Below, in pieces: positions 1-64,000 of a stretch of 64,000 bases of DNA (position 1 is the first letter of the stretch; the number at the start of each line of letters is the position of its first letter). Origin of the DNA: Flavobacteriia bacterium (GTDB lineage: Bacteria; Bacteroidota; Bacteroidia; Flavobacteriales; Weeksellaceae); the NCBI GenBank assembly GCA_019455045.1, contig JACFND010000008.1:1-64000 (forward strand), read 5' to 3'. Under the pieces are notes generated by a model. The model searched no databases. It had not been told where the DNA came from and saw only the letters and a program-made list of their open reading frames with translations. The translations under genes and the position numbers were made by a program.

Positions 1-31
1 AAAAAACCGTCTGACGAACATCAGACGGTTT
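1..31 (-). terminator. Rho-independent terminator of the PpiD-type foldase gene
   Basis: A perfect 11-bp stem (4-14 with 21-31) encloses a 6-nt loop. On the minus strand it is followed by a T run formed by the A's at 1-6. It lies about 23 bp past the stop codon of the minus-strand gene that ends at 54. Confidence 0.85.
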
Positions 32-53
32 CAGTTTTATACTTTGTCAAATT

Positions 54-2255
54 TTACATTTGAGTCTGTCTGTCCAATCTGTCTGACCTGTAATCTTTGA
101 TATCAGATGCTCTGATAATAGACGGGATCAGTTCCTGTGTCATGTATTGTCTTTGCTGCTGTGTCAGCTGATCGATCAGGAATTCTGCATCTTTCACATC
201 CGGTTTTTCACCGATTGAATTCAGTGTGATCACATAAACACCGTCGGTTCCTTCAATTGCTTTTGAAGTGGTTCCGGGTTTCATTCCGAATGCAGCACCC
301 GCAACTCTTCCCTCAGCTCCTTTGCCTTCGATCTGAGCAGCTACAAAGGTGATGGTTGTATTTCCTTTGGTTGCGCCGAATTTTGAAACCATATCATCCA
401 AAGTCGGTTTTCCGCCGGTTTCAGAATTTACTTTTTCAACCAGTTTTCTTTGTTTCAGAATCGGTTCGATGTCTTTTCTAACCGAGCTGACCGGTGCAAG
501 TCCTTTCGGATATTTTGCTTTGACAAATACGATGATATGGTCTTCATTTACAGTTGTGAACAGCGCAGTGTTGCCCGCTTTTGTTCCTTTGCTGAAAACC
601 CATTTCAGAATGTCATCATCTTTGTCATTGCTGAATCCTGTGCTCGGATCAACAATTGGCTGGGTATAAAATCTGGTAATATTGTCTGTGGAATTGTAAT
701 TGAAATCGCTTTTCTTGGCAAGATTTGCAAAATCATTCAGCGATTTACCCTGTGCTTCCTGTGCAAAGGTTCTTGCATCTGCAAAGTTCTTGTCCGAAGT
801 TTCCTGTGAAGGTTTCAGTTCTTTCAAAATGATTGCAATCTGATGTCCCAATCTGGTTTTTTCACCATCGATTTTGATGATGTGGAATCCGAATGAAGAT
901 TCGGTCAGACCGATATCACCGGTTTTGTGAGTATTCAGAAACTGAAGATATTCTGCAGCCAGATTTTGTGTATTTGCACTTTGCCATCCGATGCTTCCGC
1001 CTTTTGTTTTTGATCCGGCATCATCAGAATATTTTTCAACCAGTGCTTTGAATTCGGCAGGATTTGATTTGGCAACATTCAGTATGCTGTCTGCAAAAAC
1101 TCTTGCTTCTTCTCTGGTTCTGGTGATTGAATTGTCTCTTGAAGCCACGTCGGTTCCTCTGTAAGAAATCAGGATATGGCTTGAATTGATTGAATCCGGA
1201 ACTTCTTTTCCTTTCGAAATTTTAATCAGCTGATAAGCATCTCCCACTTTGAAAGGTCCGCCCACTTCGCCTTCTTTTGCATTCAGCAAAAATGCAGCAT
1301 AATCTTCAGGCAGCTGTGGTGCAAATCTTTCGATGTCTGCTTTGGTGATATAACGATCGTTAAACGGAATATCAGAATATTTGGTCACATAGGCAGAGTC
1401 ATCCTTTGCAGTTGCAAAAGCCGGAATGGTGTCTGTGATATTGTTGACTTCATCAACCGAAATGCTTGTCTGAAGATATTTTTTGATGCCGTTCAGCACT
1501 TCATCTTCGTCAGCTTTTGAAGGCTGTGACGGAAAATAAACATAGCTGATATCTGCGGTTGCTTCACCTTCGTAGAATTTCGGAAATTTCTTCATATAGG
1601 CTTCAATCTCGCTGTCGGTCACTTCCACCTTATATTTCTTTTCAAGATCTTCGTAAGAAACATAAGCATAAGCGATGTTTGCGTTTTGGATATTTCCTGC
1701 CTGCTGGATTTTTGCTTCCTCGTTGGTCACTATGGTTCCGGCATTGACAAGTTCCATATATTTTTGATTGAGCAGACTTGGTTTTGCTTCATTGAAATTG
1801 GTCAGAAAATTCTGATACAGAGATCCCGCATTGGGCACTCCCTGTTCGGCCTGACTTTTCAACTGTCCGATCTGGGTTTTCAGTTCGTCACCGGTCTGCA
1901 TTCCGTATTGTTTGGCCAGATATGTCCACACTTCGTCGTCACTCACTTCAAGACCTGCCTTCTCGGCATGTGCTACCACGATCTTTTGTGAAACCAAAGT
2001 GTTCCATATGCTTTGTGAAATCTGGTTTGAGCTCATGTTTTGACCTGTACGCATTGTACTTTGTGCGTTCAGATATTCTGCCAGTGAGATCGATTCACCG
2101 TTGATATTCCCAATCTCGTTGGGGTCACCGGTAAAAACTCTTCTCAGATATGAGTTCTCACTGAACAAGTCACCGGCTACAAATGCCAGCATAGCTACAC
2201 CAATGGTAACAATCAACAAGCCTGTCTGCTTACGAATCTGTCCTAAAATTGCCAT
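54..2255 (-). CDS. ppiD: PpiD/SurA-type periplasmic peptidyl-prolyl cis-trans isomerase (foldase)
   Basis: A membrane-anchored periplasmic chaperone that would help fold secreted and outer membrane proteins. The 733-residue protein starts with a short cytoplasmic tail and one transmembrane helix (about residues 12-31), the N-terminal anchor typical of PpiD. A SurA_N-like helical region follows. A parvulin (rotamase) domain spans about residues 355-460, from SSHILISYRG to GFHIIKI. A further partial parvulin-like segment lies near residues 655-690. Length and anchor fit PpiD better than SurA, which has a cleaved signal peptide. It is the last gene of a minus-strand group with lptC and an outer membrane protein, consistent with an envelope-biogenesis role. 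The family is clear; client proteins and isomerase activity are inferred. Confidence 0.9.
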   Translation of the reverse strand: MAILGQIRKQTGLLIVTIGVAMLAFVAGDLFSENSYLRRVFTGDPNEIGNINGESISLAEYLNAQSTMRTGQNMSSNQISQSIWNTLVSQKIVVAHAEKAGLEVSDDEVWTYLAKQYGMQTGDELKTQIGQLKSQAEQGVPNAGSLYQNFLTNFNEAKPSLLNQKYMELVNAGTIVTNEEAKIQQAGNIQNANIAYAYVSYEDLEKKYKVEVTDSEIEAYMKKFPKFYEGEATADISYVYFPSQPSKADEDEVLNGIKKYLQTSISVDEVNNITDTIPAFATAKDDSAYVTKYSDIPFNDRYITKADIERFAPQLPEDYAAFLLNAKEGEVGGPFKVGDAYQLIKISKGKEVPDSINSSHILISYRGTDVASRDNSITRTREEARVFADSILNVAKSNPAEFKALVEKYSDDAGSKTKGGSIGWQSANTQNLAAEYLQFLNTHKTGDIGLTESSFGFHIIKIDGEKTRLGHQIAIILKELKPSQETSDKNFADARTFAQEAQGKSLNDFANLAKKSDFNYNSTDNITRFYTQPIVDPSTGFSNDKDDDILKWVFSKGTKAGNTALFTTVNEDHIIVFVKAKYPKGLAPVSSVRKDIEPILKQRKLVEKVNSETGGKPTLDDMVSKFGATKGNTTITFVAAQIEGKGAEGRVAGAAFGMKPGTTSKAIEGTDGVYVITLNSIGEKPDVKDAEFLIDQLTQQQRQYMTQELIPSIIRASDIKDYRSDRLDRQTQM

Positions 2256-2387
2256 TATCTCGTGTCTTTATTATATTTTTTAATCAGGTGGCGAAATTAC
2301 AATAATTAAATCAATTTGAAAATTTGAAGCCGAATTTTTTGAATATGAATCGACTAAATTCACGAATGCATAAAAATAGTGTCAAAA

Positions 2388-2978
2388 TCACATTTCTTTT
2401 TCTTCAAAGAATTTGACACCGCGGTTGTTGTAAAGTGTGTATTCGCTCAGATCGTCCTTTGCCTCCAGACCGTTGTTTGCCTGAATTGAATCTCCGGTTA
2501 CAGTAATGATCCAAACCGTGTCTTTGGTATAAATCCTCCTGTCCTTTTTGAGCCAGAACAGTTTGTCGGTTTTCAGCGTATCTCCCTTTTCATTGATGAT
2601 CAACACATTTCCCCTTCCCTCGTAAGTTCCCTTCACATCGCTCATTCGTGCCCAGTCCGCTCTCAGATAGCCGGGCGAATCCAGATTCCGGTTGAAATAA
2701 TTCATGTACAGTCCTTTTGGAAAAAGTGTGTAGGGCGAATCCACCATTTCGTATTCTTCGATCAGTTGTGAATGAAGATCGATTTTGATAAATCCGGAAT
2801 CTTTGAAAATCACATGTGCATTGTTCAGTGTGCGGCTCGGAAAATCTCTGTTGTCGTTCATTTTTGCAGCTGCATCGGGTTCGGAACATCCTATGGCCAC
2901 TGAAATCAGGGCTGAAATCACAAAAATGATCAGCATTCTTTTTCCGAAAAACAGCCTGTATGTCTGCAAAAGCGACAT
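2388..2978 (-). CDS. lptC: LptC, LPS-export periplasmic bridge protein (lipoprotein form)
   Basis: LptC passes lipopolysaccharide from the LptBFG transporter to LptA on the way to the outer membrane. The 196-residue protein has a hydrophobic N-terminus ending in a lipobox-like VAIGC, with Cys31 as the likely lipidation site; many Bacteroidota LptC proteins are lipid-anchored instead of having the single TM helix of E. coli. The remainder has the repetitive beta-strand pattern of the LptC/OstA fold, for example the GRGNVLIINEKGDTLKTDK region. It lies 10 bp downstream of the outer membrane protein gene at 2989-4260, so the two are probably co-transcribed. An LptF/G-like permease is encoded far away at 38.3 kb. 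Confidence 0.85.
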   Translation of the reverse strand: MSLLQTYRLFFGKRMLIIFVISALISVAIGCSEPDAAAKMNDNRDFPSRTLNNAHVIFKDSGFIKIDLHSQLIEEYEMVDSPYTLFPKGLYMNYFNRNLDSPGYLRADWARMSDVKGTYEGRGNVLIINEKGDTLKTDKLFWLKKDRRIYTKDTVWIITVTGDSIQANNGLEAKDDLSEYTLYNNRGVKFFEEKEM

Positions 2979-2988
2979 GATTTGATTT

Positions 2989-4260
2989 TTAGTCGATCAC
3001 CCGTTTTCTGAACCAGATGTCGTTGATTGTAAATCCGACTCTCGCGTTGAAATAAGTTTCTTTGAACGGAAGACTCTTGTTATTTCCGATCGATCCCACT
3101 TCGAAACCGAGATTCAGCATGGAAGCATCCCGATCTTTTCCGATCGGCAATCCAAAGCCAAATGTGAGTCCGTATTTGTCAACTCCTTCTTCTTTGATTT
3201 TGATCGGTGTTGATTCGTAAAACAGTCCGGCACGATAAACCACCCGGTCAAAATAACTTTTGTAGCTGTTGAAATCGGGGATCCAATATCCGCCGGCAGA
3301 AACCCTGAATCTTGAATTCAATTCAAATTCGTTTCCTGACGGGGTATAAGAAAAATCCTGCCAATCTCCCCAATCCACCTGAATACCTGCCATCCAGTTC
3401 AAATCCTTTCTGATTGAGGCACCAAGCGAAAGCGACTGAGGAATTTTCAGTTTTCCGCTCACCTTTGAATATTGTACCGTGTCCACATTCATGGGTTCAA
3501 GACCCGAAAGTGTATAGGTGGTGGTCATGTCTTCAATTCGGCTGTTCAGTTTGGAGCCGAGCGTATATTTCAGACCGATGTCCAGTCTTTTCTTGTTCTC
3601 CAAAACCTTGGTGTACATACCGCCTATACCCACCTGTATCCCTTTGGTCTGTGCTTTTCTCGAATAATCGGTTCTGAGCGCAAGTCCCTCGGTTCCAATG
3701 GTCTCGATTCTTGTCAGATCACCGAACAGATAGTCAACTTTGACACCGGCGGTGAATTCTTTTGTGATATTGTATGACCCGATCAGATTGAATGAATTCA
3801 ATCCGCCTTCACCTCTGAATCTGTCCTGATAGCTGACTTCGTCTCCTATGGTCACCGTCATCATGTCATAGCCGATGGTCGAATAGGGTCTGAAACCAAA
3901 TCCTGCTCTTACTTTTTCACCGATCGGAAATGCAAGCGAAGCATTTGAAAGATAGGTGGTACTTTGGGTTGATTTTAAAGTTCCGTCATTGAATCTGCCG
4001 GTATGGCTGGTTGCGCTGAGGTCAAAACTGGTCATTCTCAAGTCGCGGTTTGCGGCCGGATTGATCATATTGCCGCTTGCAAAATAAGGATTGAGCGGAA
4101 ACATTGACAAACCGCCCATTGCAGCCTGCTCTATGTTTTCATTAAACCGCAGATCGCCGACTCCAAGTGCAGAATATGGTGAAACAGAAGTTTCCTGTGC
4201 GTTTGAAGCAACCGACAGGATAAACAGACCCGAAAGAGTCAGGACGCTTTTTAATTTCAT
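2989..4260 (-). CDS. Predicted outer membrane beta-barrel protein of unknown function
   Basis: The 423-residue protein starts with a signal peptide (MKLKSVLTLSGLFILSVASNAQ, shown here in full only to the cleavage region near residue 22). Confidence 0.
   Translation of the reverse strand: MKLKSVLTLSGLFILSVASNAQETSVSPYSALGVGDLRFNENIEQAAMGGLSMFPLNPYFASGNMINPAANRDLRMTSFDLSATSHTGRFNDGTLKSTQSTTYLSNASLAFPIGEKVRAGFGFRPYSTIGYDMMTVTIGDEVSYQDRFRGEGGLNSFNLIGSYNITKEFTAGVKVDYLFGDLTRIETIGTEGLALRTDYSRKAQTKGIQVGIGGMYTKVLENKKRLDIGLKYTLGSKLNSRIEDMTTTYTLSGLEPMNVDTVQYSKVSGKLKIPQSLSLGASIRKDLNWMAGIQVDWGDWQDFSYTPSGNEFELNSRFRVSAGGYWIPDFNSYKSYFDRVVYRAGLFYESTPIKIKEEGVDKYGLTFGFGLPIGKDRDASMLNLGFEVGSIGNNKSLPFKETYFNARVGFTINDIWFRKRVID
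2989..4260 (-). CDS. Predicted outer membrane beta-barrel protein, function unknown
   Basis: The 423-residue protein has an N-terminal signal peptide cleaved near residue 22 (after SNAQ). The rest alternates hydrophobic and polar residues and is rich in Gly and aromatic residues, as in outer membrane barrels. It ends in an aromatic-containing strand (DIWFRKRVID), although the last residue is not the usual Phe. The order of this protein followed by lptC is consistent with envelope assembly, but no substrate is evident. FadL-like barrels have a similar overall look, yet I see no diagnostic FadL motif. It is the first gene of the minus-strand group. A CATATTTG sequence about 20 bp upstream on the minus strand is one base off the -7 consensus. 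Confidence 0.7.
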   Translation of the reverse strand: MKLKSVLTLSGLFILSVASNAQETSVSPYSALGVGDLRFNENIEQAAMGGLSMFPLNPYFASGNMINPAANRDLRMTSFDLSATSHTGRFNDGTLKSTQSTTYLSNASLAFPIGEKVRAGFGFRPYSTIGYDMMTVTIGDEVSYQDRFRGEGGLNSFNLIGSYNITKEFTAGVKVDYLFGDLTRIETIGTEGLALRTDYSRKAQTKGIQVGIGGMYTKVLENKKRLDIGLKYTLGSKLNSRIEDMTTTYTLSGLEPMNVDTVQYSKVSGKLKIPQSLSLGASIRKDLNWMAGIQVDWGDWQDFSYTPSGNEFELNSRFRVSAGGYWIPDFNSYKSYFDRVVYRAGLFYESTPIKIKEEGVDKYGLTFGFGLPIGKDRDASMLNLGFEVGSIGNNKSLPFKETYFNARVGFTINDIWFRKRVID

Positions 4261-4397
4261 GCGTATTTTTCTAAATTCAAGTGCAAATATGATGATTAGA
4301 TTGGAAATAGCAAAAAAGCACCTCCTGATTTGGCTGTTAATTAACTATTAAAATTAGGCGCAAATGCCAAAATAATTGCAGCCTGCCGAAAAAAATT

Positions 4398-4426
4398 TTT
4401 GTGAATGTAAAATTGTTTTATATTTG
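4398..4426 (+). promoter_or_regulatory. Bacteroidota-type promoter of tRNA-Phe
   Basis: A -33 box TTTG (4398-4401) and a perfect -7 box TATATTTG (4419-4426) are separated by 17 bp. The -7 box ends 17 bp before the first base of the mature tRNA, leaving a short 5' leader. Confidence 0.8.
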
Positions 4427-4443
4427 CAAACTCAAAACAAGTG

Positions 4444-4519
4444 GGTGCCTTAGCTCAGTTGGTAGAGCAAAGGACTGAAAATCCTTGTGTCCCTGGTTCG
4501 ATTCCTGGAGGCACCACCA
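4444..4519 (+). tRNA. tRNA-Phe (anticodon GAA)
   Basis: The acceptor stem GGTGCCT (4444-4450) pairs perfectly with AGGCACC (4509-4515), followed by discriminator A4516 and a gene-encoded CCA (4517-4519). The D stem GCTC/GAGC, the anticodon stem AAGGA/TCCTT with anticodon GAA at 4477-4479, and the T arm with GGTTCGATTCC are all present. The structure is complete and shows no sign of a pseudogene. Confidence 0.97.
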
Positions 4520-4524
4520 CTAAA

Positions 4525-4558
4525 AAGCCTCGACAGCAATGTCGGGGCTTGTTTTTTT
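4525..4558 (+). terminator. Terminator after tRNA-Phe
   Basis: An 11-bp stem (4525-4535 with 4540-4550, one G-T pair) has a GCAA tetraloop and is followed by seven T's at 4552-4558. It begins 6 bp after the CCA end. Confidence 0.9.
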
Positions 4559-4560
4559 AG

Positions 4561-4604
4561 GTGATGGGTGTTGGATGTAGGGTGCTGGATGATGGAGGAT
4601 GGAA
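4561..4604. repeat. Low-complexity GGATG/GGTG-rich tract
   Basis: The stretch is a run of imperfect GATGG, GGTGTTGGATG and GGTGCTGGATG units with almost no C on this strand. It opens a region of about 600 bp (4559-5164) with no protein gene and several repeat types, listed separately. Confidence 0.5.
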
Positions 4605-4609
4605 GAGAA

Positions 4610-4806
4610 CATCCCTGATTAGTGTTGACCACTTTTGGTTAAACATTCATTATCAAAAATATTAATTAATAATTTGTGATGGTAATTAGTTGATTTCATA
4701 ATTCAATTGAATCTGAACTTGAAACCTGGAACCTAAAACCTGAGACCTGAGACCTGAGACCTGAAATTTGAGCATTCCTGATTAGTGCTGACCACTTTTA
4801 ATTAAA
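4610..4806. repeat. Direct repeat pair of about 34 bp
   Basis: The copies lie at 4610-4643 and 4773-4806. They share a core CTGATTAGTG and the stretch GACCACTTTT, with four differences over 34 bp. The 129 bp between them holds AT-rich DNA and a 7-bp tandem repeat. No reading frame runs through either copy, so this is non-coding duplicated DNA of unknown role. Confidence 0.7.
4738..4764 (+). repeat. 7-bp tandem repeat (ACCTGAG)n
   Basis: Four near-perfect copies of ACCTGAG lie head to tail. Degenerate relatives (GAAACCTGGAACCT) flank them at about 4720-4737 and recur near 5085-5095. This is a microsatellite-like tract in non-coding DNA. Confidence 0.75.
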
Positions 4807-4841
4807 ATTTTTTAAAAATTATTATCCTGGAAAATGCTCTT

Positions 4842-4966
4842 CCGCGTCTTCAGACGCAAGAAGCAGCGAATGGCTGTCTTCAGACGGCAAAAAGAGAAAA
4901 TCGAAAGATTCATTCCCGGTCTGAAGACCGAATGTCACACTCACTTCGTCTGAAGAAGAGTGAGTG
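4842..4966. repeat. Cluster of four small hairpins built on GTCTTCAGAC / GTCTGAAGAC
   Basis: Four inverted repeats lie within 125 bp. They are GCGTC-TTCA-GACGC (4844-4857), GCTGTC-TTCA-GACGGC (4873-4888), CGGTC-TGAA-GACCG (4917-4930) and CACTCAC...GTGAGTG (4938-4966), the last with an inner CTTC-GTCT-GAAG stem. They share the same loop core, which suggests a repeated element instead of independent chance hairpins. Confidence 0.6.
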
Positions 4967-5102
4967 CAACGCAAATATTAAATCAATAAATTGGATTTGG
5001 TTAATTTAACTTTTCCAAAGTTTGAAACTTTGGAAAAGTTCAGTTACAAAGCAGTCAAACTTTATTTATGAACCTTCAGACTTGAAACCTGGAACTTTAA
5101 AC

Positions 5103-5130
5103 AAAAAAACCGCCTCTGTTGAGACGGTTT
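5103..5130 (-). terminator. Terminator of the helical lipoprotein gene
   Basis: The stem 5107-5116 / 5121-5130 has a 4-nt loop and one position that pairs as U-G only on the minus-strand RNA. It is followed there by a T run (the A's at 5103-5109). It lies 35 bp past the stop at 5165. Confidence 0.85.
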
Positions 5131-5164
5131 CTTTTTAATTCCTGTATAAGGAAATCTTAAAGTC

Positions 5165-5437
5165 TTACTGAGCAGCTTCTTCTACTGCATCTTTAACTTC
5201 TCCTGCAGCTTCCTGAGTCTGATCTGCAGCTTCTTCTACTGCATCAGTTGCAGTGTCAACAGCGTCAGAAGCAGTTTCTTCAACAGCGTCAGCAGCATCT
5301 TCTACTGCGTTTGCAGTATCGTCAGCAGCCTGTTCTACTGTATCAGTAGCTTCAGTTTTTGAGTCACATGAGATGTTAGCGAATGAAAGACCGGCGATGA
5401 AAGCCAATGCGATTCCTTTTACAAATACTTTTTTCAT
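5165..5437 (-). CDS. Small lipoprotein with apolipoprotein/LEA-like helical repeats
   Basis: The 90-residue protein has a lysine-rich start, a hydrophobic core and a lipobox-like end (ANISC), with Cys24 as the likely lipidation site. Almost all of the mature part is a run of A, E, D, T and V in units resembling AxDAVEEAAD, a pattern expected to form long amphipathic, strongly acidic helices as in LEA proteins and apolipoproteins. There is no catalytic motif. It has its own promoter and terminator, so it is monocistronic. A stress-protective or structural envelope role is a guess from composition. The repetitiveness is also visible in the DNA as recurring GCTTCTTCTACTGCATC-like units. Confidence 0.75.
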   Translation of the reverse strand: MKKVFVKGIALAFIAGLSFANISCDSKTEATDTVEQAADDTANAVEDAADAVEETASDAVDTATDAVEEAADQTQEAAGEVKDAVEEAAQ

Positions 5438-5469
5438 AATTAAAAATTTTTAATGGTTTTTATTTGTGT

Positions 5470-5477
5470 CAAAAGTA
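5470..5477 (-). promoter_or_regulatory. -7 promoter box of the helical lipoprotein gene
   Basis: On the minus strand this reads TACTTTTG, a full match to TAnnTTTG, 32 bp upstream of the ATG at 5437. I see no clear -33 TTTG. Confidence 0.55.
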
Positions 5478-5579
5478 CATTAGCTTTGCTCTCGAGGTGA
5501 AGAAAAATGATTGTAATCATCTTGTAAAATAATTTACAATTTACAAAAACCTGATCATCAGTAATATACATTAAAAATA

Positions 5580-6614
5580 TTGGAGAAAATTTCTGAAATA
5601 GAATTGTTTGAATTGCTCAAAAAAGAGATCACTAGCTGTTTTTTTGAAAGAAATTCGGCTTCTTCAACCGATATTTCAGACTGGAAAGGACAGGATATCG
5701 TATCATTTCAGGAAGATTTGTTTGAAAAAACAAAATCAAGCGTCAGCGAAAAATGGTTTTATACCTATTTTAAAAATACCGAATTAAAAAAATTACCCAG
5801 AATCGATATGCTGAACATACTTGCTCAGTATGTCGGCTATTCGGGCTGGTCTGAATTTTCTTCGGTTCAAAACAACAAAATCAATGCTCAACCGCTGAAC
5901 GGAAATTCAGAAACCGAAAAACCAACGCATGAAATCATTGCAGAAAAACCGGAAAGCACTGATTCAAAGCCAAGAGAAGACTTAAAACCAAAAACCAAAA
6001 AATCAAAAAAGAGTCCGGTTCCGGCCATCATTATTTCAATCATCGGACTGGCATTTCTGGGAACCGCAGTTTATTTTGCATTTATTTATCAGCGCACCTA
6101 TGAATTTTGTTTTATAGATGCCGACCGAAATACACCGATCACCGAACCGATCGAAATTACAGTTGCCAGACAGGATTTCACTCCGCTGGAACTGATGACA
6201 GACAAGGGCTGTGTGACTTTTCCGTCAAAGGAGGACACACTGCTGATGACCATCAAATCAACTTATTACAAACAGGACACCTTTAAAATCGACCTCAGAC
6301 TGTATCAGGGAAGAGAAACCATCCGGCTGCAGCCAGACGATTACAAGGTTATGCTGAGACACTATTCAAAATCATCTCAAAGCGTCAAGGAAAGAATCAA
6401 GATGCTCGATCAGATGATCGATGACCATGCGCTGATCTATCAGGTGTATGACAATGAATTCTTTGGTGTCGAGGTATTGAGCAAGAAACAGTACATCAAT
6501 CTGATGTCGCTGCCTACCACTTCGTTGAAAAATTTCACCCTGATCGAGGCTGAAAAGAATAAGAACGGAAAGATTATAAAAATTAAATTCAAAATTAATT
6601 CCGATGAAGATTAG
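5580..6614 (+). CDS. Single-pass membrane protein with Bacteroidota-type N-terminal helical domain, unknown function
   Basis: The 344-residue protein is read from a TTG start; the first in-frame ATG lies about 78 codons in and would remove a well-formed domain. Residues 1-95 are helical and end in LNILAQYVGYSGWSEF. This layout of a paired-helix segment followed by a YhGYxxWxxF-like ending is common at the N-terminus of Bacteroidota regulatory and membrane proteins. A Lys/Pro-rich linker leads to a transmembrane helix at about residues 146-171, leaving about 170 residues on the far side. The stop overlaps the start of the next gene by 11 bp, so the two are probably translated together. Function unknown. 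Confidence 0.65.
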   Translation: MEKISEIELFELLKKEITSCFFERNSASSTDISDWKGQDIVSFQEDLFEKTKSSVSEKWFYTYFKNTELKKLPRIDMLNILAQYVGYSGWSEFSSVQNNKINAQPLNGNSETEKPTHEIIAEKPESTDSKPREDLKPKTKKSKKSPVPAIIISIIGLAFLGTAVYFAFIYQRTYEFCFIDADRNTPITEPIEITVARQDFTPLELMTDKGCVTFPSKEDTLLMTIKSTYYKQDTFKIDLRLYQGRETIRLQPDDYKVMLRHYSKSSQSVKERIKMLDQMIDDHALIYQVYDNEFFGVEVLSKKQYINLMSLPTTSLKNFTLIEAEKNKNGKIIKIKFKINSDED

Positions 6615-7191
6615 GTTTCTATTTGTGTTTCTGTTCGGACTGGCTCTGATCTGGTCCTGTAAACACGAGCCCGTTTTTCAGGGTGAGCACGATCCGGAGA
6701 TGATCAAAACCTATCGAAACAATTCGACTCCGGTTTCAAAAATGGATTCGCTGGCATCGGTCAATTTTATTACCAAACAAAAATTAACCGAAGTTTATGA
6801 ACTGATGTCTCTTTATTCGGTCAACCGGAACGACACTGTGATGAGAAATATTCTTTTTCCGCAGATTAAAAGTTATTTCCAGGAAAAAGATTCGCTGAAT
6901 ATTCAAAGACTGCTCAAAGAAATGGATTCGCTCAAAGTGAATTATACCGAAATCAGAGGACTCGACCTTTCCAAAAAAGATTCGCTGATTCCGGATTCGA
7001 TCCGAAATGTGAATTATTGGGTCAGATATTATTCAAAGGACAAAAAACTGATTGATTCGCTGCCCAAATCTGCAAAATATGTACTGAAAAAAGAACCCAA
7101 GAAATTCAAACACGAGTTTATTTTTTATTTTGAAGATTTGAATGATCTTCAGGAAACAAAAGACACGATTTCGTCCGGTGTGACACAGTAA
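6604..7191 (+). CDS. Predicted lipoprotein, unknown function
   Basis: The 195-residue protein has a short signal sequence ending in IWSC, with Cys19 as the likely lipid-anchored residue. The mature part is charged and probably mostly helical, with several KMDSL or EMDSL-like motifs. I recognise no domain. Its start lies inside the end of the preceding membrane-protein gene (11-bp overlap), so the two likely work as a pair in the envelope. Its 3' end overlaps the convergent cyclo-ligase gene by 43 bp. Confidence 0.6.
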   Translation: MKIRFLFVFLFGLALIWSCKHEPVFQGEHDPEMIKTYRNNSTPVSKMDSLASVNFITKQKLTEVYELMSLYSVNRNDTVMRNILFPQIKSYFQEKDSLNIQRLLKEMDSLKVNYTEIRGLDLSKKDSLIPDSIRNVNYWVRYYSKDKKLIDSLPKSAKYVLKKEPKKFKHEFIFYFEDLNDLQETKDTISSGVTQ

Positions 7192-7712
7192 TCCAGCGGA
7201 ATATCAGTTGGTTCGATGCCTTTAATATTTTGAATCGGTCCGAAAAAATTCAAACCGATCTTCAGACAGTCTTTGTTCAATTTTGACATAAAGCGGTCAT
7301 AATATCCGCCACCGTAGCCGATACGGTTTCCGTCCAAATCACAAATCAGCATCGGAACAAAAACCACTTGGATCAGTTTGGGTTCAATCAATTTATAATC
7401 AATCGGTTCGGGCACATTGAAATTCCCGGTTTCCCATTTTGTATTCGGATTGATCTCACAGGCAAGCAGTTCCTTTCCGTTAGTTTTTGGAACAATCACC
7501 TTTTTATTTGTATCAAACAGATCATAAATTATAGGTGAAGTATTGATTTCGTGTTTTCCTTTGATCGAAACAAAAACATGATAATATTCAGCATCCCAAA
7601 TCGGCATCGATTTCAGTTGTCCAAGAATTTTTTTGCTGAAATCTTCGATCTGATTTTCGGAAAAAGCTTTCCGTTTTTCTCTGTATTCCTTTCTGAGCTG
7701 ATCTTTTGTCAT
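7149..7712 (-). CDS. 5-formyltetrahydrofolate cyclo-ligase (MTHFS)
   Basis: This cytosolic enzyme uses ATP to convert 5-formyl-THF to 5,10-methenyl-THF, returning a stored folate to one-carbon metabolism. The signature is the glycine-rich GYGGGYYDRF motif near residue 131, together with the N-terminal KDQLRKEYREKRKAF segment typical of the family. A longer frame opens at 7745, but the start at 7712 is preferred. Its ATG overlaps the ferredoxin stop as ATGA, the usual sign of translational coupling, and it gives the normal family length (187 residues). It is the last gene of an operon with ferredoxin and the U32 protein. Confidence 0.9.
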   Translation of the reverse strand: MTKDQLRKEYREKRKAFSENQIEDFSKKILGQLKSMPIWDAEYYHVFVSIKGKHEINTSPIIYDLFDTNKKVIVPKTNGKELLACEINPNTKWETGNFNVPEPIDYKLIEPKLIQVVFVPMLICDLDGNRIGYGGGYYDRFMSKLNKDCLKIGLNFFGPIQNIKGIEPTDIPLDYCVTPDEIVSFVS

Positions 7713-7939
7713 ATCATTTTTACCGAAATAATTTTCACCGGACATGCCTTTGCGGCTTTGTCAACATCTTCAAACACACTGTCATCCGGATCTTTCAAAG
7801 TATGAAATCCTTTTTTCTCAACCGATCTGAGCAAAACCGATTTGCCGTCCTTTTTTGACATCCTGAATTTCTCGGGCGCCAGTTCAGCACAGTAGTTGCA
7901 GCCGATACATTTGTCGCGTTGAAGTGTGATGATGACCAT
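7709..7939 (-). CDS. Small ferredoxin with one Fe-S cluster
   Basis: The 76-residue electron carrier has Cys11, Cys14 and Cys17 in CIGCNYC and a fourth ligand Cys66 in ACPVKI, followed by the usual CP. The arrangement fits a single [4Fe-4S] cluster; there is no second motif. It lies 22 bp downstream of the U32 protein gene and overlaps the cyclo-ligase by 4 bp. The placement suggests it may supply electrons to the U32 (TrhP-like) tRNA-modifying protein, but this is inference. Confidence 0.88.
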   Translation of the reverse strand: MVIITLQRDKCIGCNYCAELAPEKFRMSKKDGKSVLLRSVEKKGFHTLKDPDDSVFEDVDKAAKACPVKIISVKMI

Positions 7940-7961
7940 TTCTCAAAATTAAAAAAACCAA

Positions 7962-9218
7962 TCAGGCATCCGCATATTCGGTTTTCACCAGTTTGTACAA
8001 TTTATCGGAAGGTCTGATCCTGAATTCAATCGGAAGCGTGATTTCATCTCCCTTTGTCGCAGTTTCCTTTGACTCATCATTCACCATCATCGAAGTCACC
8101 TCGGCTTCTTTTGCGCCGGTTGTCGGTCCGGTAATCAGAATCTTGTCGCCCACAGTCAAATCATAAGCTTCAATCTGAAACTGACCGATATTTGTCTTTG
8201 GAAAGAAATGTTTTCCTTTTCCGATATACACTTTTTTCTGGGTCGCCATCGATCCGTTTGCAGGTGACCACTCGCCCAGTTTCTGTCCCAAATAATAACC
8301 GCTCCAAAAACCGCGGTTGTACACCGTTTGAAGCAAAGTCATCCAATAATCTGTTTTTTCTTTTGAATAAGTTTTGTCATAAATCGAATCAATCGCCTCA
8401 CGATAACATCTGATGACAGTCGCCACATATTCAGGCGCACGACCGCGACCTTCAATCTTTAGCACTTTGATACCCGAATCAACGATCTGATCCAGAAAAT
8501 CAATGGTACAGAGATCTTTTGGCGACATCATATATTCATTGTCGAGTTCGATTTCAAAACCCGATTCCTGATCGATCACCGTATATTTTTTTCTGCAATT
8601 TTGTTTGCATGCACCTCTGTTTGCAGATGAATTATGAGAATGCAGACTGAGATAGCATTTGCCCGAAACCGCCATACAAAGCGCTCCGTGACCAAAGATT
8701 TCAATTTCAACCAGATTTCCGGACGGTCCTCTGACTTCCTCTTTTTCAATCTGCTCCGTAATTTTCTTTACCTGGCTCAGACTGAGTTCGCGGCTCAAAA
8801 CCATGGTATCCGAAAACATCGAATAGAATTTCACGGTTTCAATATTGGTCACATTCACCTGGGTCGAAATATGAACTTCCATCCCAACCTGACGCGCGTA
8901 TGCGATCACCGCCTGATCCATCGCGATGATGGCAGTGATATCTGCTTCTTTTGCTTTGTTGATCAGCGTTTTGATCAGCGAAAGATCATGATCATAAATA
9001 ATGGTATTGAGCGTCAGATAGGTTCTCACGCCCAGTTTAGAACATCGTTTTGAAATTTCGGGCAGATCATCCATCGTGAAATTGATCGAAGCACGCGCCC
9101 TCATATTCAGTTGTTCGACTCCGAAATAAACCGAATCCGAACCATTGTCAAGCGCTGCCTGAAGCGATTCAAAATTTCCGGCAGGCGCCATCAGTTCTAT
9201 CTTTCCGTCCTTTGACAT
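7962..9218 (-). CDS. trhP: U32 peptidase-family protein, TrhP-like tRNA uridine-34 hydroxylation protein
   Basis: The U32 family includes E. coli TrhP (YegQ), needed for 5-hydroxyuridine at the tRNA wobble position, as well as proteins annotated as collagenases. This one shows the family landmarks: an N-terminal IELMAPAGNFESLQAALDNG, the internal FGHGALCMAVSGKCYLS and the cysteine-rich ANRGACKQNCR region that supplies cluster ligands, then KIEGRGR. The start at 9218 (418 residues) is chosen over a frame opening at 9248 because a perfect -7 box lies between them. It leads an operon with a ferredoxin and 5-formyl-THF cyclo-ligase. Family is clear; tRNA specificity is inferred by homology. Confidence 0.82.
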   Translation of the reverse strand: MSKDGKIELMAPAGNFESLQAALDNGSDSVYFGVEQLNMRARASINFTMDDLPEISKRCSKLGVRTYLTLNTIIYDHDLSLIKTLINKAKEADITAIIAMDQAVIAYARQVGMEVHISTQVNVTNIETVKFYSMFSDTMVLSRELSLSQVKKITEQIEKEEVRGPSGNLVEIEIFGHGALCMAVSGKCYLSLHSHNSSANRGACKQNCRKKYTVIDQESGFEIELDNEYMMSPKDLCTIDFLDQIVDSGIKVLKIEGRGRAPEYVATVIRCYREAIDSIYDKTYSKEKTDYWMTLLQTVYNRGFWSGYYLGQKLGEWSPANGSMATQKKVYIGKGKHFFPKTNIGQFQIEAYDLTVGDKILITGPTTGAKEAEVTSMMVNDESKETATKGDEITLPIEFRIRPSDKLYKLVKTEYADA

Positions 9219-9235
9219 AAATTGGGATTTGGCCG

Positions 9236-9243
9236 CAAAATTA
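9236..9243 (-). promoter_or_regulatory. -7 promoter box of the trhP-ferredoxin-MTHFS operon
   Basis: The minus strand reads TAATTTTG, a full match to TAnnTTTG, 17 bp upstream of the ATG at 9218. It rules out the longer start at 9248. Confidence 0.6.
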
Positions 9244-9274
9244 ATCAATTTTACCGATTTCGGTATTTGAAAAC

Positions 9275-10951
9275 TTAATTCATAGCGTTTACCGGCTGAT
9301 TATAAATCAGCTGATAATATTCGTCAGCCATGCGGTCGCTGTTGAAATGATTTCTGACCTCGACCATTCCGTTCTGAACGATTTTTCGCCATTCGTCGGG
9401 TCTTTCGTAATACATCGGAAGAATCTCATTTTCAAGTAGTTCGTACAGATGATTCAGATCCTGAAGATCCTGCTGTTCAACGCTGAGATTTTCAAAATCA
9501 GCTCTTGGAATCACAAAAGAATTTTCTCTGTTTTTTGAAAATTCGGGTATCCAGCCGTCATCAGTCGAGAAATTCACACCGCCGTTCATCGCAGCCGTCA
9601 TTCCGCTGGTGCCCGAAGCTTCTCTCGGAACCCTCGGCGTATTGAGCCAGACATCAGAAGCAGCTTTGACCTGTTTGCTCAAATTGAGTTCATAACCGGT
9701 CAGCACCGCCATATTTCCGTGTTTTTTGGCTTCATAAACCAGTTTGTTGAAAATATCGATTGCCGGCTGATCGAGCGGATAGGGTTTTCCGGCCCAAATC
9801 AATTGAATCGGATATTTTGAATTGGTCAGCAAACGATTGAATCTTTCGATGTCATTCAGCATCAGATCTGCTCTTTTGTATCCTGCAAATCTTCTTGCCC
9901 AAACCATGGTCAGCACATTCGGATCAAAAAGTCGTCCGGTCTGATCGGCAACAATTTTGAATGCTTCGGCTTTGATCTGTTTTTTTCTTTCGTCAAATTT
10001 CTGATCATCACCATCCGCCATATTTTTATAAAGTTCCTTGTCTGCCCAGTACAGATAATCCTGTGAATTGGTAATCGATTTGATTTCACAGATGCCTGAA
10101 TATTTTCCCCACATCCGGTTTGAAACCACTCCGTGCAGTTTTGAAACTCCGTTTGCAACATGCGAAAGTCTGAGTGCGGCAAGCGAATGGTTAAATGCTT
10201 CATCCTTTGACAAACCGGTAACCGCCTCTACTTCTTCAGGTGTCAGCCCCGAAAAATAAGACATCTTGTAGCAAAGATTGAAATCGTGTTTTTCATTGCC
10301 TGCCTCTTCGGGTGTATGTGTGGTGAAAACCAGTCTTTTGTTGACTTCAGAAACATCTTTGAATTTTCTCAAAAGATAAAATGCAGCAGGCAGTCCGTGT
10401 GCTTCGTTGAGGTGATAGATATCTCTTTCCAGTCCGATTTCGTCAAGCAGCTTTGCACCTCCTTTTCCGAGCAAAATATACTGAGCAATCTTTGCAGCCG
10501 GATTTCCGTCATACAGCCGATGACTGATTGACTGTGCCAGATAATCATTTTCGGGCAGATCAGTTGTCAGAAAAAAGATGGGCGCTGTATTAAAAGTTTC
10601 GGGATTCAGATAATATGCCTTCACCCAAACCGGATGCTCATCCACTCTGATTTGAAATTTTATACCGGTGTCTTCCAGAAAATTATAGTTTTTTTCGACC
10701 CATGAAACCTTCAGACTTCTGTCCTGATTCCGCTGCTGGTCATAATAACCGTATTTCCAAAGTATGCTGATTCCGACCAGATTCTGTTTGAGCGAATAAG
10801 CGCTCCTCATATGTGAACCCGCCAAAAAACCCAAACCGCCGCTGTAGGTTTTGAGCGACTGATCGATTGCAAATTCCATTGAAAAATAGGCAACCGGTTT
10901 GGCATAGTAGGGATTGACTTCATAAGGAATACTGTATTTTCTGAAATCCAT
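9275..10951 (-). CDS. glgP: Alpha-glucan phosphorylase family (GT35) protein with altered PLP site
   Basis: GT35 phosphorylases release glucose-1-phosphate from glycogen or maltodextrins. The 558-residue protein is the short type found in many bacteria and archaea. It has an N-terminal YFSMEFAIDQSLKTYSGGLG, the HLNEAHGLPA region, VWARRFAGYKRADL and the C-terminal EASGTSGMTAAMNGG. In PLP-dependent members the last motif reads GxxMK, with the lysine holding pyridoxal phosphate. Here that position is Thr452. The protein may therefore not be a classical PLP-dependent phosphorylase, although the rest of the fold is intact. It is monocistronic, with a 124-bp gap before the MFS gene on its left-running side. 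Confidence 0.8.
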   Translation of the reverse strand: MDFRKYSIPYEVNPYYAKPVAYFSMEFAIDQSLKTYSGGLGFLAGSHMRSAYSLKQNLVGISILWKYGYYDQQRNQDRSLKVSWVEKNYNFLEDTGIKFQIRVDEHPVWVKAYYLNPETFNTAPIFFLTTDLPENDYLAQSISHRLYDGNPAAKIAQYILLGKGGAKLLDEIGLERDIYHLNEAHGLPAAFYLLRKFKDVSEVNKRLVFTTHTPEEAGNEKHDFNLCYKMSYFSGLTPEEVEAVTGLSKDEAFNHSLAALRLSHVANGVSKLHGVVSNRMWGKYSGICEIKSITNSQDYLYWADKELYKNMADGDDQKFDERKKQIKAEAFKIVADQTGRLFDPNVLTMVWARRFAGYKRADLMLNDIERFNRLLTNSKYPIQLIWAGKPYPLDQPAIDIFNKLVYEAKKHGNMAVLTGYELNLSKQVKAASDVWLNTPRVPREASGTSGMTAAMNGGVNFSTDDGWIPEFSKNRENSFVIPRADFENLSVEQQDLQDLNHLYELLENEILPMYYERPDEWRKIVQNGMVEVRNHFNSDRMADEYYQLIYNQPVNAMN

Positions 10952-11075
10952 ATTGATATTTATGATTAATTAATTTTTTGAGATTTGTAAAATTATAAAA
11001 ATCTTTCAATTGAAGGCAGTAAGCTTTGAATTTTGAACCGTTATAAATTCAATTTCAAGACAATAAAAATTTGTC

Positions 11076-12296
11076 TTAGCCAAATTCAGCAGTACTGTCC
11101 TGACCTTTGAGCAGTTTTGGAATCTGAAAATAAAACCCAAGACCGGCAAGTGCAAGCAGCGAACCCGTTCCTATCCAAAGAATTTTGAAACCGTATTCCT
11201 GCGCAATAAAAGTTCCGAGATAAGGCGTGATGATAAACGACAGCGAAAACCCGATGCCGAGCAGTCCCATATAAGCACCCTGATTGCCTATGCCCGAACG
11301 GATTGCAGTCACACTTGACATAAACGGAAAAGCCCAGATTTCACCCACACTCAAAATCGTGATTGAAAGAAAAAGCATCGGCAGTGTGTAAAACCAGCCG
11401 AGCATTGCAAATGAAATACCGGCAAAGACAGAACCGAGCAGCAATGTGATTTTGAGTTTCATCCGTTTTTCGGCTATATTGACCAGCAGCATTTCAGTCA
11501 GTACGATAAAGATTCCGCTGTAACCGAGCACAAACCCGATCTGCTGCTGACTGAGCCCGGCTTCGAGTTTGTAAAAAATTGTCAGTGTATTGAGCAGTTG
11601 AAAGAAACACATTGAAAACAAAAGACAGAGCGCTGAAAATTTTAAAAACTGCAAATCGCGATAAGGCGAAACTTCCTTTTTCGGTTTCTTTTCGGTTTTA
11701 ATTTTTTGTTTTCCGGTTTTATTTCTGAAAAATCGGACATAGGTCACACCGGCAAGAAATGCAGCCGCCGCATTTGAATAAAAAAGAAAATCATAAGAAA
11801 TCGCGGACAAAATCCCGCCCAATGCCGGCCCGATTGAAAAACCGAGATTGACCGCCATACGGTTGAGTGAAAAAGAACGTGTAATGTTTTCTTTTTTTGA
11901 ATATTTTGTAATTGCAACCGAGTTTGCCGGTCTGAAGGTTTCGCTGATGATGCTTTGTAATAATATAATGGCAGCCAGACCCAATTCGGTTGTAAAAAAC
12001 GGCATCAGACAAAAAACGGGTACGCTGAGAAACAGACTCAGATACTGTGTTCTGAATTCGCCAAAACGATCGGTCAGCCAGCCGCCGAGCCATGATCCGC
12101 CCACCGAACCGATACCGTAACAGCTGAGCACCAGACCGGCTGCTTCGAGTTTGAAACCGAGATGATCGGTCATATAAACGCCGAGAAACGGAAGCACCAT
12201 CGATCCGGCACGGTTGATCAGCATGACCACTGCGAGCATCCAGCTTTCGGGCGAAAGACCACGATAGGAATCAATGTAGATTTTAAATAATTTCAT
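11076..12296 (-). CDS. Major facilitator superfamily (MFS) transporter
   Basis: An inner-membrane secondary transporter of about 406 residues with roughly twelve hydrophobic segments. Characteristic MFS features are the loop between helices 2 and 3 (GSWLGGWLTDRFGEFRTQY) and a charged central loop (GKQKIKTEKKPKKEV) splitting the two six-helix halves. It resembles drug-efflux or sugar-efflux type carriers, but the substrate cannot be read from sequence. A frame opens at 12335, but the start at 12296 (MKLFKIYIDSYRGL) is preferred because a perfect -7 box lies between the two. Its neighbours share no obvious pathway with it. Confidence 0.85.
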   Translation of the reverse strand: MKLFKIYIDSYRGLSPESWMLAVVMLINRAGSMVLPFLGVYMTDHLGFKLEAAGLVLSCYGIGSVGGSWLGGWLTDRFGEFRTQYLSLFLSVPVFCLMPFFTTELGLAAIILLQSIISETFRPANSVAITKYSKKENITRSFSLNRMAVNLGFSIGPALGGILSAISYDFLFYSNAAAAFLAGVTYVRFFRNKTGKQKIKTEKKPKKEVSPYRDLQFLKFSALCLLFSMCFFQLLNTLTIFYKLEAGLSQQQIGFVLGYSGIFIVLTEMLLVNIAEKRMKLKITLLLGSVFAGISFAMLGWFYTLPMLFLSITILSVGEIWAFPFMSSVTAIRSGIGNQGAYMGLLGIGFSLSFIITPYLGTFIAQEYGFKILWIGTGSLLALAGLGFYFQIPKLLKGQDSTAEFG

Positions 12297-12307
12297 CGGC
12301 GAAGCTT

Positions 12308-12315
12308 CAAAGATA
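12308..12315 (-). promoter_or_regulatory. -7 promoter box of the MFS gene
   Basis: The minus strand reads TATCTTTG, 11 bp upstream of the ATG at 12296. The implied 5' leader is very short. Confidence 0.55.
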
Positions 12316-12336
12316 GTTTCATTTGAAAAAATCAAA

Positions 12337-12369
12337 ATAAAAAAGCAGTCCGGATTTACGAACTGCTTT
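12337..12369 (-). terminator. Terminator of the pyrophosphatase gene
   Basis: AAAGCAGT (12342-12349) pairs with ACTGCTTT (12362-12369) around a 12-nt loop. The minus-strand RNA then runs into U-rich sequence (the A's at 12336-12344). It lies 26 bp past the stop at 12396. Confidence 0.75.
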
Positions 12370-12395
12370 GTAAAAGTTTGATTTGATTTGTGATT

Positions 12396-15113
12396 TTATT
12401 CGGTCACTTTTATATCAACTCTTCTGTTTTGTGCTTTGCAGACGTCAGTGTCGTTGGTTTTGCAGACAAAGTGATCTGCACCGTATCCTTCTGCCTGCAT
12501 TCTGCTTTCGTCAACACCAAATTTCATCAGTGCTCTTTTCACCATATTGGCACGATCGGTTGAGATTTTCAAATTGGCTTCTTCTGAACCGGTATTGTCT
12601 GTATAACCTCCGATTTTAACTTTAGCATTCGGATAATCATTCAGCAGCATTGAAATGTCTTTGATCTGAGCTTCAGAATCTGACATCAGCGAAGCAGAAC
12701 CTGAAGAGAAACGTACCCTGTCGAGTGTAACCCAAATGGCACCTCTTGATCTGTTCAAGTCCTGGCTTGGGTTTTCAAGACTGTTTAAAATTCTGAATAA
12801 TCTCATTTCTGCAGATCTGTCACCTACTTTCAACTCAGCGCCTGATTTCAGATTGATTGATGTTTCATTTCCCAAATTGTATATAAAGTTTCCTTCGCTG
12901 TCAAGCTCTGAAGAAACTGTTTGCACATTTTCAACCGCATCTGCAAACAGTGAATCCTGATTTTCGCTGCCCAATATCGGCGCAAGAATCAGACCCACCA
13001 GACAAGTCAGTTTGATCAGGATGTTCATTGAAGGTCCTGAAGTATCTTTGAACGGATCGCCCACAGTGTCGCCGGTTACGGCTGCTTTGTGTGCTTCAGA
13101 TCCTTTGTAAGTCATTTTTCCGTCGATCTCAACACCTGCTTCAAAAGATTTTTTCGCATTGTCCCAAGCACCGCCGGCATTGTTTTGGAAGATTGCCCAA
13201 AGCACGCCCGATACGGTAACACCTGCCATATATGCACCCAAAGCTTCTGCACCCGCCAGGAAGCCGATCAGAATCGGAGTCAGTATGGTCAGTGCGCCCG
13301 GAAGCATCATTTCTTTTAATGCGGCTTTGGTTGAAATTTCAACACATTTGCCGTAATCCGGTTTTCCGGTTCCTTCCAGGATACCCGGAATTTCTTTGAA
13401 CTGACGACGAACTTCTTTCACCATCTCCATTGCTGCCTTACCGACAGACTGCATTGCCAAAGCCGAGAATACAACCGGAATCATACCGCCGACAAAAAGT
13501 GCGGCAAGCGTTTTTGCTTTAAAGATATTGATACCGTCAATTCCGGTAAAGGTTACATAAGCTGCAAAAAGCGCCAAAGCAGTCAATGCTGCAGATGCGA
13601 TCGCAAAACCTTTTCCGATGGCTGCAGTCGTATTACCGACAGAGTCAAGGATATCTGTTCTTCCTCTTACTTCTGCTGGCAGTTCGCTCATTTCGGCAAC
13701 ACCGCCGGCATTGTCGGCAATCGGTCCGAAGGCGTCGATTGCAAGCGCCATTGCAGTAGTAGCCATCATTGCTGAGGCTGAAATTGCAACACCGTAGAAT
13801 CCGGCCAATTCATAAGAAGCCCAGATTGCACCTGCAAAAAGAAGTACTGATGCAAAGGTCGAAATCATACCCACCGACAGACCTGCAATGATATTGGTTG
13901 CAGCACCGGTTGATGAGTTTCTGATGATATTCATAACAGGTTTTTTACCCAAACCTGTGTAGTATTCGGTGATCATCGAAATCAGACCGCCCACAGCCAG
14001 ACCGACAAGGGTTGCTGAGAATACGTTCATTTTTCCGATCAGATAAAGTCCTTCGCCAAAGAATTCCATATAAAGATTTTCGGGAAGCATCCAGTCGATC
14101 AGGAAGTAAACCGCGATTGCAGTGATTCCGATTGAAGCCCAGTTTCCGAGATTCAGTGCTGACTGAACTTTTGCTTCACGTGCATTGTTGTCTTTGACTT
14201 TTACCAGGAAAGTTCCGATGATTGAAGCGATGATACCAACACCTGCAATCATGATCGGAAGAAGGATCGGGCCCATTCCGCCAAACTGGTCTGTAAATGA
14301 CGGATCTTTGATTCTGATGTCTCTGATGACATAATTACCCAAAACCATAGCTGCCAGCATGGTCGCCACATAAGAACCAAAAAGGTCGGCACCCATACCT
14401 GCCACGTCACCCACGTTGTCACCCACGTTGTCTGCAATGGTTGCAGGGTTTCTCGGGTCATCCTCAGGGATTCCGGCTTCAACTTTACCAACAAGGTCAG
14501 CACCAACGTCAGCTGCCTTTGTATATATACCGCCGCCCACACGTGCAAAAAGTGCAATTGACTCGGCACCCACAGAGAATCCTGCCAATGCTTCGAGTAC
14601 GATAGTCATATCGTGTGTGAAATCGCTGGTTTCGTTCAAAAAGAATTTTGTGAAGAATATAAAGAACAATGAAAGTCCCAAAACTGCAAGACCTGCAACA
14701 CCCAATCCCATCACGGTTCCACCTCCAAATGAGATATCAAGTGCTTTTGGAAGGCTGGTTCTCGCCGCCTGAGTGGTTCTGGTATTTGCCAATGTTGCAA
14801 CTCTCATTCCGACATTTCCTGCCAGAGCCGAGAATACTGCGCCCGTAACAAATGCCGGGACGATCAGCCAGTGAGTGGTTTCAACAAACTGGGAAAGCAG
14901 GAAAAGCGCAAATGACGCAACGATCACATAAACGAACAGCAGTCTGTATTCTGCCGAAAGGAATGCGAGCGCACCTTCCTGGATACTTTTTGAAATGCTC
15001 TGCATTTTTTCTGTACCCGGGTCCTGTTTCTTTACCCACATGAATTTGTAAACCATTGTCAACAATCCTACAATCGCAAGAATCACAGGAATCCATAGAG
15101 TTAGTTCTTTCAT
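12396..15113 (-). CDS. hppA: Membrane-bound ion-pumping pyrophosphatase fused to a C-terminal OmpA-like domain
   Basis: Membrane pyrophosphatases use pyrophosphate hydrolysis to pump Na+ or H+ across the inner membrane. Residues 1 to about 715 carry the multi-helix core with the substrate motifs [13 protein letters not shown] and [15 protein letters not shown] and the second acidic motif near [18 protein letters not shown]. The motif [10 protein letters not shown] has Ala where K+-independent enzymes have Lys, so it is probably the K+-dependent type, often a Na+ pump. After a linker, residues about 790-905 form an OmpA-like peptidoglycan-binding domain with [17 protein letters not shown] and [14 protein letters not shown]. 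Family members have a periplasmic C-terminus, so the extra domain would face the cell wall. The total of 905 residues exceeds the usual length of about 700 by this domain. Confidence 0.92.
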
Positions 15114-15140
15114 AATTTTTTACTGAATTTTAACAATTTG

Positions 15141-15148
15141 CAAATATA
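15141..15148 (-). promoter_or_regulatory. -7 promoter box of the pyrophosphatase gene
   Basis: The minus strand reads TATATTTG, a full match, 27 bp upstream of the ATG at 15113. Confidence 0.6.
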
Positions 15149-15487
15149 GCACATTCAGATAATATGAAAAGGATTTATGGATTTATTGCGGTTGGATTTA
15201 TTAAAATTCCAAACCTTGAAACTGAAAACTGTTTCCAATGCCCGACAACAGGGCAAATCACCGAGCGGATCAGGCTCACTGCCTAAAAAAATCCTTTTGC
15301 TTCGTATCCTTATTTTCTGTTTGCTTTTTCATTAATAAGCCGCCAAACCCTGCTCAACACGGTATTCCCCTTTGACTGCATAAATAACAATCACTGAACT
15401 ATGTCAGACCTGAGATTCAGACCAAAACCGAAGTAAAAATAAAATAACTTCGGTATGATTCGGAATACTTCCCAACTGAATCATCCT
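15149..15487. other. Gene-free interval of about 340 bp
   Basis: No convincing reading frame or known RNA family is seen. The only structure is an 8-bp inverted repeat ACCGAAGT / ACTTCGGT (15427-15434 with 15447-15454). It could end the minus-strand gene at 15488 but lacks a T run. A locally GC-richer stretch at 15240-15290 carries no recognised motif. Confidence 0.5.
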
Positions 15488-16063
15488 TTATCCTACCGAG
15501 AGATCCGCAATGCATTGTTCTCTGATGACCCAAAGTTCGTCAAGCGTCAGACCCGGGTTCGGCAAAATCTCAAGCCAGTTCTTTAAATACTGTTTGTGAT
15601 AGTTTATCTTAAAGTCTGTAATTTGGTTGGCTTGAATTTCTATTTCCCGGATCAGTTCGTTTTCGAAATTGGAAGGTTTTGATGATTTGTCAGTATAATC
15701 CAAAATTTGGTTTTGAAATTTCAGATAAGTATGCGCTTCAGGAATGTACTCAAGTTTGTGAAGTTTTAAGGTCTTTGAAATTTTTGGGGTATTGAGTGAA
15801 TTCATTCTGAAAATTCCAATGATCAGTTTCAGTCCCTTGAAATCATTCTCAACCGCAAGCTGTTTTAACAATGCGTGTTTCGTACCGCAGGTTCCGCACT
15901 GATCATCAAAAACCGTTGTCAGGTCAGTTTTATTTTTATTCCGTCTGTAGGCAAGCTGTCGCACAAATTCGGCTGCTTCGGTGAAAGTCGAAAAATTATT
16001 TGCCAAAAAAATATTTGAAATTAAACCAACCGGTTTTATTTCAAAATTTAAACAATCTGCCAT
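15488..16063 (-). CDS. Transglutaminase-like hypothetical protein with Cys-His-Asp set
   Basis: The protein has about 191 residues and no signal peptide. The motif QCGTCGTKHALL places a cysteine at a helix start as in transglutaminase-like and papain-fold proteins. Downstream come EAHTYLKF and ILDYT, giving a plausible His and Asp. Counting from an upstream ATG at 16105, these are Cys73, His125 and Asp136. The preferred start is 16063, because the 16105 ATG overlaps a -7 box. The family is conserved in sequence style but has no name I can give; the activity (hydrolase, transferase or none) is unknown. It is isolated between two gene-free stretches. Confidence 0.6.
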   Translation of the reverse strand: MADCLNFEIKPVGLISNIFLANNFSTFTEAAEFVRQLAYRRNKNKTDLTTVFDDQCGTCGTKHALLKQLAVENDFKGLKLIIGIFRMNSLNTPKISKTLKLHKLEYIPEAHTYLKFQNQILDYTDKSSKPSNFENELIREIEIQANQITDFKINYHKQYLKNWLEILPNPGLTLDELWVIREQCIADLSVG

Positions 16064-16102
16064 TTGTTGCGGTTCTGATCCGATAAACTTTCTTGGAATC
16101 CT

Positions 16103-16110
16103 CAAATATA
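16103..16110 (-). promoter_or_regulatory. -7 promoter box of the transglutaminase-like gene
   Basis: The minus strand reads TATATTTG, 39 bp upstream of the ATG at 16063, and overlaps the alternative ATG at 16105. Confidence 0.55.
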
Positions 16111-16328
16111 ATCAACTCAAAAAACAATCACACAAATAAATGTACTCTGCTCCACACGCTTAAAAACTCAATTTCATTTCTGAACCAATCCCCAACAGAA
16201 AAACATCCAGAACTCAAATCATTTTTTCAGCCTTTTTAAAATTAAATTGTACCTTGCAGAGTCAATTGCCTTAAAATCTTATTTATTTTTTGGTAAACAG
16301 GATTTGAAATTTTAAAACTCTATAAACT

Positions 16329-16886
16329 ATGACAGGACTAATTTTATTGGGCGGTATCGTTGTTTTGGGCGGATTGCTGGTTGGTATCTTCAACAAATTC
16401 GCAAAAAACAGGAATATGGTCCAGGACGCATGGGCAAATATTGATGTCGCACTCAAAAAACGGCACGATCTGATTCCCAATCTGGTCAATACCGTCAAGG
16501 GTTATGCAGCCCACGAAAAGGACACATTTACCCAGGTGATCGAAGCCCGAAATGCTGCAATGGCAGTTCCGAAAGGTGACATCAACGGTCAGATTCAGGC
16601 AGAAAATACTTTGCAGCAGACTCTGAAAAGCCTTTTTGCACTTGCTGAAGCTTATCCGAACCTGAAAGCTGATACTTCGTTTCTGAACCTTCAGACTCAG
16701 TTGACCGAAATCGAAGAAAATCTTGAAAGGGCAAGACGTTATTACAATTCGACCGTAAGAGAAAACAATACTTACGGCGAAAGTTTCCCGGGGGCATTGT
16801 TTGCAGGCATGTTCAAGTACCAGCATTTCAATTATTTTGAAGCTGCTGCCGGAGAAAAAGAAAATGTTACTGTTGACTTTTCATAA
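16329..16886 (+). CDS. lemA: LemA family membrane protein
   Basis: The 185-residue protein has one N-terminal membrane helix (about residues 3-21) followed by the LemA four-helix domain. The family hallmarks are AWANIDVALKKRHDLIPNLV and, later, LTEIEENLERARRYYNSTVR. The biochemical role of LemA proteins is unknown; in bacteria they often sit beside TPM-domain or DUF2207 proteins. Here a DUF2207 protein follows on the same strand, but a long hairpin and a promoter lie between them, so they are neighbours and probably not strictly one transcript. Confidence 0.93.
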   Translation: MTGLILLGGIVVLGGLLVGIFNKFAKNRNMVQDAWANIDVALKKRHDLIPNLVNTVKGYAAHEKDTFTQVIEARNAAMAVPKGDINGQIQAENTLQQTLKSLFALAEAYPNLKADTSFLNLQTQLTEIEENLERARRYYNSTVRENNTYGESFPGALFAGMFKYQHFNYFEAAAGEKENVTVDFS

Positions 16887-16890
16887 ATGA

Positions 16891-16961
16891 AAATCTGTCC
16901 GTCTTTCAGTTTTCGAATTTCACAATTCAGGCTAAAGAAAACAGGAGAGACGGACAGATTT
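16891..16961 (+). terminator. Long hairpin after lemA, possible terminator
   Basis: A perfect 14-bp inverted repeat (16891-16904 with 16948-16961) encloses 43 nt. This loop has its own GTTTTC/GAAAAC stem, giving an extended cruciform-like structure 4 bp after the lemA stop. No strong T run follows directly, so it may stabilise the mRNA 3' end instead of ending transcription. Confidence 0.5.
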
Positions 16962-17118
16962 AAGTTTGGTCATTTTTCCGACACCGATACGATTGAACCA
17001 TACGCTGACGGGAGCGAATCCGTCATCTGACAGACATCTGCAGGGAAACTCAATCCGGAAATGAATTTTCAACCCGCAGCTTTTCGAAAAAATAAATCAA
17101 AAAATGATTTTGTCTGAT

Positions 17119-17126
17119 TATTTTTG
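17119..17126 (+). promoter_or_regulatory. -7 promoter box of the DUF2207 gene
   Basis: TATTTTTG matches TAnnTTTG. It overlaps an upstream in-frame GTG at 17126, so translation must begin at the ATG at 17150. Confidence 0.55.
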
Positions 17127-17149
17127 TGAAACTCAATTCTAAAACCATA

Positions 17150-18850
17150 ATGAAAAAACACCTGCTCTCATTACTGTTTCTGTTTTTTTTCAGCTGTTTA
17201 TTTTCACAGGGATTTACAGTCAAAAAATTCACCGCAGACATCACAATGAACCCCGACGGCTGGTTTGATGTGGTCGAATATTATGATGTTGAATTTACCG
17301 AATACAAACACGGATTGCTCAGAAACATCATTACAAAATACAATCTGGATGGAGAAAGCCGAAAAATCTACATCAGCGACATCAAAGTTCCGGGACATAA
17401 ATTTGACATTCCGCCTCGTTTTTTTGTGGATCTGGCCGGAACGCTTGAAATCAAAATCGGAGATCCGGATGTGACCATCATTGGGCCGCAGCATTACGAA
17501 ATCAGATATCGGGTCAAAAATGCCTATCTGTTTAACGAAAATCAGGTGATGTTTTACTGGAATATAAAACCGGACGGCTGGTATGCAGATTTTGAAAATG
17601 TTGAATTCAATGTGACCGCACCGACAGGCGCCAAACTTTCGACAGAAAATTCTTTTGTCTATTCGGGCAGTTACGGCAGAACAGATCCTTCGAACTCATT
17701 TGAACTGAATTATTCAAACAATACATTCTCAGGTAAAAGTCTGGAATCATCTTATTTTCTGGGCAGCGACAATATCACGCTGCTGGTCAAAATGCCAAAA
17801 GAAATGATTACAGAAGTTGATTATTCGCCATCCGGATTTATCAAATACGGCTGGATGTGGATTTTGGGCGGGTTTGCATTTATTTTCTGGTCGGTTTGGA
17901 AAAAATTCGGAAAGGACGACAAAGTGATTGCGGTGACTTCTTACTATCCGCCGCAGGGAGTTGATTCTGCGATGGCGGGTTATCTGATCAATGATCGTGA
18001 AGACGCATCAGACCTGATTTCGCTGATACCGAAATGGGGTCAGGAAGGAATCATCAGAGTGGTTGAAATTCCCAAAAAAGGAATTTTTTCAAAGTCAGAT
18101 ACAAAAATCATCCAATTAAAAGAGCTTCCCGAAGACAGACCCAATTATGAAAAAACAATTTTCTGGGGTCTTTTTTCAAGATCATTTTCATCGGAAGCAG
18201 AAGATGGTACCGAACTGGGTTCGGTGCTGGTCAGCAGTCTGAAGGATACATTTTATACCACCATGAATGCTGCGAAAAAGGAATTAAAAGCAAAAGCTCA
18301 GGTTTATTACGAACCCAAATCAAACAAAGTGATGAACAGAAGCTATATTTTCAGTGGTTTGGGCGCCATTTTTATCAGCGGAATTTTTCTGTTTGTATTC
18401 GGATTTCTGGCTGCTGTTGTATGCGGGATCTTTTTTCTATTTCTGATTTTCATGTCGGGTTATATGAAAAAGAAAAACAGCAGCGGAAGCGAAGTTTTGT
18501 CAGAAATCAAAGGCTTCAAACAATTTGTAAAACTGGCAGAAACCAATCGGATCAGGACTTTGATCGAATCAGATCCCGATTATTTCGAAAAAACAATGAG
18601 TTATGCATTGGCTTTCGGTCTGCTCAAAGAATGGGCGGGCAAATTTGCAGCACTCAATATCCCGCCGCCCGAATGGTACAGCAGTCCGAACACGGCAGGT
18701 ATAATGAGCATGAATACATTTGCAAATTCATTTTCGAGCAGCATGAGCTCGACCCAGTCGGCAATGGTCAGTTCACCCTCGAGCAGCGGCAGCGGCGGCG
18801 GCGGTTCATCCGGTGGGGGATTTGGCGGCGGCGGCGGCGGAAGCTGGTAG
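17150..18850 (+). CDS. DUF2207 domain membrane protein with Gly/Ser-rich tail
   Basis: The 566-residue protein has a signal peptide, then a long extracytoplasmic N-terminal domain typical of DUF2207 (ITMNPDGWFDVVEYYDVEF and the region around KHGLLRNIITKYN). A transmembrane helix (WMWILGGFAFIFWSVWKKFG), a cytoplasmic-side domain and a second pair of helices near residues 405-440 follow. The C-terminus is a Ser/Gly tract ending in GGGGGGSW. Such tails are usual in DUF2207 and TPM proteins that partner LemA. Function is not established. Start chosen because the upstream GTG overlaps the -7 box. Confidence 0.85.
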   Translation: MKKHLLSLLFLFFFSCLFSQGFTVKKFTADITMNPDGWFDVVEYYDVEFTEYKHGLLRNIITKYNLDGESRKIYISDIKVPGHKFDIPPRFFVDLAGTLEIKIGDPDVTIIGPQHYEIRYRVKNAYLFNENQVMFYWNIKPDGWYADFENVEFNVTAPTGAKLSTENSFVYSGSYGRTDPSNSFELNYSNNTFSGKSLESSYFLGSDNITLLVKMPKEMITEVDYSPSGFIKYGWMWILGGFAFIFWSVWKKFGKDDKVIAVTSYYPPQGVDSAMAGYLINDREDASDLISLIPKWGQEGIIRVVEIPKKGIFSKSDTKIIQLKELPEDRPNYEKTIFWGLFSRSFSSEAEDGTELGSVLVSSLKDTFYTTMNAAKKELKAKAQVYYEPKSNKVMNRSYIFSGLGAIFISGIFLFVFGFLAAVVCGIFFLFLIFMSGYMKKKNSSGSEVLSEIKGFKQFVKLAETNRIRTLIESDPDYFEKTMSYALAFGLLKEWAGKFAALNIPPPEWYSSPNTAGIMSMNTFANSFSSSMSSTQSAMVSSPSSSGSGGGGSSGGGFGGGGGGSW

Positions 18851-18894
18851 CAAAATCAAATTTTATATTTACTAAAAGTTAAAACCTAAATACC

Positions 18895-20520
18895 ATGAGA
18901 AAAAACAAACTGCTCAACCAACTGATGGCGACGCTGAACACAGAAGTAAAGGCGCATCGAAAGGAAAATCCAAAACTGTACAGCCGAAGAAAGTTTCTGA
19001 CCGAATCATCAATGGGCGCAGCCGGACTGGCGATTGCACTGAGCACGCCTTCAATTTTTGCTGCCTGCAAATCAGAAAAGAAGGACAGTGAAAAAGATCC
19101 GGATATGCTTGATATCGCAATTTTGGGTGCCGGAATTTCGGGTCTGAACTGTGCGAACCATCTGATCGGTTCGGGTCTGAATTACAGAATATTCGAAGGC
19201 AGCCACCGTTTGGGCGGACGGATACTCACCCATTACAACGACGCGATGCAAATGGGAATCTTCCCCGAGTTTGGCGGCGATTTCATCGACTCGAATCATG
19301 AAGATATGATTTCACTGGCAAAAGAATTCAATCTGGAACTGATCGATCTGATCGACGAACAGGAAAAAAACGGATGGATCAAAGACATATATTTCTTTGA
19401 CAAACGAAAAATCAGCGAAGAGGAAATCATCAAAGAATTTAAAAAAATCACGCCAAAAATCGCAGCAGACAAAGCTTCGCTCGGTGAGGATTATGACACC
19501 GAGGATGCGGTGATTCTCGACAATCTGCCGCTTTCCGACTACATCAATTCGTTTGAATGTGCAGCATGGCTGAAGGAATTGTTTGTGGCAGCCTTTGTGG
19601 CAGAATACGGTTTGGACTGTGAACAGCAGTCAACCATCAATATGCTCGATATGATTGAAACCGAAACAGATGAAGGATTCAGAGTTTTTGGCGAAAGCGA
19701 TGAAAGATACAGGATCAAAGGCGGAAATTCAAAAATCATAGACGGTTTGGCAAAAAAAATCGGTGAAGACAAAATCGAAACCAATCATCAGGTCAGTTCG
19801 ATCATTGAGCAGGAAGACGGCAGCTATATCGTCGGATTTGAAAACGGAAAAGAAGTGAAAGCAAAAACACTGGTCGTAACCATTCCGTTTACTATTTTGA
19901 GAAAACTGAAACTCGAGCTCAAAAATATGTCGGACGAAAAACAAAAATGCATCAACGAACTCGGATACGGAAACAATACAAAACTGATTTTGGGTTATGA
20001 CCGCCAGCCGTGGCGAAGCGAGAAAAACAAAGCGATGGGCTATCTGTTTACAAACGATATGACCAACGGTTGGGACGGAAGTGTGAACAGAACTTTGAAC
20101 AATCCGTTTGGTGCTTATGTCACATATTTCGGCGGTGAATTTTCTCAAAAACTTTGTGATGAATCATTCAAAAATCCGCTTGCACCGCCCGATCATGTTT
20201 GGCGAACCGAACTTCCGACAGAAAGAGTCAACGGTTTTGTAGACGAACTCGATAAAATATTTGTCGAATCAAAAGAGAAATTCAAAAACAAACATGTGTT
20301 TGTGAACTGGATCGAATATCCGTGGGTGAAAGCAAGTTACAGCTGTTACAAGCCCGGGCAGTGGACTACGATTGCGGGTCACGAAATCGAGCCGGTCGGC
20401 AACTGCTTTTTTGCAGGCGAACACTGCAGCGAGATGTTTCAGGGATTTATGAACGGTGCAGCCGAGACAGGAAGAAGGGTTGCACAGGGAATCAAAAGTC
20501 TGGTGAAAAAAGAAGCTTAG
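18895..20520 (+). CDS. Flavin amine oxidase family protein, Tat-exported lipoprotein
   Basis: The 541-residue FAD-dependent oxidoreductase of the monoamine oxidase / phytoene desaturase fold starts, after a charged leader, with a twin-arginine motif SRRKFL (Arg31-Arg32). A hydrophobic stretch ends in SIFAAC (Cys58), suggesting export in folded form by Tat and lipid anchoring. FAD binding is shown by ILGAGISGLNCANHLIGSG and HRLGGRI at the N-terminus and FFAGEHCSEMFQGFMNGA at the C-terminus. The amine substrate is unknown. It follows the DUF2207 gene by 44 bp on the same strand and may share its transcript. Confidence 0.85.
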   Translation: MRKNKLLNQLMATLNTEVKAHRKENPKLYSRRKFLTESSMGAAGLAIALSTPSIFAACKSEKKDSEKDPDMLDIAILGAGISGLNCANHLIGSGLNYRIFEGSHRLGGRILTHYNDAMQMGIFPEFGGDFIDSNHEDMISLAKEFNLELIDLIDEQEKNGWIKDIYFFDKRKISEEEIIKEFKKITPKIAADKASLGEDYDTEDAVILDNLPLSDYINSFECAAWLKELFVAAFVAEYGLDCEQQSTINMLDMIETETDEGFRVFGESDERYRIKGGNSKIIDGLAKKIGEDKIETNHQVSSIIEQEDGSYIVGFENGKEVKAKTLVVTIPFTILRKLKLELKNMSDEKQKCINELGYGNNTKLILGYDRQPWRSEKNKAMGYLFTNDMTNGWDGSVNRTLNNPFGAYVTYFGGEFSQKLCDESFKNPLAPPDHVWRTELPTERVNGFVDELDKIFVESKEKFKNKHVFVNWIEYPWVKASYSCYKPGQWTTIAGHEIEPVGNCFFAGEHCSEMFQGFMNGAAETGRRVAQGIKSLVKKEA

Positions 20521-20539
20521 ATTTCAGAATTTAAATTTA

Positions 20540-22327
20540 TCAAAAACTGAAATTCAGACGTGTACCTTCGCCCGGTGCAGAATCAATGTCGAGACTTCCG
20601 CCGAGATCCAAAATTCGGTTTTTCATATTGTCCAGACCGTTTCCGGTTCCGATTTTTTCGGCCGGAATTCCTTTTCCGTTGTCTGAAACCGTAATCCTGA
20701 ATTTGTCGCCTGATTTGTCAAATTTGACCGAAATTTCTGATGCATCCGAATGTTTGACCGCATTGTTGACTGCTTCCTGAATCAGCCGGTACAGATTGAT
20801 TCCTTCAAATGCAGAAAATTTATGAGATTCTTCAATCGCCGAAGAAATTTCTGTTTTGAAATCAATGTCAGAAGCAGCCGATTTTGCATTTTCGATAAAA
20901 TTGTTGATCCGAATCCTCAGATCCGAAAAACTGATGTTTTCTTTGCTCATCGCCCAAATCGTATCTCTGAGTTCGTTGATCGTATTTCGGGTGAATTGAT
21001 TGATTTCTTCCAGTCTGACCACCGCATCCGGATTGTCTTTTTGGAGTTTGAATTTGAGATTGTCAAGCGACGAAATGATAAAGGTAAGCTGTGAACCGAT
21101 GTTGTCGTGCAGATCTCTCGAAATCCTCAATCTTTCCTGTTGAACCTTGTTTTCTGCTTCAACTTTGATCAGCGAATCTTTGAGCAGATTTTCTCTTTTG
21201 AGCTGTTCGTTTTTGAATTTTTGGGTTCTGTAAATCATAAAACCGGTCAGAGCAATCAGCAGCGCCAAAAAACCGAGTCCGTACAAAAACCTGTTTTTAT
21301 GTTCAATTTCCAAACGCTGTTCGGCCAGATCAGCTCTTTGTTCGAGTATCTTTTTTTCTTTTTCGTTGGTTTCAAACTGAACCTCAAGCTGGTTGCGGTT
21401 GACGGTACTTTCCATATTGTAAATACTGTCCTTGTATGCCATGTGTTCTTTCAAATACACAAAAGCATTTTTGTAGTCGTTTTTTTCTTTTGAATTTTCA
21501 GCGAGTGAATTGTAGATATTTGAGGTCAGCCAGTTGTATCCGGCTTCTTTGCTGACTTCCAGCGCTTCACTGAAATATTTCAGCGCATTGTCATAATCCT
21601 TCTGCATTTCATAAAAGGTTCCGTAGAAACTCAGGTTTTCAGCAATACCGACTTTGTCATTCAGTTTGAGTCTTCGCTGGTAGGCTTCATCAAAAATCAC
21701 TTTTGCACCTTTGTAATCACCGAGTATAGATTTGAGTGCAGCAATTTTGTTGAGGCTGTATGGGATGCCTACTTCGTCATTGGTTTTGCGTTTCATATCC
21801 AATGATTTGTAGTAATAATAAAAAGCACTGTCATAATCTCCTTTGTCTTCCAGCACCACCCCGTAATTGTCATACAGCGACCTGAGTTCATCCTCAGCTC
21901 CTGCTTTTTCGGCCATCCGAATGCCGATTTTCATATACTCGATCGCCTTGGGTATGTTTTGTCTTCTGAACCGGTATCCGTACAGTCCGTACAGACCGCC
22001 GGCTTTACCGTATTCGCCCAATTCTTTGTATTTATCGACAGCTTTCAGAAAATAATCAACGCCAGTGTCATATTCTCCTTTGTAATAATAGATCATCGAC
22101 AGGTTTGCATAACTTTCCGCAATCCCCATCGGATAATTGATTTTTTTGGCAGCACTGAGATTGTTCAGATATTTTTGGATATTGCTGCCTGAGGTCTCGA
22201 TCTTTTTCTCATAGGACTGGTTATTGAGCGAGTCAATTTCCTTTTTGAGTTTTTCATTTTGACCGAACATCAGACCGCCGATTAGAAATAATCCGATAAA
22301 TAATCTTATTGACCGTAAATTTTTCAT
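20540..22327 (-). CDS. TPR-containing sensor histidine kinase (HisKA_3 type)
   Basis: The sensor of a two-component system. The 595 residues comprise a signal peptide, a periplasmic block of tetratricopeptide repeats (about residues 50-310, with repeats such as YDSAFYYYYKSLDM and YDNALKYFSEALEV), a short coiled coil, a transmembrane helix near residues 345-362, the dimerisation/phosphoacceptor box RISRDLHDNIGSQLTF with His at about 407, and an ATPase domain with NAVKHSDASEI, DNGKGIP and GNGLDNM. This layout is common in Bacteroidota and pairs with LuxR-type regulators, such as the one 730 bp upstream in the same direction. The signal sensed is unknown. Confidence 0.92.
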   Translation of the reverse strand: MKNLRSIRLFIGLFLIGGLMFGQNEKLKKEIDSLNNQSYEKKIETSGSNIQKYLNNLSAAKKINYPMGIAESYANLSMIYYYKGEYDTGVDYFLKAVDKYKELGEYGKAGGLYGLYGYRFRRQNIPKAIEYMKIGIRMAEKAGAEDELRSLYDNYGVVLEDKGDYDSAFYYYYKSLDMKRKTNDEVGIPYSLNKIAALKSILGDYKGAKVIFDEAYQRRLKLNDKVGIAENLSFYGTFYEMQKDYDNALKYFSEALEVSKEAGYNWLTSNIYNSLAENSKEKNDYKNAFVYLKEHMAYKDSIYNMESTVNRNQLEVQFETNEKEKKILEQRADLAEQRLEIEHKNRFLYGLGFLALLIALTGFMIYRTQKFKNEQLKRENLLKDSLIKVEAENKVQQERLRISRDLHDNIGSQLTFIISSLDNLKFKLQKDNPDAVVRLEEINQFTRNTINELRDTIWAMSKENISFSDLRIRINNFIENAKSAASDIDFKTEISSAIEESHKFSAFEGINLYRLIQEAVNNAVKHSDASEISVKFDKSGDKFRITVSDNGKGIPAEKIGTGNGLDNMKNRILDLGGSLDIDSAPGEGTRLNFSF

Positions 22328-22447
22328 TTTTTTAATCTGAATTAAACAATCATCAAAAACTGCAGCGACCTTCCGGGAAATTCCTCTTCATTGTCACTGC
22401 AGCCTGCTATTTTTAATCTGCCGAAAAAATCCGTTTTGAATTCCGGT

Positions 22448-22981
22448 TTATGGCAGAGACATAAATTTCACGTTGAACGAGCCTTCGGTCACATTCTTAA
22501 TGGTTCCTCCCTCCTGGTCTTTTCCTTTAAATGAGAAGGTACCTTTCACGTAGGTCGAAGTCACTTCAGAAACCTTGATTTCTCCAACCTGATTGTCATC
22601 ATAAGGTGCTGACCATACTGTTGCAACCGGATTTGAAGGATTTGATGCATCTGTTTGGGTATAGGTGCATACATTAAAAATGTTTGCTCCGCCGCCAACC
22701 GGGTATGTTCCGGGGCCGTCAAAACCTACAATCGTCATGGTGAATGCTTTGTTTGGATTCTGGCCTCCGTCATTTCCAAGAATCATCAGATTTCCGTTTG
22801 CATTTGAAGCAGCAGTCGTCAATTCAATGGTTGTAACTGTGGTGCCGTCAACCTTCGCGGTGATTTCACCCGATCCGGCTCCACCGCCTCCACCGCCGTC
22901 ATCGTCACTTTTACACGAAAAAGTAAATACTGCCGAAGAAAACAGCAGCGCAGCAATCATTAATAAATTTTTAGTTTTCAT
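22448..22981 (-). CDS. Predicted lipoprotein with Gly-rich linker, unknown function
   Basis: The 177-residue protein has a signal sequence ending in TFSC (Cys23), then a DDDGGGGGG spacer that would hold the domain off the membrane. The mature domain is beta-rich, with segments such as GEITAKVDGTTV and a closing EGSFNVKFMSL typical of a family of small Bacteroidota lipoproteins (DUF6252-like by appearance). It lies between the regulator and the kinase of a two-component system, so it may be a ligand-binding accessory or a target of that system. This link is inferred from position only. Confidence 0.65.
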   Translation of the reverse strand: MKTKNLLMIAALLFSSAVFTFSCKSDDDGGGGGGAGSGEITAKVDGTTVTTIELTTAASNANGNLMILGNDGGQNPNKAFTMTIVGFDGPGTYPVGGGANIFNVCTYTQTDASNPSNPVATVWSAPYDDNQVGEIKVSEVTSTYVKGTFSFKGKDQEGGTIKNVTEGSFNVKFMSLP

Positions 22982-23006
22982 ATTGAAATAGTTTTTAATT
23001 GTATGG

Positions 23007-23014
23007 CAAATATA
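23007..23014 (-). promoter_or_regulatory. -7 promoter box of the lipoprotein gene
   Basis: The minus strand reads TATATTTG, 25 bp upstream of the ATG at 22981, so the lipoprotein (and perhaps the kinase) can be transcribed separately from the regulator. Confidence 0.55.
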
Positions 23015-23056
23015 TAAGCAGCGGCAGACATACCCAATAAGGCATTTGCCCTATTT

Positions 23057-23710
23057 TTAAATCAGCTTGTTCCGCTCGGCTTTCTGAATCGCTTCCAATT
23101 TGCTGTGTACCTGAAGTTTTTTGTAGATATTTTCAATGTGTTTTCTGATCGTACTTGGCGAAAGAATCAGATTATCCGCAATTGCGGTATAACTCAATCC
23201 TTTGCACAACTGCTGCAATACTTCAGCCTCTCTTTCAGACAGATTGATTTCTTCTTTCTGCTCATCGCTGATTTCTGCTTTGATCGGATTTCGCAATAGC
23301 TTCAAGGTTTTCAGTGCAATCGAAGGTGTCATTCCGGCGCCGCCGCTCAGCGTATCCGAAATTCCGTCATGCAGTCCCTGCGGATCGATTTCTTTGAGCA
23401 GATATCCGTCCGCGCCTGCCTGGATCGAATGAAAAATGTTTTCGTCATTGTCAAAAACGGTCAGCATCACAATTTTGATTTGCGGATATCTTTGTTTGAC
23501 TTCTGCAGTTGCCTCAATACCGTTCATCACCGGCATTTCTATATCCATCAGTATCAGATCTACCTGCGGATTATCAGAAAGTTTTTCAAGCAATTCCTTT
23601 CCGTTTGATGCAGTATATTTCAGATTGAAATCATCAAAAAATGAAAGTTTTTCAGCAATCACCCTAATCAGCGAGTGATTATCGTCCACCAGTACCAACC
23701 TCTTTTTCAT
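23057..23710 (-). CDS. NarL/FixJ (LuxR-type) response regulator
   Basis: The cytosolic transcription factor has 217 residues. The receiver domain carries Asp9/Asp10 and the phosphoacceptor Asp56 in LILMDIEMPVMNG, plus a conserved Thr/Lys region (VMLTVFDNDE, KEID). The C-terminal LuxR helix-turn-helix is clear: LSEREAEVLQQLCKGLSY and LSPSTIRKHIENIYKKL. It is the likely partner of the TPR histidine kinase downstream. A -7 box sits only 4 bp from its ATG, which would make the mRNA nearly leaderless. Confidence 0.92.
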   Translation of the reverse strand: MKKRLVLVDDNHSLIRVIAEKLSFFDDFNLKYTASNGKELLEKLSDNPQVDLILMDIEMPVMNGIEATAEVKQRYPQIKIVMLTVFDNDENIFHSIQAGADGYLLKEIDPQGLHDGISDTLSGGAGMTPSIALKTLKLLRNPIKAEISDEQKEEINLSEREAEVLQQLCKGLSYTAIADNLILSPSTIRKHIENIYKKLQVHSKLEAIQKAERNKLI

Positions 23711-23714
23711 GGCT

Positions 23715-23722
23715 CAAAGATA
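23715..23722 (-). promoter_or_regulatory. -7 promoter box of the response regulator gene
   Basis: The minus strand reads TATCTTTG, 4 bp upstream of the ATG at 23710. If used, transcription would start at or within a few bases of the start codon. Confidence 0.45.
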
Positions 23723-23800
23723 AGTATTTATATAATTTCAGCGGCTTTCATCCTTTTTCGAAATAATATTTTTTGGAATTTTTTTATTTTTTTGAATGAT

Positions 23801-24856
23801 TTAATTTCCGGCAATCAAACCCGACGAATGATCTTTTGATACACCGGTTACAGAACTGAGTATATTGATTTCTCCTTTTAATCTCAACAAACCGAGCCAG
23901 CCAAAAATCAGACTTTCTTTGTATTCTATAATTTCATTTTCGGGCAAAATCAACTTGGTATCGGTTTTTGAACCGATCGATTCAATCAGAAAAGAATTGA
24001 ATGCGCCGCCGCCGGTTATCAGTACATTTTTGATCTGATAATGATTCAGCACCTTTGAAATCTGATTTGAAATATGAAAACCAAAAGTTGAAATTTGGTC
24101 TTCGACAGTCAATCCGGATGTTTCAAGTATTGGAAAAATAAATTGCTGACACCATTCGATTCCCAATGATTTTGGCGGTTTAGTTCGATAAAATTCCAGT
24201 TGATCGAGTTTTTTCAAAAGTTTTGAATCAAGCTTTCCGGATTTTGCGATTTCACCGTCTTTGTCAAAAGATTTTCCGAGTTTTTCAGAAAGTCGGTTCA
24301 GTACAATATTGACCGGACAAATGTCAAATGCAATTCTTTTTCCATTTCGATTAAATGAAATATTTGAAAAACCACCCAAATTCAGACAGCCATCATATTC
24401 ACCAAACAAAAGTTCATCGCCAATCGGCACCAAAGGTGCGCCCTGACCGCCCAATGCAACATCCTGAGTTCTGAAATCATAAATCGTTTTGATTCCGGTT
24501 TCGGCAAATATCGCAGTTCCGTTTCCAATCTGAACCGTATAACCTTCCTTTGGATTGTGAAAAACAGTATGACCGTGAGAAGCGATAAATTCAGGATTTT
24601 GAATTTTGTTTCTATTGATAAATTCTCTGACTGTTTTGCCAAGAAAATGACCGTATTCCATATCAAATCGACAAAGTTCTTCGCCGGAAAGTAAAATTGA
24701 ATTTTTTAATTTTTGTTTTAATTCAGGCAAATAAGAAATGGTTTCGGCCAAAAGAATTTTGAATCCGGGAATCGGAAATTGATATTCTGAAAGACAAATA
24801 TCAAGTCCGTCCAAAGAAGTGCCCGACATCAGACCGATTCCCAAAATCCTTTCCAT
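23801..24856 (-). CDS. anmK: Anhydro-N-acetylmuramic acid kinase
   Basis: This enzyme phosphorylates and opens 1,6-anhydro-MurNAc from cell-wall turnover, giving MurNAc-6-phosphate for recycling. The 351-residue protein carries the ASKHA-fold motifs GLMSGTSLDGLDICL at the N-terminus, SHGHTVFHNP, GQGAPLVPIGDELLF, LNLGGFSNISF and, near the C-terminus, LITGGGAFNSFL. Length matches the family. It is divergent from glyA and appears monocistronic; no other muropeptide-recycling gene is next to it. Confidence 0.95.
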   Translation of the reverse strand: MERILGIGLMSGTSLDGLDICLSEYQFPIPGFKILLAETISYLPELKQKLKNSILLSGEELCRFDMEYGHFLGKTVREFINRNKIQNPEFIASHGHTVFHNPKEGYTVQIGNGTAIFAETGIKTIYDFRTQDVALGGQGAPLVPIGDELLFGEYDGCLNLGGFSNISFNRNGKRIAFDICPVNIVLNRLSEKLGKSFDKDGEIAKSGKLDSKLLKKLDQLEFYRTKPPKSLGIEWCQQFIFPILETSGLTVEDQISTFGFHISNQISKVLNHYQIKNVLITGGGAFNSFLIESIGSKTDTKLILPENEIIEYKESLIFGWLGLLRLKGEINILSSVTGVSKDHSSGLIAGN

Positions 24857-24944
24857 GGTTTAAAGTTATTCAAAGTTTGCAAATCAAAAACAGAAAACGG
24901 ATGATTCTTATCCGATCAGGGCAGATTCTCAATCAAAAAATATT

Positions 24945-24952
24945 TAACTTTG
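24945..24952 (+). promoter_or_regulatory. -7 promoter box of glyA
   Basis: TAACTTTG matches TAnnTTTG, 19 bp upstream of the glyA ATG. No clear -33 TTTG is seen. Confidence 0.55.
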
Positions 24953-24971
24953 AGGATTAATTTATAAAAAA

Positions 24972-26243
24972 ATGGCAAGAGACATTATTTTTGATCTGAT
25001 AGAGGACGAAAGAGAGAGACAGACCGTAGGACTGGAACTGATTGCTTCCGAAAATTACGTGAGCGACGATGTGATGGAGGCTGTGGGTTCAATACTCACC
25101 AACAAATATGCGGAAGGTTATCCGCAAAAAAGATATTACGGCGGCTGCGAAGTGATTGACGAAGTTGAAACGCTTGCCATCGAAAGACTGAAACATCTTT
25201 TCAATGCAGAATATGTAAATGTTCAGCCGCACTCGGGTTCACAGGCAAATGCATCTGTTTATCTTGCCGTTTTGAAACCGGGCGAAAAAATGATGGGTAT
25301 GGATCTGTCGCATGGCGGTCACCTGACCCACGGTTCGCCGGTGAGCGCTTCCGGACTTCTGTATCAGACCTGTTTTTATCAGGTGGAAAGAGAAAGCGGA
25401 AGAATCGATTATGAGGCGATGCGTCAAACCGCTTTGAAGGAAAGGCCAAAACTGATCATCTGCGGTGCTTCTGCCTATTCAAGAGACATCGACTACAAAA
25501 AATTCAGAGAAGTTGCTGACGAAATCGGTGCACTGCTGATGGCAGACATTGCACATCCCGCCGGACTGATTGCAAGAGGAATTTTGAGTGATCCGCTACC
25601 GCACTGTCACATCGTAACTTCAACCACCCACAAAACGCTGAGAGGTCCGAGAGGAGGAATCATCATGATGGGAAAAGATTTTGAAAATCCTTGGGGTCAC
25701 AAAACGCCAAAAGGAGAAATCAAAATGATGTCAAATCTGCTGAATATGGGTGTATTCCCCGGAACTCAGGGCGGACCGCTCGAACATGTGATTGCAGGCA
25801 AGGCGGTTGCTTTTGAGGAAGCGCTTTCTGACAAATATTTTGACTACATCCTTCAGGTTTCAAAAAATGCAAAAGCGCTCGCCAATGCAATGGTCAGCCA
25901 CGGTTATCAAATCATCTCAGGCGGAACAGACAACCACCTGATGCTGATTGATTTGAGAAACAAAGACATCAACGGAAAAGAAGCCGAAAACTGTCTGGTG
26001 AAAGCACATATCACCTGCAACAAAAATATGGTTCCGTTTGATGACAAATCGCCGTTCACCACTTCGGGTATCCGTTTGGGAACGCCTGCGATTACAACCA
26101 GAGGTCTGAAAGAAAAAGATATGGAAACCATAGCCGATCTGATCGACGAGGCACTGATGAACAAAGACAATGACACGGTTTTGGAGGCTGTCGGTAAAAA
26201 AGTAAACGATCTGATGTCTGACAGACCGTTGTTCAAATGGTAA
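24972..26243 (+). CDS. glyA: Serine hydroxymethyltransferase
   Basis: GlyA is a PLP enzyme that converts serine and tetrahydrofolate to glycine and 5,10-methylene-THF, the main entry of one-carbon units. The 423-residue protein contains the N-terminal [17 protein letters not shown], the [14 protein letters not shown] region, the [12 protein letters not shown] segment and the PLP-lysine motif [14 protein letters not shown]. Near the C-terminus [16 protein letters not shown] is intact. It is monocistronic with its own promoter and terminator. Confidence 0.98.
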
Positions 26244-26262
26244 AAAATAAATTATAAATCGT

Positions 26263-26292
26263 AAAAACCGCTTTGACTGAAGCGGTTTTTTT
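26263..26292 (+). terminator. Terminator of glyA
   Basis: An 11-bp stem (26263-26273 with 26280-26290) with a 6-nt loop continues into a T run, starting 20 bp after the stop codon. Confidence 0.9.
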
Positions 26293-26321
26293 ATGTTATG
26301 AAGTCGAGATAATTTTTGTTA

Positions 26322-26377
26322 ATTCAGTCAATAGACTGACTAAATTTACATGAATTCAGTCAACGGGCTGACGGAAT
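26322..26377 (+). promoter_or_regulatory. Tandem operator-like repeats upstream of the AbiE pair
   Basis: Two 24-bp copies (26322-26345 and 26354-26377) share ATTCAGTCAA and CTGAC and match at 19 or 20 of 24 positions. Each has internal dyad symmetry: TCAGTC-AATA-GACTGA in the first and TCAGTC-AACG-GGCTGA in the second. Their centres are 32 bp apart, about three helical turns. AbiEi-type antitoxins are known to repress their own operon by binding paired inverted repeats, so these are good candidates for its operator. Confidence 0.6.
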
Positions 26378-26440
26378 TTCTATTTTTAATTAGGATTTTA
26401 AATGTAAGCTTATTTAATAATATGTAAAATTATTTGCACA

Positions 26441-26461
26441 TAATCGGATTTATTCCGATTA
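26441..26461 (+). repeat. 8-bp perfect inverted repeat before abiEi
   Basis: TAATCGGA and TCCGATTA flank a 5-nt TTTAT spacer, 22 bp before the ATG of the antitoxin gene. It may be another protein-binding site or a 5' UTR hairpin. Confidence 0.55.
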
Positions 26462-26483
26462 TTGTATTAGAATTTCGCATAAG

Positions 26484-27104
26484 ATGTCAATCGAAACAGA
26501 ATTTCCGGTTCCTTTGGATCGTTCAGTTGTTTTGGAAAAACTGAAAGACTACAAACGACCCAACGACAAAATCAGCGAAATGATCAAAAGCGGAGAATTG
26601 ATTTCACTGAGAAGAGGTCTGTATATTGACGGTTCACAGCTCGACAAAATTGAAATCTTTCTGGTTGCAAATCATTTGCGCGGGCCGAGCTACGTCAGTT
26701 TGGAAAGCGCACTTTCATATTGGGAAATGATTCCTGAAAGGGTGTTTGAAGTCAGTTCTGTTACATTGAAAACATCAAAAACTTACAGAACCGCTTTGGG
26801 CAGATTCAGTTATCATCATCAGAATGCGCCTTATTATTCATTTGGAATCAAAAGCATCGAGCTGGCTCAAAATCAGTTTGCAATGATTGCGTCACCCGAA
26901 AAGGCATTGTGCGATAAAATCATTCTAACAGCAGGTATCCAGCTTAAAAGCATTATTCAAACCTTTGAATTTTTAATCGAAGATTTAAGAATTGAAGAGG
27001 ATGTTTTGAAAAGATTAAATCCCGAAATCATCCAAAACTGGGTTGATGATGCGCCAAAAAAGGAAAATTTGAAAATGCTGATCAAAAGTCTGAGAAAATT
27101 ATGA
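26484..27104 (+). CDS. AbiEi-family antitoxin (type IV toxin-antitoxin)
   Basis: The 206-residue protein has an N-terminal winged-helix-like segment (KISEMIKSGELISLRRGLY) and the AbiEi core with SYVSLESALSYWEMIPE, FEVSSVTLKTSKTYRT and the closing IASPEKALCDKI, all typical of the family. AbiEi counteracts the AbiEii toxin without a stable complex and also represses the operon. Its stop overlaps the toxin start as ATGA, so the two are translationally coupled. AbiE pairs were first described as phage abortive-infection systems. Tandem repeats upstream fit autoregulation. Confidence 0.88.
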   Translation: MSIETEFPVPLDRSVVLEKLKDYKRPNDKISEMIKSGELISLRRGLYIDGSQLDKIEIFLVANHLRGPSYVSLESALSYWEMIPERVFEVSSVTLKTSKTYRTALGRFSYHHQNAPYYSFGIKSIELAQNQFAMIASPEKALCDKIILTAGIQLKSIIQTFEFLIEDLRIEEDVLKRLNPEIIQNWVDDAPKKENLKMLIKSLRKL

Positions 27105-27958
27105 TTAAAGAATGGTTGCAGGAATATCAGCCCGAAAATTCGGATGAAACTTTAGCGGCATTGCGAGAGATTATGCAGGAAATTACACTTGCCGCTCTTT
27201 CGAGAACAGATTTTTTTGAGAAAGCAGCATTTTATGGCGGAACTGCTTTGAGAATATTTTACGGTTTGGAAAGATATTCTGAAGATCTGGATTTTTCATT
27301 GTTAAATTCTGATCCGGATTTTAGACTGGAACCTTACTTTCCGTCCATCCAAACAGAGTTTGAAGCGGTTGGAATCACTGTCAGTTTAGGTGAAAAGAAA
27401 AAGACAGCCGATTCAAAAGTGGAATCTGCATTTTTGAAAACTGAAACCATCAGCAATGAGCTTGTTTTGGAAGGAATTGTAAAACAAAGCGAAATTAAAA
27501 CAAACAAAAACATTAAGATTAAAATCGAGATTGACACCCAGCCTCCGTTGAATTTTGATACCGAAGAAAAATTGATGATTCGACCTTTTTCATTTTATGT
27601 AAAATGCTTTTCGCTATCGTCTCTTTTTGCCAGAAAATTGCACGCATTATTGTTCAGAAAATGGAAAAACAGAGTAAAAGGCAGAGACTGGTATGATTTG
27701 GAATGGTATATCCGAAAAGGTGTTCAGCTCGATGCCGCACACTTTTTGGAAAGAGCAAAAGATTCGGGAGACTGGCCGGACGAGTCAATTTCAAATGAAC
27801 AAATTTTAAATTTATTAAAAGAAAAGATCAAATCGGTTTCATTTAACGGAATCAGAGAAGACGTGGGTCGTTTTGTAAAAGATGATTCTCAAATTCAGCT
27901 TTGGAATGCAAAATATTTTACAGATCTGATTGAAAAACTTAAGTTCAAACCAAAATAA
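27101..27958 (+). CDS. AbiEii-family nucleotidyltransferase toxin
   Basis: The 285-residue protein has the polymerase-beta-like nucleotidyltransferase motif GGTALRIFYG near residue 47 and the metal-binding EDLDFSLL that follows, plus the distal ARKLHALLFRKWKNRVKGRDWYDL region split here as KLHALLF and KGRDWYDL. These are the hallmark residues of AbiEii/AbiGii toxins, which act on tRNA or other nucleotide targets to arrest growth. All catalytic positions appear intact, so the pair is probably functional. The target is unknown. Confidence 0.88.
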   Translation: MIKEWLQEYQPENSDETLAALREIMQEITLAALSRTDFFEKAAFYGGTALRIFYGLERYSEDLDFSLLNSDPDFRLEPYFPSIQTEFEAVGITVSLGEKKKTADSKVESAFLKTETISNELVLEGIVKQSEIKTNKNIKIKIEIDTQPPLNFDTEEKLMIRPFSFYVKCFSLSSLFARKLHALLFRKWKNRVKGRDWYDLEWYIRKGVQLDAAHFLERAKDSGDWPDESISNEQILNLLKEKIKSVSFNGIREDVGRFVKDDSQIQLWNAKYFTDLIEKLKFKPK

Positions 27959-28037
27959 GTCTATTTCCAACCTCAAATCAGAAAACAAATACACCACAAG
28001 ATTCAAATTTCCGTTATTTGTAAATAAATTCATCTGT

Positions 28038-31000
28038 TTGGATCTGAAGAAATATATCGGTGCATTGTTTTTGATTTTATCATTCTTTCGGCTGGGAGCT
28101 CAGGAAACCGGCTGGACCAATGATAATTTCAGACAGGACAGCATTGTAGTTTCTTCAGATACGCTGAAACTCAATGCCAATCTGATTTTACCCGAGAAAT
28201 TTAAAATAACAGACGAAAACGGAAATGAAATCTCAGACCTCTTTTATAAGATTGATTACAGCACAGCCGAAATTATTTTTGATTCGAGCCTGAACAGTCA
28301 GAAAGTAATCATTTCCTATTTTGTTCATCCCGATTTTAAACAGCAGACCGTTTTTTCAAAAGACACAGCCATTATCCGTGAACCGGTTGCAGAAAACAGA
28401 TATTACACACTTTCAAGAGAAAAGAGAGAGGCAAAAAAACCTTTTGACGGATTGAACAGCCGGGGTTCGCTCGTGCGGGGAATCCGATTTGGAAACAACC
28501 AGAGCGCTTCGGTTCAATCATCGCTCGATCTGCAGCTGACCGGTCAGCTCACAAACGAAATCGGGATCAATGCGGTGATTTCAGACAACAATGTACCGAT
28601 ACAGGCAGACGGTTACACCCAGCAATTGCAGGAATTTGATAAAATCTATGTTGAGATTTTTAATAAAAATTCAAAAATTAAAGCCGGTCATGTTGATCTG
28701 ATTCAGGAAAATGATTTTTTTGGAAATTTTACACAGAAAGTTACCGGTGTGGAAATCTCAACCGAACTGACCCATTCAAATGATTCAAAAACCAGAATCA
28801 GTCTTGCCGGAAGTACGACCCGGGGAGAATTTGCAAGCAAGAAAATCACCGGTCAAAACGGAAATCAGGGACCCTACCGATTGTCGGGCAACAACAACGA
28901 ACTCTATATCATCATTGTTTCGGGCAGTGAAAAAGTATATCTGGACGGAATACTGCTCACCAGAGGTGAAGACCGGGATTATGTGATCAATTACAATACA
29001 GGTGAACTTTCATTTACTTCAAACCGGCTGATTACAGACAATTCAAGGATTACGGTCGAATATCTGTATGCCAACCGCGCTTATACCCAATTCCTTGCCT
29101 ATGGCGGGATTGAACACGAATCGGAAAGATTCAGGATTGCCGGACATTTTTATTCAAACGGAGATTCAAAAAACAACCCGCTGACCGACAATTTGAGTGA
29201 TGAAGATATTCAGATTTTGTCAGAAGCCGGAAACAATCCTGATGAAATGTACAATACCACCGCAGTTCGTTCCGATTATGATCCCGAAAAAAATCTGTAT
29301 CGAAAAATACAGATTAGTGGTGTTGAAGTTTTTGAATTTTCAGATGATCCGAATGAAGAACTCTGGCAGGTTTCATTCACTTATATGGGCGACGGAAAAG
29401 GAAATTATGTGGCATCAAATGTTGAAGTAAACGGAAAAATATTTGAGTATGTTCCGCCAATCGATGGGTTAATGCAGGGAAATTACGAACCGGTCCGTCA
29501 GTTGATTCCGCCCAAAAGACTTCAGGTTTATACTTTGAATTCTGCCTATAAATTCAAAACCGGCGGAGTGATCGGAATCGATTTGGGAATGAGCAATCAG
29601 GATTTAAATTTGTTTTCGTCAAAAGATGACGGTGAAAACATCGGTTTGGCAACAAGGATTTACGGAAACAAAGATTTTGAACTCAAACACTGGAAACTTC
29701 AGCCACAGTTGGAATTTTCATTTATTCAAAAGAATTTTAATTCGATTCAAAGACTGAGATCGGTTGAATTTGACCGTGATTTCAATCTTGAAAACGAATT
29801 GTCGGATGCCGATCAGACCTATCTGAGGCTGGGTCTTGAATCTTCGCTGAGAGATTCGCTCAAACTGAAATATGATCTGCATTATCTTCAAAACAAAGAT
29901 TTTTATGACGGAATCAAAAATGATCTGAGTCTGAATTATCTGACCAAAAAGAATTTTGCAGAAGCCGGATTTTCAATTTTGAACAACAGCAAACAAAATA
30001 TTGTTAATCCTGAATTGAAAGCAGACAAATCCAGATTTGTCAGATACAATGCAACCGCAAAAAGAAAGATCAAAAATTCATTTTGGCTGGGTGCAGGATT
30101 CGGCGGTGAAGACAATGAAATCGAAGACCGTCAGAATTCGACCGACGGAAATCATCTGTCCGATCAGTCATTCAGATGGAACGAAATCAGAGGAATGGCG
30201 GGAATCGGCGACACTGCGAAGATCTATGCGGAACTGACCTATTACAACCGAAAAGACGATTCGGTTCGTTTTGGTGTGATGCAGCGACTGACCCGTTCAA
30301 ACGGCTGGATCCTCAACTCAAAACTGATCAGCCGAACCAATCACAGACTGGAAACTTCATTTCATTACAGAACCGTAAAATATGTTTTTGAAGACAATCC
30401 GAATGAGGATTTTATCACCGGAAATATCAAATGGTACAAAAGTCTGCTTCGGAACGGGATGACAGTCAACCTGTTTTATGAATTGGGCAGCGGAATGGAA
30501 CCCCAGCGTGAATTTGAATATGTGAAAGTCACCGACGGAATGGGAATTTACAAATGGACCGATTACAACGGTGACGGTTTGGAACAGCTCGACGAATTTG
30601 AAATTGCTGAATATCAGGATGAGGCAAATTACATCCGGGTTTACACCAATACCATCAATTATCTGAAAACCAACAAAAACAATCTGAATCTTTCGGTTCG
30701 TATCAAACCCAGAGAACTGCTGAATTCAGAAAACGAATTTTTGGGCAGATGGATGCTTCAGGGATCGCTTCAGTCAACCAATTCATTGTTTAAAAACGGA
30801 AGAACGCTTGAGTGGAATCCGTTTGTAAAATCAGACGAACTGCTCAACAAATCGAGAAGTCTGAAAAGCATTTTGAATTTCAACCAGGGCGGAAAATACA
30901 AATGGTCGGCGGCTTATACCTATTCGAGTCAGGAAAGTCAAAACTTTTTGTTTACGGGTGCCGAATCTCGCAATTCAAAAAGTCATCTGCTCAACACAAA

Positions 31001-31493
31001 ATATCGTCCTTGGCAGCATTTCAGTATTTTGACAGAAGCAGAAAACATCAGAACTTCAAGTCATTCAGATATGTTTGCAAGCCGAAGATTCAAACTGGAT
31101 GCATGGCGTCTGAAGCCCGGAATTTCTTATCAGATCGAATCAAAATTCAGTGCAGCGCTGAATTACACTTTCCAGACAAAAAAGAATACCGAAGGAATCG
31201 AAAAACTGAAACAATCGGACCTGGGGGCTGAAATTCAGTGGAACGACGGCAGCAAATCTTCGCTTTTGGGAACTTTCAATTACATCAAAAATGATTTTAC
31301 CGGAAACGGTCAGTCGGTGGTTGGAAATCAGATGATGGAAGGTTTGAAACCGGGCAACAATATGGTCTGGCAGTTTACATTTCAGAGACAGCTGAATTCA
31401 TTTCTGAGCGTCAACATCAGTTATGACGGCCGAAAAACCGAAGGCAACAAAAGCATACATTCGGGTTCGGTTCAGATTCAGGCGAGATTCTAA
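28038..31493 (+). CDS. Large outer membrane beta-barrel protein with SprA-like segments
   Basis: The protein has about 1,151 residues. A TTG at 28038 gives a good signal peptide (MDLKKYIGALFLILSFF, cleaved after GAQ). An ATG at 27930 is also in frame but adds 36 residues with no signal character and overlaps the toxin gene, so it is less likely. Following a soluble N-terminal region come repeats such as VYLDGILLTRGEDRDYVINY and GELSFTSNRLI, the type of segment seen in SprA and related giant barrels. The C-terminal half is beta-rich, with many alternating aromatic strands ending in SVQIQARF. It is probably surface-exposed; a role in secretion, adhesion or gliding cannot be decided here. Confidence 0.75.
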   Translation: MDLKKYIGALFLILSFFRLGAQETGWTNDNFRQDSIVVSSDTLKLNANLILPEKFKITDENGNEISDLFYKIDYSTAEIIFDSSLNSQKVIISYFVHPDFKQQTVFSKDTAIIREPVAENRYYTLSREKREAKKPFDGLNSRGSLVRGIRFGNNQSASVQSSLDLQLTGQLTNEIGINAVISDNNVPIQADGYTQQLQEFDKIYVEIFNKNSKIKAGHVDLIQENDFFGNFTQKVTGVEISTELTHSNDSKTRISLAGSTTRGEFASKKITGQNGNQGPYRLSGNNNELYIIIVSGSEKVYLDGILLTRGEDRDYVINYNTGELSFTSNRLITDNSRITVEYLYANRAYTQFLAYGGIEHESERFRIAGHFYSNGDSKNNPLTDNLSDEDIQILSEAGNNPDEMYNTTAVRSDYDPEKNLYRKIQISGVEVFEFSDDPNEELWQVSFTYMGDGKGNYVASNVEVNGKIFEYVPPIDGLMQGNYEPVRQLIPPKRLQVYTLNSAYKFKTGGVIGIDLGMSNQDLNLFSSKDDGENIGLATRIYGNKDFELKHWKLQPQLEFSFIQKNFNSIQRLRSVEFDRDFNLENELSDADQTYLRLGLESSLRDSLKLKYDLHYLQNKDFYDGIKNDLSLNYLTKKNFAEAGFSILNNSKQNIVNPELKADKSRFVRYNATAKRKIKNSFWLGAGFGGEDNEIEDRQNSTDGNHLSDQSFRWNEIRGMAGIGDTAKIYAELTYYNRKDDSVRFGVMQRLTRSNGWILNSKLISRTNHRLETSFHYRTVKYVFEDNPNEDFITGNIKWYKSLLRNGMTVNLFYELGSGMEPQREFEYVKVTDGMGIYKWTDYNGDGLEQLDEFEIAEYQDEANYIRVYTNTINYLKTNKNNLNLSVRIKPRELLNSENEFLGRWMLQGSLQSTNSLFKNGRTLEWNPFVKSDELLNKSRSLKSILNFNQGGKYKWSAAYTYSSQESQNFLFTGAESRNSKSHLLNTKYRPWQHFSILTEAENIRTSSHSDMFASRRFKLDAWRLKPGISYQIESKFSAALNYTFQTKKNTEGIEKLKQSDLGAEIQWNDGSKSSLLGTFNYIKNDFTGNGQSVVGNQMMEGLKPGNNMVWQFTFQRQLNSFLSVNISYDGRKTEGNKSIHSGSVQIQARF

Positions 31494-31505
31494 AAAATTT
31501 CTGAA

Positions 31506-33464
31506 TTAATCATCCACATCGTCGGGCGATTCGTCCGCTTCGGTAAACAGTCTGATTACTCTCACGCCGGTATTGACAAAGGCTTTTCCGCTTTTCACAT
31601 ATTTGAATTTGGTGGCAAGACGGGTTTTTTCGCTGCCCAGATTGTTCAAAACATCGCCGCGTGTATTCATCCGGTCAACCAGATCATACAAGGTGTCAAA
31701 ACCGAGCTGTCGGTATTCGTTTGGAATTTCGCAGTACAGATCAAGGAATTTCTGAATCGTATTTCTTTCGCTTTTTCCGTACACATTCACCAGTCGGTTG
31801 GTTGCAAAAGTAAATCCGATATTTTTCAGAGCAGAAATATTCGATTTGTTTTTGTCGCTGTAAATGTCATAGGCATTCACAAATTTAACACCGTATCCGC
31901 TCAGATTGTCAGTATCCATCTTTTTGAGTTTGTCGACAAATTTATCTCCGAGTGAATTGTTGTCAGAAACCAGAACCGCAATCAGCGGATCAGAAATTGT
32001 TTTTGCCACAACTGTTCCGTCGCTCAGTTTTTCGTCAACTGTTTTTGAAGTTTGCTCGAGCTGACTGATGTTTTTGGTCACCATAATATCGGCCGCCGGC
32101 AGTTTCTTTTTCAGATTGTTAGAGAAATAATCTGCCAGTCCCTGATAACGATCGTCGGTCAGAATCTGAATCTGCTGACCTTTGTAATTGGCTGCAATTT
32201 CACTGACAATCGCATCTGCAATATCTTCATCCGAAGGCGTTACCACCACCACATTTTCAAATTCTCTCAAATCTTCGGAATTGCTCAAAGGCGAAACCAC
32301 AGTGATGCCCGAACCGGACAAAATGGTCGCAGCAGTTTTAAAATTCGAGCCGAAAAGCGGTCCGACCACAGCATCAAATTGTGAAAAATCGTTAGATGTG
32401 ATCAATGTTTCAACGCTTTGAGAACTGTTGCCCGAATCATAAACCTTCAGATTAATTTTCTTACCGGTATAAGCAAGCGAATCAAGCGCGATTTTCGCAC
32501 CGATCAGTATGTCGGCAGATATGCCTTTTTCAGCCAATCTTGCATTCGGATCATCCAGATGGAAAGGAAGGATCAGCGCAATATTGATCATATTGTCATC
32601 CGCTCTTTTGATTTTTCCGGTCTTGACAATGTCGGCTCCTTCCGGCAGGGGAATCTTCAAAGTCATTCCGGCTCTCAGACCTTCTGACAGTTCGGGATTG
32701 TATTTCAGCAAATCGGCAAAAGTAACCCGGTACAATTTTGTAATCGAATAAATCGTTTCACCCTGTTTGACTTTGTGTTCGATGAAACCGTCCTGAATCA
32801 CAGCCGAAATTTTTCCCTTTTTGGGTATATTAATATAGGTGTCAACCACCAGACCTGTAATCTGAACACCCGGATTTGCAATATAAAATTCATCCGAGCT
32901 CACATTGAACTGTCTGGAAAGCGAATAAACGGTGTCTCCTTTTTTCACCTTATACATTCCTGCCGGAACGATTTCTTCTTCATTATTCTGATTTGATTTT
33001 TTTGGAATTCTGATGATGTCGCCTGCTTTCAATCCGTCTTTTAATTGAGGATTCAGGCTTTTAAGCGCTTCTTCAGAAATATTGTATTCTTTGGTCAGCG
33101 AATAAATCGTCTGTTTGGGTTTGATTTCAAGATAAATAAAATTGCTGTCTTCTTTTGGCACAATCACGGTCTGACCGGGTTCGTCAATCGGAGTAACCGT
33201 CGCATTTATATTTCCGTCCTCTTTTGGCTTGATGTTTCCGTCACCCCTGTTACCGGATTTGTCGGGAATCAACAGTTCATCACCAATTTGAAGCATCCTG
33301 TCTCTCAGAAAAGGATTTGCATTGATCAGTTCTTCCTGACTGATTCCGTATTGTCTGGAAATTCCGTAAACCGTTTCCTGAGCCTCCACTTTATGCGTTT
33401 TCTGCTGAGCCGAAAGCAGTCCGGACAACAGCAATAAGAACAATATGCCAAAGATGTTTTTCAT
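31506..33464 (-). CDS. LysM-repeat protein with periplasmic-binding-protein-like domain
   Basis: The 652-residue secreted protein has a signal peptide and four LysM repeats (for example VYGISRQYGISQEELINANP, IYSLTKEYNISEEALKSLNP and IYSITKLYRVTFADLLKYNP), which bind peptidoglycan glycan chains. From about residue 290 a type I periplasmic-binding / receptor-ligand fold follows (INIALILPFHLDD, DAVVGPLFGSNF, VVSPLSNSEDL). The combination suggests a wall-bound ligand sensor or structural protein; it also recalls the LpoA-like fold that activates cell-wall synthases. No experimental function is known to me. It lies alone between convergent and co-oriented genes. Confidence 0.85.
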   Translation of the reverse strand: MKNIFGILFLLLLSGLLSAQQKTHKVEAQETVYGISRQYGISQEELINANPFLRDRMLQIGDELLIPDKSGNRGDGNIKPKEDGNINATVTPIDEPGQTVIVPKEDSNFIYLEIKPKQTIYSLTKEYNISEEALKSLNPQLKDGLKAGDIIRIPKKSNQNNEEEIVPAGMYKVKKGDTVYSLSRQFNVSSDEFYIANPGVQITGLVVDTYINIPKKGKISAVIQDGFIEHKVKQGETIYSITKLYRVTFADLLKYNPELSEGLRAGMTLKIPLPEGADIVKTGKIKRADDNMINIALILPFHLDDPNARLAEKGISADILIGAKIALDSLAYTGKKINLKVYDSGNSSQSVETLITSNDFSQFDAVVGPLFGSNFKTAATILSGSGITVVSPLSNSEDLREFENVVVVTPSDEDIADAIVSEIAANYKGQQIQILTDDRYQGLADYFSNNLKKKLPAADIMVTKNISQLEQTSKTVDEKLSDGTVVAKTISDPLIAVLVSDNNSLGDKFVDKLKKMDTDNLSGYGVKFVNAYDIYSDKNKSNISALKNIGFTFATNRLVNVYGKSERNTIQKFLDLYCEIPNEYRQLGFDTLYDLVDRMNTRGDVLNNLGSEKTRLATKFKYVKSGKAFVNTGVRVIRLFTEADESPDDVDD

Positions 33465-33500
33465 TTGAGCAGCAATTAGAAAATCAAAAATACAATACTT

Positions 33501-35108
33501 TTAATTATCGAATGTTTTAATAGTAAAACAAAAATCAATCGGATTTATTTCATCGTAGATTTCGTCAATAAAATGAAATCCGTATTCGAGATGAAATTCA
33601 GAGAAATTATCCACCCTTTCCTGAAGTTTATTGATTGGAAACAATTTTTTATAGATGGCTTCTATTCTTTCTGTTCTGTCGGTTTGTTTTTTTCGTTCGG
33701 CTCGCTCCAGCCTTTTGAACATCTTCGCAAGTCCTTTCAGCTGTTTGGTCCGCTGAGCGGCAACCATTTTTGAAAAAGTGGCATCTGTTTTGACTGCTTT
33801 TTGATTCAATTCGTCAAACATCACAGTCAGCATTTCCTCATATTTACCGAAATCAATTCCGGTCTCGCTGTTCTGAATCACATTTCGGTTGATGATTTCC
33901 TGAACCGGCAGCATCAGATCCGAAAAATCGATTGATAATTTTTCAAGCGTTTCTCTTTGTTTCGAACTGATGACCATCAACGAATTTCGACCGATCGCCA
34001 GCGGATAGTCGATGTTCATCGCTTCAAAAAAACTTTTGAGCTGAAGCCAGTAGGACAATTCGCCAAAACCTCCAATATAAGCGACATTGGGCAATATGGT
34101 TTCCTGATAAAGCGGTCTGAGAATTACATTCGGACTGAATTTTTCGGGATAATTTTTTAATTCTTCTTTGATTTCCTGCTCACTGAATTCAAGTTGAGTA
34201 TTCAGCACTTTGAATTTTCCGTCTTCAAAAACAATTCTTTCACGAACCGAATCTCCTTCCAGATAAAAAAGATTGATCTCTCTCGGATTGACCTGTATAT
34301 TGTAATGATTCTCTGCCAGTTTATGATTGGTTTCACCCACTTTTTTAAAAGCTGTATTTTGAATCAAATCTTCTTCAAAAGCAGGGATCATCAGTTTTTT
34401 CAATTCTCGGTCATCGCCGTCAACCATCAGAAGACCAAATCTTCCAAACAGTTCATGAATCAGTCTTTGGGTTGCCTCAGTCAGCGTTTTTGAACTCAGA
34501 TAGGAATCCTTTACCAACTGTTTCAGTTCGTCCGCATGTCTTGAATCCGGAAGATCCTGAAAATATTCTTCAAAAACTTTATCTATTCCGTCCAGATTCA
34601 TCCTGCCGGTTGCACCGCCAAAATCCCGTTCCCACGAATATCTTTTGCAGCTGAAACAAAAATGATTGATTTCCTCAAAGTCATGATCCTCGGTCGCCAT
34701 CCAGAATATCGGAACAAAATTAAATTCAGGATGTCTCACATTCATATAATCACAGCATTTGACCACCTGAAGGATTTTGTAAAAAATATAGACCGGACCG
34801 GTAAAAAGATTCAGCTGATGACCGGTAGTGACGGTCACCGTATTGCCTTTTCTTAATTTTTCAAGATTTTCAATCTGCGGTTCGGTCAGGTCCAAAAACG
34901 AAAGCTGTTTTTCCAGCGAATCACATAGGATTTCCCTGTTCTTAAATGATTTCAGCTTGTCTATTGTTTGTTCAATCAGTGACTCTTCGCTTGGAAAACG
35001 ATTGTAAAAATCTGATGTAGTCTGACGTTTGTTCATATAATCCCGCACCAAAGTGCTGAACTTACCGTATTCTTCTGCATTCCAACGTATTGACTGAATG
35101 GTTTCCAA
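33501..35108 (-). CDS. bshC: Bacillithiol biosynthesis cysteine-adding enzyme BshC
   Basis: BshC adds cysteine to glucosaminyl-malate in the last step of bacillithiol synthesis, giving the main low-molecular-weight thiol of many Firmicutes and Bacteroidota. The 535-residue protein has the nucleotide-binding-like TVTTGHQLNLFTGPVYIFYK, then PIFWMATEDHDFEEINHF and the QLKSFFEAMNIDYPLAIGRN region, with a coiled-coil insertion near the C-terminus (about residues 440-490). No bshA or bshB is in the window. A full -7 box lies 32 bp upstream. It is divergent from the ftsK operon. Confidence 0.93.
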   Translation of the reverse strand: METIQSIRWNAEEYGKFSTLVRDYMNKRQTTSDFYNRFPSEESLIEQTIDKLKSFKNREILCDSLEKQLSFLDLTEPQIENLEKLRKGNTVTVTTGHQLNLFTGPVYIFYKILQVVKCCDYMNVRHPEFNFVPIFWMATEDHDFEEINHFCFSCKRYSWERDFGGATGRMNLDGIDKVFEEYFQDLPDSRHADELKQLVKDSYLSSKTLTEATQRLIHELFGRFGLLMVDGDDRELKKLMIPAFEEDLIQNTAFKKVGETNHKLAENHYNIQVNPREINLFYLEGDSVRERIVFEDGKFKVLNTQLEFSEQEIKEELKNYPEKFSPNVILRPLYQETILPNVAYIGGFGELSYWLQLKSFFEAMNIDYPLAIGRNSLMVISSKQRETLEKLSIDFSDLMLPVQEIINRNVIQNSETGIDFGKYEEMLTVMFDELNQKAVKTDATFSKMVAAQRTKQLKGLAKMFKRLERAERKKQTDRTERIEAIYKKLFPINKLQERVDNFSEFHLEYGFHFIDEIYDEINPIDFCFTIKTFDN

Positions 35109-35139
35109 TTGCTGTATATTAATCGAAAGTATATTTTTG

Positions 35140-35147
35140 CAAAGTTA
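35140..35147 (-). promoter_or_regulatory. -7 promoter box of bshC
   Basis: The minus strand reads TAACTTTG, 31 bp upstream of the bshC ATG. Confidence 0.5.
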
Positions 35148-35257
35148 CAAATTCAAAATAAGAATTGGATTTGATTCTTAAAATTTCAATTAAAAAAAAG
35201 ACAAAAACGTCTTAAAACCCTAAAAAATATGCTTTAGCATTTATAAATGATTTTATT

Positions 35258-35265
35258 TACTTTTG
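35258..35265 (+). promoter_or_regulatory. -7 promoter box of the ftsK operon
   Basis: TACTTTTG matches TAnnTTTG, 23 bp upstream of the ftsK ATG. Confidence 0.5.
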
Positions 35266-35288
35266 TGAATTGAATTTTCCGCCTGCAA

Positions 35289-37631
35289 ATGAACGACTCA
35301 AAGCTTACAAATAACGAAAATTCCAGAAAAAAGATTCTGAAAACCATAGCCGGCGTGCTTCTGATTGCAGCCGGACTTTTTCTGCTGATTTCGTTTGTGT
35401 CCTATCTGATGAATTATACCGAAGATCAGAGCCAGCTCGATGATTTTTGGAACCGGGAAATCGTACCCGAAAATATGATGGGGAAAATCGGTGCCTATTT
35501 GGGTGAGCTGATCATCTACAACGGAATCGGTGTAACTGCAATTTTCTTTCCGGTCTTTTTGATTCTTTTGGGAATTAAGATTTTGACCCGTTTGAAAAGA
35601 TTAAAACCGTTCAACCTTTTTTACAATTGTCTGTTTTTTCTGATCTGGCTCCCGATCGCATTCGGATTTTTCAGTCATATCGGCATACTGCATGGTGTAA
35701 TGGGATTTGAAGTCAATGATGTGCTCAATGATTTTATCGGAAAAATCGGAACCGGAATACTGCTGCTGGTCAGTCTGCTCATTTATATCATCGTCAACTG
35801 GAAAATCACACCCGATTCAATCGCTGAAAGACTCGAACGCGATTCTGACGGACTGGACGGCGATGGTGCAAAAATTGAAATTAAAAAACCAAAAACAGAA
35901 CCCGAAGAGGAAAAGACTGAACCCCTTGGATTGAAAACAGAAACTTCAAACGAAGATGAAACTATAGCGACAATTCTCAAAACCGAAGTTGAAACCAAAC
36001 CGGTGCAAACCGTCACCCATATTCCCGCCAAAGACGAAAACGATGTGGAACTGACCATAGAGGCGGTCGGTGAAGAAGAAACGGTTGATAAAATTGCGGC
36101 GGAACTGGTTGATAAATTTGGTGAATATGATCATAGGCTTGAACTTCCAAATTATAAATTCCCGACACTCGATTTGCTGAAAAAATATGAAGCGGCAGAC
36201 AATGTGACCATCAACCAGCAGGAACTTGAACAAAACAAAAACCGTATCGTTGAAACGCTTGCAAATTACGGAATCGGAATTTCGCAGATCAAAGCGACCA
36301 TCGGACCGACGGTTACACTGTACGAAATCGTGCCCGAAGCAGGCATCAGAATTTCAAAAATCAAAAATCTGGAAGACGATATCGCATTGAGTCTTTCTGC
36401 ACTGGGAATCCGAATCATTGCACCGATACCCGGAAGAGGAACCATCGGGATTGAAGTTCCAAACGGAAATCCGACCATTGTTTCGATGCGTTCGGTCATA
36501 GCTTCCAACAAATTTCAGCAGTCAAAAATGGAACTGCCGATTGCTTTTGGAAAAACCATCGAAAACGAAACACTGGTTGTGGATCTGGCTAAAATGCCGC
36601 ATCTGCTGATGGCAGGTGCAACCGGTCAGGGAAAATCAGTCGGTCTGAATGCGATCATTGCATCATTGCTTTATAAAAAACATCCGACCGAACTGAAATT
36701 TGTACTGGTCGATCCGAAAAAAGTGGAACTCACACTTTATTCAAAAATTGAAAGACATTATCTGGCAAAACTGCCCGACAGCGATGATGCGATCATAACC
36801 GACAATACAAAGGTGATTTATACACTGAATTCGCTCTGTATCGAGATGGATGACCGTTATGAACTGCTGAAAAATGCGTATGTCAGAAACATCAAAGAAT
36901 ACAACGATAAATTCAGACAAAGAAAACTGAGTCCCGAAAAAGGTCACAAATATCTTCCTTATATCGTTCTGATTGTGGATGAATTTGCAGACCTGATCAT
37001 GACCGCAGGCAAAGAAGTGGAAACACCGATTGCTCGACTTGCGCAATTGGCGAGGGCAGTCGGAATCCATCTGATCATCGCAACCCAGAGACCGTCGGTC
37101 AATGTGATTACCGGAATTATCAAAGCAAACTTTCCGGCAAGGGTTGCGTTTCGTGTGACTTCAAAAATCGATTCGAGAACCATACTCGATTCTTCCGGTG
37201 CCGATCAGCTGATCGGAAAAGGAGATATGCTTTATACCACCGGCAATGAACTGATCAGACTTCAGTGTGCATTTGTGGATACGCCGGAGGTTGACAGCAT
37301 CACCGAATTTATCGGTTCGCAGAGAGGATTCCCAGAAGCATTCCAACTGCCTGAATATTCGGGTGAAGAAAACAGTCTGATGGATGTAGATCTGAGCGAA
37401 AGGGATTCGCTTTTTGAAGATGCGGCAAGGGTGATTGTAATTGCACAGCAGGGTTCAGCATCGCTTTTGCAGCGAAAATTAAAATTGGGCTACAACCGTG
37501 CGGGAAGGCTGATCGATCAGTTGGAAGCAGCCGGTGTGGTCGGTCCGTTTGAGGGCAGCAAAGCACGTCAGGTGCTGATTCAGGATGAGATGAGTTTGGA
37601 ACAGTTGTTGGATAATCTGAATCAAAATTAA
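35289..37631 (+). CDS. ftsK: DNA translocase FtsK
   Basis: FtsK pumps DNA at the division septum and coordinates chromosome segregation. The 780-residue protein has four membrane helices in residues 20-165, a Pro/Glu-rich linker (about 200-280), then the motor with Walker A GATGQGKSVGLN, Walker B IVLIVDEFADLIMTAG and IATQRPSVNVITGIIK. The C-terminal winged-helix gamma domain (LGYNRAGRLIDQLEAAG) reads KOPS-like orienting sites in better-studied species. The linker is short compared with E. coli. It leads a compact operon with lolA-like, lptF/G-like and ribB genes. Confidence 0.97.
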   Translation: MNDSKLTNNENSRKKILKTIAGVLLIAAGLFLLISFVSYLMNYTEDQSQLDDFWNREIVPENMMGKIGAYLGELIIYNGIGVTAIFFPVFLILLGIKILTRLKRLKPFNLFYNCLFFLIWLPIAFGFFSHIGILHGVMGFEVNDVLNDFIGKIGTGILLLVSLLIYIIVNWKITPDSIAERLERDSDGLDGDGAKIEIKKPKTEPEEEKTEPLGLKTETSNEDETIATILKTEVETKPVQTVTHIPAKDENDVELTIEAVGEEETVDKIAAELVDKFGEYDHRLELPNYKFPTLDLLKKYEAADNVTINQQELEQNKNRIVETLANYGIGISQIKATIGPTVTLYEIVPEAGIRISKIKNLEDDIALSLSALGIRIIAPIPGRGTIGIEVPNGNPTIVSMRSVIASNKFQQSKMELPIAFGKTIENETLVVDLAKMPHLLMAGATGQGKSVGLNAIIASLLYKKHPTELKFVLVDPKKVELTLYSKIERHYLAKLPDSDDAIITDNTKVIYTLNSLCIEMDDRYELLKNAYVRNIKEYNDKFRQRKLSPEKGHKYLPYIVLIVDEFADLIMTAGKEVETPIARLAQLARAVGIHLIIATQRPSVNVITGIIKANFPARVAFRVTSKIDSRTILDSSGADQLIGKGDMLYTTGNELIRLQCAFVDTPEVDSITEFIGSQRGFPEAFQLPEYSGEENSLMDVDLSERDSLFEDAARVIVIAQQGSASLLQRKLKLGYNRAGRLIDQLEAAGVVGPFEGSKARQVLIQDEMSLEQLLDNLNQN

Positions 37632-37636
37632 TCCGG

Positions 37637-38263
37637 ATGAAAAAATTGTTTCTTTTCAGTTCTGTCTTTCTGTTGGCTGCAATCGGTCTGAAAGCACAGT
37701 CGGCAGATGACATTTTGGACAAAGTGAGCAGAAATTATCAAAAACTTGCTGCCTACTACATCAAATTTGAATTCACTGACAGTGAAAATCAAAAGACAGA
37801 AACCGGTGAACTGTTTGCCGCCAAAGAAAAATACAATGTCGAGGTGATGGACATCCGTCAGATGTATGACGGAAAAAGTCTGTACACCATTTCAAAAGAA
37901 GACAAGGAAGTGACCGTTTCACAGCCTTCTCCGGACAGTGATGATTTTCTTTCGCCGACCAAAATTTTGAATGTTTACAAATCAAATTTCAAAGTTTCAC
38001 TTGCAAAGACAGAAACCGTCAACGGAAAAAAAATAAAGTATCTGAAACTGACGCCAAAATCAAAATCGGATATTGAATATGCACAGATTGGTATTTATAC
38101 CGACAGCAACACGCTCTACAATTACAAAGAGTTCTATCCGGGCGGAGGTTCAAGATCTTTCGTGGTGAAAGAATATTTGGAAAATTTAATAATTCCGAAG
38201 GCTTTGTTTAAATTTGACAAGTCAAAATACGAAAAAGACGGCTACATCGTAACGCCCATATAA
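37637..38263 (+). CDS. lolA: LolA-like outer membrane lipoprotein carrier
   Basis: LolA shuttles lipoproteins across the periplasm. The 208-residue protein has a cleaved signal peptide (about residues 1-20, after GLKA), then a LolA/LolB half-barrel with DDILDKVSRNYQKLAAYYI and the region around MYDGKSLYTISKEDKEVTV. The C-terminal VKEYLENLIIPKALFKFD matches the family. It sits 5 bp after ftsK and overlaps the permease gene by 1 bp. Overall similarity to proteobacterial LolA is modest, as is normal in Bacteroidota. Confidence 0.85.
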   Translation: MKKLFLFSSVFLLAAIGLKAQSADDILDKVSRNYQKLAAYYIKFEFTDSENQKTETGELFAAKEKYNVEVMDIRQMYDGKSLYTISKEDKEVTVSQPSPDSDDFLSPTKILNVYKSNFKVSLAKTETVNGKKIKYLKLTPKSKSDIEYAQIGIYTDSNTLYNYKEFYPGGGSRSFVVKEYLENLIIPKALFKFDKSKYEKDGYIVTPI

Positions 38264-39726
38264 TGGTTAAGAAACTCGATTGGTACACAGTTAAAACCTT
38301 TATCGGTCCTTTCATCCTGATATTCAGCATACTATTTTTCATTTTCATCGTTCAGTTTGCCTGGCAGGAAATGGACAAATATGCAGGAAAAGGATTGAGT
38401 TTGTTCACCATTTCGAAACTCCTCTTCTATTTGGGAATCAACGTAATTCAGCTCGTTCTGCCGCTTTCCATTCTGTTGGGTGCCATCATGACTTTCGGCG
38501 GTTTGGGCGAACGCTACGAATTGGCTGCAATGAAAGCTTCGGGCATTTCATTGGCAAGAATATTGATGCCTGTTTTTGGTCTGGTTGCTTTGCTTTCGGT
38601 GGGTCTTTATTATTTTGGCGATTATGTGATGCCTTATTCGGAGAAAAAAGCAAAAAATCTGGCTTACAACATTGTAAAAACAAAACCGACTCTGCAACTG
38701 GTGGAAGGTGCATTTATAGAAAGCATACCCGGATTCAGCATGAAGATCAGTCAGATTTCGGGTGAAGAAAACGACCGGCTGAAAGATGTATTTATCCATC
38801 AAAGCGGAAATTTTGACGACGATTACAGAACCATCATTGCAGACAGCGGCACACTGAACCGTGATTCGGCAGACATTCGGCTTTTGAAAATGGTGCTTTA
38901 CCACGGCAGCATTTATCTTGATCAGCTCAAAGGGAAAGCGGGTGATGCAAGAAAAAAACAGCCCAACCAGCTGATTGAATTTGACACACTGACCCAGTAT
39001 ATCGATATCTCGGAGATCATTCAAAAAGCGATGGATGAAGAAAACATTCAAAGCCATTATAAATTTATGAATGCCCGACAGCTGAAAAAACAGATTGATT
39101 CGATGGAAATTGCAAACCAAAAATTCCTGAAAGAATCGGCTGACAATATCTTTGACAACAGCATTTTGGGCGCCCGCGGATTTGACACCATCAAAACAGT
39201 TGGCAATAAAAAGATGCCCAAACCGATTGACAAATTCGATCAGGAAAAACAAAACCTGATCATCAACGATGCACTGGCAGCATTGGATCGGGATACCAAC
39301 GAATACAATTGGAAAAGTGACGACATCGATTATCGGGTCAAACTTCAGGCAAAACAAAAATTACATTACAACCGGAATTTCTCATACGCCTTCACCTGCA
39401 TCGTTTTCTTTTTTATCGGCGCACCGCTGGGGGCCATCGTAAAAAAAGGCGGATTCGGTATGCCGGTGGTCATTTCGATCGTTGTTTTTGTATTTTATTA
39501 CATCATCAATTTTTCTTCCGAGAATATGACAAAAAATGGGATTTTAGAGCCTACCTTTGCAGCATGGTCGGCCAATCTGATATTTTTTCCGATTGCACTG
39601 CTGCTGTTTTACAAGGCAAATCATGATTCGGCTCTGTTCAACACGAGTCTTTATACCGATCCGATCGTGAAATTTATATCCAGATTCAGGCGAACCAAAA
39701 ATGTTGAACATAGCAGATACCAGTAA
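38263..39726 (+). CDS. LptF/LptG family permease (YjgP/YjgQ)
   Basis: The family forms the membrane part of the LptBFG ABC transporter that extracts LPS from the inner membrane. The 487-residue protein has three N-terminal helices, with FIVQFAWQEMDKYAGKGLS and an ELAAMKASGISLARILMP loop typical of the family. A long periplasmic beta-jellyroll domain (about residues 130-370) and three C-terminal helices (SYAFTCIVFFFIGAPLGAIV onward) follow. The periplasmic region is longer than in E. coli LptF. Whether it is LptF or LptG cannot be settled; the only lptC gene is 36 kb away. Confidence 0.92.
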   Translation: MVKKLDWYTVKTFIGPFILIFSILFFIFIVQFAWQEMDKYAGKGLSLFTISKLLFYLGINVIQLVLPLSILLGAIMTFGGLGERYELAAMKASGISLARILMPVFGLVALLSVGLYYFGDYVMPYSEKKAKNLAYNIVKTKPTLQLVEGAFIESIPGFSMKISQISGEENDRLKDVFIHQSGNFDDDYRTIIADSGTLNRDSADIRLLKMVLYHGSIYLDQLKGKAGDARKKQPNQLIEFDTLTQYIDISEIIQKAMDEENIQSHYKFMNARQLKKQIDSMEIANQKFLKESADNIFDNSILGARGFDTIKTVGNKKMPKPIDKFDQEKQNLIINDALAALDRDTNEYNWKSDDIDYRVKLQAKQKLHYNRNFSYAFTCIVFFFIGAPLGAIVKKGGFGMPVVISIVVFVFYYIINFSSENMTKNGILEPTFAAWSANLIFFPIALLLFYKANHDSALFNTSLYTDPIVKFISRFRRTKNVEHSRYQ

Positions 39727-40892
39727 TGAGAAATGACGATAACAATCTAAAATTTCAATTGAATACAATAGAAGAAGCACTTGAAGACATCCGAAACGGA
39801 AAGGTGATCATAGTGGTTGACGATGAAGACCGGGAGAATGAAGGTGATTTTGTGGCGGCTGCCGAAAAGGTGACACCCGAGATGATCAATTTTATGTCAA
39901 AACACGGCCGGGGTCTGATTTGTGCGCCACTCACCATCGACCGTTGCAAAGAACTGGATCTTCAACTGATGGTGGAGCACAATACGGTTTTGCACCATAC
40001 CCAGTTTACGGTTTCTGTCGATTACAAAGGAAAAGGAAATACAACCGGAATTTCGGTCAGCGACCGTTCAAATACGATTGCCGCACTGGTTGATGAAAAT
40101 ACAAAATCTGAAGATCTGGGCCGGCCGGGTCATATCTTTCCGCTTCAGGCAAAGGAAGGAGGTGTACTGAGCCGTGCCGGACATACAGAAGCATCTGTCG
40201 ATTTGGCAAGACTTGCCGGACTAAAACCGGGCGGAATCCTGGTTGAAATTCTGAACGAAGACGGAAGCATGGCAAGACTGCCTCAGCTGATTGAAATCGC
40301 ACATAAATTTGATGTGAAAATCATCACCATTCAGGATCTGATTGCCTATCGGCTGAAAAATGATTCACTGATTGAAAGAGTGGATGAATTTCCGATCAAA
40401 ACTTTTTTTGGTGATTTCAAGTTGACCGCATACAAACAGACGACAAACAATCAGATTCATTTTGCACTGACCAAAGGCGAATGGACAGAAGATGAAATCG
40501 TGCCGCTTCGTGTAATTTCTTCAAACAGTTATTACGATCTGTTTTCTGCTCTGCAGTTTGGTGAATTTCCGCAGCTCAAGCTGACCAGCGAAGTCATCAG
40601 TCAGTTTGGGAAAGGTGCGATTATCTTTATTAATAATGTATCTGATTCGGATCTGATGATCAGAAAAATGAACCGTTTCAAACTTTTCACAGAAGGAAAA
40701 ACCGAGACCGGAATCATTCCGAATGACATTCGGGATTACGGAATAGGCGGACAAATCATCAAAGATCTCAACATAAGAAAAGCAAATCTGATTACCAGAA
40801 ATCCGGACAGCAAGGAACAGACGCTGAGCGGTTTTGATCTGAAGATTGTCAAATACACCCGAATCGACGAGAATGTCGAAAATCTGAGTTAA
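39726..40892 (+). CDS. ribB: 3,4-dihydroxy-2-butanone 4-phosphate synthase RibB with degenerate RibA-like tail
   Basis: RibB converts ribulose 5-phosphate to the four-carbon precursor of riboflavin. The 388-residue protein has the size of a RibBA fusion. Residues 1-205 are a complete RibB: the acidic [32 protein letters not shown] and [14 protein letters not shown]. The rest aligns in layout with GTP cyclohydrolase II but lacks its zinc-binding cysteines; where RibA has the HSECLTGD...CDCG region, this protein reads [19 protein letters not shown]. The tail is therefore probably not a GTP cyclohydrolase, resembling the RibBX type. It is the last gene of the ftsK operon. Confidence 0.92.
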
Positions 40893-40894
40893 GA

Positions 40895-41356
40895 TTATTT
40901 AATTTCCGAAGTCACATAACCGCATTCGAGCATCGATTTGCCGTAATACGGATTTTTGATGTCTTTTTTGTCGCTCAGCCATTGCCCTTTTGCCATCGGA
41001 CAGTACTGAACATAGATGGTTCCGGTTTTGATCTTGTGTTCATTTGCCAGTTCAACCATCTTGTCCGAAAGACCGTAAAAAAATTCTCTCTGTTTTTTGA
41101 TGTCGTTTGACTGCTGAATATTTGAAGCAGCTTTTTTCAGCGCATCTGATTTTTCGGCAGAAAGTGTTTTTGAATCAATTGAAGCAATCGTACTGATAAA
41201 TGTTTTTGCGGCGGCTGATGCCTTCGACGAATTGTCTGTGGTAAGCGCATCCTTGATTTCAAGATAATCCCTGTACAGCTTGTCCACTTTGTTAGCTGAT
41301 TGTGCAGATGCTGAAATCCCGAATCCCATCAGTAAAATCAAAAATAAATTTTTCAT
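40895..41356 (-). CDS. DUF3347 secreted protein, possibly metal-related
   Basis: The 153-residue protein has a signal peptide cleaved after SASAQ. The mature part is a helical DUF3347 domain ending in YCPMAKGQWLS...NPYYGKSMLECG, with Cys, Met and His residues placed as in family members linked to copper handling. A frame opens at 41386, but a perfect -7 box at 41387-41394 directly abuts that start, so the ATG at 41356 is used. It converges on ribB with 2 bp between stops. A metal role is inference from the family. Confidence 0.8.
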   Translation of the reverse strand: MKNLFLILLMGFGISASAQSANKVDKLYRDYLEIKDALTTDNSSKASAAAKTFISTIASIDSKTLSAEKSDALKKAASNIQQSNDIKKQREFFYGLSDKMVELANEHKIKTGTIYVQYCPMAKGQWLSDKKDIKNPYYGKSMLECGYVTSEIK

Positions 41357-41386
41357 AATAAACACCTTTATATATATAACTGACAC

Positions 41387-41394
41387 AAATATAT
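41387..41394 (-). promoter_or_regulatory. -7 promoter box of the DUF3347 gene
   Basis: The minus strand reads TATATTTG, 30 bp upstream of the ATG at 41356. Confidence 0.6.
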
Positions 41395-41580
41395 ACTTTT
41401 TCGGTTTTGAAAAATTTAAAATTGAGTGTATCGAAAATTATTTTCAGTCAATTTAACATTGGATTTTAACAGCCGGATTTAATCCGATAAAATTTCGCTT
41501 TTTCACCAGAAGCAAATGATTCAAATATCTATAAATAAACCTCTTTGCACCCATTTGGTTGGTTGAAAGAAATTAAAAAA

Positions 41581-41611
41581 TTTGGTGATTTCAAAAAATA
41601 TATTACCTTAG
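41581..41611 (+). promoter_or_regulatory. Likely promoter of the T9SS cargo gene
   Basis: A -33 TTTG (41581-41584) and a -7-like TACCTTAG (41604-41611, one mismatch) are separated by 19 bp. The implied 5' UTR is about 200 nt and contains three short repeats. Confidence 0.5.
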
Positions 41612-41711
41612 CAGTCCCAATAAACTTTAGTTTGTTAACATAGCTTTAACACTATTTTAATCATCCTATCGTTTTTTGACAACCTCCTCCCCAAACCTTT
41701 GAAATATTTTG

Positions 41712-41786
41712 ACCAAAAACCTGTGAGACGATCAGAACCAAAAACCTGTGAAACAATTTAAAACCAAACCTGTGAGACAACATGAG
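41712..41786 (+). repeat. Three tandem 25-bp repeats in the 5' UTR of the T9SS cargo gene
   Basis: Units start at about 41712, 41737 and 41763. Each carries ACCAAA(AA)CCTGTGAGAC (GAAAC in the middle copy). They are too few and too divergent for a CRISPR array. They lie between the promoter and the start codon and could be an RNA-level control element or simple slippage. Confidence 0.6.
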
Positions 41787-41820
41787 GGATTAGCTCTCGA
41801 AACTGTTTTAAAAAGTGGTT

Positions 41821-44800
41821 ATGAAAAAGTTTCACATTCTTATGCTGTCCTTAATGCCGTTTATGGTATTGGGGCAAAATCCTCAGTCACAAAGACTGGG
41901 CACGGTTAAAAAAAATATTTCGGAGGCTGTCCTTCACAAAGAAGAGGCAAATCCGACCGGTAAAATCAATGGCAGCGGACTTGTCAAATCAATTCGACAA
42001 TCCGAGCAAAATGCTGAATCGGCAGACAGTTGGCAATATGACAACCGTCCGGGTTTACCGTTTGAGCAGCTCAGAGACAATGAAGAAGTCGTTTCAAAAA
42101 GAGATGCTTTCTCAAAAACGTTTGCCAATGACAACGGCGGTTACAACGCTGTGATTTCGGCAGTTCCGGTTCATTACGAAAAAAACGGTCAGTTTTTGGA
42201 TATCGATCCGAGAATCATTCACAATCCTTCTTCAAATTTTTCACTGGCAAACACTGCGAATATTTTGGAATCTTATTTCGGAACGGATTCTCATACCGGT
42301 GTAAAAAGTAAATCTGCCGAAGGTGAACTGATTGAATTTCTGAACACCCAAATGTACTGGGAGGCCGGCGGTCAGCAGAAAACTGTCAGAAATTCATCCA
42401 ATGTTCCGGCTGTCAGTCAGGGAGACAAGCTTTATTACAAAAATATCTACGGCAACATTTCGGCTGAGTTCACGATCCTTCCGGCAAAAAGAAAATTGAA
42501 TTACATCATCCCAAATAAAAGTTCGCTCGGAAACATTCCGGATTCAGCGGAGTTTTTGGTTTTTTCGGAAGATATCATGATACCGTTCGGATGGACTTAT
42601 GTTCAAACCGAGCATGGAATTCTGATCAAAGACAATTTTGGAAAAAATATTTATCTGTACGAAAATCCGACTTCACTTGACCAGTCCGAAAGTTTTATAA
42701 ATCCGTCAAATACGGTTTTCGAAGTAATTCAAATCGGAAATACACTGAGAGTCAAAACCAAGGTGAAAGCTGATTGGCTTTTGAGCAGTGAAAGACATTA
42801 TCCGGTGATGGTGGATCCGACGACGACCATTTATCCGGACAATTATTTTTTCTGGACCTGGAGCGTAAGAGCAGACGGAGATGAATCGTCAATTGTACAG
42901 GGAACATTCGGAAAAGATCCAAATGGTTTGTTTATTCAATGGCATGTGAAATTCAATGCAAACTCGATTCCTGCAGGAATTTTGGTGAATTCTGCCGAAG
43001 CACATTTCTATGTGGAGTCAAGAAACGGAAGCACACCCTGGACAAGACAATGGCAGTGGTATGATTCGCTGAGCCCGACAAGTTACAACGAACTGCCGCT
43101 GTACAACAGTGCAGTCACCCCGCTTTCTGATCCTTTGGCGATAGGCGCTGTGGGATGGAGCGATAATCAGTTGAGCAGTCCGGTGGGAACCGATTATGTC
43201 AAAAACAGTATAAACAACGGACCTTTTGTTGCATTGACAGTCAAACCAAGCGGAACTTATAATCCTGGTGATATTTTTAAAGCAGCAGATCATTCATCCG
43301 CAAACCGCCCGTATCTGATCATTGATTATGTACCTGACTGTATGGTTCCGGTGAATCCGACAGTCAGTGAAATCACTGCAACTTCGGCAAAATTAAGTTG
43401 GACAGAACCAGTAGCAGCTCCGGCCAACGGTTATCAGTTTTATATTAATACAAACGGAAACGTTCCTTCTGCGGGAACTACACCAACCGGAAGCGTTGGA
43501 GCCGGAATTACATTTGTAAACAGAACAGGATTAAACAAAAATACGGTTTATCATTTTTGGGTCAGATCAAATTGCGGAACTGCAAAAAGCGATTGGGTAT
43601 ATGGCGGTTACTTCAATACCCTACCAAGTCATGACTGTTTCCAGGGAGACGGTCAGATTCGAGGCGAGGTAACAGACGGACTGGTAATCAATCCTTCGGG
43701 CAGTTATCGGGTGGCAGATGATTTCATCGTGCCTTCAGGTCAGTCTCTCACAATCAAACAAATTACAATTGAAGCAATCAGCGCAACTGCAGTTAACAAT
43801 GTGGTGATCAACATCCGCTCAAACAATGCAGGAAAACCCGGGGCAGTGATGGCAACATTCAGTGGTTATCCTTCAGGATCTTCAAAATACACTCAATTTG
43901 ACGGAAAAACAGTTTACCATGTCACATTGAATATACCGTCACCTTTTTATACAGTTTCAAGCGGCACCTACTGGGTAGAAACGACCATGACCAATACACC
44001 AATGACTGATGTTGCATGGCGCGCAACCGACACTGGTACAAACGGCGCAAAAGCTCAGGTGAGCAATAACGGCGGAAGCAGTTGGAGCGAGAATCCCGGC
44101 AATTACCAAATGATGTTCTATGTGGCAGGCGAATGTACAGCTGCTCCGGAATGTGAACCTGTAACTGCAGCGGCAGACAATTATGTCATCTGCGCAGGAG
44201 AAGATGTAACGCTCAGTGCAACGAGCAGCGGTTCGGGCTATACTTTTAATTGGTATACCGACTGGGACAACGATACACATACGGGAACCTATGTAGGAAC
44301 CGGATCTTCAATCACTGTCAATCCGGATAATTCCACACTTTACGGAGTGGTTGGAACCAAACCCGGCTGTGAAAGCGGTGATATGTTTGATTTGGTTGTG
44401 ATCGCAGTTACTCCGCCGCCGACTGAATTGGAAGTCGATCCTGAAAATATTTTCAGCTGTTCGTCTGAAGTCAATCAGCTGAATGTAATCAGCGGTGGTG
44501 AAATTGCCGAACACAGTCTGAATGAAAGCTTCAATCCGGGCGAAAGCGATATCCTATGGATTTCAAAAACAATCCTTTATGGCGGAGGCAATCCGAATGA
44601 TGCCGCATGGGGACTGATGGACAGCGATCCGGGAACGGTAGCCAGCAATGACAATTCGTCTTTTGCAATCGTCGGAAGTCTGTTTGTGGATCCGAAAGAA
44701 ATGGAAAGCAGTTTGATTTCACCTCCAATCAGTCTGCTCGATTATGCTGCACCGATCAATCTTAATTTTCATCATGTGCTGGCAACGGTTCCAAACGGTA

Positions 44801-46893
44801 CAAATTTCACTGATGCCTTTGTTGAAATTTCGAATGACGGCGGTGTCAGCTGGAACGAACTGAAACATTACAACAGTGCGCAGGGCGGCTGGACTTCATT
44901 CAAACAGGAAAATATAAATCTGAATGCTTATGTGGGTGAACCCTTTGTGCTGATCAGATTCAGATACCATTCAAAAAATGATTATTTCTGGGCAGTTGAC
45001 AATGTGAAAGTAAGCGGCGAACCGATAGCAACCGCAATCACCTGGTCACCGTTTGCCGGTCTGTTTATGGACGAGGCGAGAACCATTCCTTACAGCGGTC
45101 AGAACACAACCACCGTATTTGCCTCACCTTTGAGTACGACCACTTATACAGTCTCGGCTCAAACAGCTGTCGGCTGTCCGGTCAGCGAACAGGTTTATGT
45201 GGAAAACACAGACAGAAACTGGAACAGCACCTCTGACACCCGTTGGGAATTGGCTTCCAACTGGGCTGAAAATGCAGTTCCGGATGCAAACAGCTGTGTG
45301 ATTATTCATCCGTCAGCCGGCAATACTGTGCTCGGTGCAAACATCGAAGGTTTTGCAAAGAATATCAGTGTTGAGAACGGCGGATCGCTCAGAATCAAAG
45401 ACAAAGGTTCACTGACTGTGACCGGATTTGTTGCCAACAATTCGGATGCAGATGATTTTGTAATTGAAGACGGCGGAAATCTGATTCAGATTGATAATGA
45501 TGCAGTGAATACCGGTGAAATTAAAGTTGAAAAAGAATTTATTCTTTCATCCGAAAGAAAACAGTACAATTATACGATTTCGGCAGTTGAAGGACAGCCG
45601 ATCAAAACCATCTATCCGGGCAATCCGACGGTAATCTATCACAGCGAAAATGCAAATTATTTTTACAATGCTTACAACGGTGATTACATCGCAGGCCGTG
45701 CGCTTGCCGTCAAAGAACCTTCAGTTGCGGCAGTACCGACTTCGACCGTGACCGGAAAATTCAGAGGAAAGCCGTTTAACGGTGAATTGAATTATACTTT
45801 GTCATATACAACTGACAATCCGCAATCGGGTGACGATCACGGTTACAACCTGGTTGGAAATCCTTATCCGTCGGCTTTGGATGCGGTTCAGCTCTACACA
45901 GACAACTGGCAGAAGGTCAAAGCAAGTTTCCTTTTCTGGGACAACCGCGGAAATACACTTTATGCCCAGCAGGGTTCTGATTACAACCAGAGCAATTATG
46001 CGGTATTTAACGCAGCTGCGGGACCTGATGGAACCGGTGTAGCTGCAATCGGCGCTTCGGGTACGCTGAAAAAACCAAACCGATACATCACTGTGGGCAG
46101 CGGTTTCCTGATTCAGGCAAAACCGACAGCCAACGGTCAGACACTTGACTTTAAAAACGAGTATCGAACAAACGGAGAAGGAATTGATTTTGCCGGGAAA
46201 CCGGGACAGTTTGGAGAAGACAACGGAAAATACTGGCTGACGATGACCACGCCTGCAGGTTTGGAGACGATGACAGCAGTGGTATATTATGAATTCGGAA
46301 ACGATGATTTTGCAGATGACGACACCGAAAGAAATCAGAGTTCAGACGAGATTTACACTTTGGCCGGACAGGATGCTGCGATCATTCAGACAAAATCTGC
46401 CTTTAAAACGGATGACACGGTTGAATTGGGATACAGCGCTTTTGAGACCGGGACACATATTATTTCGCTGCACAGTTCTGAAGGAATTTTTGAAGAAGGA
46501 CAGGATATTTATCTGATAGACAGGCTGACAGGTCTGGTAACAAACCTCAGTGAAAGAGTTTACAAATTCATCACAAGAGCAGGTGATTATCCAAACCGAT
46601 TCCTAATTGTCTATAAACCAAATAAAGTTCGTGAATATTCTTCAGAAGATATTATATTTGCAAACAAAGTTGACATAACAAAGAGAGACGGACAGATTCA
46701 AATCAGTTCTTCAATTGACAAAATAACTGAAATTGAGATGTTTGGTTTGAACGGAAATTCGGTTTACAAAAAGACTGACGTTAATTCAAAAGAGCATCAT
46801 ATTGATTCTTTTGAATTCAGACAACAAATTCTGATAATTAACGTTAAAACCGAAGCTGGAGATTATGTCAGCAAGAAGTTTGTGAACAAATAA
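41821..46893 (+). CDS. Giant T9SS-secreted multidomain protein (C-terminal sorting signal, type C-like)
   Basis: The 1,690-residue secreted or cell-surface protein starts at an ATG two codons inside the longest frame (MKKFHILMLSLMPFMVLG signal). Residues 90-510 recall the shell-like N-terminal region of wall-associated proteins (SAVPVHYEKNGQFLDIDPRI). A fibronectin type III domain follows at about 515-600 (TSAKLSWTEP, YHFWVRSNCG), then an Ig-like domain (ICAGEDVTLSATSSGSGYTF), a MAM/cleaved-adhesin-like domain near 900-1070 and a long beta-rich region. The last 80 residues (EIEMFGLNGNSVYKK, QQILIINVKTEAGDYVSKKF) match a T9SS C-terminal signal of the long type C kind. A PID-CTERM-like gene follows directly. 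Confidence 0.85.
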   Translation: MKKFHILMLSLMPFMVLGQNPQSQRLGTVKKNISEAVLHKEEANPTGKINGSGLVKSIRQSEQNAESADSWQYDNRPGLPFEQLRDNEEVVSKRDAFSKTFANDNGGYNAVISAVPVHYEKNGQFLDIDPRIIHNPSSNFSLANTANILESYFGTDSHTGVKSKSAEGELIEFLNTQMYWEAGGQQKTVRNSSNVPAVSQGDKLYYKNIYGNISAEFTILPAKRKLNYIIPNKSSLGNIPDSAEFLVFSEDIMIPFGWTYVQTEHGILIKDNFGKNIYLYENPTSLDQSESFINPSNTVFEVIQIGNTLRVKTKVKADWLLSSERHYPVMVDPTTTIYPDNYFFWTWSVRADGDESSIVQGTFGKDPNGLFIQWHVKFNANSIPAGILVNSAEAHFYVESRNGSTPWTRQWQWYDSLSPTSYNELPLYNSAVTPLSDPLAIGAVGWSDNQLSSPVGTDYVKNSINNGPFVALTVKPSGTYNPGDIFKAADHSSANRPYLIIDYVPDCMVPVNPTVSEITATSAKLSWTEPVAAPANGYQFYINTNGNVPSAGTTPTGSVGAGITFVNRTGLNKNTVYHFWVRSNCGTAKSDWVYGGYFNTLPSHDCFQGDGQIRGEVTDGLVINPSGSYRVADDFIVPSGQSLTIKQITIEAISATAVNNVVINIRSNNAGKPGAVMATFSGYPSGSSKYTQFDGKTVYHVTLNIPSPFYTVSSGTYWVETTMTNTPMTDVAWRATDTGTNGAKAQVSNNGGSSWSENPGNYQMMFYVAGECTAAPECEPVTAAADNYVICAGEDVTLSATSSGSGYTFNWYTDWDNDTHTGTYVGTGSSITVNPDNSTLYGVVGTKPGCESGDMFDLVVIAVTPPPTELEVDPENIFSCSSEVNQLNVISGGEIAEHSLNESFNPGESDILWISKTILYGGGNPNDAAWGLMDSDPGTVASNDNSSFAIVGSLFVDPKEMESSLISPPISLLDYAAPINLNFHHVLATVPNGTNFTDAFVEISNDGGVSWNELKHYNSAQGGWTSFKQENINLNAYVGEPFVLIRFRYHSKNDYFWAVDNVKVSGEPIATAITWSPFAGLFMDEARTIPYSGQNTTTVFASPLSTTTYTVSAQTAVGCPVSEQVYVENTDRNWNSTSDTRWELASNWAENAVPDANSCVIIHPSAGNTVLGANIEGFAKNISVENGGSLRIKDKGSLTVTGFVANNSDADDFVIEDGGNLIQIDNDAVNTGEIKVEKEFILSSERKQYNYTISAVEGQPIKTIYPGNPTVIYHSENANYFYNAYNGDYIAGRALAVKEPSVAAVPTSTVTGKFRGKPFNGELNYTLSYTTDNPQSGDDHGYNLVGNPYPSALDAVQLYTDNWQKVKASFLFWDNRGNTLYAQQGSDYNQSNYAVFNAAAGPDGTGVAAIGASGTLKKPNRYITVGSGFLIQAKPTANGQTLDFKNEYRTNGEGIDFAGKPGQFGEDNGKYWLTMTTPAGLETMTAVVYYEFGNDDFADDDTERNQSSDEIYTLAGQDAAIIQTKSAFKTDDTVELGYSAFETGTHIISLHSSEGIFEEGQDIYLIDRLTGLVTNLSERVYKFITRAGDYPNRFLIVYKPNKVREYSSEDIIFANKVDITKRDGQIQISSSIDKITEIEMFGLNGNSVYKKTDVNSKEHHIDSFEFRQQILIINVKTEAGDYVSKKFVNK

Positions 46894-46894
46894 G

Positions 46895-47206
46895 ATGAAG
46901 TTAAGAAAACGAGCAACTGCCACCCTTATAATAGTGCTGCTGATTTCAGGATTCGGCTATGGCCAGTTCTTTGAAGATCAGCAGGAGCAGGATGCACCGT
47001 TTTCTGACAACAGCGGCTATTTTGACGGTTCAGGGCCAAATTATGAGCAACCGGGAGATGGAGACAATCCTGAATACGGTGAGGACGGACCGGGAAATCC
47101 TGGAGGGCCTCGCCTTCCAATAGACGACTGGCTGTTTCTTCTTCCGATTGCAGGAGCTGCGGTCGGTGCTTATTTTCTGAGACGCAGAAAGCAAAAAGCA
47201 TATTGA
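46895..47206 (+). CDS. Small secreted protein with PID-type C-terminal sorting signal
   Basis: The 103-residue protein has a signal peptide (cleaved after GYGQ) and a short acidic Pro/Gly/Asn-rich middle. The C-terminus reads LPIDDWLFLLPIAGAAVGAY followed by a basic tail RRRKQK. A PID motif, one hydrophobic helix and arginines form the tripartite layout of CTERM sorting signals; NCBI annotation calls similar Bacteroidota proteins PID-CTERM. It starts 1 bp after the stop of the T9SS cargo gene, so the two are co-expressed. Processing enzyme and function are unknown. Confidence 0.75.
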   Translation: MKLRKRATATLIIVLLISGFGYGQFFEDQQEQDAPFSDNSGYFDGSGPNYEQPGDGDNPEYGEDGPGNPGGPRLPIDDWLFLLPIAGAAVGAYFLRRRKQKAY

Positions 47207-47230
47207 GAAATTAATTATTAGAAAAAATAC

Positions 47231-47264
47231 AAATCCCTTTGTTGAACGACAGAGGGATTTTTTT
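47231..47264 (+). terminator. Terminator after the T9SS cargo/PID-CTERM pair
   Basis: An 11-bp stem (47231-47241 with 47250-47260, one G-T pair) and an 8-nt loop are followed by a T run. The 3' arm and T run are part of a 40-bp sequence repeated at 47404. Confidence 0.85.
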
Positions 47265-47443
47265 GTTAAAAATATATTGTTTTTTGAAATTCCGCTAAAA
47301 TCATAAAATAACAGAGAGATACATTCCAATTCTTCGCTGTAGAGACATACGGCCGTATGTCTCTACAATTAAAAAACAATTCAGATTCCTTTTCAGATGA
47401 CGAAGGGATTTTTTTGTTAAAAATATATTGTTTTTTGAAATTC
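47253..47443 (+). repeat. Perfect 40-bp direct repeat around a gene-free interval
   Basis: The copies 47253-47292 and 47404-47443 are identical. Each begins AGGGATTTTTTT (the 3' part of a terminator) and ends TTTTTTGAAATTC. Between them lies a 30-bp palindrome. The second copy has lost most of the matching 5' arm. Confidence 0.85.
47338..47367. repeat. 30-bp perfect palindrome (copy 1)
   Basis: The arms TGTAGAGACATACGG / CCGTATGTCTCTACA are perfect with no loop. A second copy at 56204-56233 keeps the outer TGTAGAGAC...GTCTCTACA and central GGCC but differs inside with matching changes on both arms. This indicates a dispersed element selected as a hairpin or palindrome. Confidence 0.85.
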
Positions 47444-47500
47444 AGGTTTTTTCCTTAAATTATTCAATCGCTTAATCTTTATCTTTAAAAAAATTATAAA

Positions 47501-47953
47501 ATGAGGGTAATCATTCAGAGAGTCAGCCGGGCAGACGTTACGGTCAGCCAGAATAAAATAGCAGAAATCGGAAAAGGTCTGCTGATTCTGGCAGGTTTTG
47601 AGGAAGCCGATGATGAACAGGATTTTGAATGGATGGCTTCAAAAATCGTCAAACTCAGGATTTTTCCGGATGAGAATGGTGTAATGAATATATCGGCTGA
47701 AGATTCAAAAGCAGAAATTCTTGTCGTCAGCCAGTTTACACTTCATGCATCAACAAAAAAAGGAAACCGTCCGTCCTATATCAGGTCTTCTCCGCCTGAA
47801 TTGGCAAAAACTCAGTATGAAAACTTTGTTAAAGTTTTGCAAAATAAATACATTAGCCCGATCCAATGCGGCGAATTCGGCGCAGACATGAAAGTTGAAC
47901 TGATAAACGACGGTCCTGTAACGATTTGGATCGACTCTAAGAACAAAGAATAA
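47501..47953 (+). CDS. dtd: D-aminoacyl-tRNA deacylase
   Basis: Dtd hydrolyses D-amino acids (and glycine) wrongly attached to tRNA. The 150-residue protein has the two signature motifs SQFTLHAS (catalytic Gln/Thr region) followed by KKGNRPSYIRSSPPE, and the C-terminal GEFGADMKVELINDGPVTI, with the Gly-cisPro-like mimic motif replaced as usual by NDGPVT. Length and motifs are complete. It leads an operon with two DUF3857 proteins, a MazG-like protein and aroA, all spaced 2-20 bp apart. Confidence 0.95.
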   Translation: MRVIIQRVSRADVTVSQNKIAEIGKGLLILAGFEEADDEQDFEWMASKIVKLRIFPDENGVMNISAEDSKAEILVVSQFTLHASTKKGNRPSYIRSSPPELAKTQYENFVKVLQNKYISPIQCGEFGADMKVELINDGPVTIWIDSKNKE

Positions 47954-47955
47954 AA

Positions 47956-49854
47956 ATGAAATTTATAAAAATACTGATCATCGTCTCAGGCTTCGGATTT
48001 TTGAATGCACAGGAATTTGCAGTCGGCAACATTCCCTCAAAACTGACCGATGATGCCTATGCGGTGGTCAGAAAAGACGAAACAAAAGTTGAATTTATCA
48101 ATTACGACAAACTGAAATATTCAAACGAATATGTGGTCACTGTGCTCAACGAAAGCGGTTTGAGATACGGTTTTCAGCCGCTGTATTATGACAAACGGAT
48201 GAAAATCAGCAAATACACCGCAGTGATTTATGACAAAGACGGAAAGGAAATTAAAAAATTAAAATCAAAAGATCTGAAAGACATCAGCGTCTATGACGGT
48301 TCTGCCCTTTTTGTTGATTATCGGCTGCAGTATTACGAATTCACACCTGTCTCCTATCCGTTCACGGTACAGTATTATCAGGAATATACCACTTCAAATA
48401 CGATCGTGATTCCCGGTTGGAGAGCTGTCGGCACCTACAATCTGGGCATTGAAAATTCAAGCTATGAACTGACCAATTTATCGTCAATTCAAATCAGAAA
48501 AAAGGAATCCGGATTTGACGGATGGAAAGTAAATAAAACTGAAATCGGAAACAAACTCAATTATTCGATTCAGGACATTCCGCCGGTTCAGGAAGAAGTT
48601 TTGAGTCCGGTTCTGAGCGAACTCAGTCCGCTGGTGAAACTGATTCCAAATAAATTTCAGCTCGAAGGCGTCAACGGAAGTTTTGAAAACTGGGAACAGT
48701 TTGGAAAATGGTATTACAGCAATCTGCTCAACAACAAAAGAGATCTGACTGCAAAAGACAAACAGACGGTTTCACAGCTCATCAGCGGCGTCAGCGATCC
48801 GGTTGAAAAAATCAGAATCCTTTATCAGTATATGCAGTCAAAAACCAGATATGTGAATGTGGTGATCGGCATCGGCGGCTGGGAACCTTTTCCGGCTTCG
48901 TATGTGGGCGACAAAAGCTACGGCGACTGCAAGGCATTGTCAAATTACATGATCAGTCTGCTTGACTATGCGGGCATTGAGGCATTCTACACCATTGTTT
49001 ACGGAAACAGCAGCAGAAAGCAGGATATGGACGATCAGTTTGCATCTCTTCAGGGAAATCACATCATTGTGAATGTTCCGCTGGACGAACAAACCATCTG
49101 GCTTGAATGCACCAGCCAGCAGACCGCTTTCAATTATCTCGGAAGTTTTACGGATGACCGTTATGCGGTTTCTGTAAAACCAACCGGCGCGGAAGTGGTG
49201 TCCACCCAAAAATATACGGTTGATCAGAATCTGAACAAAATCAGCGGCCAGGCAGAATTGTTTGCAGACGGAAAATTGAACATGAATTTTGAACAGGAAG
49301 ACATCGGTTTGCTCTACGACAGCGCAAGCAGCATTTATTTTGAATCTGAAAAAGACCGTGTCCAATCGCTCAGAAGCATGTTTTCCGAAGTTCCGAATTT
49401 TGACATGAAAAATTATGAACTCACAAATGACAGGGACAATGCGGTTTTCAGGACTTCAATCCAATTTGAATCCGGCCACTATGCATCGGTCGTCGGGAAC
49501 AGTCTGCTGATCAATCTGCTGCCTGTCGGAAAAAGCAAAACCGGACTGAAGAAAAACAACCAAAGAAAATTTCCGTTCGAAATCAGATTCGGCTATACCG
49601 ATGTGGTTGAATATGATCTGAAACTTCCAAACGGATACAAAATAAGCGAGAAATTTGACAACATCATCTATATGACCGAATTCGGAAATTATCTGCTTGC
49701 CGTCAAAGAAAACGGTGATGGAAGTCTGAAAATCCACAGGACGATGACGGTCAAAGACGGAAATTACAGTAAAGATAAATTCAACGATTTTGTGGAATTT
49801 ACACGAAAAGTATCCTCTTTTGACAATTCAAAAGTTTTGCTGGAAAAAAAATAA
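47956..49854 (+). CDS. DUF3857 protein with intact transglutaminase-like domain
   Basis: The 632-residue exported protein has a signal peptide cleaved after LNAQ, then a DUF3857 beta domain (about 45-230) and a transglutaminase-like domain. The likely catalytic set is Cys325 in YGDCKALSNYM, His369 in GNHIIVNV and an acidic partner Glu384 in WLECTS. A C-terminal DUF2569-like extension continues to the end. Such proteins probably process or link extracellular material, but no substrate is known. A paralogue lacking the Cys follows 20 bp downstream. Confidence 0.85.
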   Translation: MKFIKILIIVSGFGFLNAQEFAVGNIPSKLTDDAYAVVRKDETKVEFINYDKLKYSNEYVVTVLNESGLRYGFQPLYYDKRMKISKYTAVIYDKDGKEIKKLKSKDLKDISVYDGSALFVDYRLQYYEFTPVSYPFTVQYYQEYTTSNTIVIPGWRAVGTYNLGIENSSYELTNLSSIQIRKKESGFDGWKVNKTEIGNKLNYSIQDIPPVQEEVLSPVLSELSPLVKLIPNKFQLEGVNGSFENWEQFGKWYYSNLLNNKRDLTAKDKQTVSQLISGVSDPVEKIRILYQYMQSKTRYVNVVIGIGGWEPFPASYVGDKSYGDCKALSNYMISLLDYAGIEAFYTIVYGNSSRKQDMDDQFASLQGNHIIVNVPLDEQTIWLECTSQQTAFNYLGSFTDDRYAVSVKPTGAEVVSTQKYTVDQNLNKISGQAELFADGKLNMNFEQEDIGLLYDSASSIYFESEKDRVQSLRSMFSEVPNFDMKNYELTNDRDNAVFRTSIQFESGHYASVVGNSLLINLLPVGKSKTGLKKNNQRKFPFEIRFGYTDVVEYDLKLPNGYKISEKFDNIIYMTEFGNYLLAVKENGDGSLKIHRTMTVKDGNYSKDKFNDFVEFTRKVSSFDNSKVLLEKK

Positions 49855-49874
49855 CAATAGAAAATTAACACAAT

Positions 49875-51821
49875 ATGAGAACCCTATACTTATTAATTAT
49901 TTGTCTTTCGATGGCCGTGCTGAACGGTCAGAATCGAAAATACGGAAAAATCACAAAAGAAGAAGTTGAAGTGCAGAAAAGCAGCTCGGAACCCGATGCC
50001 GCTGCAGAAGTAATCTATGAAACCGCTGTGGTGGCCATTGAATACTCGGTGACTGAACGCACGCTCAAAGCCAATAAAGAGGTTGAAGGAAGAATCAAAA
50101 TTTATGACAAGGACAGAGCCGATGATGAATTGTTCACGGTAGAAGTTCCGCTTTACATTTCTTCAGGCGCAGACAGAGAAAAGCTGATAGAATTCAAAGG
50201 TGCAACTGCAAATATAGAAGGCGGAAAACTGGTCAGCACCAAAGTTAAAAATTCGGATATATTTACAGACCGAAAAAACAAACGATGGGAAACCCAGACG
50301 ATGACCTTTCCGAATGTGAAAAACGGTTCGGTGATCGAATACAGATATGTGGTCGAAACTCCGTTTTTCTTTGATCTGGGCAGATGGTTCTTTCAGCGCG
50401 ACATACCTGTTCAATACAGTTCATACAAACTGATCGCTCCCGAACAGATCGTGTTCAGCAACGACTTCAGAGGCGGAATCACGCCAAAGATTAAAACCGA
50501 CAGAATCACCAATTTCCAGTTTGGCAACACCGAGGCAGTGACTGAATATATACTCGAGAAAATACCGTCATTAAAAGATGAACCCTATGTTTTGAATTCT
50601 GACAATATGATGGCTTCCCTCCGATACGAAATCATGAAACTCGAATATCCGGGAATCATCACTCAGAATTATTCAACCACCTGGACACAAATCGGAAAAG
50701 ACCTGATGGACAGCCCTGATTTTGGCGGTCAGCTCAAAGGCAACAACTTTTTGGATGAAACGGTGAACAGTCTGATTGCAGGCGCAGACACTCCGTTTGA
50801 CAAGACTTCAAAAATATTCAATTATGTAAAAAATAATTTTGCCTGGGATAAATTCAATTCAATCATTCCGGACAACGGTCTGAGACAGACCTTTAAAAAC
50901 AAAACCGGAAATGCGGCAGACATCAATATGCTATTGGTTTCAATGCTCCAAAAAGCAGGAATCGATGCGGCACCGGTTGTGCTGAGTACGGTCAATAATC
51001 TGATCATCAATTATTCGTTTCCTTCGAGAAGCAGTCTGAATTTTCTGATTGCAAGCGCAGTAATCAACGACAAACTCTATTTGATGGATGCAACCGAAAA
51101 ATTCAGCGATATCAATATGCTGCCGTTGAGAGATTTGAACCAGAGAGGATTCAGAATTACCGATAAAGGTGTACAGGAAATTCCGCTGACCAATTATTCG
51201 CTCAGTACTTCAAAAATTTCGATCAATGCTGCTTTGGAATCAGACGGAAGCATCAGCGGTAATTTTTCGGAAGTCAGAGATATGTATTTTGCAATGTCTG
51301 ACAAGATGGCCCAGTCTGACAATCCGAAATCATTTGAAAAAAGATATTTGAGAAATTACAATTTTGACCCGGAAGGATTTAAAATTGATGAAAATGCTGA
51401 AAAAGGAATCATCAGATACAGTTTTAAATTTGAAGATTTGCAGGGCGGCGATGCGGTCGGAAATAAAATCATCGTCAATCCGATGCTTTTTGAACAGCTG
51501 ACAAAAAATTCATTTACACACGACAGCAGAAGCTATCCGATCGAATTCGGAACTGCAGCAAACGAAACCACCATCATCAAAATCAAAATTCCGGACGGAT
51601 ACAAAGTGGAATCGCTTCCTCAGCAGAAACAGCATCTCGTACAGGGTGACGTGGCCGGTTATGCTTATCAGGTGCAGGAACAAAACGGTTATATTGTCGT
51701 TACAACCGTTTTCCAACTGAGCCAGAGCTCATTGCCGCCAACTTATTATCAGCCAATGAAAGAACTTGAAAAACAGCAGATTGCAGCAGAAGCTCAACAG
51801 CTTGTGCTGGTAAAAGAATAA
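49875..51821 (+). CDS. DUF3857/transglutaminase-fold paralogue without catalytic Cys
   Basis: The 648-residue protein has a signal peptide (cleaved after LNGQ), a DUF3857 domain and a transglutaminase-like fold, as in the gene before it. Where the neighbour has GDCKALS this protein reads GNAADINM, so the Cys position is Ala347. The His region is SSLNFLIAS, with no His; only the Asp of YLMDATEKF remains. It is therefore probably not an enzyme but a binding or regulatory partner. The two genes are in one operon and likely arose by duplication. Confidence 0.85.
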   Translation: MRTLYLLIICLSMAVLNGQNRKYGKITKEEVEVQKSSSEPDAAAEVIYETAVVAIEYSVTERTLKANKEVEGRIKIYDKDRADDELFTVEVPLYISSGADREKLIEFKGATANIEGGKLVSTKVKNSDIFTDRKNKRWETQTMTFPNVKNGSVIEYRYVVETPFFFDLGRWFFQRDIPVQYSSYKLIAPEQIVFSNDFRGGITPKIKTDRITNFQFGNTEAVTEYILEKIPSLKDEPYVLNSDNMMASLRYEIMKLEYPGIITQNYSTTWTQIGKDLMDSPDFGGQLKGNNFLDETVNSLIAGADTPFDKTSKIFNYVKNNFAWDKFNSIIPDNGLRQTFKNKTGNAADINMLLVSMLQKAGIDAAPVVLSTVNNLIINYSFPSRSSLNFLIASAVINDKLYLMDATEKFSDINMLPLRDLNQRGFRITDKGVQEIPLTNYSLSTSKISINAALESDGSISGNFSEVRDMYFAMSDKMAQSDNPKSFEKRYLRNYNFDPEGFKIDENAEKGIIRYSFKFEDLQGGDAVGNKIIVNPMLFEQLTKNSFTHDSRSYPIEFGTAANETTIIKIKIPDGYKVESLPQQKQHLVQGDVAGYAYQVQEQNGYIVVTTVFQLSQSSLPPTYYQPMKELEKQQIAAEAQQLVLVKE

Positions 51822-51824
51822 ATC

Positions 51825-52151
51825 ATGAGTCTAAAGGTTTTGCAAAAAGATGTGGACGACTGGATTAAAAATCACGGCGTCCGCTATTTCAACGAGCTGA
51901 CCAATATGGCACAGCTCACCGAGGAAGTCGGCGAAGTGGCGAGGATCATCGCAAGAAGATATGGCGAACAGTCCGAAAAGGAATCGGACAAATCAAAAGA
52001 TCTGGGCGAGGAATTGGCAGATGTAATTTTTGTGACGCTTTGTCTGGCCAACCAGACGGGTGTGGATCTTGAAACCGCTTTTTATAAAAAACTGGATGAA
52101 AAAACAAAAAGAGACCACGACCGGCACCAGCAGAATAAAAAACTGAAATAA
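51825..52151 (+). CDS. MazG-like nucleotide pyrophosphohydrolase
   Basis: The 108-residue all-alpha NTP pyrophosphatase has the metal-binding motifs EEVGEVARII and GEELADVIFVTL, the two EExxE/ExxD pairs of the MazG fold. Single-domain members such as this one cleave non-canonical or excess nucleoside triphosphates to monophosphates. It lies 3 bp after the DUF3857 paralogue and 6 bp before aroA. Confidence 0.88.
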   Translation: MSLKVLQKDVDDWIKNHGVRYFNELTNMAQLTEEVGEVARIIARRYGEQSEKESDKSKDLGEELADVIFVTLCLANQTGVDLETAFYKKLDEKTKRDHDRHQQNKKLK

Positions 52152-52157
52152 TCGGTT

Positions 52158-53381
52158 ATGGACGAACTCCTGATTCTGAAGAAATCAAAGCTCAGACCAT
52201 CGGCAGAAATACTGATTCCGGGTTCAAAAAGCGAATGTAACCGGCTGCTGATTCTCAATTCGCTTTATTCAAATCCAATCAGGATTCACAATCTGTCAAC
52301 CGCTGAAGACACCCGTGTGATGCTGGATGCGCTGAATTCGGATACTGAAAAAATCGATATCATTCATGCAGGAACCGCAATGCGTTTTTTGACTGCTTAT
52401 TTTTCGATTTGTGAAGACAGAACAGTCATACTCACCGGTTCGGAACGGATGAAACAGCGTCCGATCGGAATTCTTGTCGATGCGCTGAATGCTTTGGGTG
52501 CAGATATTTCCTACGTTGAAAAAGAAGGATTCCCGCCATTAAAAATCAACGGAAAAAAAATTCATAAAAACGAAATCGAACTGGCTGCCGGCATCAGCAG
52601 TCAGTTTGTTTCGGCGCTGATGCTGATTTCACCAAAATTGGAAAGCGGTCTGAATATTCGTCTCAGGGATGAACCGACTTCAAAACCGTATATCGAAATG
52701 ACAGCGAGGATTCTGAAAAAATTGGGTGTTGAAATAATTGAAAATAATCAATCCATTCAAATCAAACCCAAACAAAAAATCGATGAATGCGATTGGCAGA
52801 TCGAATCTGATTTCAGTTCTGCTTCTTATTATTTTTCATTGGCTGCATTGTCAGAAGATTCTGAAATCAGAATCGGAAAATTCAGCAAAGAAAGCTTTCA
52901 GGGCGATTCAAAAGTGATTGAAATTTATCAAAAATATTTTGGTGTTGAAACCCGGTTTGAAGATGATTGGATGATATTGAAAAGAAATCCGGATTTTGAA
53001 TTCAAATCATTCGAAATCGATCTGAACGATACACCCGATCTGGCACAAACCATTGCAGTTACAGCAGCCGCATTAAAAATCAGATGCAGGCTGACCGGTT
53101 TAAAAACATTAAAAATTAAAGAAACCGACCGTTTGGAAGCGCTTTGTTCAGAACTCAGAAAAATCGGTGCGGAATCAAAAACAGATCAGGATTCAATTGA
53201 ATTGTACAATTTCTTTGAAACAACTGAAATTCCGGAAATCGAAACCTTTGACGACCACAGGATGGCTATGAGTTTTGCGCCTTTGTGTCTGAAAAGAGAA
53301 TTAAAAATTAAAAATCCAAAGGTGGTTGAAAAATCGTATCCCAACTTTTGGAATGATCTTGAAAACTGTTTTTTGAAATAA
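52158..53381 (+). CDS. aroA: 5-enolpyruvylshikimate-3-phosphate synthase
   Basis: AroA makes EPSP from shikimate-3-phosphate and PEP in the aromatic amino acid pathway. The 407-residue protein has GSKSECNRLLIL (the usual second Ser/Ile pair of GSKSISNR is Glu-Cys here), the AEDTRVM and HAGTAMRFLTAYF motifs, SERMKQRPIGIL, and near the C-terminus IKETDRLEAL and DDHRMAMSFAPL. It ends the dtd operon and is not linked to the nearby trpB2, which runs on the opposite strand, although both serve aromatic amino acids. Confidence 0.95.
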   Translation: MDELLILKKSKLRPSAEILIPGSKSECNRLLILNSLYSNPIRIHNLSTAEDTRVMLDALNSDTEKIDIIHAGTAMRFLTAYFSICEDRTVILTGSERMKQRPIGILVDALNALGADISYVEKEGFPPLKINGKKIHKNEIELAAGISSQFVSALMLISPKLESGLNIRLRDEPTSKPYIEMTARILKKLGVEIIENNQSIQIKPKQKIDECDWQIESDFSSASYYFSLAALSEDSEIRIGKFSKESFQGDSKVIEIYQKYFGVETRFEDDWMILKRNPDFEFKSFEIDLNDTPDLAQTIAVTAAALKIRCRLTGLKTLKIKETDRLEALCSELRKIGAESKTDQDSIELYNFFETTEIPEIETFDDHRMAMSFAPLCLKRELKIKNPKVVEKSYPNFWNDLENCFLK

Positions 53382-53388
53382 AAGAATC

Positions 53389-53416
53389 GAGGGCTTTCAG
53401 ACAATTGAAAACCCTC
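53389..53416 (-). terminator. Convergent terminator between aroA and trpB2
   Basis: A 10-bp stem (53389-53398 with 53407-53416) pairs fully only on the minus-strand RNA, where one position is U-G; on the plus strand it is a C-A mismatch. It therefore mainly ends trpB2, 14 bp past its stop, with a modest T-rich tail. Confidence 0.65.
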
Positions 53417-53429
53417 AATTCAATCCTCT

Positions 53430-54803
53430 TCAAATCGCCATTTTTGGCTGTGATGCTTCAATTTCGGCCAAACTTCTCTCAATTTCCGCAGAACTCAATT
53501 CGTGCTCAACCAGTTTTCCTTCATTGAAATCACCATAAGCAGCCATGTCCAGAAATCCGTGACCCGACAGATTGAACAATATGGTTTTCTGTTCGCCGGT
53601 CTCTCTGCAGATCATCGCTTCTCTCACCGCCTGCGCAATTCCGTGATTTGATTCGGGTGCCGGAATGATTCCTTCGGTTTTTGCAAACAGTTGTCCCGCT
53701 TTGAAACATTCAATCTGATTCAGCGCTGAAGCTTCAACCAGACCATCTTTGAGCAATTGTGAAACCAAAACGCTTGCACCGTGATATCTCAAACCGCCGG
53801 CATGAATCGGCTCGGGTTCAAAATTATGACCCAGCGTGTACATCGGCAGCAAAGGTGTCAGACCCTGGGTATCACCAAAATCATACATAAATTTTCCGCG
53901 TGTCAGTTTCGGACAGGAAGCAGCTTCCACTGCAATCGCCCTCACCTCTTTTTTGTTTTGAAGTTTATTTCTCAAAAACGGAAAAGCAAGACCCGCAAAG
54001 TTGGAACCTCCGCCCAGCGGCGCAATCACGATATCAGGATAATCATCAGCCATCTCAAACTGTTTCAAAGCTTCCTCGCCGATAATGGTCTGATGAAGCA
54101 GCACATGATTCAAAACCGAACCCAGCGAATATTTGGTCTGATCATCTTTTACAGCCATTTCAACCGCTTCGGAAATTGCAATTCCAAGACTTCCGTTTGA
54201 ATTCGGATGCTGTTCCAAAATCCTTTTTCCTGCTTCGGTACGATTGCTCGGCGACGGATAAACATTTGCACCGTAGGTATTCATCATAATTTTTCGATAC
54301 GGTTTCTGCTGAAAACTCACTTTCACCATATACACTTCACATTCGATCCCAAACAGCGCGCAAGCATACGACAAAGCCGATCCCCACTGGCCTGCACCGG
54401 TTTCGGTCGTAATCTTTTTTGTGCCTGCTTTGGCATTGTAAAAAGCCTGCGCAATTGCGGTATTGGTCTTGTGCGAACCGCTTGGCGACACACCTTCGTA
54501 TTTGAAATAAATCTTTGCGGGTGTCTTCAGTGCTTTTTCCAATTCGGTGGCTCTGATCAGCGGTGACGGACGGTACATCAGATATTTTTCTCTCACTTCT
54601 TCCGGAATTTCAATAAATCTTTCGGTCGAAACTTCCTGCTCGATCAGTTCCATCGGAAAAAGAGGAGCCAGCGCTTCTGGTCCGATTGGTTCACCGGTTG
54701 CCGGATGCAGCGGCGGCAATGGTTTGTTGGGCATGTCCGCTGCAATGTTATACCAGAATTTCGGCATCCGGTCTTCACTTAAAAAATACTTTTTCTGTTT
54801 CAT
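53430..54803 (-). CDS. trpB2: Tryptophan synthase beta chain, TrpB2 type
   Basis: TrpB condenses indole with serine to make tryptophan. The 457-residue protein is longer than TrpB1 and starts with the TrpB2-type N-terminus ([33 protein letters not shown]). It carries the PLP lysine in [15 protein letters not shown], the catalytic-loop-like region [14 protein letters not shown] and the phosphate-binding [11 protein letters not shown]. TrpB2 enzymes usually act as stand-alone salvage enzymes for indole. Here it is a single-gene unit behind a complete tryptophan attenuator. No trpA or other trp gene is nearby. Confidence 0.95.
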
Positions 54804-54843
54804 CTTTTTATCATTTAAAGGTTAATCATTCATTTTTGGGCAT

Positions 54844-54877
54844 AAAAAAACCGCCTGAAAAGCATTTCAGACGGTTT
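54844..54877 (-). terminator. Attenuator terminator upstream of trpB2
   Basis: A 13-bp stem (54848-54860 with 54865-54877, one U-G pair on the minus-strand RNA) has a 4-nt loop and is followed by seven U's (54844-54850). It sits 41 bp upstream of the trpB2 start and after a leader peptide, so it ends transcription before the gene. Its 5' arm can pair instead with sequence just after the leader Trp codons. Confidence 0.93.
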
Positions 54878-54946
54878 CCTGACCTAATTGTATTTTTTAT
54901 TCAATTATTCAATACAAAAATCGGGCGCATCGTCTGAAACGGACGA
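54865..54946 (-). promoter_or_regulatory. Pause and antiterminator helices of the trp attenuator
   Basis: On the minus-strand RNA, 54942-54946 pairs with 54930-54934 (5 bp, segment 1:2). Segment 54931-54939 also pairs perfectly over 9 bp with 54865-54873 (segment 2:3, antiterminator), which in turn is the 5' arm of the terminator (segment 3:4). The helices are mutually exclusive. Trp codons lie at 54950-54958, so a stalled ribosome would cover segment 1 and leave segment 2 free to pair with segment 3. Confidence 0.9.
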
Positions 54947-54991
54947 CAGCCACCACCAGTTTGTATTCAAAAATTGATTCATTTTCTGCAT
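54905..54991 (-). CDS. trpL: Trp leader peptide (attenuator)
   Basis: A 28-codon frame, too short for usual gene calling, begins at an ATG (54989-54991); a second ATG at 54980-54982 is also possible. The stop TAA is at 54905-54907. It contains three consecutive Trp codons (residues 12-14, in LNTNWWWLSS), an extremely unlikely chance event, then a 14-residue tail. It lies between a canonical promoter and the attenuator terminator. The peptide is a ribosome-stalling sensor of charged tRNA-Trp, not a product. Confidence 0.92.
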   Translation of the reverse strand: MQKMNQFLNTNWWWLSSVSDDAPDFCIE

Positions 54992-55001
54992 TGTTGTCTG
55001 G

Positions 55002-55031
55002 CAAATGTAGAAAATATTTTGAATTCGCAAA
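55002..55031 (-). promoter_or_regulatory. Promoter of the trp leader-trpB2 unit
   Basis: On the minus strand a -33 TTTG (55028-55031) and a perfect -7 TACATTTG (55002-55009) are 18 bp apart. The start of transcription would lie only a few bases before the leader ATG. Confidence 0.75.
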
Positions 55032-55148
55032 TTAATTTTAAAACTTTTTGATTTTTGATTTTTGAATTTTACAATTGAACTTTAAAGCGATTCAACATAA
55101 GTTTTGTAACTTTAAAGCTGAAAAAATTTAATCATTAAAAATTTAATT

Positions 55149-55661
55149 ATGAATCTTTTAAAAATACCTGCACTCTGTCTTGCAGCCATGCTTTTTTCGG
55201 TTTCCTGTTCATCGACAAAAGAAATTTCCTATGACATCACCGGCCGCGCCGGAACGCCCACAGCCGGCACCGTAACTTTCTTCCAAAAAGACGGCAAAGT
55301 GACCATGACCGTAAAAGCTAGCGGTCTGACACCGGGTCTGCATGCGATCCATCTTCATGAAAAAGCAGATTGCTCTGCACCCGATTTCACTTCGACTGGC
55401 GGACACTGGAATCCAGCCGGATCAGATCACGGACGCTGGGGCGCAGAGCATTTTCACATGGGTGATATCGGTAATCTGAATGCAGATGCGGACGGAAATG
55501 CAGCAATGCTTTTTATTACAGACAAATGGTGCATCGGATGTAAAGATGCTTCAAAAAATATCATCGGAAAGGGAGTCATCATTCACGACACTCTTGATGA
55601 TTTTCATACACAGCCGACCGGTAATGCAGGCGGCAGGGTTGGCTGCGTTGAAATCAAATAA
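55149..55661 (+). CDS. sodC: Cu/Zn superoxide dismutase family lipoprotein
   Basis: SodC removes superoxide in the periplasm or at the outer surface. The 170-residue protein has a lipobox ending at Cys20 (SVSC). Metal and structural motifs are present: HAIHLHEKADC, GGHWNPAGSDHGRWGAEHFHMGD, split as GGHWNP and AEHFHMGDIGNL, then VIIHDTLDDF and a C-terminal GNAGGRVGCVEI with the disulphide cysteines. All expected His ligands are seen. It is monocistronic with a strong terminator, divergent from the trp leader. Confidence 0.93.
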   Translation: MNLLKIPALCLAAMLFSVSCSSTKEISYDITGRAGTPTAGTVTFFQKDGKVTMTVKASGLTPGLHAIHLHEKADCSAPDFTSTGGHWNPAGSDHGRWGAEHFHMGDIGNLNADADGNAAMLFITDKWCIGCKDASKNIIGKGVIIHDTLDDFHTQPTGNAGGRVGCVEIK

Positions 55662-55683
55662 TTGATTTACCGCCTAAACCATG

Positions 55684-55729
55684 GAATGAGCCTGATTTCA
55701 GTTTTTGAAAATAGGCTCATTCTTTTTTT
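55684..55729 (+). terminator. Terminator of sodC
   Basis: GAATGAGCCT (55684-55693) pairs with AGGCTCATTC (55713-55722), followed by eight T's, 22 bp after the stop. Confidence 0.9.
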
Positions 55730-55769
55730 ATTGAAATTTCATTGTTGTCTGATATAAATAATATGAAAA

Positions 55770-56189
55770 ATGGGAAGGATTTTAATTTTTATATTATTAA
55801 TCTTTAATGGTTGTTCCATTAATAATAAGGAATCAAAAAGCATTAAAGCTGAATTTTTTATCTGTGGAATTGATGAGTTTACAAATTTTTATAGATTTAA
55901 AGGCTTTATAGATGAAGAAACTGATACTGTTTATGCAATTTCTTATAAAGAAAAGCCGATCCTTGAGGCTGTTCCTAATATTACAATAGAAAAGAAAATT
56001 GAACCTAATAAGAGATTTCACTTTATCATAGAGAAAATTAAGCCTAGAATTTTTCAAAACAATTATAACTCCCAATTTATTATCATAGGAGATGAAACGC
56101 TATGGAAAGGATCAATGGAAACAACTCCTCCAAACTATTATATTATTAAAAATGCCGCTGGAATGAAATTATTTAGAATTAATAAATAA
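55770..56189 (+). CDS. AT-rich orphan lipoprotein, unknown function
   Basis: The 139-residue protein has a signal sequence ending in FNGC (Cys15). The remainder is rich in Ile, Lys, Asn and Phe, with no domain I recognise. Codons are strikingly AT-rich (AAT, ATT, AAA, TTT) compared with genes on either side, a sign of recent acquisition or weak selection. It begins an island of small, unrelated genes that reaches 58.7 kb. Confidence 0.55.
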   Translation: MGRILIFILLIFNGCSINNKESKSIKAEFFICGIDEFTNFYRFKGFIDEETDTVYAISYKEKPILEAVPNITIEKKIEPNKRFHFIIEKIKPRIFQNNYNSQFIIIGDETLWKGSMETTPPNYYIIKNAAGMKLFRINK

Positions 56190-56203
56190 TGAAATTCATC
56201 AAA

Positions 56204-56233
56204 TGTAGAGACGAACGGCCGTTCGTCTCTACA
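56204..56233. repeat. 30-bp perfect palindrome (copy 2)
   Basis: The arms TGTAGAGACGAACGG / CCGTTCGTCTCTACA are perfect. It differs from copy 1 (47338-47367) at two positions in each arm, and each change on one arm is matched on the other. Confidence 0.85.
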
Positions 56234-56304
56234 ATAAACTATCAAACGAAATCTATTCCCTGAAATTCAACAAAAGTATTTTTGTCGTGTATTGGTAAAA
56301 GTCT

Positions 56305-56871
56305 TTAAAATCTGTAGAAAAATCCCAAACGGGCAAACGATCTGATGCCGACGCTGCTGTCAAAGAACAGACCGTAATCATGACCGTATTTCAGTCCGAA
56401 AGGCGTCACATTCAGGGTTACAGTCGTTTTGTTGTCATTTACTTTTTGATTTGAATTTTTTTCGACATAATTCAATTTCATAAAAGTCAACCCGACACCC
56501 GCGCCAGAATAAACCTGAAATTTTCTTTCGGGTTTTCTCCACAGATAATTGACATTTGGCAGCAGTGTGAAAAAATTCGCATCTGTGCTGTAGGAAGTAT
56601 TGTCATCATCAAAAAATTCATTCATCAGACCCAGACCATACTGCCATTTCCGGTTCGGGCTGTAAAAAGAAACCGCCGCATCGAGCACTCCTTTGGCAGA
56701 AGCTTTTACCTCTTCGTTCTGATCAACCTGATTAAAGACTACATTCACAAAATCATAGGCAACCCCATAAAGTGAAGGCGTACCGTAGGAAATCGAAATT
56801 TCGGTCTTTTGTGCATTTGAAAAACCAAGCCCGAGAATCAGCAAAATCGAAAAAATGGTGTGTTTTGACAT
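56305..56871 (-). CDS. Predicted small outer membrane beta-barrel protein
   Basis: The 188-residue protein has a signal peptide cleaved after SNAQ. The rest shows alternating strands (KTEISISYGTPSLYGVAYD, FQVYSGAGVGLTFMKLNYV) and ends in SFARLGFFYRF, an aromatic C-terminal strand ending in Phe as in outer membrane barrels. It most resembles the 8-stranded OmpX/outer membrane protein-beta-barrel families of Bacteroidota. It is convergent with the orphan lipoprotein gene. Function unknown. Confidence 0.75.
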   Translation of the reverse strand: MSKHTIFSILLILGLGFSNAQKTEISISYGTPSLYGVAYDFVNVVFNQVDQNEEVKASAKGVLDAAVSFYSPNRKWQYGLGLMNEFFDDDNTSYSTDANFFTLLPNVNYLWRKPERKFQVYSGAGVGLTFMKLNYVEKNSNQKVNDNKTTVTLNVTPFGLKYGHDYGLFFDSSVGIRSFARLGFFYRF

Positions 56872-56954
56872 AATCTGAGTTTGAATGACGAATATAAAAA
56901 ATTAATGCCTGATCCTTGTGCCCTTAGCTTCTTCTGACCATTCAACTTTTTGCA

Positions 56955-57218
56955 TTATTCTGATCTTGACTTTTTGTTTAGCACATAATCCTTTACCTCA
57001 TTTGAAGTATAAGTTTTTGCTCCATCATCAATTTTCCTGCTGATAGTTTGGATATGCGAAATGTATTCTTCTTTCGTCAGTGATTTTCCTTTTGCCGTAT
57101 ATGCAACAATTTCGCCCTCTTTTTCCAAAAGCGCTTTTATTTTATCAATTACAGAATCCTTTGCATTATCCAAAATATATTGGGCCAATTGCTCTCTTGT
57201 GAAATTTAATACCTCCAT
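56955..57218 (-). CDS. Small antitoxin-like protein without a visible toxin
   Basis: The 87-residue protein is all-helical by appearance (NFTREQLAQYILDNAKDSVI, then KSLTKEEYISHIQTISRKID), resembling the small antitoxins of Bacteroidota toxin-antitoxin modules. The start at 57218 is used because the upstream ATG at 57248 lies beyond a perfect -7 box. No toxin-sized gene follows on the same strand before the convergent barrel gene, so it may be an orphan or a regulator of another kind. Confidence in the antitoxin reading is low. Confidence 0.55.
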   Translation of the reverse strand: MEVLNFTREQLAQYILDNAKDSVIDKIKALLEKEGEIVAYTAKGKSLTKEEYISHIQTISRKIDDGAKTYTSNEVKDYVLNKKSRSE

Positions 57219-57236
57219 CACAAAAAAATTTATATA

Positions 57237-57244
57237 CAAATATA
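57237..57244 (-). promoter_or_regulatory. -7 promoter box of the antitoxin-like gene
   Basis: The minus strand reads TATATTTG, 18 bp upstream of the ATG at 57218. Confidence 0.55.
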
Positions 57245-57803
57245 ACAAAAATCGTACTGTATATTTAAAAGGATGAACTGGAGAGAGCTATACAACAATG
57301 CGGATTTGCAATTTCGAGCGCATTCAAGAAATCCTGTTGGAATCAAATGGTATTAACCTCCTTTGAATCGTTTGACATTTCAACAGCCGAACTGTAATTC
57401 GTCTCTGCAAAAGCAAGTTAATCACTCCAATCGAATTCTTTCAACCGCATCTTACCTGCGCCGATCCGCAGCGCGGATCGAATGTGTATAGCCAAAAGAA
57501 GAAGCTGACAGAAAATGTTTTGGCGCTGTTTTTGGCGCGAAGCAAACCAAAAACTGTGACAAAACATCCGGCATCAAATCCGTAAAGAATTATTCAGTTT
57601 TCAAATAAATCCTCACACCGATTTAAAAATTAAATTAACTTTATCCGAAAAGTTCCAAACGGAAGGTGTTTTTAATTTGAATAATGGCCACGCGATACAA
57701 TCGCGCGGCAGCGACGGAATTCTAATTTTCGACTGCTCAAAAAACAGGAAGTCAGCAAGAAGGGTGAGGTCTTGGAAGTGATTGGAAAAAAGATTAAATA
57801 TTC
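57245..57803. other. Gene-free interval with hairpins, about 560 bp
   Basis: No convincing gene is seen. A 27-codon frame (57273-57356) has no supporting signal. Two clear hairpins are CGATCCGC-AGC-GCGGATCG (57462-57480) and CGCGA-TACAA-TCGCG (57691-57705). The sequence TTTTGGCGC occurs twice near 57514-57540. Base composition is higher in GC than the genes on both sides, suggesting a remnant of another element. Confidence 0.5.
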
Positions 57804-58274
57804 ATGAAAAAGAGATGGATTGTATTGTTTTTAGCGTTAGGCAGTATTATATTTCTTACTTTATTAATAGTAATAGCAATTCCGTTTTCAAATTTTTTAC
57901 CTGGATTTATAGAGCGAGAAACTTTTATGAAGGATTTTGATTTGGAGTTAAAGGGCAGAATAATTGAAATAAAAGCTGATAAATCTCTAAGTATTGCTTG
58001 TTTGAAAGTGGAAGAATCCAACTATAAAGAATTCAGGATGGAAAATGACAGATTTTTTATTCGAGTTAAAGATTCTTTGGCTGTATTAATTTATAACACA
58101 ATGCCCGGAAATTCCCCTCGCTACTATATGTATGAAAATGGTACGGAATTGTTGATTAATTATAAAAACAATTGGCAGGTTCTTGTAATTGAAAATGGAG
58201 ACACGGTTGATATAAGCCCTATTTGGAACTATCCTACTCGAGATTATCTGAATAACAGTTGCATTCCTAATTAA
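57804..58274 (+). CDS. Orphan membrane-anchored protein, first of a tandem pair
   Basis: The 156-residue protein has one N-terminal membrane helix (about residues 5-28) and a small exported domain. It shares a clear pattern with the next protein: LELKGRIIEI, ACLKVEESNYKEFR, FFIRVKDSLAV, the ENGDT segment and a terminal NSCIPN. This marks a tandem duplication. The domain has no name I recognise. Coding is AT-rich. Tandem variants like these are typical of immunity or lineage-specific surface genes. Confidence 0.6.
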   Translation: MKKRWIVLFLALGSIIFLTLLIVIAIPFSNFLPGFIERETFMKDFDLELKGRIIEIKADKSLSIACLKVEESNYKEFRMENDRFFIRVKDSLAVLIYNTMPGNSPRYYMYENGTELLINYKNNWQVLVIENGDTVDISPIWNYPTRDYLNNSCIPN

Positions 58275-58279
58275 ATTCT

Positions 58280-58711
58280 ATGAAAAAGAAGAAATTCATT
58301 TTAGGATTAATGATAATCATAGAAATATTTTTAATCATTGTTATTGTATACCAAATAAAATCCAGCTCTATCCATGAGCCTCCAAAAAGAGTTGTAATAG
58401 AGTTGAAAGGGAAAATAATTCATATTTCTTCACATGATGATTTTAATATGGCATGTTTAAAAGTTGAAAAGTCTAACTATACAGAGTACAGAAAGGAAAC
58501 TGCTGAATTTTTCATAAGAGTGAAAGACTCATTGGCAGTTATGGTTTATCCTGCTTCTAATCAATCACTCAAAATTGGCTCTGAAATTTTAGTCAATTAT
58601 AATCACGATCATCAAATTTTGGAATTAGAAAAAGGAGATACGATCAGTAAACAGAAGATTGTGTTTTTTCCAATAGGAAATTATATCAAAGACAGTTGTA
58701 TTCCAGAGTAA
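58280..58711 (+). CDS. Orphan membrane-anchored protein, second of a tandem pair
   Basis: The 143-residue protein is built like its neighbour 5 bp upstream: an N-terminal helix, then IELKGKIIHI, ACLKVEKSNYTEYR, FFIRVKDSLAV, EKGDT and a C-terminal KDSCIPE. The shared core is well conserved while the linker after the helix and the segment before EKGDT differ in length and sequence. The conserved cysteines (one in ACLKVE, one in the terminal SCIP) may form a disulphide bond. Function unknown. Confidence 0.6.
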   Translation: MKKKKFILGLMIIIEIFLIIVIVYQIKSSSIHEPPKRVVIELKGKIIHISSHDDFNMACLKVEKSNYTEYRKETAEFFIRVKDSLAVMVYPASNQSLKIGSEILVNYNHDHQILELEKGDTISKQKIVFFPIGNYIKDSCIPE

Positions 58712-58815
58712 AGTGAAGAATTCCCCAATTTCGAAACGTTTGTTATTCAAACAGTCTAATTGCTACTAACCTCTGCCCCAAATTAACCATTTAAAATCCA
58801 GTTTCACAAAACCAA

Positions 58816-58845
58816 TAAAAAAAGCGGACAATTGCGTCCGCTTTT
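58816..58845 (-). terminator. Terminator of groEL
   Basis: AAAAGCGGAC (58820-58829) pairs with GTCCGCTTTT (58836-58845) around a 6-nt loop, with more U's on the minus-strand RNA. It lies 26 bp past the groEL stop and could also act on the plus strand. Confidence 0.9.
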
Positions 58846-58871
58846 CTATAATTGATTTTGTCAGTTTTTGA

Positions 58872-60536
<1,665 letters not shown>

Positions 60537-60613
60537 CTAAAATTTTGTTTTTTTAATTGATTTTTCTTTGAGTTTTTAAATAACCGAATCCATTGTACAT
60601 CGTACAAAGTAAA

Positions 60614-60892
60614 TTATATCACTGCCAAAATATCGGATTCTTTCATAATCAGATAATCCTTACCTTCCCATTTGAGCTCGCTGCCGGAATATTTTCCGTA
60701 AAGCACTTTGTCGCCCACTTTAACGGTCATGGGTTCATCTTTTTTACCTTTTCCAACTGCCACTACAGTTCCCTGTTGCGGTTTTTCCTTTGCAGTATCC
60801 GGAATGATGATGCCTGATGCAGTTTTTGTTTCAGCTGCTGCAGGCTCAACCAACACCCTGTCTGCCAATGGTTTGATCGAAATTTTTGACAT
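60614..60892 (-). CDS. groES: Co-chaperonin GroES (10 kDa)
   Basis: GroES caps the GroEL chamber. The 92-residue protein shows the family start [19 protein letters not shown] (mobile loop with [14 protein letters not shown] after it), then [12 protein letters not shown] and a C-terminal [20 protein letters not shown]. It is the first gene of the groESL unit. The 260-bp region upstream has a TTGGCAC element described separately. Confidence 0.98.
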
Positions 60893-60942
60893 ATCTTTTC
60901 TGTTTTTAATTTAGTGTTAAAAAATTTTACATCCGACTATTG

Positions 60943-60958
60943 ACGAAAACTGTGCCAA
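60943..60958 (-). promoter_or_regulatory. Possible -24/-12 (sigma-54-like) element upstream of groES
   Basis: On the minus strand TTGGCAC is followed, five bases on, by TCGT, 51 bp before the groES ATG. The -24 half matches the sigma-54 consensus TGGCAC well; the -12 half (TTGC) does not. A 13-bp dyad TGACA-TCT-TGTCA lies further upstream near 61014-61026. Confidence 0.3.
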
Positions 60959-61076
60959 CGCAATGAATCATTTGAGTCAGTCATTTTTTTTATGACACAA
61001 TGACTTTTAAAACTGACAAGATGTCAATTTTTAGGAATGATTTTTTGATTTTTTAATGGTTGAAAGGTTTCAAAGA

Positions 61077-61109
61077 AAAACGGAAAATTTTTTAAAATTT
61101 GACCGTTTT
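61077..61109 (-). terminator. Likely terminator of ruvB
   Basis: AAAACGG (61077-61083) pairs with CCGTTTT (61103-61109), enclosing AT-rich sequence that can extend the stem. U's follow on the minus-strand RNA. It lies about 47 bp past the ruvB stop. Confidence 0.6.
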
Positions 61110-61155
61110 CCTGATTTATTAAAAATTAATCTGACAAATTAATTATCAGTCAATT

Positions 61156-62184
61156 TTATTGATCAAAGAGCCCGCTTTGATTTCCGGATTTGATTTTCCC
61201 CAAATGACGATATGCCTTTTCGGTTGCTTCTCTTCCGCGCGGTGTCCTCATCAAATAACCTTCCTGAATCAGGTAGGGCTCATAGACTTCTTCAAGCGTA
61301 CCGATATTCTCCGAGACTGCTGTGGCAATGGTCGAAATACCGACCGGCCCGCCTTTGAATTTGTCGATGATGGTCGATAAAATCTTATTGTCCATTTCGT
61401 CCAGACCGTTCTGATCCACCTTCAGCGCTGACAGTCCAAAATCTGCAATCTTTTTGTCGATTCGTCCTGTTCCTTTGATTTGTGCAAAATCACGAATTCT
61501 TCTGAGCAGTGCATTTGCAATCCTGGGTGTACCGCGGCTTCTGCCTGCAATTTCAATTGCTGCTTCATCATCGATTTTGGTACCGAGTATTCTTGAACTT
61601 CTTTCGATGATTGAGCTCAGCAGTTCCTGATTGTAATATTGAAATCTGAAATTAATTCCGAATCTTGCTCTCAGCGGTGCGGTCAAAAGACCAGATCGTG
61701 TGGTTGCACCGATCAGCGTAAAAGGCTCCAGACCGATCTGTACCGAACGCGCATTCGGACCCGATTCGATCATGATATCGATTTTATAATCTTCCATTGC
61801 AGAATACAGATATTCCTCGATCACCGGCGACATTCTGTGGATTTCGTCGATAAAAAGTACATCATTTCTTTCCAGATTGGTCAACAGTCCTGCCAGATCA
61901 CCGGGTTTGTCAAGCACCGGACCCGAAGTGAGTTTGATGCCGACACCGAGCTCGTTTGCAATGATATGCGCCAGAGTAGTTTTTCCCAAACCGGGCGGTC
62001 CGTGCAGCAGCACATGATCAAGCGCCTCGCCTCTGAGTTTGGCCGCTTTTACAAACACTTCAAGATTGTCAAGTATATGCGCCTGACCCGCAAAGTCTTT
62101 GAAACTCTGCGGTCTGAACTGTTCTTCAATCTGTAATTCTTCGTCCGAAAAATTTTCTCTGTCCGGGTTGAGCAGGTCTGACAT
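61156..62184 (-). CDS. ruvB: Holliday junction branch-migration helicase RuvB
   Basis: RuvB is the hexameric AAA+ motor that drives branch migration with RuvA during recombinational repair. The 342-residue protein has Walker [14 protein letters not shown], Walker [11 protein letters not shown], sensor 1 [12 protein letters not shown] and the arginine-finger region, and a C-terminal winged-helix domain ending in [17 protein letters not shown]. No ruvA or ruvC is next to it. It is divergent from the glutaminyl cyclase gene. Confidence 0.98.
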
Positions 62185-62214
62185 ATATTTAAAAGGTCTT
62201 GACTAAATGTTTTC

Positions 62215-62222
62215 TATTTTTG
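62215..62222 (+). promoter_or_regulatory. -7 promoter box of the glutaminyl cyclase gene
   Basis: TATTTTTG matches TAnnTTTG, 51 bp upstream of the ATG at 62274. It lies beyond the opposing ruvB box, so the two transcripts would overlap. Confidence 0.45.
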
Positions 62223-62240
62223 CACTGAATTGACAATTCA

Positions 62241-62248
62241 CAAATATA
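62241..62248 (-). promoter_or_regulatory. -7 promoter box of ruvB
   Basis: The minus strand reads TATATTTG, 56 bp upstream of the ruvB ATG. Confidence 0.5.
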
Positions 62249-62273
62249 CAATTCTATTTACAAGAATGTTTTT

Positions 62274-63287
62274 ATGAGGAAACTAATCGCAATTATTTTT
62301 GGACTTCTGATGATGTCCTGTGTAAAGGAAGTCGGAAGTCTGGCGGATTTGAAATCTGATTTTTATGAACTTCAGAACCGTTCGATTCGGATGAATGATA
62401 CTTTGAAAGTAAATTTTAATGCCTATCAGGATCGGATCGATTCGGTTTCATTGCTGCTCAACGGAAAAAGAATTCAAAACAATACGGTGCTCGATTCGCT
62501 GAATTCAACACTCGGACTGAATCAGCTCGAAATCAATGTCTATACAAACGAAGGAAGAATCAACGGAAAGACAAAACTGCCGGTTTTGAGTTCGATTCCC
62601 GAAACACCGGTCGAATTTGAAGTGATTAAAGAATATCCGCATCCGAAGGAATTGTTTACCCAGGGTTTCTTTTTTCACAACGGTCTGATTTACGAAAGCG
62701 CCGGACAGTACAAAAAATCAAAATTGGTTACTTACAGACTCGGATCGACAGATTTTGTACAGGAGAAAAGATTGGATGGCAATATTTTTGCGGAAGGCTG
62801 TGCACTGCTCAATGATAAAATTTATCAGCTGACTTATCGCGAAAGAAAAGTTTTTGTTTTTGATGCCAATTCACTTGAATTAAAACAAACCATTCAGATG
62901 CCTGCCGAACTCAGGGAAGGCTGGGGTCTGACCTCTGACGGAAAACAGCTGATCGCCAGCGACGGTTCTCAGGATTTGTATTTCTTTGATGAAAATTTGA
63001 ATTTCAAAAGACAGATTCAGGTAGTCGGAAATGTTTCGATTTATGATCAGATCAACGAATTGGAATACATCGGCGGAAAGATTTTTGCCAACGTCTGGCA
63101 GACTTCCTATCTGCTGGTCATCAATCCCGAATCGGGCAGAGTTGAAAAATATTACGATCTGAAAGAGCTCAATGAAGCAAACGGCAGCGATGATGTGCTG
63201 AACGGAATTGCATTTTATGACGGCAAACTGCTGGTGACCGGAAAACTCTGGTCAAAAATTTATGAAATCAATCTTCCAAAAAATTAA
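62274..63287 (+). CDS. Glutaminyl-peptide cyclotransferase (plant/bacterial beta-propeller type), lipoprotein
   Basis: This type of glutaminyl cyclase turns N-terminal Gln into pyroglutamate on exported proteins. In Bacteroidota many secreted proteins have Gln right after the signal cleavage site, as seen for several proteins in this window. The 337-residue protein has a lipobox ending at Cys16 (MMSC), an N-terminal extension and a five-bladed propeller with FTQGFFFHNGLIYESAGQY, FAEGCALLNDKIYQLTYRE, EGWGLTSDGKQLIASDGS and VLNGIAFYDGKLLVTGKLW, the conserved blade motifs of the family. Catalytic Glu in ESAGQY is present. Confidence 0.9.
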   Translation: MRKLIAIIFGLLMMSCVKEVGSLADLKSDFYELQNRSIRMNDTLKVNFNAYQDRIDSVSLLLNGKRIQNNTVLDSLNSTLGLNQLEINVYTNEGRINGKTKLPVLSSIPETPVEFEVIKEYPHPKELFTQGFFFHNGLIYESAGQYKKSKLVTYRLGSTDFVQEKRLDGNIFAEGCALLNDKIYQLTYRERKVFVFDANSLELKQTIQMPAELREGWGLTSDGKQLIASDGSQDLYFFDENLNFKRQIQVVGNVSIYDQINELEYIGGKIFANVWQTSYLLVINPESGRVEKYYDLKELNEANGSDDVLNGIAFYDGKLLVTGKLWSKIYEINLPKN

Positions 63288-63304
63288 ATACTAAAAATTA
63301 AATC

Positions 63305-63850
63305 ATGAAAACACTATTACCCATCTTCATCCCGATTTTGTTTTTCTGTTCTTTTCTGAACGGACAGCAAATGGTCAGTCATTCGGCAGATAACGGAAAT
63401 TTTAAATTTAAACTGCCGGCCGGCTGTGAAGTCAGAGATCAGGAACTTCTTGATTTGATGAATGAACACAATCCGTTCATCCAATTTATAGCGATTTGCA
63501 CCATTGATTCAAACAAAGGGATTGCTATTGCAGTCAGCAAATATACAAACGATTCAAAAGTCAGTATAGACGAAGCTTATCAGCTTTCTGTGGAAACCGT
63601 GGGCGGTCAGAATCTCGGTCTTGAAGATGCATACAAACTGATTGATCACAAGGTTTATCAGAAAAACGGAAAGACACTGAGATATAAGATCTCCGAGATA
63701 TTTGAAGGCATCAATTCGATCATGTTTTATTTTATGAAAAATGATTTTAGCAATGAACTGTTTGAAGTCAAAATCACTGCAAAATCAGAAGACAGAAAAG
63801 AAGCATTGGATTACGGCGAAAAAATCGCATTGTCGGTTGGTTTTAAATGA
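63305..63850 (+). CDS. Secreted protein of unknown function
   Basis: The 181-residue protein has a signal peptide cleaved after LNG, leaving a mature Gln-Gln N-terminus, a possible substrate for the glutaminyl cyclase encoded 17 bp upstream. The mature part mixes strands and helices (NFKFKLPAGCEVRDQELLDL, KTLRYKISEIFEGINSIMFY) without a domain I recognise. It probably shares the cyclase transcript. Confidence 0.65.
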   Translation: MKTLLPIFIPILFFCSFLNGQQMVSHSADNGNFKFKLPAGCEVRDQELLDLMNEHNPFIQFIAICTIDSNKGIAIAVSKYTNDSKVSIDEAYQLSVETVGGQNLGLEDAYKLIDHKVYQKNGKTLRYKISEIFEGINSIMFYFMKNDFSNELFEVKITAKSEDRKEALDYGEKIALSVGFK

Positions 63851-63872
63851 TTTGAAAAATTACAAAACACAA

Positions 63873-63906
63873 AAAAACCGATGCGCTATTCAGTACATCG
63901 GTTTTT
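63873..63906. terminator. Bidirectional terminator at the right end
   Basis: An 11-bp stem (63873-63883 with 63896-63906), a 12-nt loop and A/T runs on both sides serve the secreted-protein gene on the plus strand and the partial gene on the minus strand. Confidence 0.85.
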
Positions 63907-63926
63907 CAATTATATAAGGTTTTGAA

Positions 63927-64000
63927 TTATTTCAGTTCCAAAGATTTCTGTCCGATCTTCATACCGTTTTGGTACAGATCAATCTTGTAAATTCCTTTTG
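63927..64000 (-). CDS. C-terminal end of a protein running off the window, possible T9SS cargo
   Basis: The last 24 codons and a TAA stop (63927-63929) are visible on the minus strand. They read KGIYKIDLYQNGMKIGQKSL then ELK. The GxY...G...KSLELK pattern resembles the end of T9SS type A sorting domains, but the fragment is too short to be sure. Confidence 0.45.
   Translation of the reverse strand, partial: KGIYKIDLYQNGMKIGQKSLELK

Follow-up and report, generated by a model that had tools for sequence, protein, structure and literature searches.

The stand-alone trpB2 gene of this Flavobacteriia genome is preceded by a predicted tryptophan attenuator. Switches of this kind are known, but this gene was not expected to have one; comparison among related loci supports the assignment well. 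The element is very probably a ribosome-mediated transcription attenuator, by which trpB2 expression would follow the availability of charged tRNA-Trp. It lies on the minus strand at 54844-55031 of the window, which is the whole 64,000-nt stretch of contig JACFND010000008.1 that was analysed, and it consists of a promoter-like box pair, a leader ORF that contains a run of three Trp codons (WWW), a 1:2 helix, an antiterminator and an intrinsic terminator (Table 1). The mutually exclusive 1:2, 2:3 and 3:4 helices follow in this order and the terminator stands before the gene, as in ribosome-mediated Trp attenuators. The first-pass annotation had proposed a complete attenuator before a lone trpB2, and every part of it was found in the sequence.

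Table 1. Features of the trpB2 leader, its target gene and the surrounding cassette.
Feature	Position	Strand	Basis
Promoter -33 box TTTG	55028..55031	-	Sequence; 18-nt spacer to -7 box
Promoter -7 box TACATTTG, Bacteroidota TAnnTTTG type	55002..55009	-	TAnnTTTG box before leader in 7/7 clade members
Leader ORF (most likely start), 25 codons + stop, peptide MNQFLNTNWWWLSSVSDDAPDFCIE	54905..54982	-	ATG fixed 24 nt before WWW in 7/7 clade members
Three consecutive Trp codons, putative stall site	54950..54958	-	Sequence; invariant in clade
Outer 1:2 helix, 8 bp, 54967-54960/54918-54911	54911..54967	-	Fold; 71% of cells paired in alignment register
Inner 1:2 (pause) helix, 6 bp, 54947-54942/54934-54929	54929..54947	-	97% of cells paired in clade over 5 pairs counted
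Antiterminator segment 2, CGTTTCAGACG	54931..54941	-	11-bp pairing with segment 3, -16.3 kcal/mol
Antiterminator segment 3, CGTCTGAAATG, overlapping terminator 5' arm	54863..54873	-	Pairing with segment 2
Intrinsic terminator, 13-bp stem 54877-54865/54860-54848 and U-run to 54844	54844..54877	-	-17.3 kcal/mol; compensatory changes in clade
trpB2, 457 aa, sole target gene	53430..54803	-	TIGR01415 638.9 bits, NF009057 726.8 bits
Terminator after trpB2	53384..53421	-	Sequence
Leader-trpB2 cassette	53376..55053		Absent between aroA and sodC in sibling G004

The promoter proposed earlier, TTTG followed by an 18-nt spacer and TACATTTG, is present at 55031-55002. The TAnnTTTG box lies 27 nt before the leader ATG in four of the seven members of the closest clade and 14-30 nt before it in the others. 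The WWW frame was also read correctly, but the 28-codon peptide assigned to it from 54991 is most likely a 25-codon peptide that starts at the ATG at 54982, since all seven of the closest leaders have an ATG exactly eight codons before WWW and a TAnnTTTG box ahead of it. The second in-frame ATG of the source genome (54991-54989) is not shared by the closest-clade leaders. The three Trp codons are where they had been placed, and while the leader peptides vary elsewhere, their Trp run is conserved best. The pause helix, given before as 5 bp, has 6 bp, and an outer 8-bp helix had been missed; the outer helix encloses the Trp codons, which places them inside a larger 1:2 structure. The antiterminator likewise extends over 11 bp (54941-54931 with 54873-54863) and not 9 bp, and the 13-bp terminator with its U-tract needed no change. 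The U-run ends about 40 nt before the trpB2 start at 54803. Since the upstream gene sodC (Cu/Zn superoxide dismutase, 55149-55661) is divergent from the leader, the hairpin is not the end of another gene and can stop only the leader transcript. The leader region folds 4.6 sd better than its dinucleotide shuffles (z = -4.6).

When tryptophan is ample, the ribosome would cross WWW quickly and the 1:2 helix would re-form behind it, or the ribosome would cover segment 2. Segment 3 could then pair with segment 4, and RNA polymerase would stop at about 54844. When charged tRNA-Trp is short, the ribosome would stall at 54958-54950, blocking segment 1 and freeing segment 2, which would pair with segment 3, delay the terminator and allow transcription of trpB2. 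The organism, which appears to have no trpA, trpC or trpD, could then make tryptophan from scavenged indole. Constrained folding with the RNA 3' end at 54862-54853 gives the 1:2 helix in the absence of a ribosome; once a ribosome sits on the Trp codons, P(2:3) is 1.0, in line with the first description, in which such a ribosome frees segment 2. A ribosome at the stop codon allows the inner helix to re-form (P(1:2) = 0.82-1.0) and then the terminator to fold (P(3:4) = 0.99). Once the full terminator is transcribed, the 3:4 helix beats the antiterminator at equilibrium in every state, the stalled one included; therefore, the switch must be kinetic and decided while the polymerase is at 54862-54853. 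At 26 of 30 loci 2:3 pairs clearly more in the stalled state than in the stop state, a difference that is partly due to the mask covering segment 2 in early-stopping leaders. The two states are alike in 2:3 pairing at L003. In the source clade the leader runs 14 codons past WWW, with segment 2 inside the ORF and not at its stop codon.

The WWW leader and its helices recur upstream of trpB2 in related genomes, where the first-pass annotation had suggested to look for them. The sample comprises 148 trpB2 loci with at least 250 nt upstream, picked by similarity to this TrpB2. A frame with adjacent Trp codons (WW) is found in 36 of these regions against 2.25 in shuffles, and a WW leader with a terminator in 30 against none in 20 shuffled sets; the loci are not independent draws and some are closely related. 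Over the 30 loci, the segment after the Trp codons is complementary to the terminator 5' arm beyond shuffles (Stouffer z -11.6). Leader and terminator occur together locus by locus and are mostly missing together, and two trpB2 genes of the same clade (L007, L008) have no leader. The architecture is found before trpB2 in many Bacteroidota, Ignavibacteria and KSB1 genomes. Among cultured relatives, Chryseobacterium koreense CCUG 49689 (L005) carries the same leader as the source genome. The leader peptides differ strongly between groups (FLNTNWWWQS in the source clade, WWWWR..SLLS in Ignavibacteria types, WSWRS in some Bacteroidales), which indicates the same design on different sequence. Among the 30 of 32 TGGTGGTGG sites in the source genome that were read, there is no second WWW leader with an intrinsic terminator.

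Some trpB2 loci have further peculiarities. In L045 the WWW leader and its terminator are shifted upstream by about 190 nt (-381 to -60), and inverted repeats separate the terminator from trpB2. One genome (G338) has two trpB2 genes (L146, L147), one with a WWW leader and terminator and the other, very divergent (49% identity), with neither. Ignavibacteria-type leaders (L064, L113, L114, L115, L117, L120, L131, L163) often have a second terminator-like hairpin directly after the attenuator terminator, with the related arm AGCCGTGA...CGGCTTTTT, which gives tandem terminators.

The covariation expected by the first-pass annotation was found in part. In the seven-sequence alignment of the source clade all terminator cells are paired (100%), and in two of the pairs both partners have changed; over the whole structure 88.8% of cells are paired, against 38-61% when slid. 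The antiterminator of this clade is 95.8% paired against 22-43% when slid, but it is nearly invariant, so its covariation is weak. In a second clade of ten Ignavibacteria-type leaders the antiterminator is 97% paired, with changes in both partners at four of its pairs (0 of 500 shuffles), and the terminator is 98% paired and nearly invariant.

The gene behind the leader is identified as trpB2 by TIGR01415 (638.9 bits, cut-off 518.85) and NF009057 (726.8 bits, cut-off 366). The TrpB1 model TIGR00263 gives 156 bits, below its cut-off of 392. Since trpB2 has its own terminator downstream and converges on aroA, it is monocistronic, which agrees with its earlier description as the sole target. Elsewhere in the window, an adjacent pair of DUF3857/transglutaminase-type paralogues stands in tandem at 47956-51821, and 57804-58711 encodes two small paralogues side by side, which carry an N-terminal hydrophobic stretch and match no Pfam family.

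The source genome is a draft of 2.59 Mb in 108 contigs, 99.4% complete, and has no match to trpA (PF00290), trpC (PF00218) or trpD (TIGR01245), for all of which control genomes match. As far as the draft goes, TrpB2 thus has no TrpA partner in the genome, as a stand-alone indole-salvage TrpB2 would. The siblings G001, G002 and G005 have trpA and trpD together with trpB1; since these genes are clustered there, one assembly gap is the sole artefact able to mimic the loss. The missing trpA, trpC and trpD fit indole salvage by the predicted TrpB2 activity, in which indole and serine or phosphoserine would give tryptophan. A role of TrpB2 in indole salvage has been reported for Thermococcus kodakarensis (Hiyama et al. 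2014, as cited in PMC11085991). The earlier suggestion that TrpB2 is tuned to tryptophan starvation gains support from the anatomy, the recurrence, the covariation and the missing trp genes, all of them features of sequence.

Among the genomes compared, trpA is absent in 22 of 36 with an attenuated trpB2 and in 7 of 38 with an unattenuated one (Fisher p = 0.0003), where one partial match is counted as absent and many genomes are drafts. In independent pairs, which correct for phylogeny, the trend is 4.8 to 0.2 with a median p of 0.06. The association of the attenuator with trpA loss is therefore suggestive after phylogenetic correction.

The leader and trpB2 seem to have entered the interval between aroA and sodC as a single cassette. 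Genome G004 (L210), from the same genus, has sodC immediately after aroA and no trpB2 between them. Matches to this empty site stop at 53375 and restart at 55054, and the extra 1.7 kb consist of the promoter, the leader, trpB2 and its terminator. Other trpB2 loci become similar in DNA sequence inside the 3' end of trpB2, and in the leader-bearing ones the similarity extends to 54767-55061; the neighbour genes of trpB2 are shared by none of the trpB2 loci compared. In the protein tree the source TrpB2 groups with two Saprospiraceae proteins (support 99) and falls within a nine-member clade (support 100) in which Weeksellaceae, Saprospiraceae and Chitinophagaceae are mixed. The empty site in G004 and the grouping with Saprospiraceae both suggest that the leader and the gene were transferred as a cassette. 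Transfer of both between bacteria, in whichever direction, is the simplest reading and probably took place. On the TrpB2 tree the presence of the attenuator requires at least 13 changes, 9 of them forced by well-supported branches. A wider proposal is that this is a self-contained, horizontally mobile indole-salvage cassette for Trp auxotrophs of the Bacteroidota and Ignavibacteria, and that trpB2 acquired attenuators repeatedly, preferentially in lineages that had lost trpA. The chances for and against this proposal are about equal.

The E. coli trp attenuator (RF00513 Trp_leader; Yanofsky) has adjacent Trp codons, alternative 1:2, 2:3 and 3:4 helices and an intrinsic terminator. The trpB2 leader shares with it the Trp leader peptide, the alternative helices and the intrinsic terminator, but has no Rfam sequence match to it and differs in its three Trp codons in a row, its single gene and the position of segment 2 inside the frame. 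Trp attenuators as such are already known in Bacteroidota on trp operons. Bacteroid-trp leaders have been listed as RF01692 (Weinberg et al. 2010, PMC2864571), and Flavobacterium psychrophilum is described as having one before its trp operon (PMC6414381). These are likewise leaders of Bacteroidota with a short WWW peptide after an LNNN-like stretch, a long helix holding the Trp codons and a U-tailed terminator, all of which the trpB2 leader has. However, they control biosynthetic genes led by trpE, trpB1 or trpD, whereas the gene here is a lone trpB2, and their stop codon is at segment 2, which the trpB2 leader runs past. In Corynebacterium diphtheriae attenuators are predicted before trpB1EDGC and trpB2A (PMC1262725). 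The common point is a predicted Trp attenuator before an operon that includes a gene named trpB2, but that gene has trpA behind it in a biosynthetic operon, whereas the TIGR01415-type trpB2 here stands alone in a genome with no trpA detected. In the open-access literature no description was found of a Trp attenuator on a lone trpB2 of the TIGR01415 type.

A further family, the trpB motif RF04312, occurs in Firmicutes and Fusobacteria and is listed as a riboswitch candidate, although its authors do not exclude a classical attenuator (PMC11109978). The architecture of this motif itself resembles an attenuator. Like the trpB2 leader, it has a hairpin, an antiterminator shoulder and a terminator before amino acid metabolism genes, sometimes trpB; unlike it, the motif mostly precedes transporters. 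At gathering thresholds no Rfam leader family reached its cut-off in the 64-kb window or in 20 related trpB2 loci. The trpB2 leader scores 20.7 bits with RF01692 (gathering score 49) and 23.4 bits with RF04312 (gathering score 59), and since it is below both cut-offs it is filed under neither family.

The likeness to RF01692 raises the question of descent. The trpB2 leader may work like the Bacteroid-trp leaders and may descend from them, in which case a divergent member was captured by trpB2 and is special only in its downstream gene. This origin is compatible with attenuation, and we regard it as a real possibility of slightly less than even chance. The trp operon leaders of siblings and relatives have the same LNNNWWW or LNTNWWW-like core and the same order of parts, and in cmscan RF01692 aligns over its full length, so that its Trp codons and those of the leader are in register. 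The sibling leaders before trpE do match the family (48.1 bits in G001, just below the cut-off, and 66.7 bits in G005, with trpE named from sequence and not by family search), whereas none of the 20 related trpB2 loci passes it. Segments 2 and 3 and the leader length also differ, since sibling trp operon leaders end at segment 2. When a model built from the trpB2 leaders (R1) was run on 395 genomes of the class, it picked up leaders of trp operons as well, for example in G088 at 42 bits, but between 40 and 50 bits it has little specificity. Most of its hits at 35-54 bits fall in AT-rich, terminator-like sequence, and about 9 of the 29 fetched hits besides the source carry a WWW leader; those read further precede trpE, trpB1 or trpD. 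The model was therefore rejected as a census of leaders, and no attenuator on an unrelated gene was established among its hits in the 395 genomes. WW or WWW leaders also precede trpB1-first or trpD-first genes in L185 (G103), L216 (G834) and L239 (G852), which places Trp attenuators of Bacteroidota on split trp operons as well.

Two other explanations were considered. A ligand- or protein-binding RNA might work the hairpin and U-run, with the Trp-rich frame incidental. The full-length match to RF04312 would fit such an RNA, but it is well below threshold and the family comes from Firmicutes and Fusobacteria. The conserved part of the leader is the Trp run with a start codon at a fixed distance, WW frames far exceed their number in shuffles, and no compact conserved aptamer core is visible, so this explanation is very improbable. 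It is just as doubtful that the terminator is constitutive, yielding a small RNA or insulating the gene, with trpB2 read from a second promoter or not regulated by tryptophan. The short interval between the U-run and the trpB2 ATG could hold a weak promoter. However, the terminator follows no upstream gene, given the divergent sodC, the antiterminator complementarity is well above shuffles and covaries, and leader and terminator are present together, and mostly missing together, from one locus to the next. Ribosome-mediated attenuation thus remains the preferred reading of the element.

Arguments about the physiological role of TrpB2 have so far relied mostly on gene neighbourhoods and on activities in vitro. 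A predicted Trp-starvation switch on a lone trpB2, in a genome with no trpA, trpC or trpD detected, points directly to tryptophan supply as this role. The ribosome-dependent regulator also seems to move between families together with its gene, and it is one more indication that the coupling of transcription and translation in Bacteroidota is tight enough for attenuation. If the mobile cassette is real, Trp auxotrophs would answer tryptophan starvation by scavenging indole.
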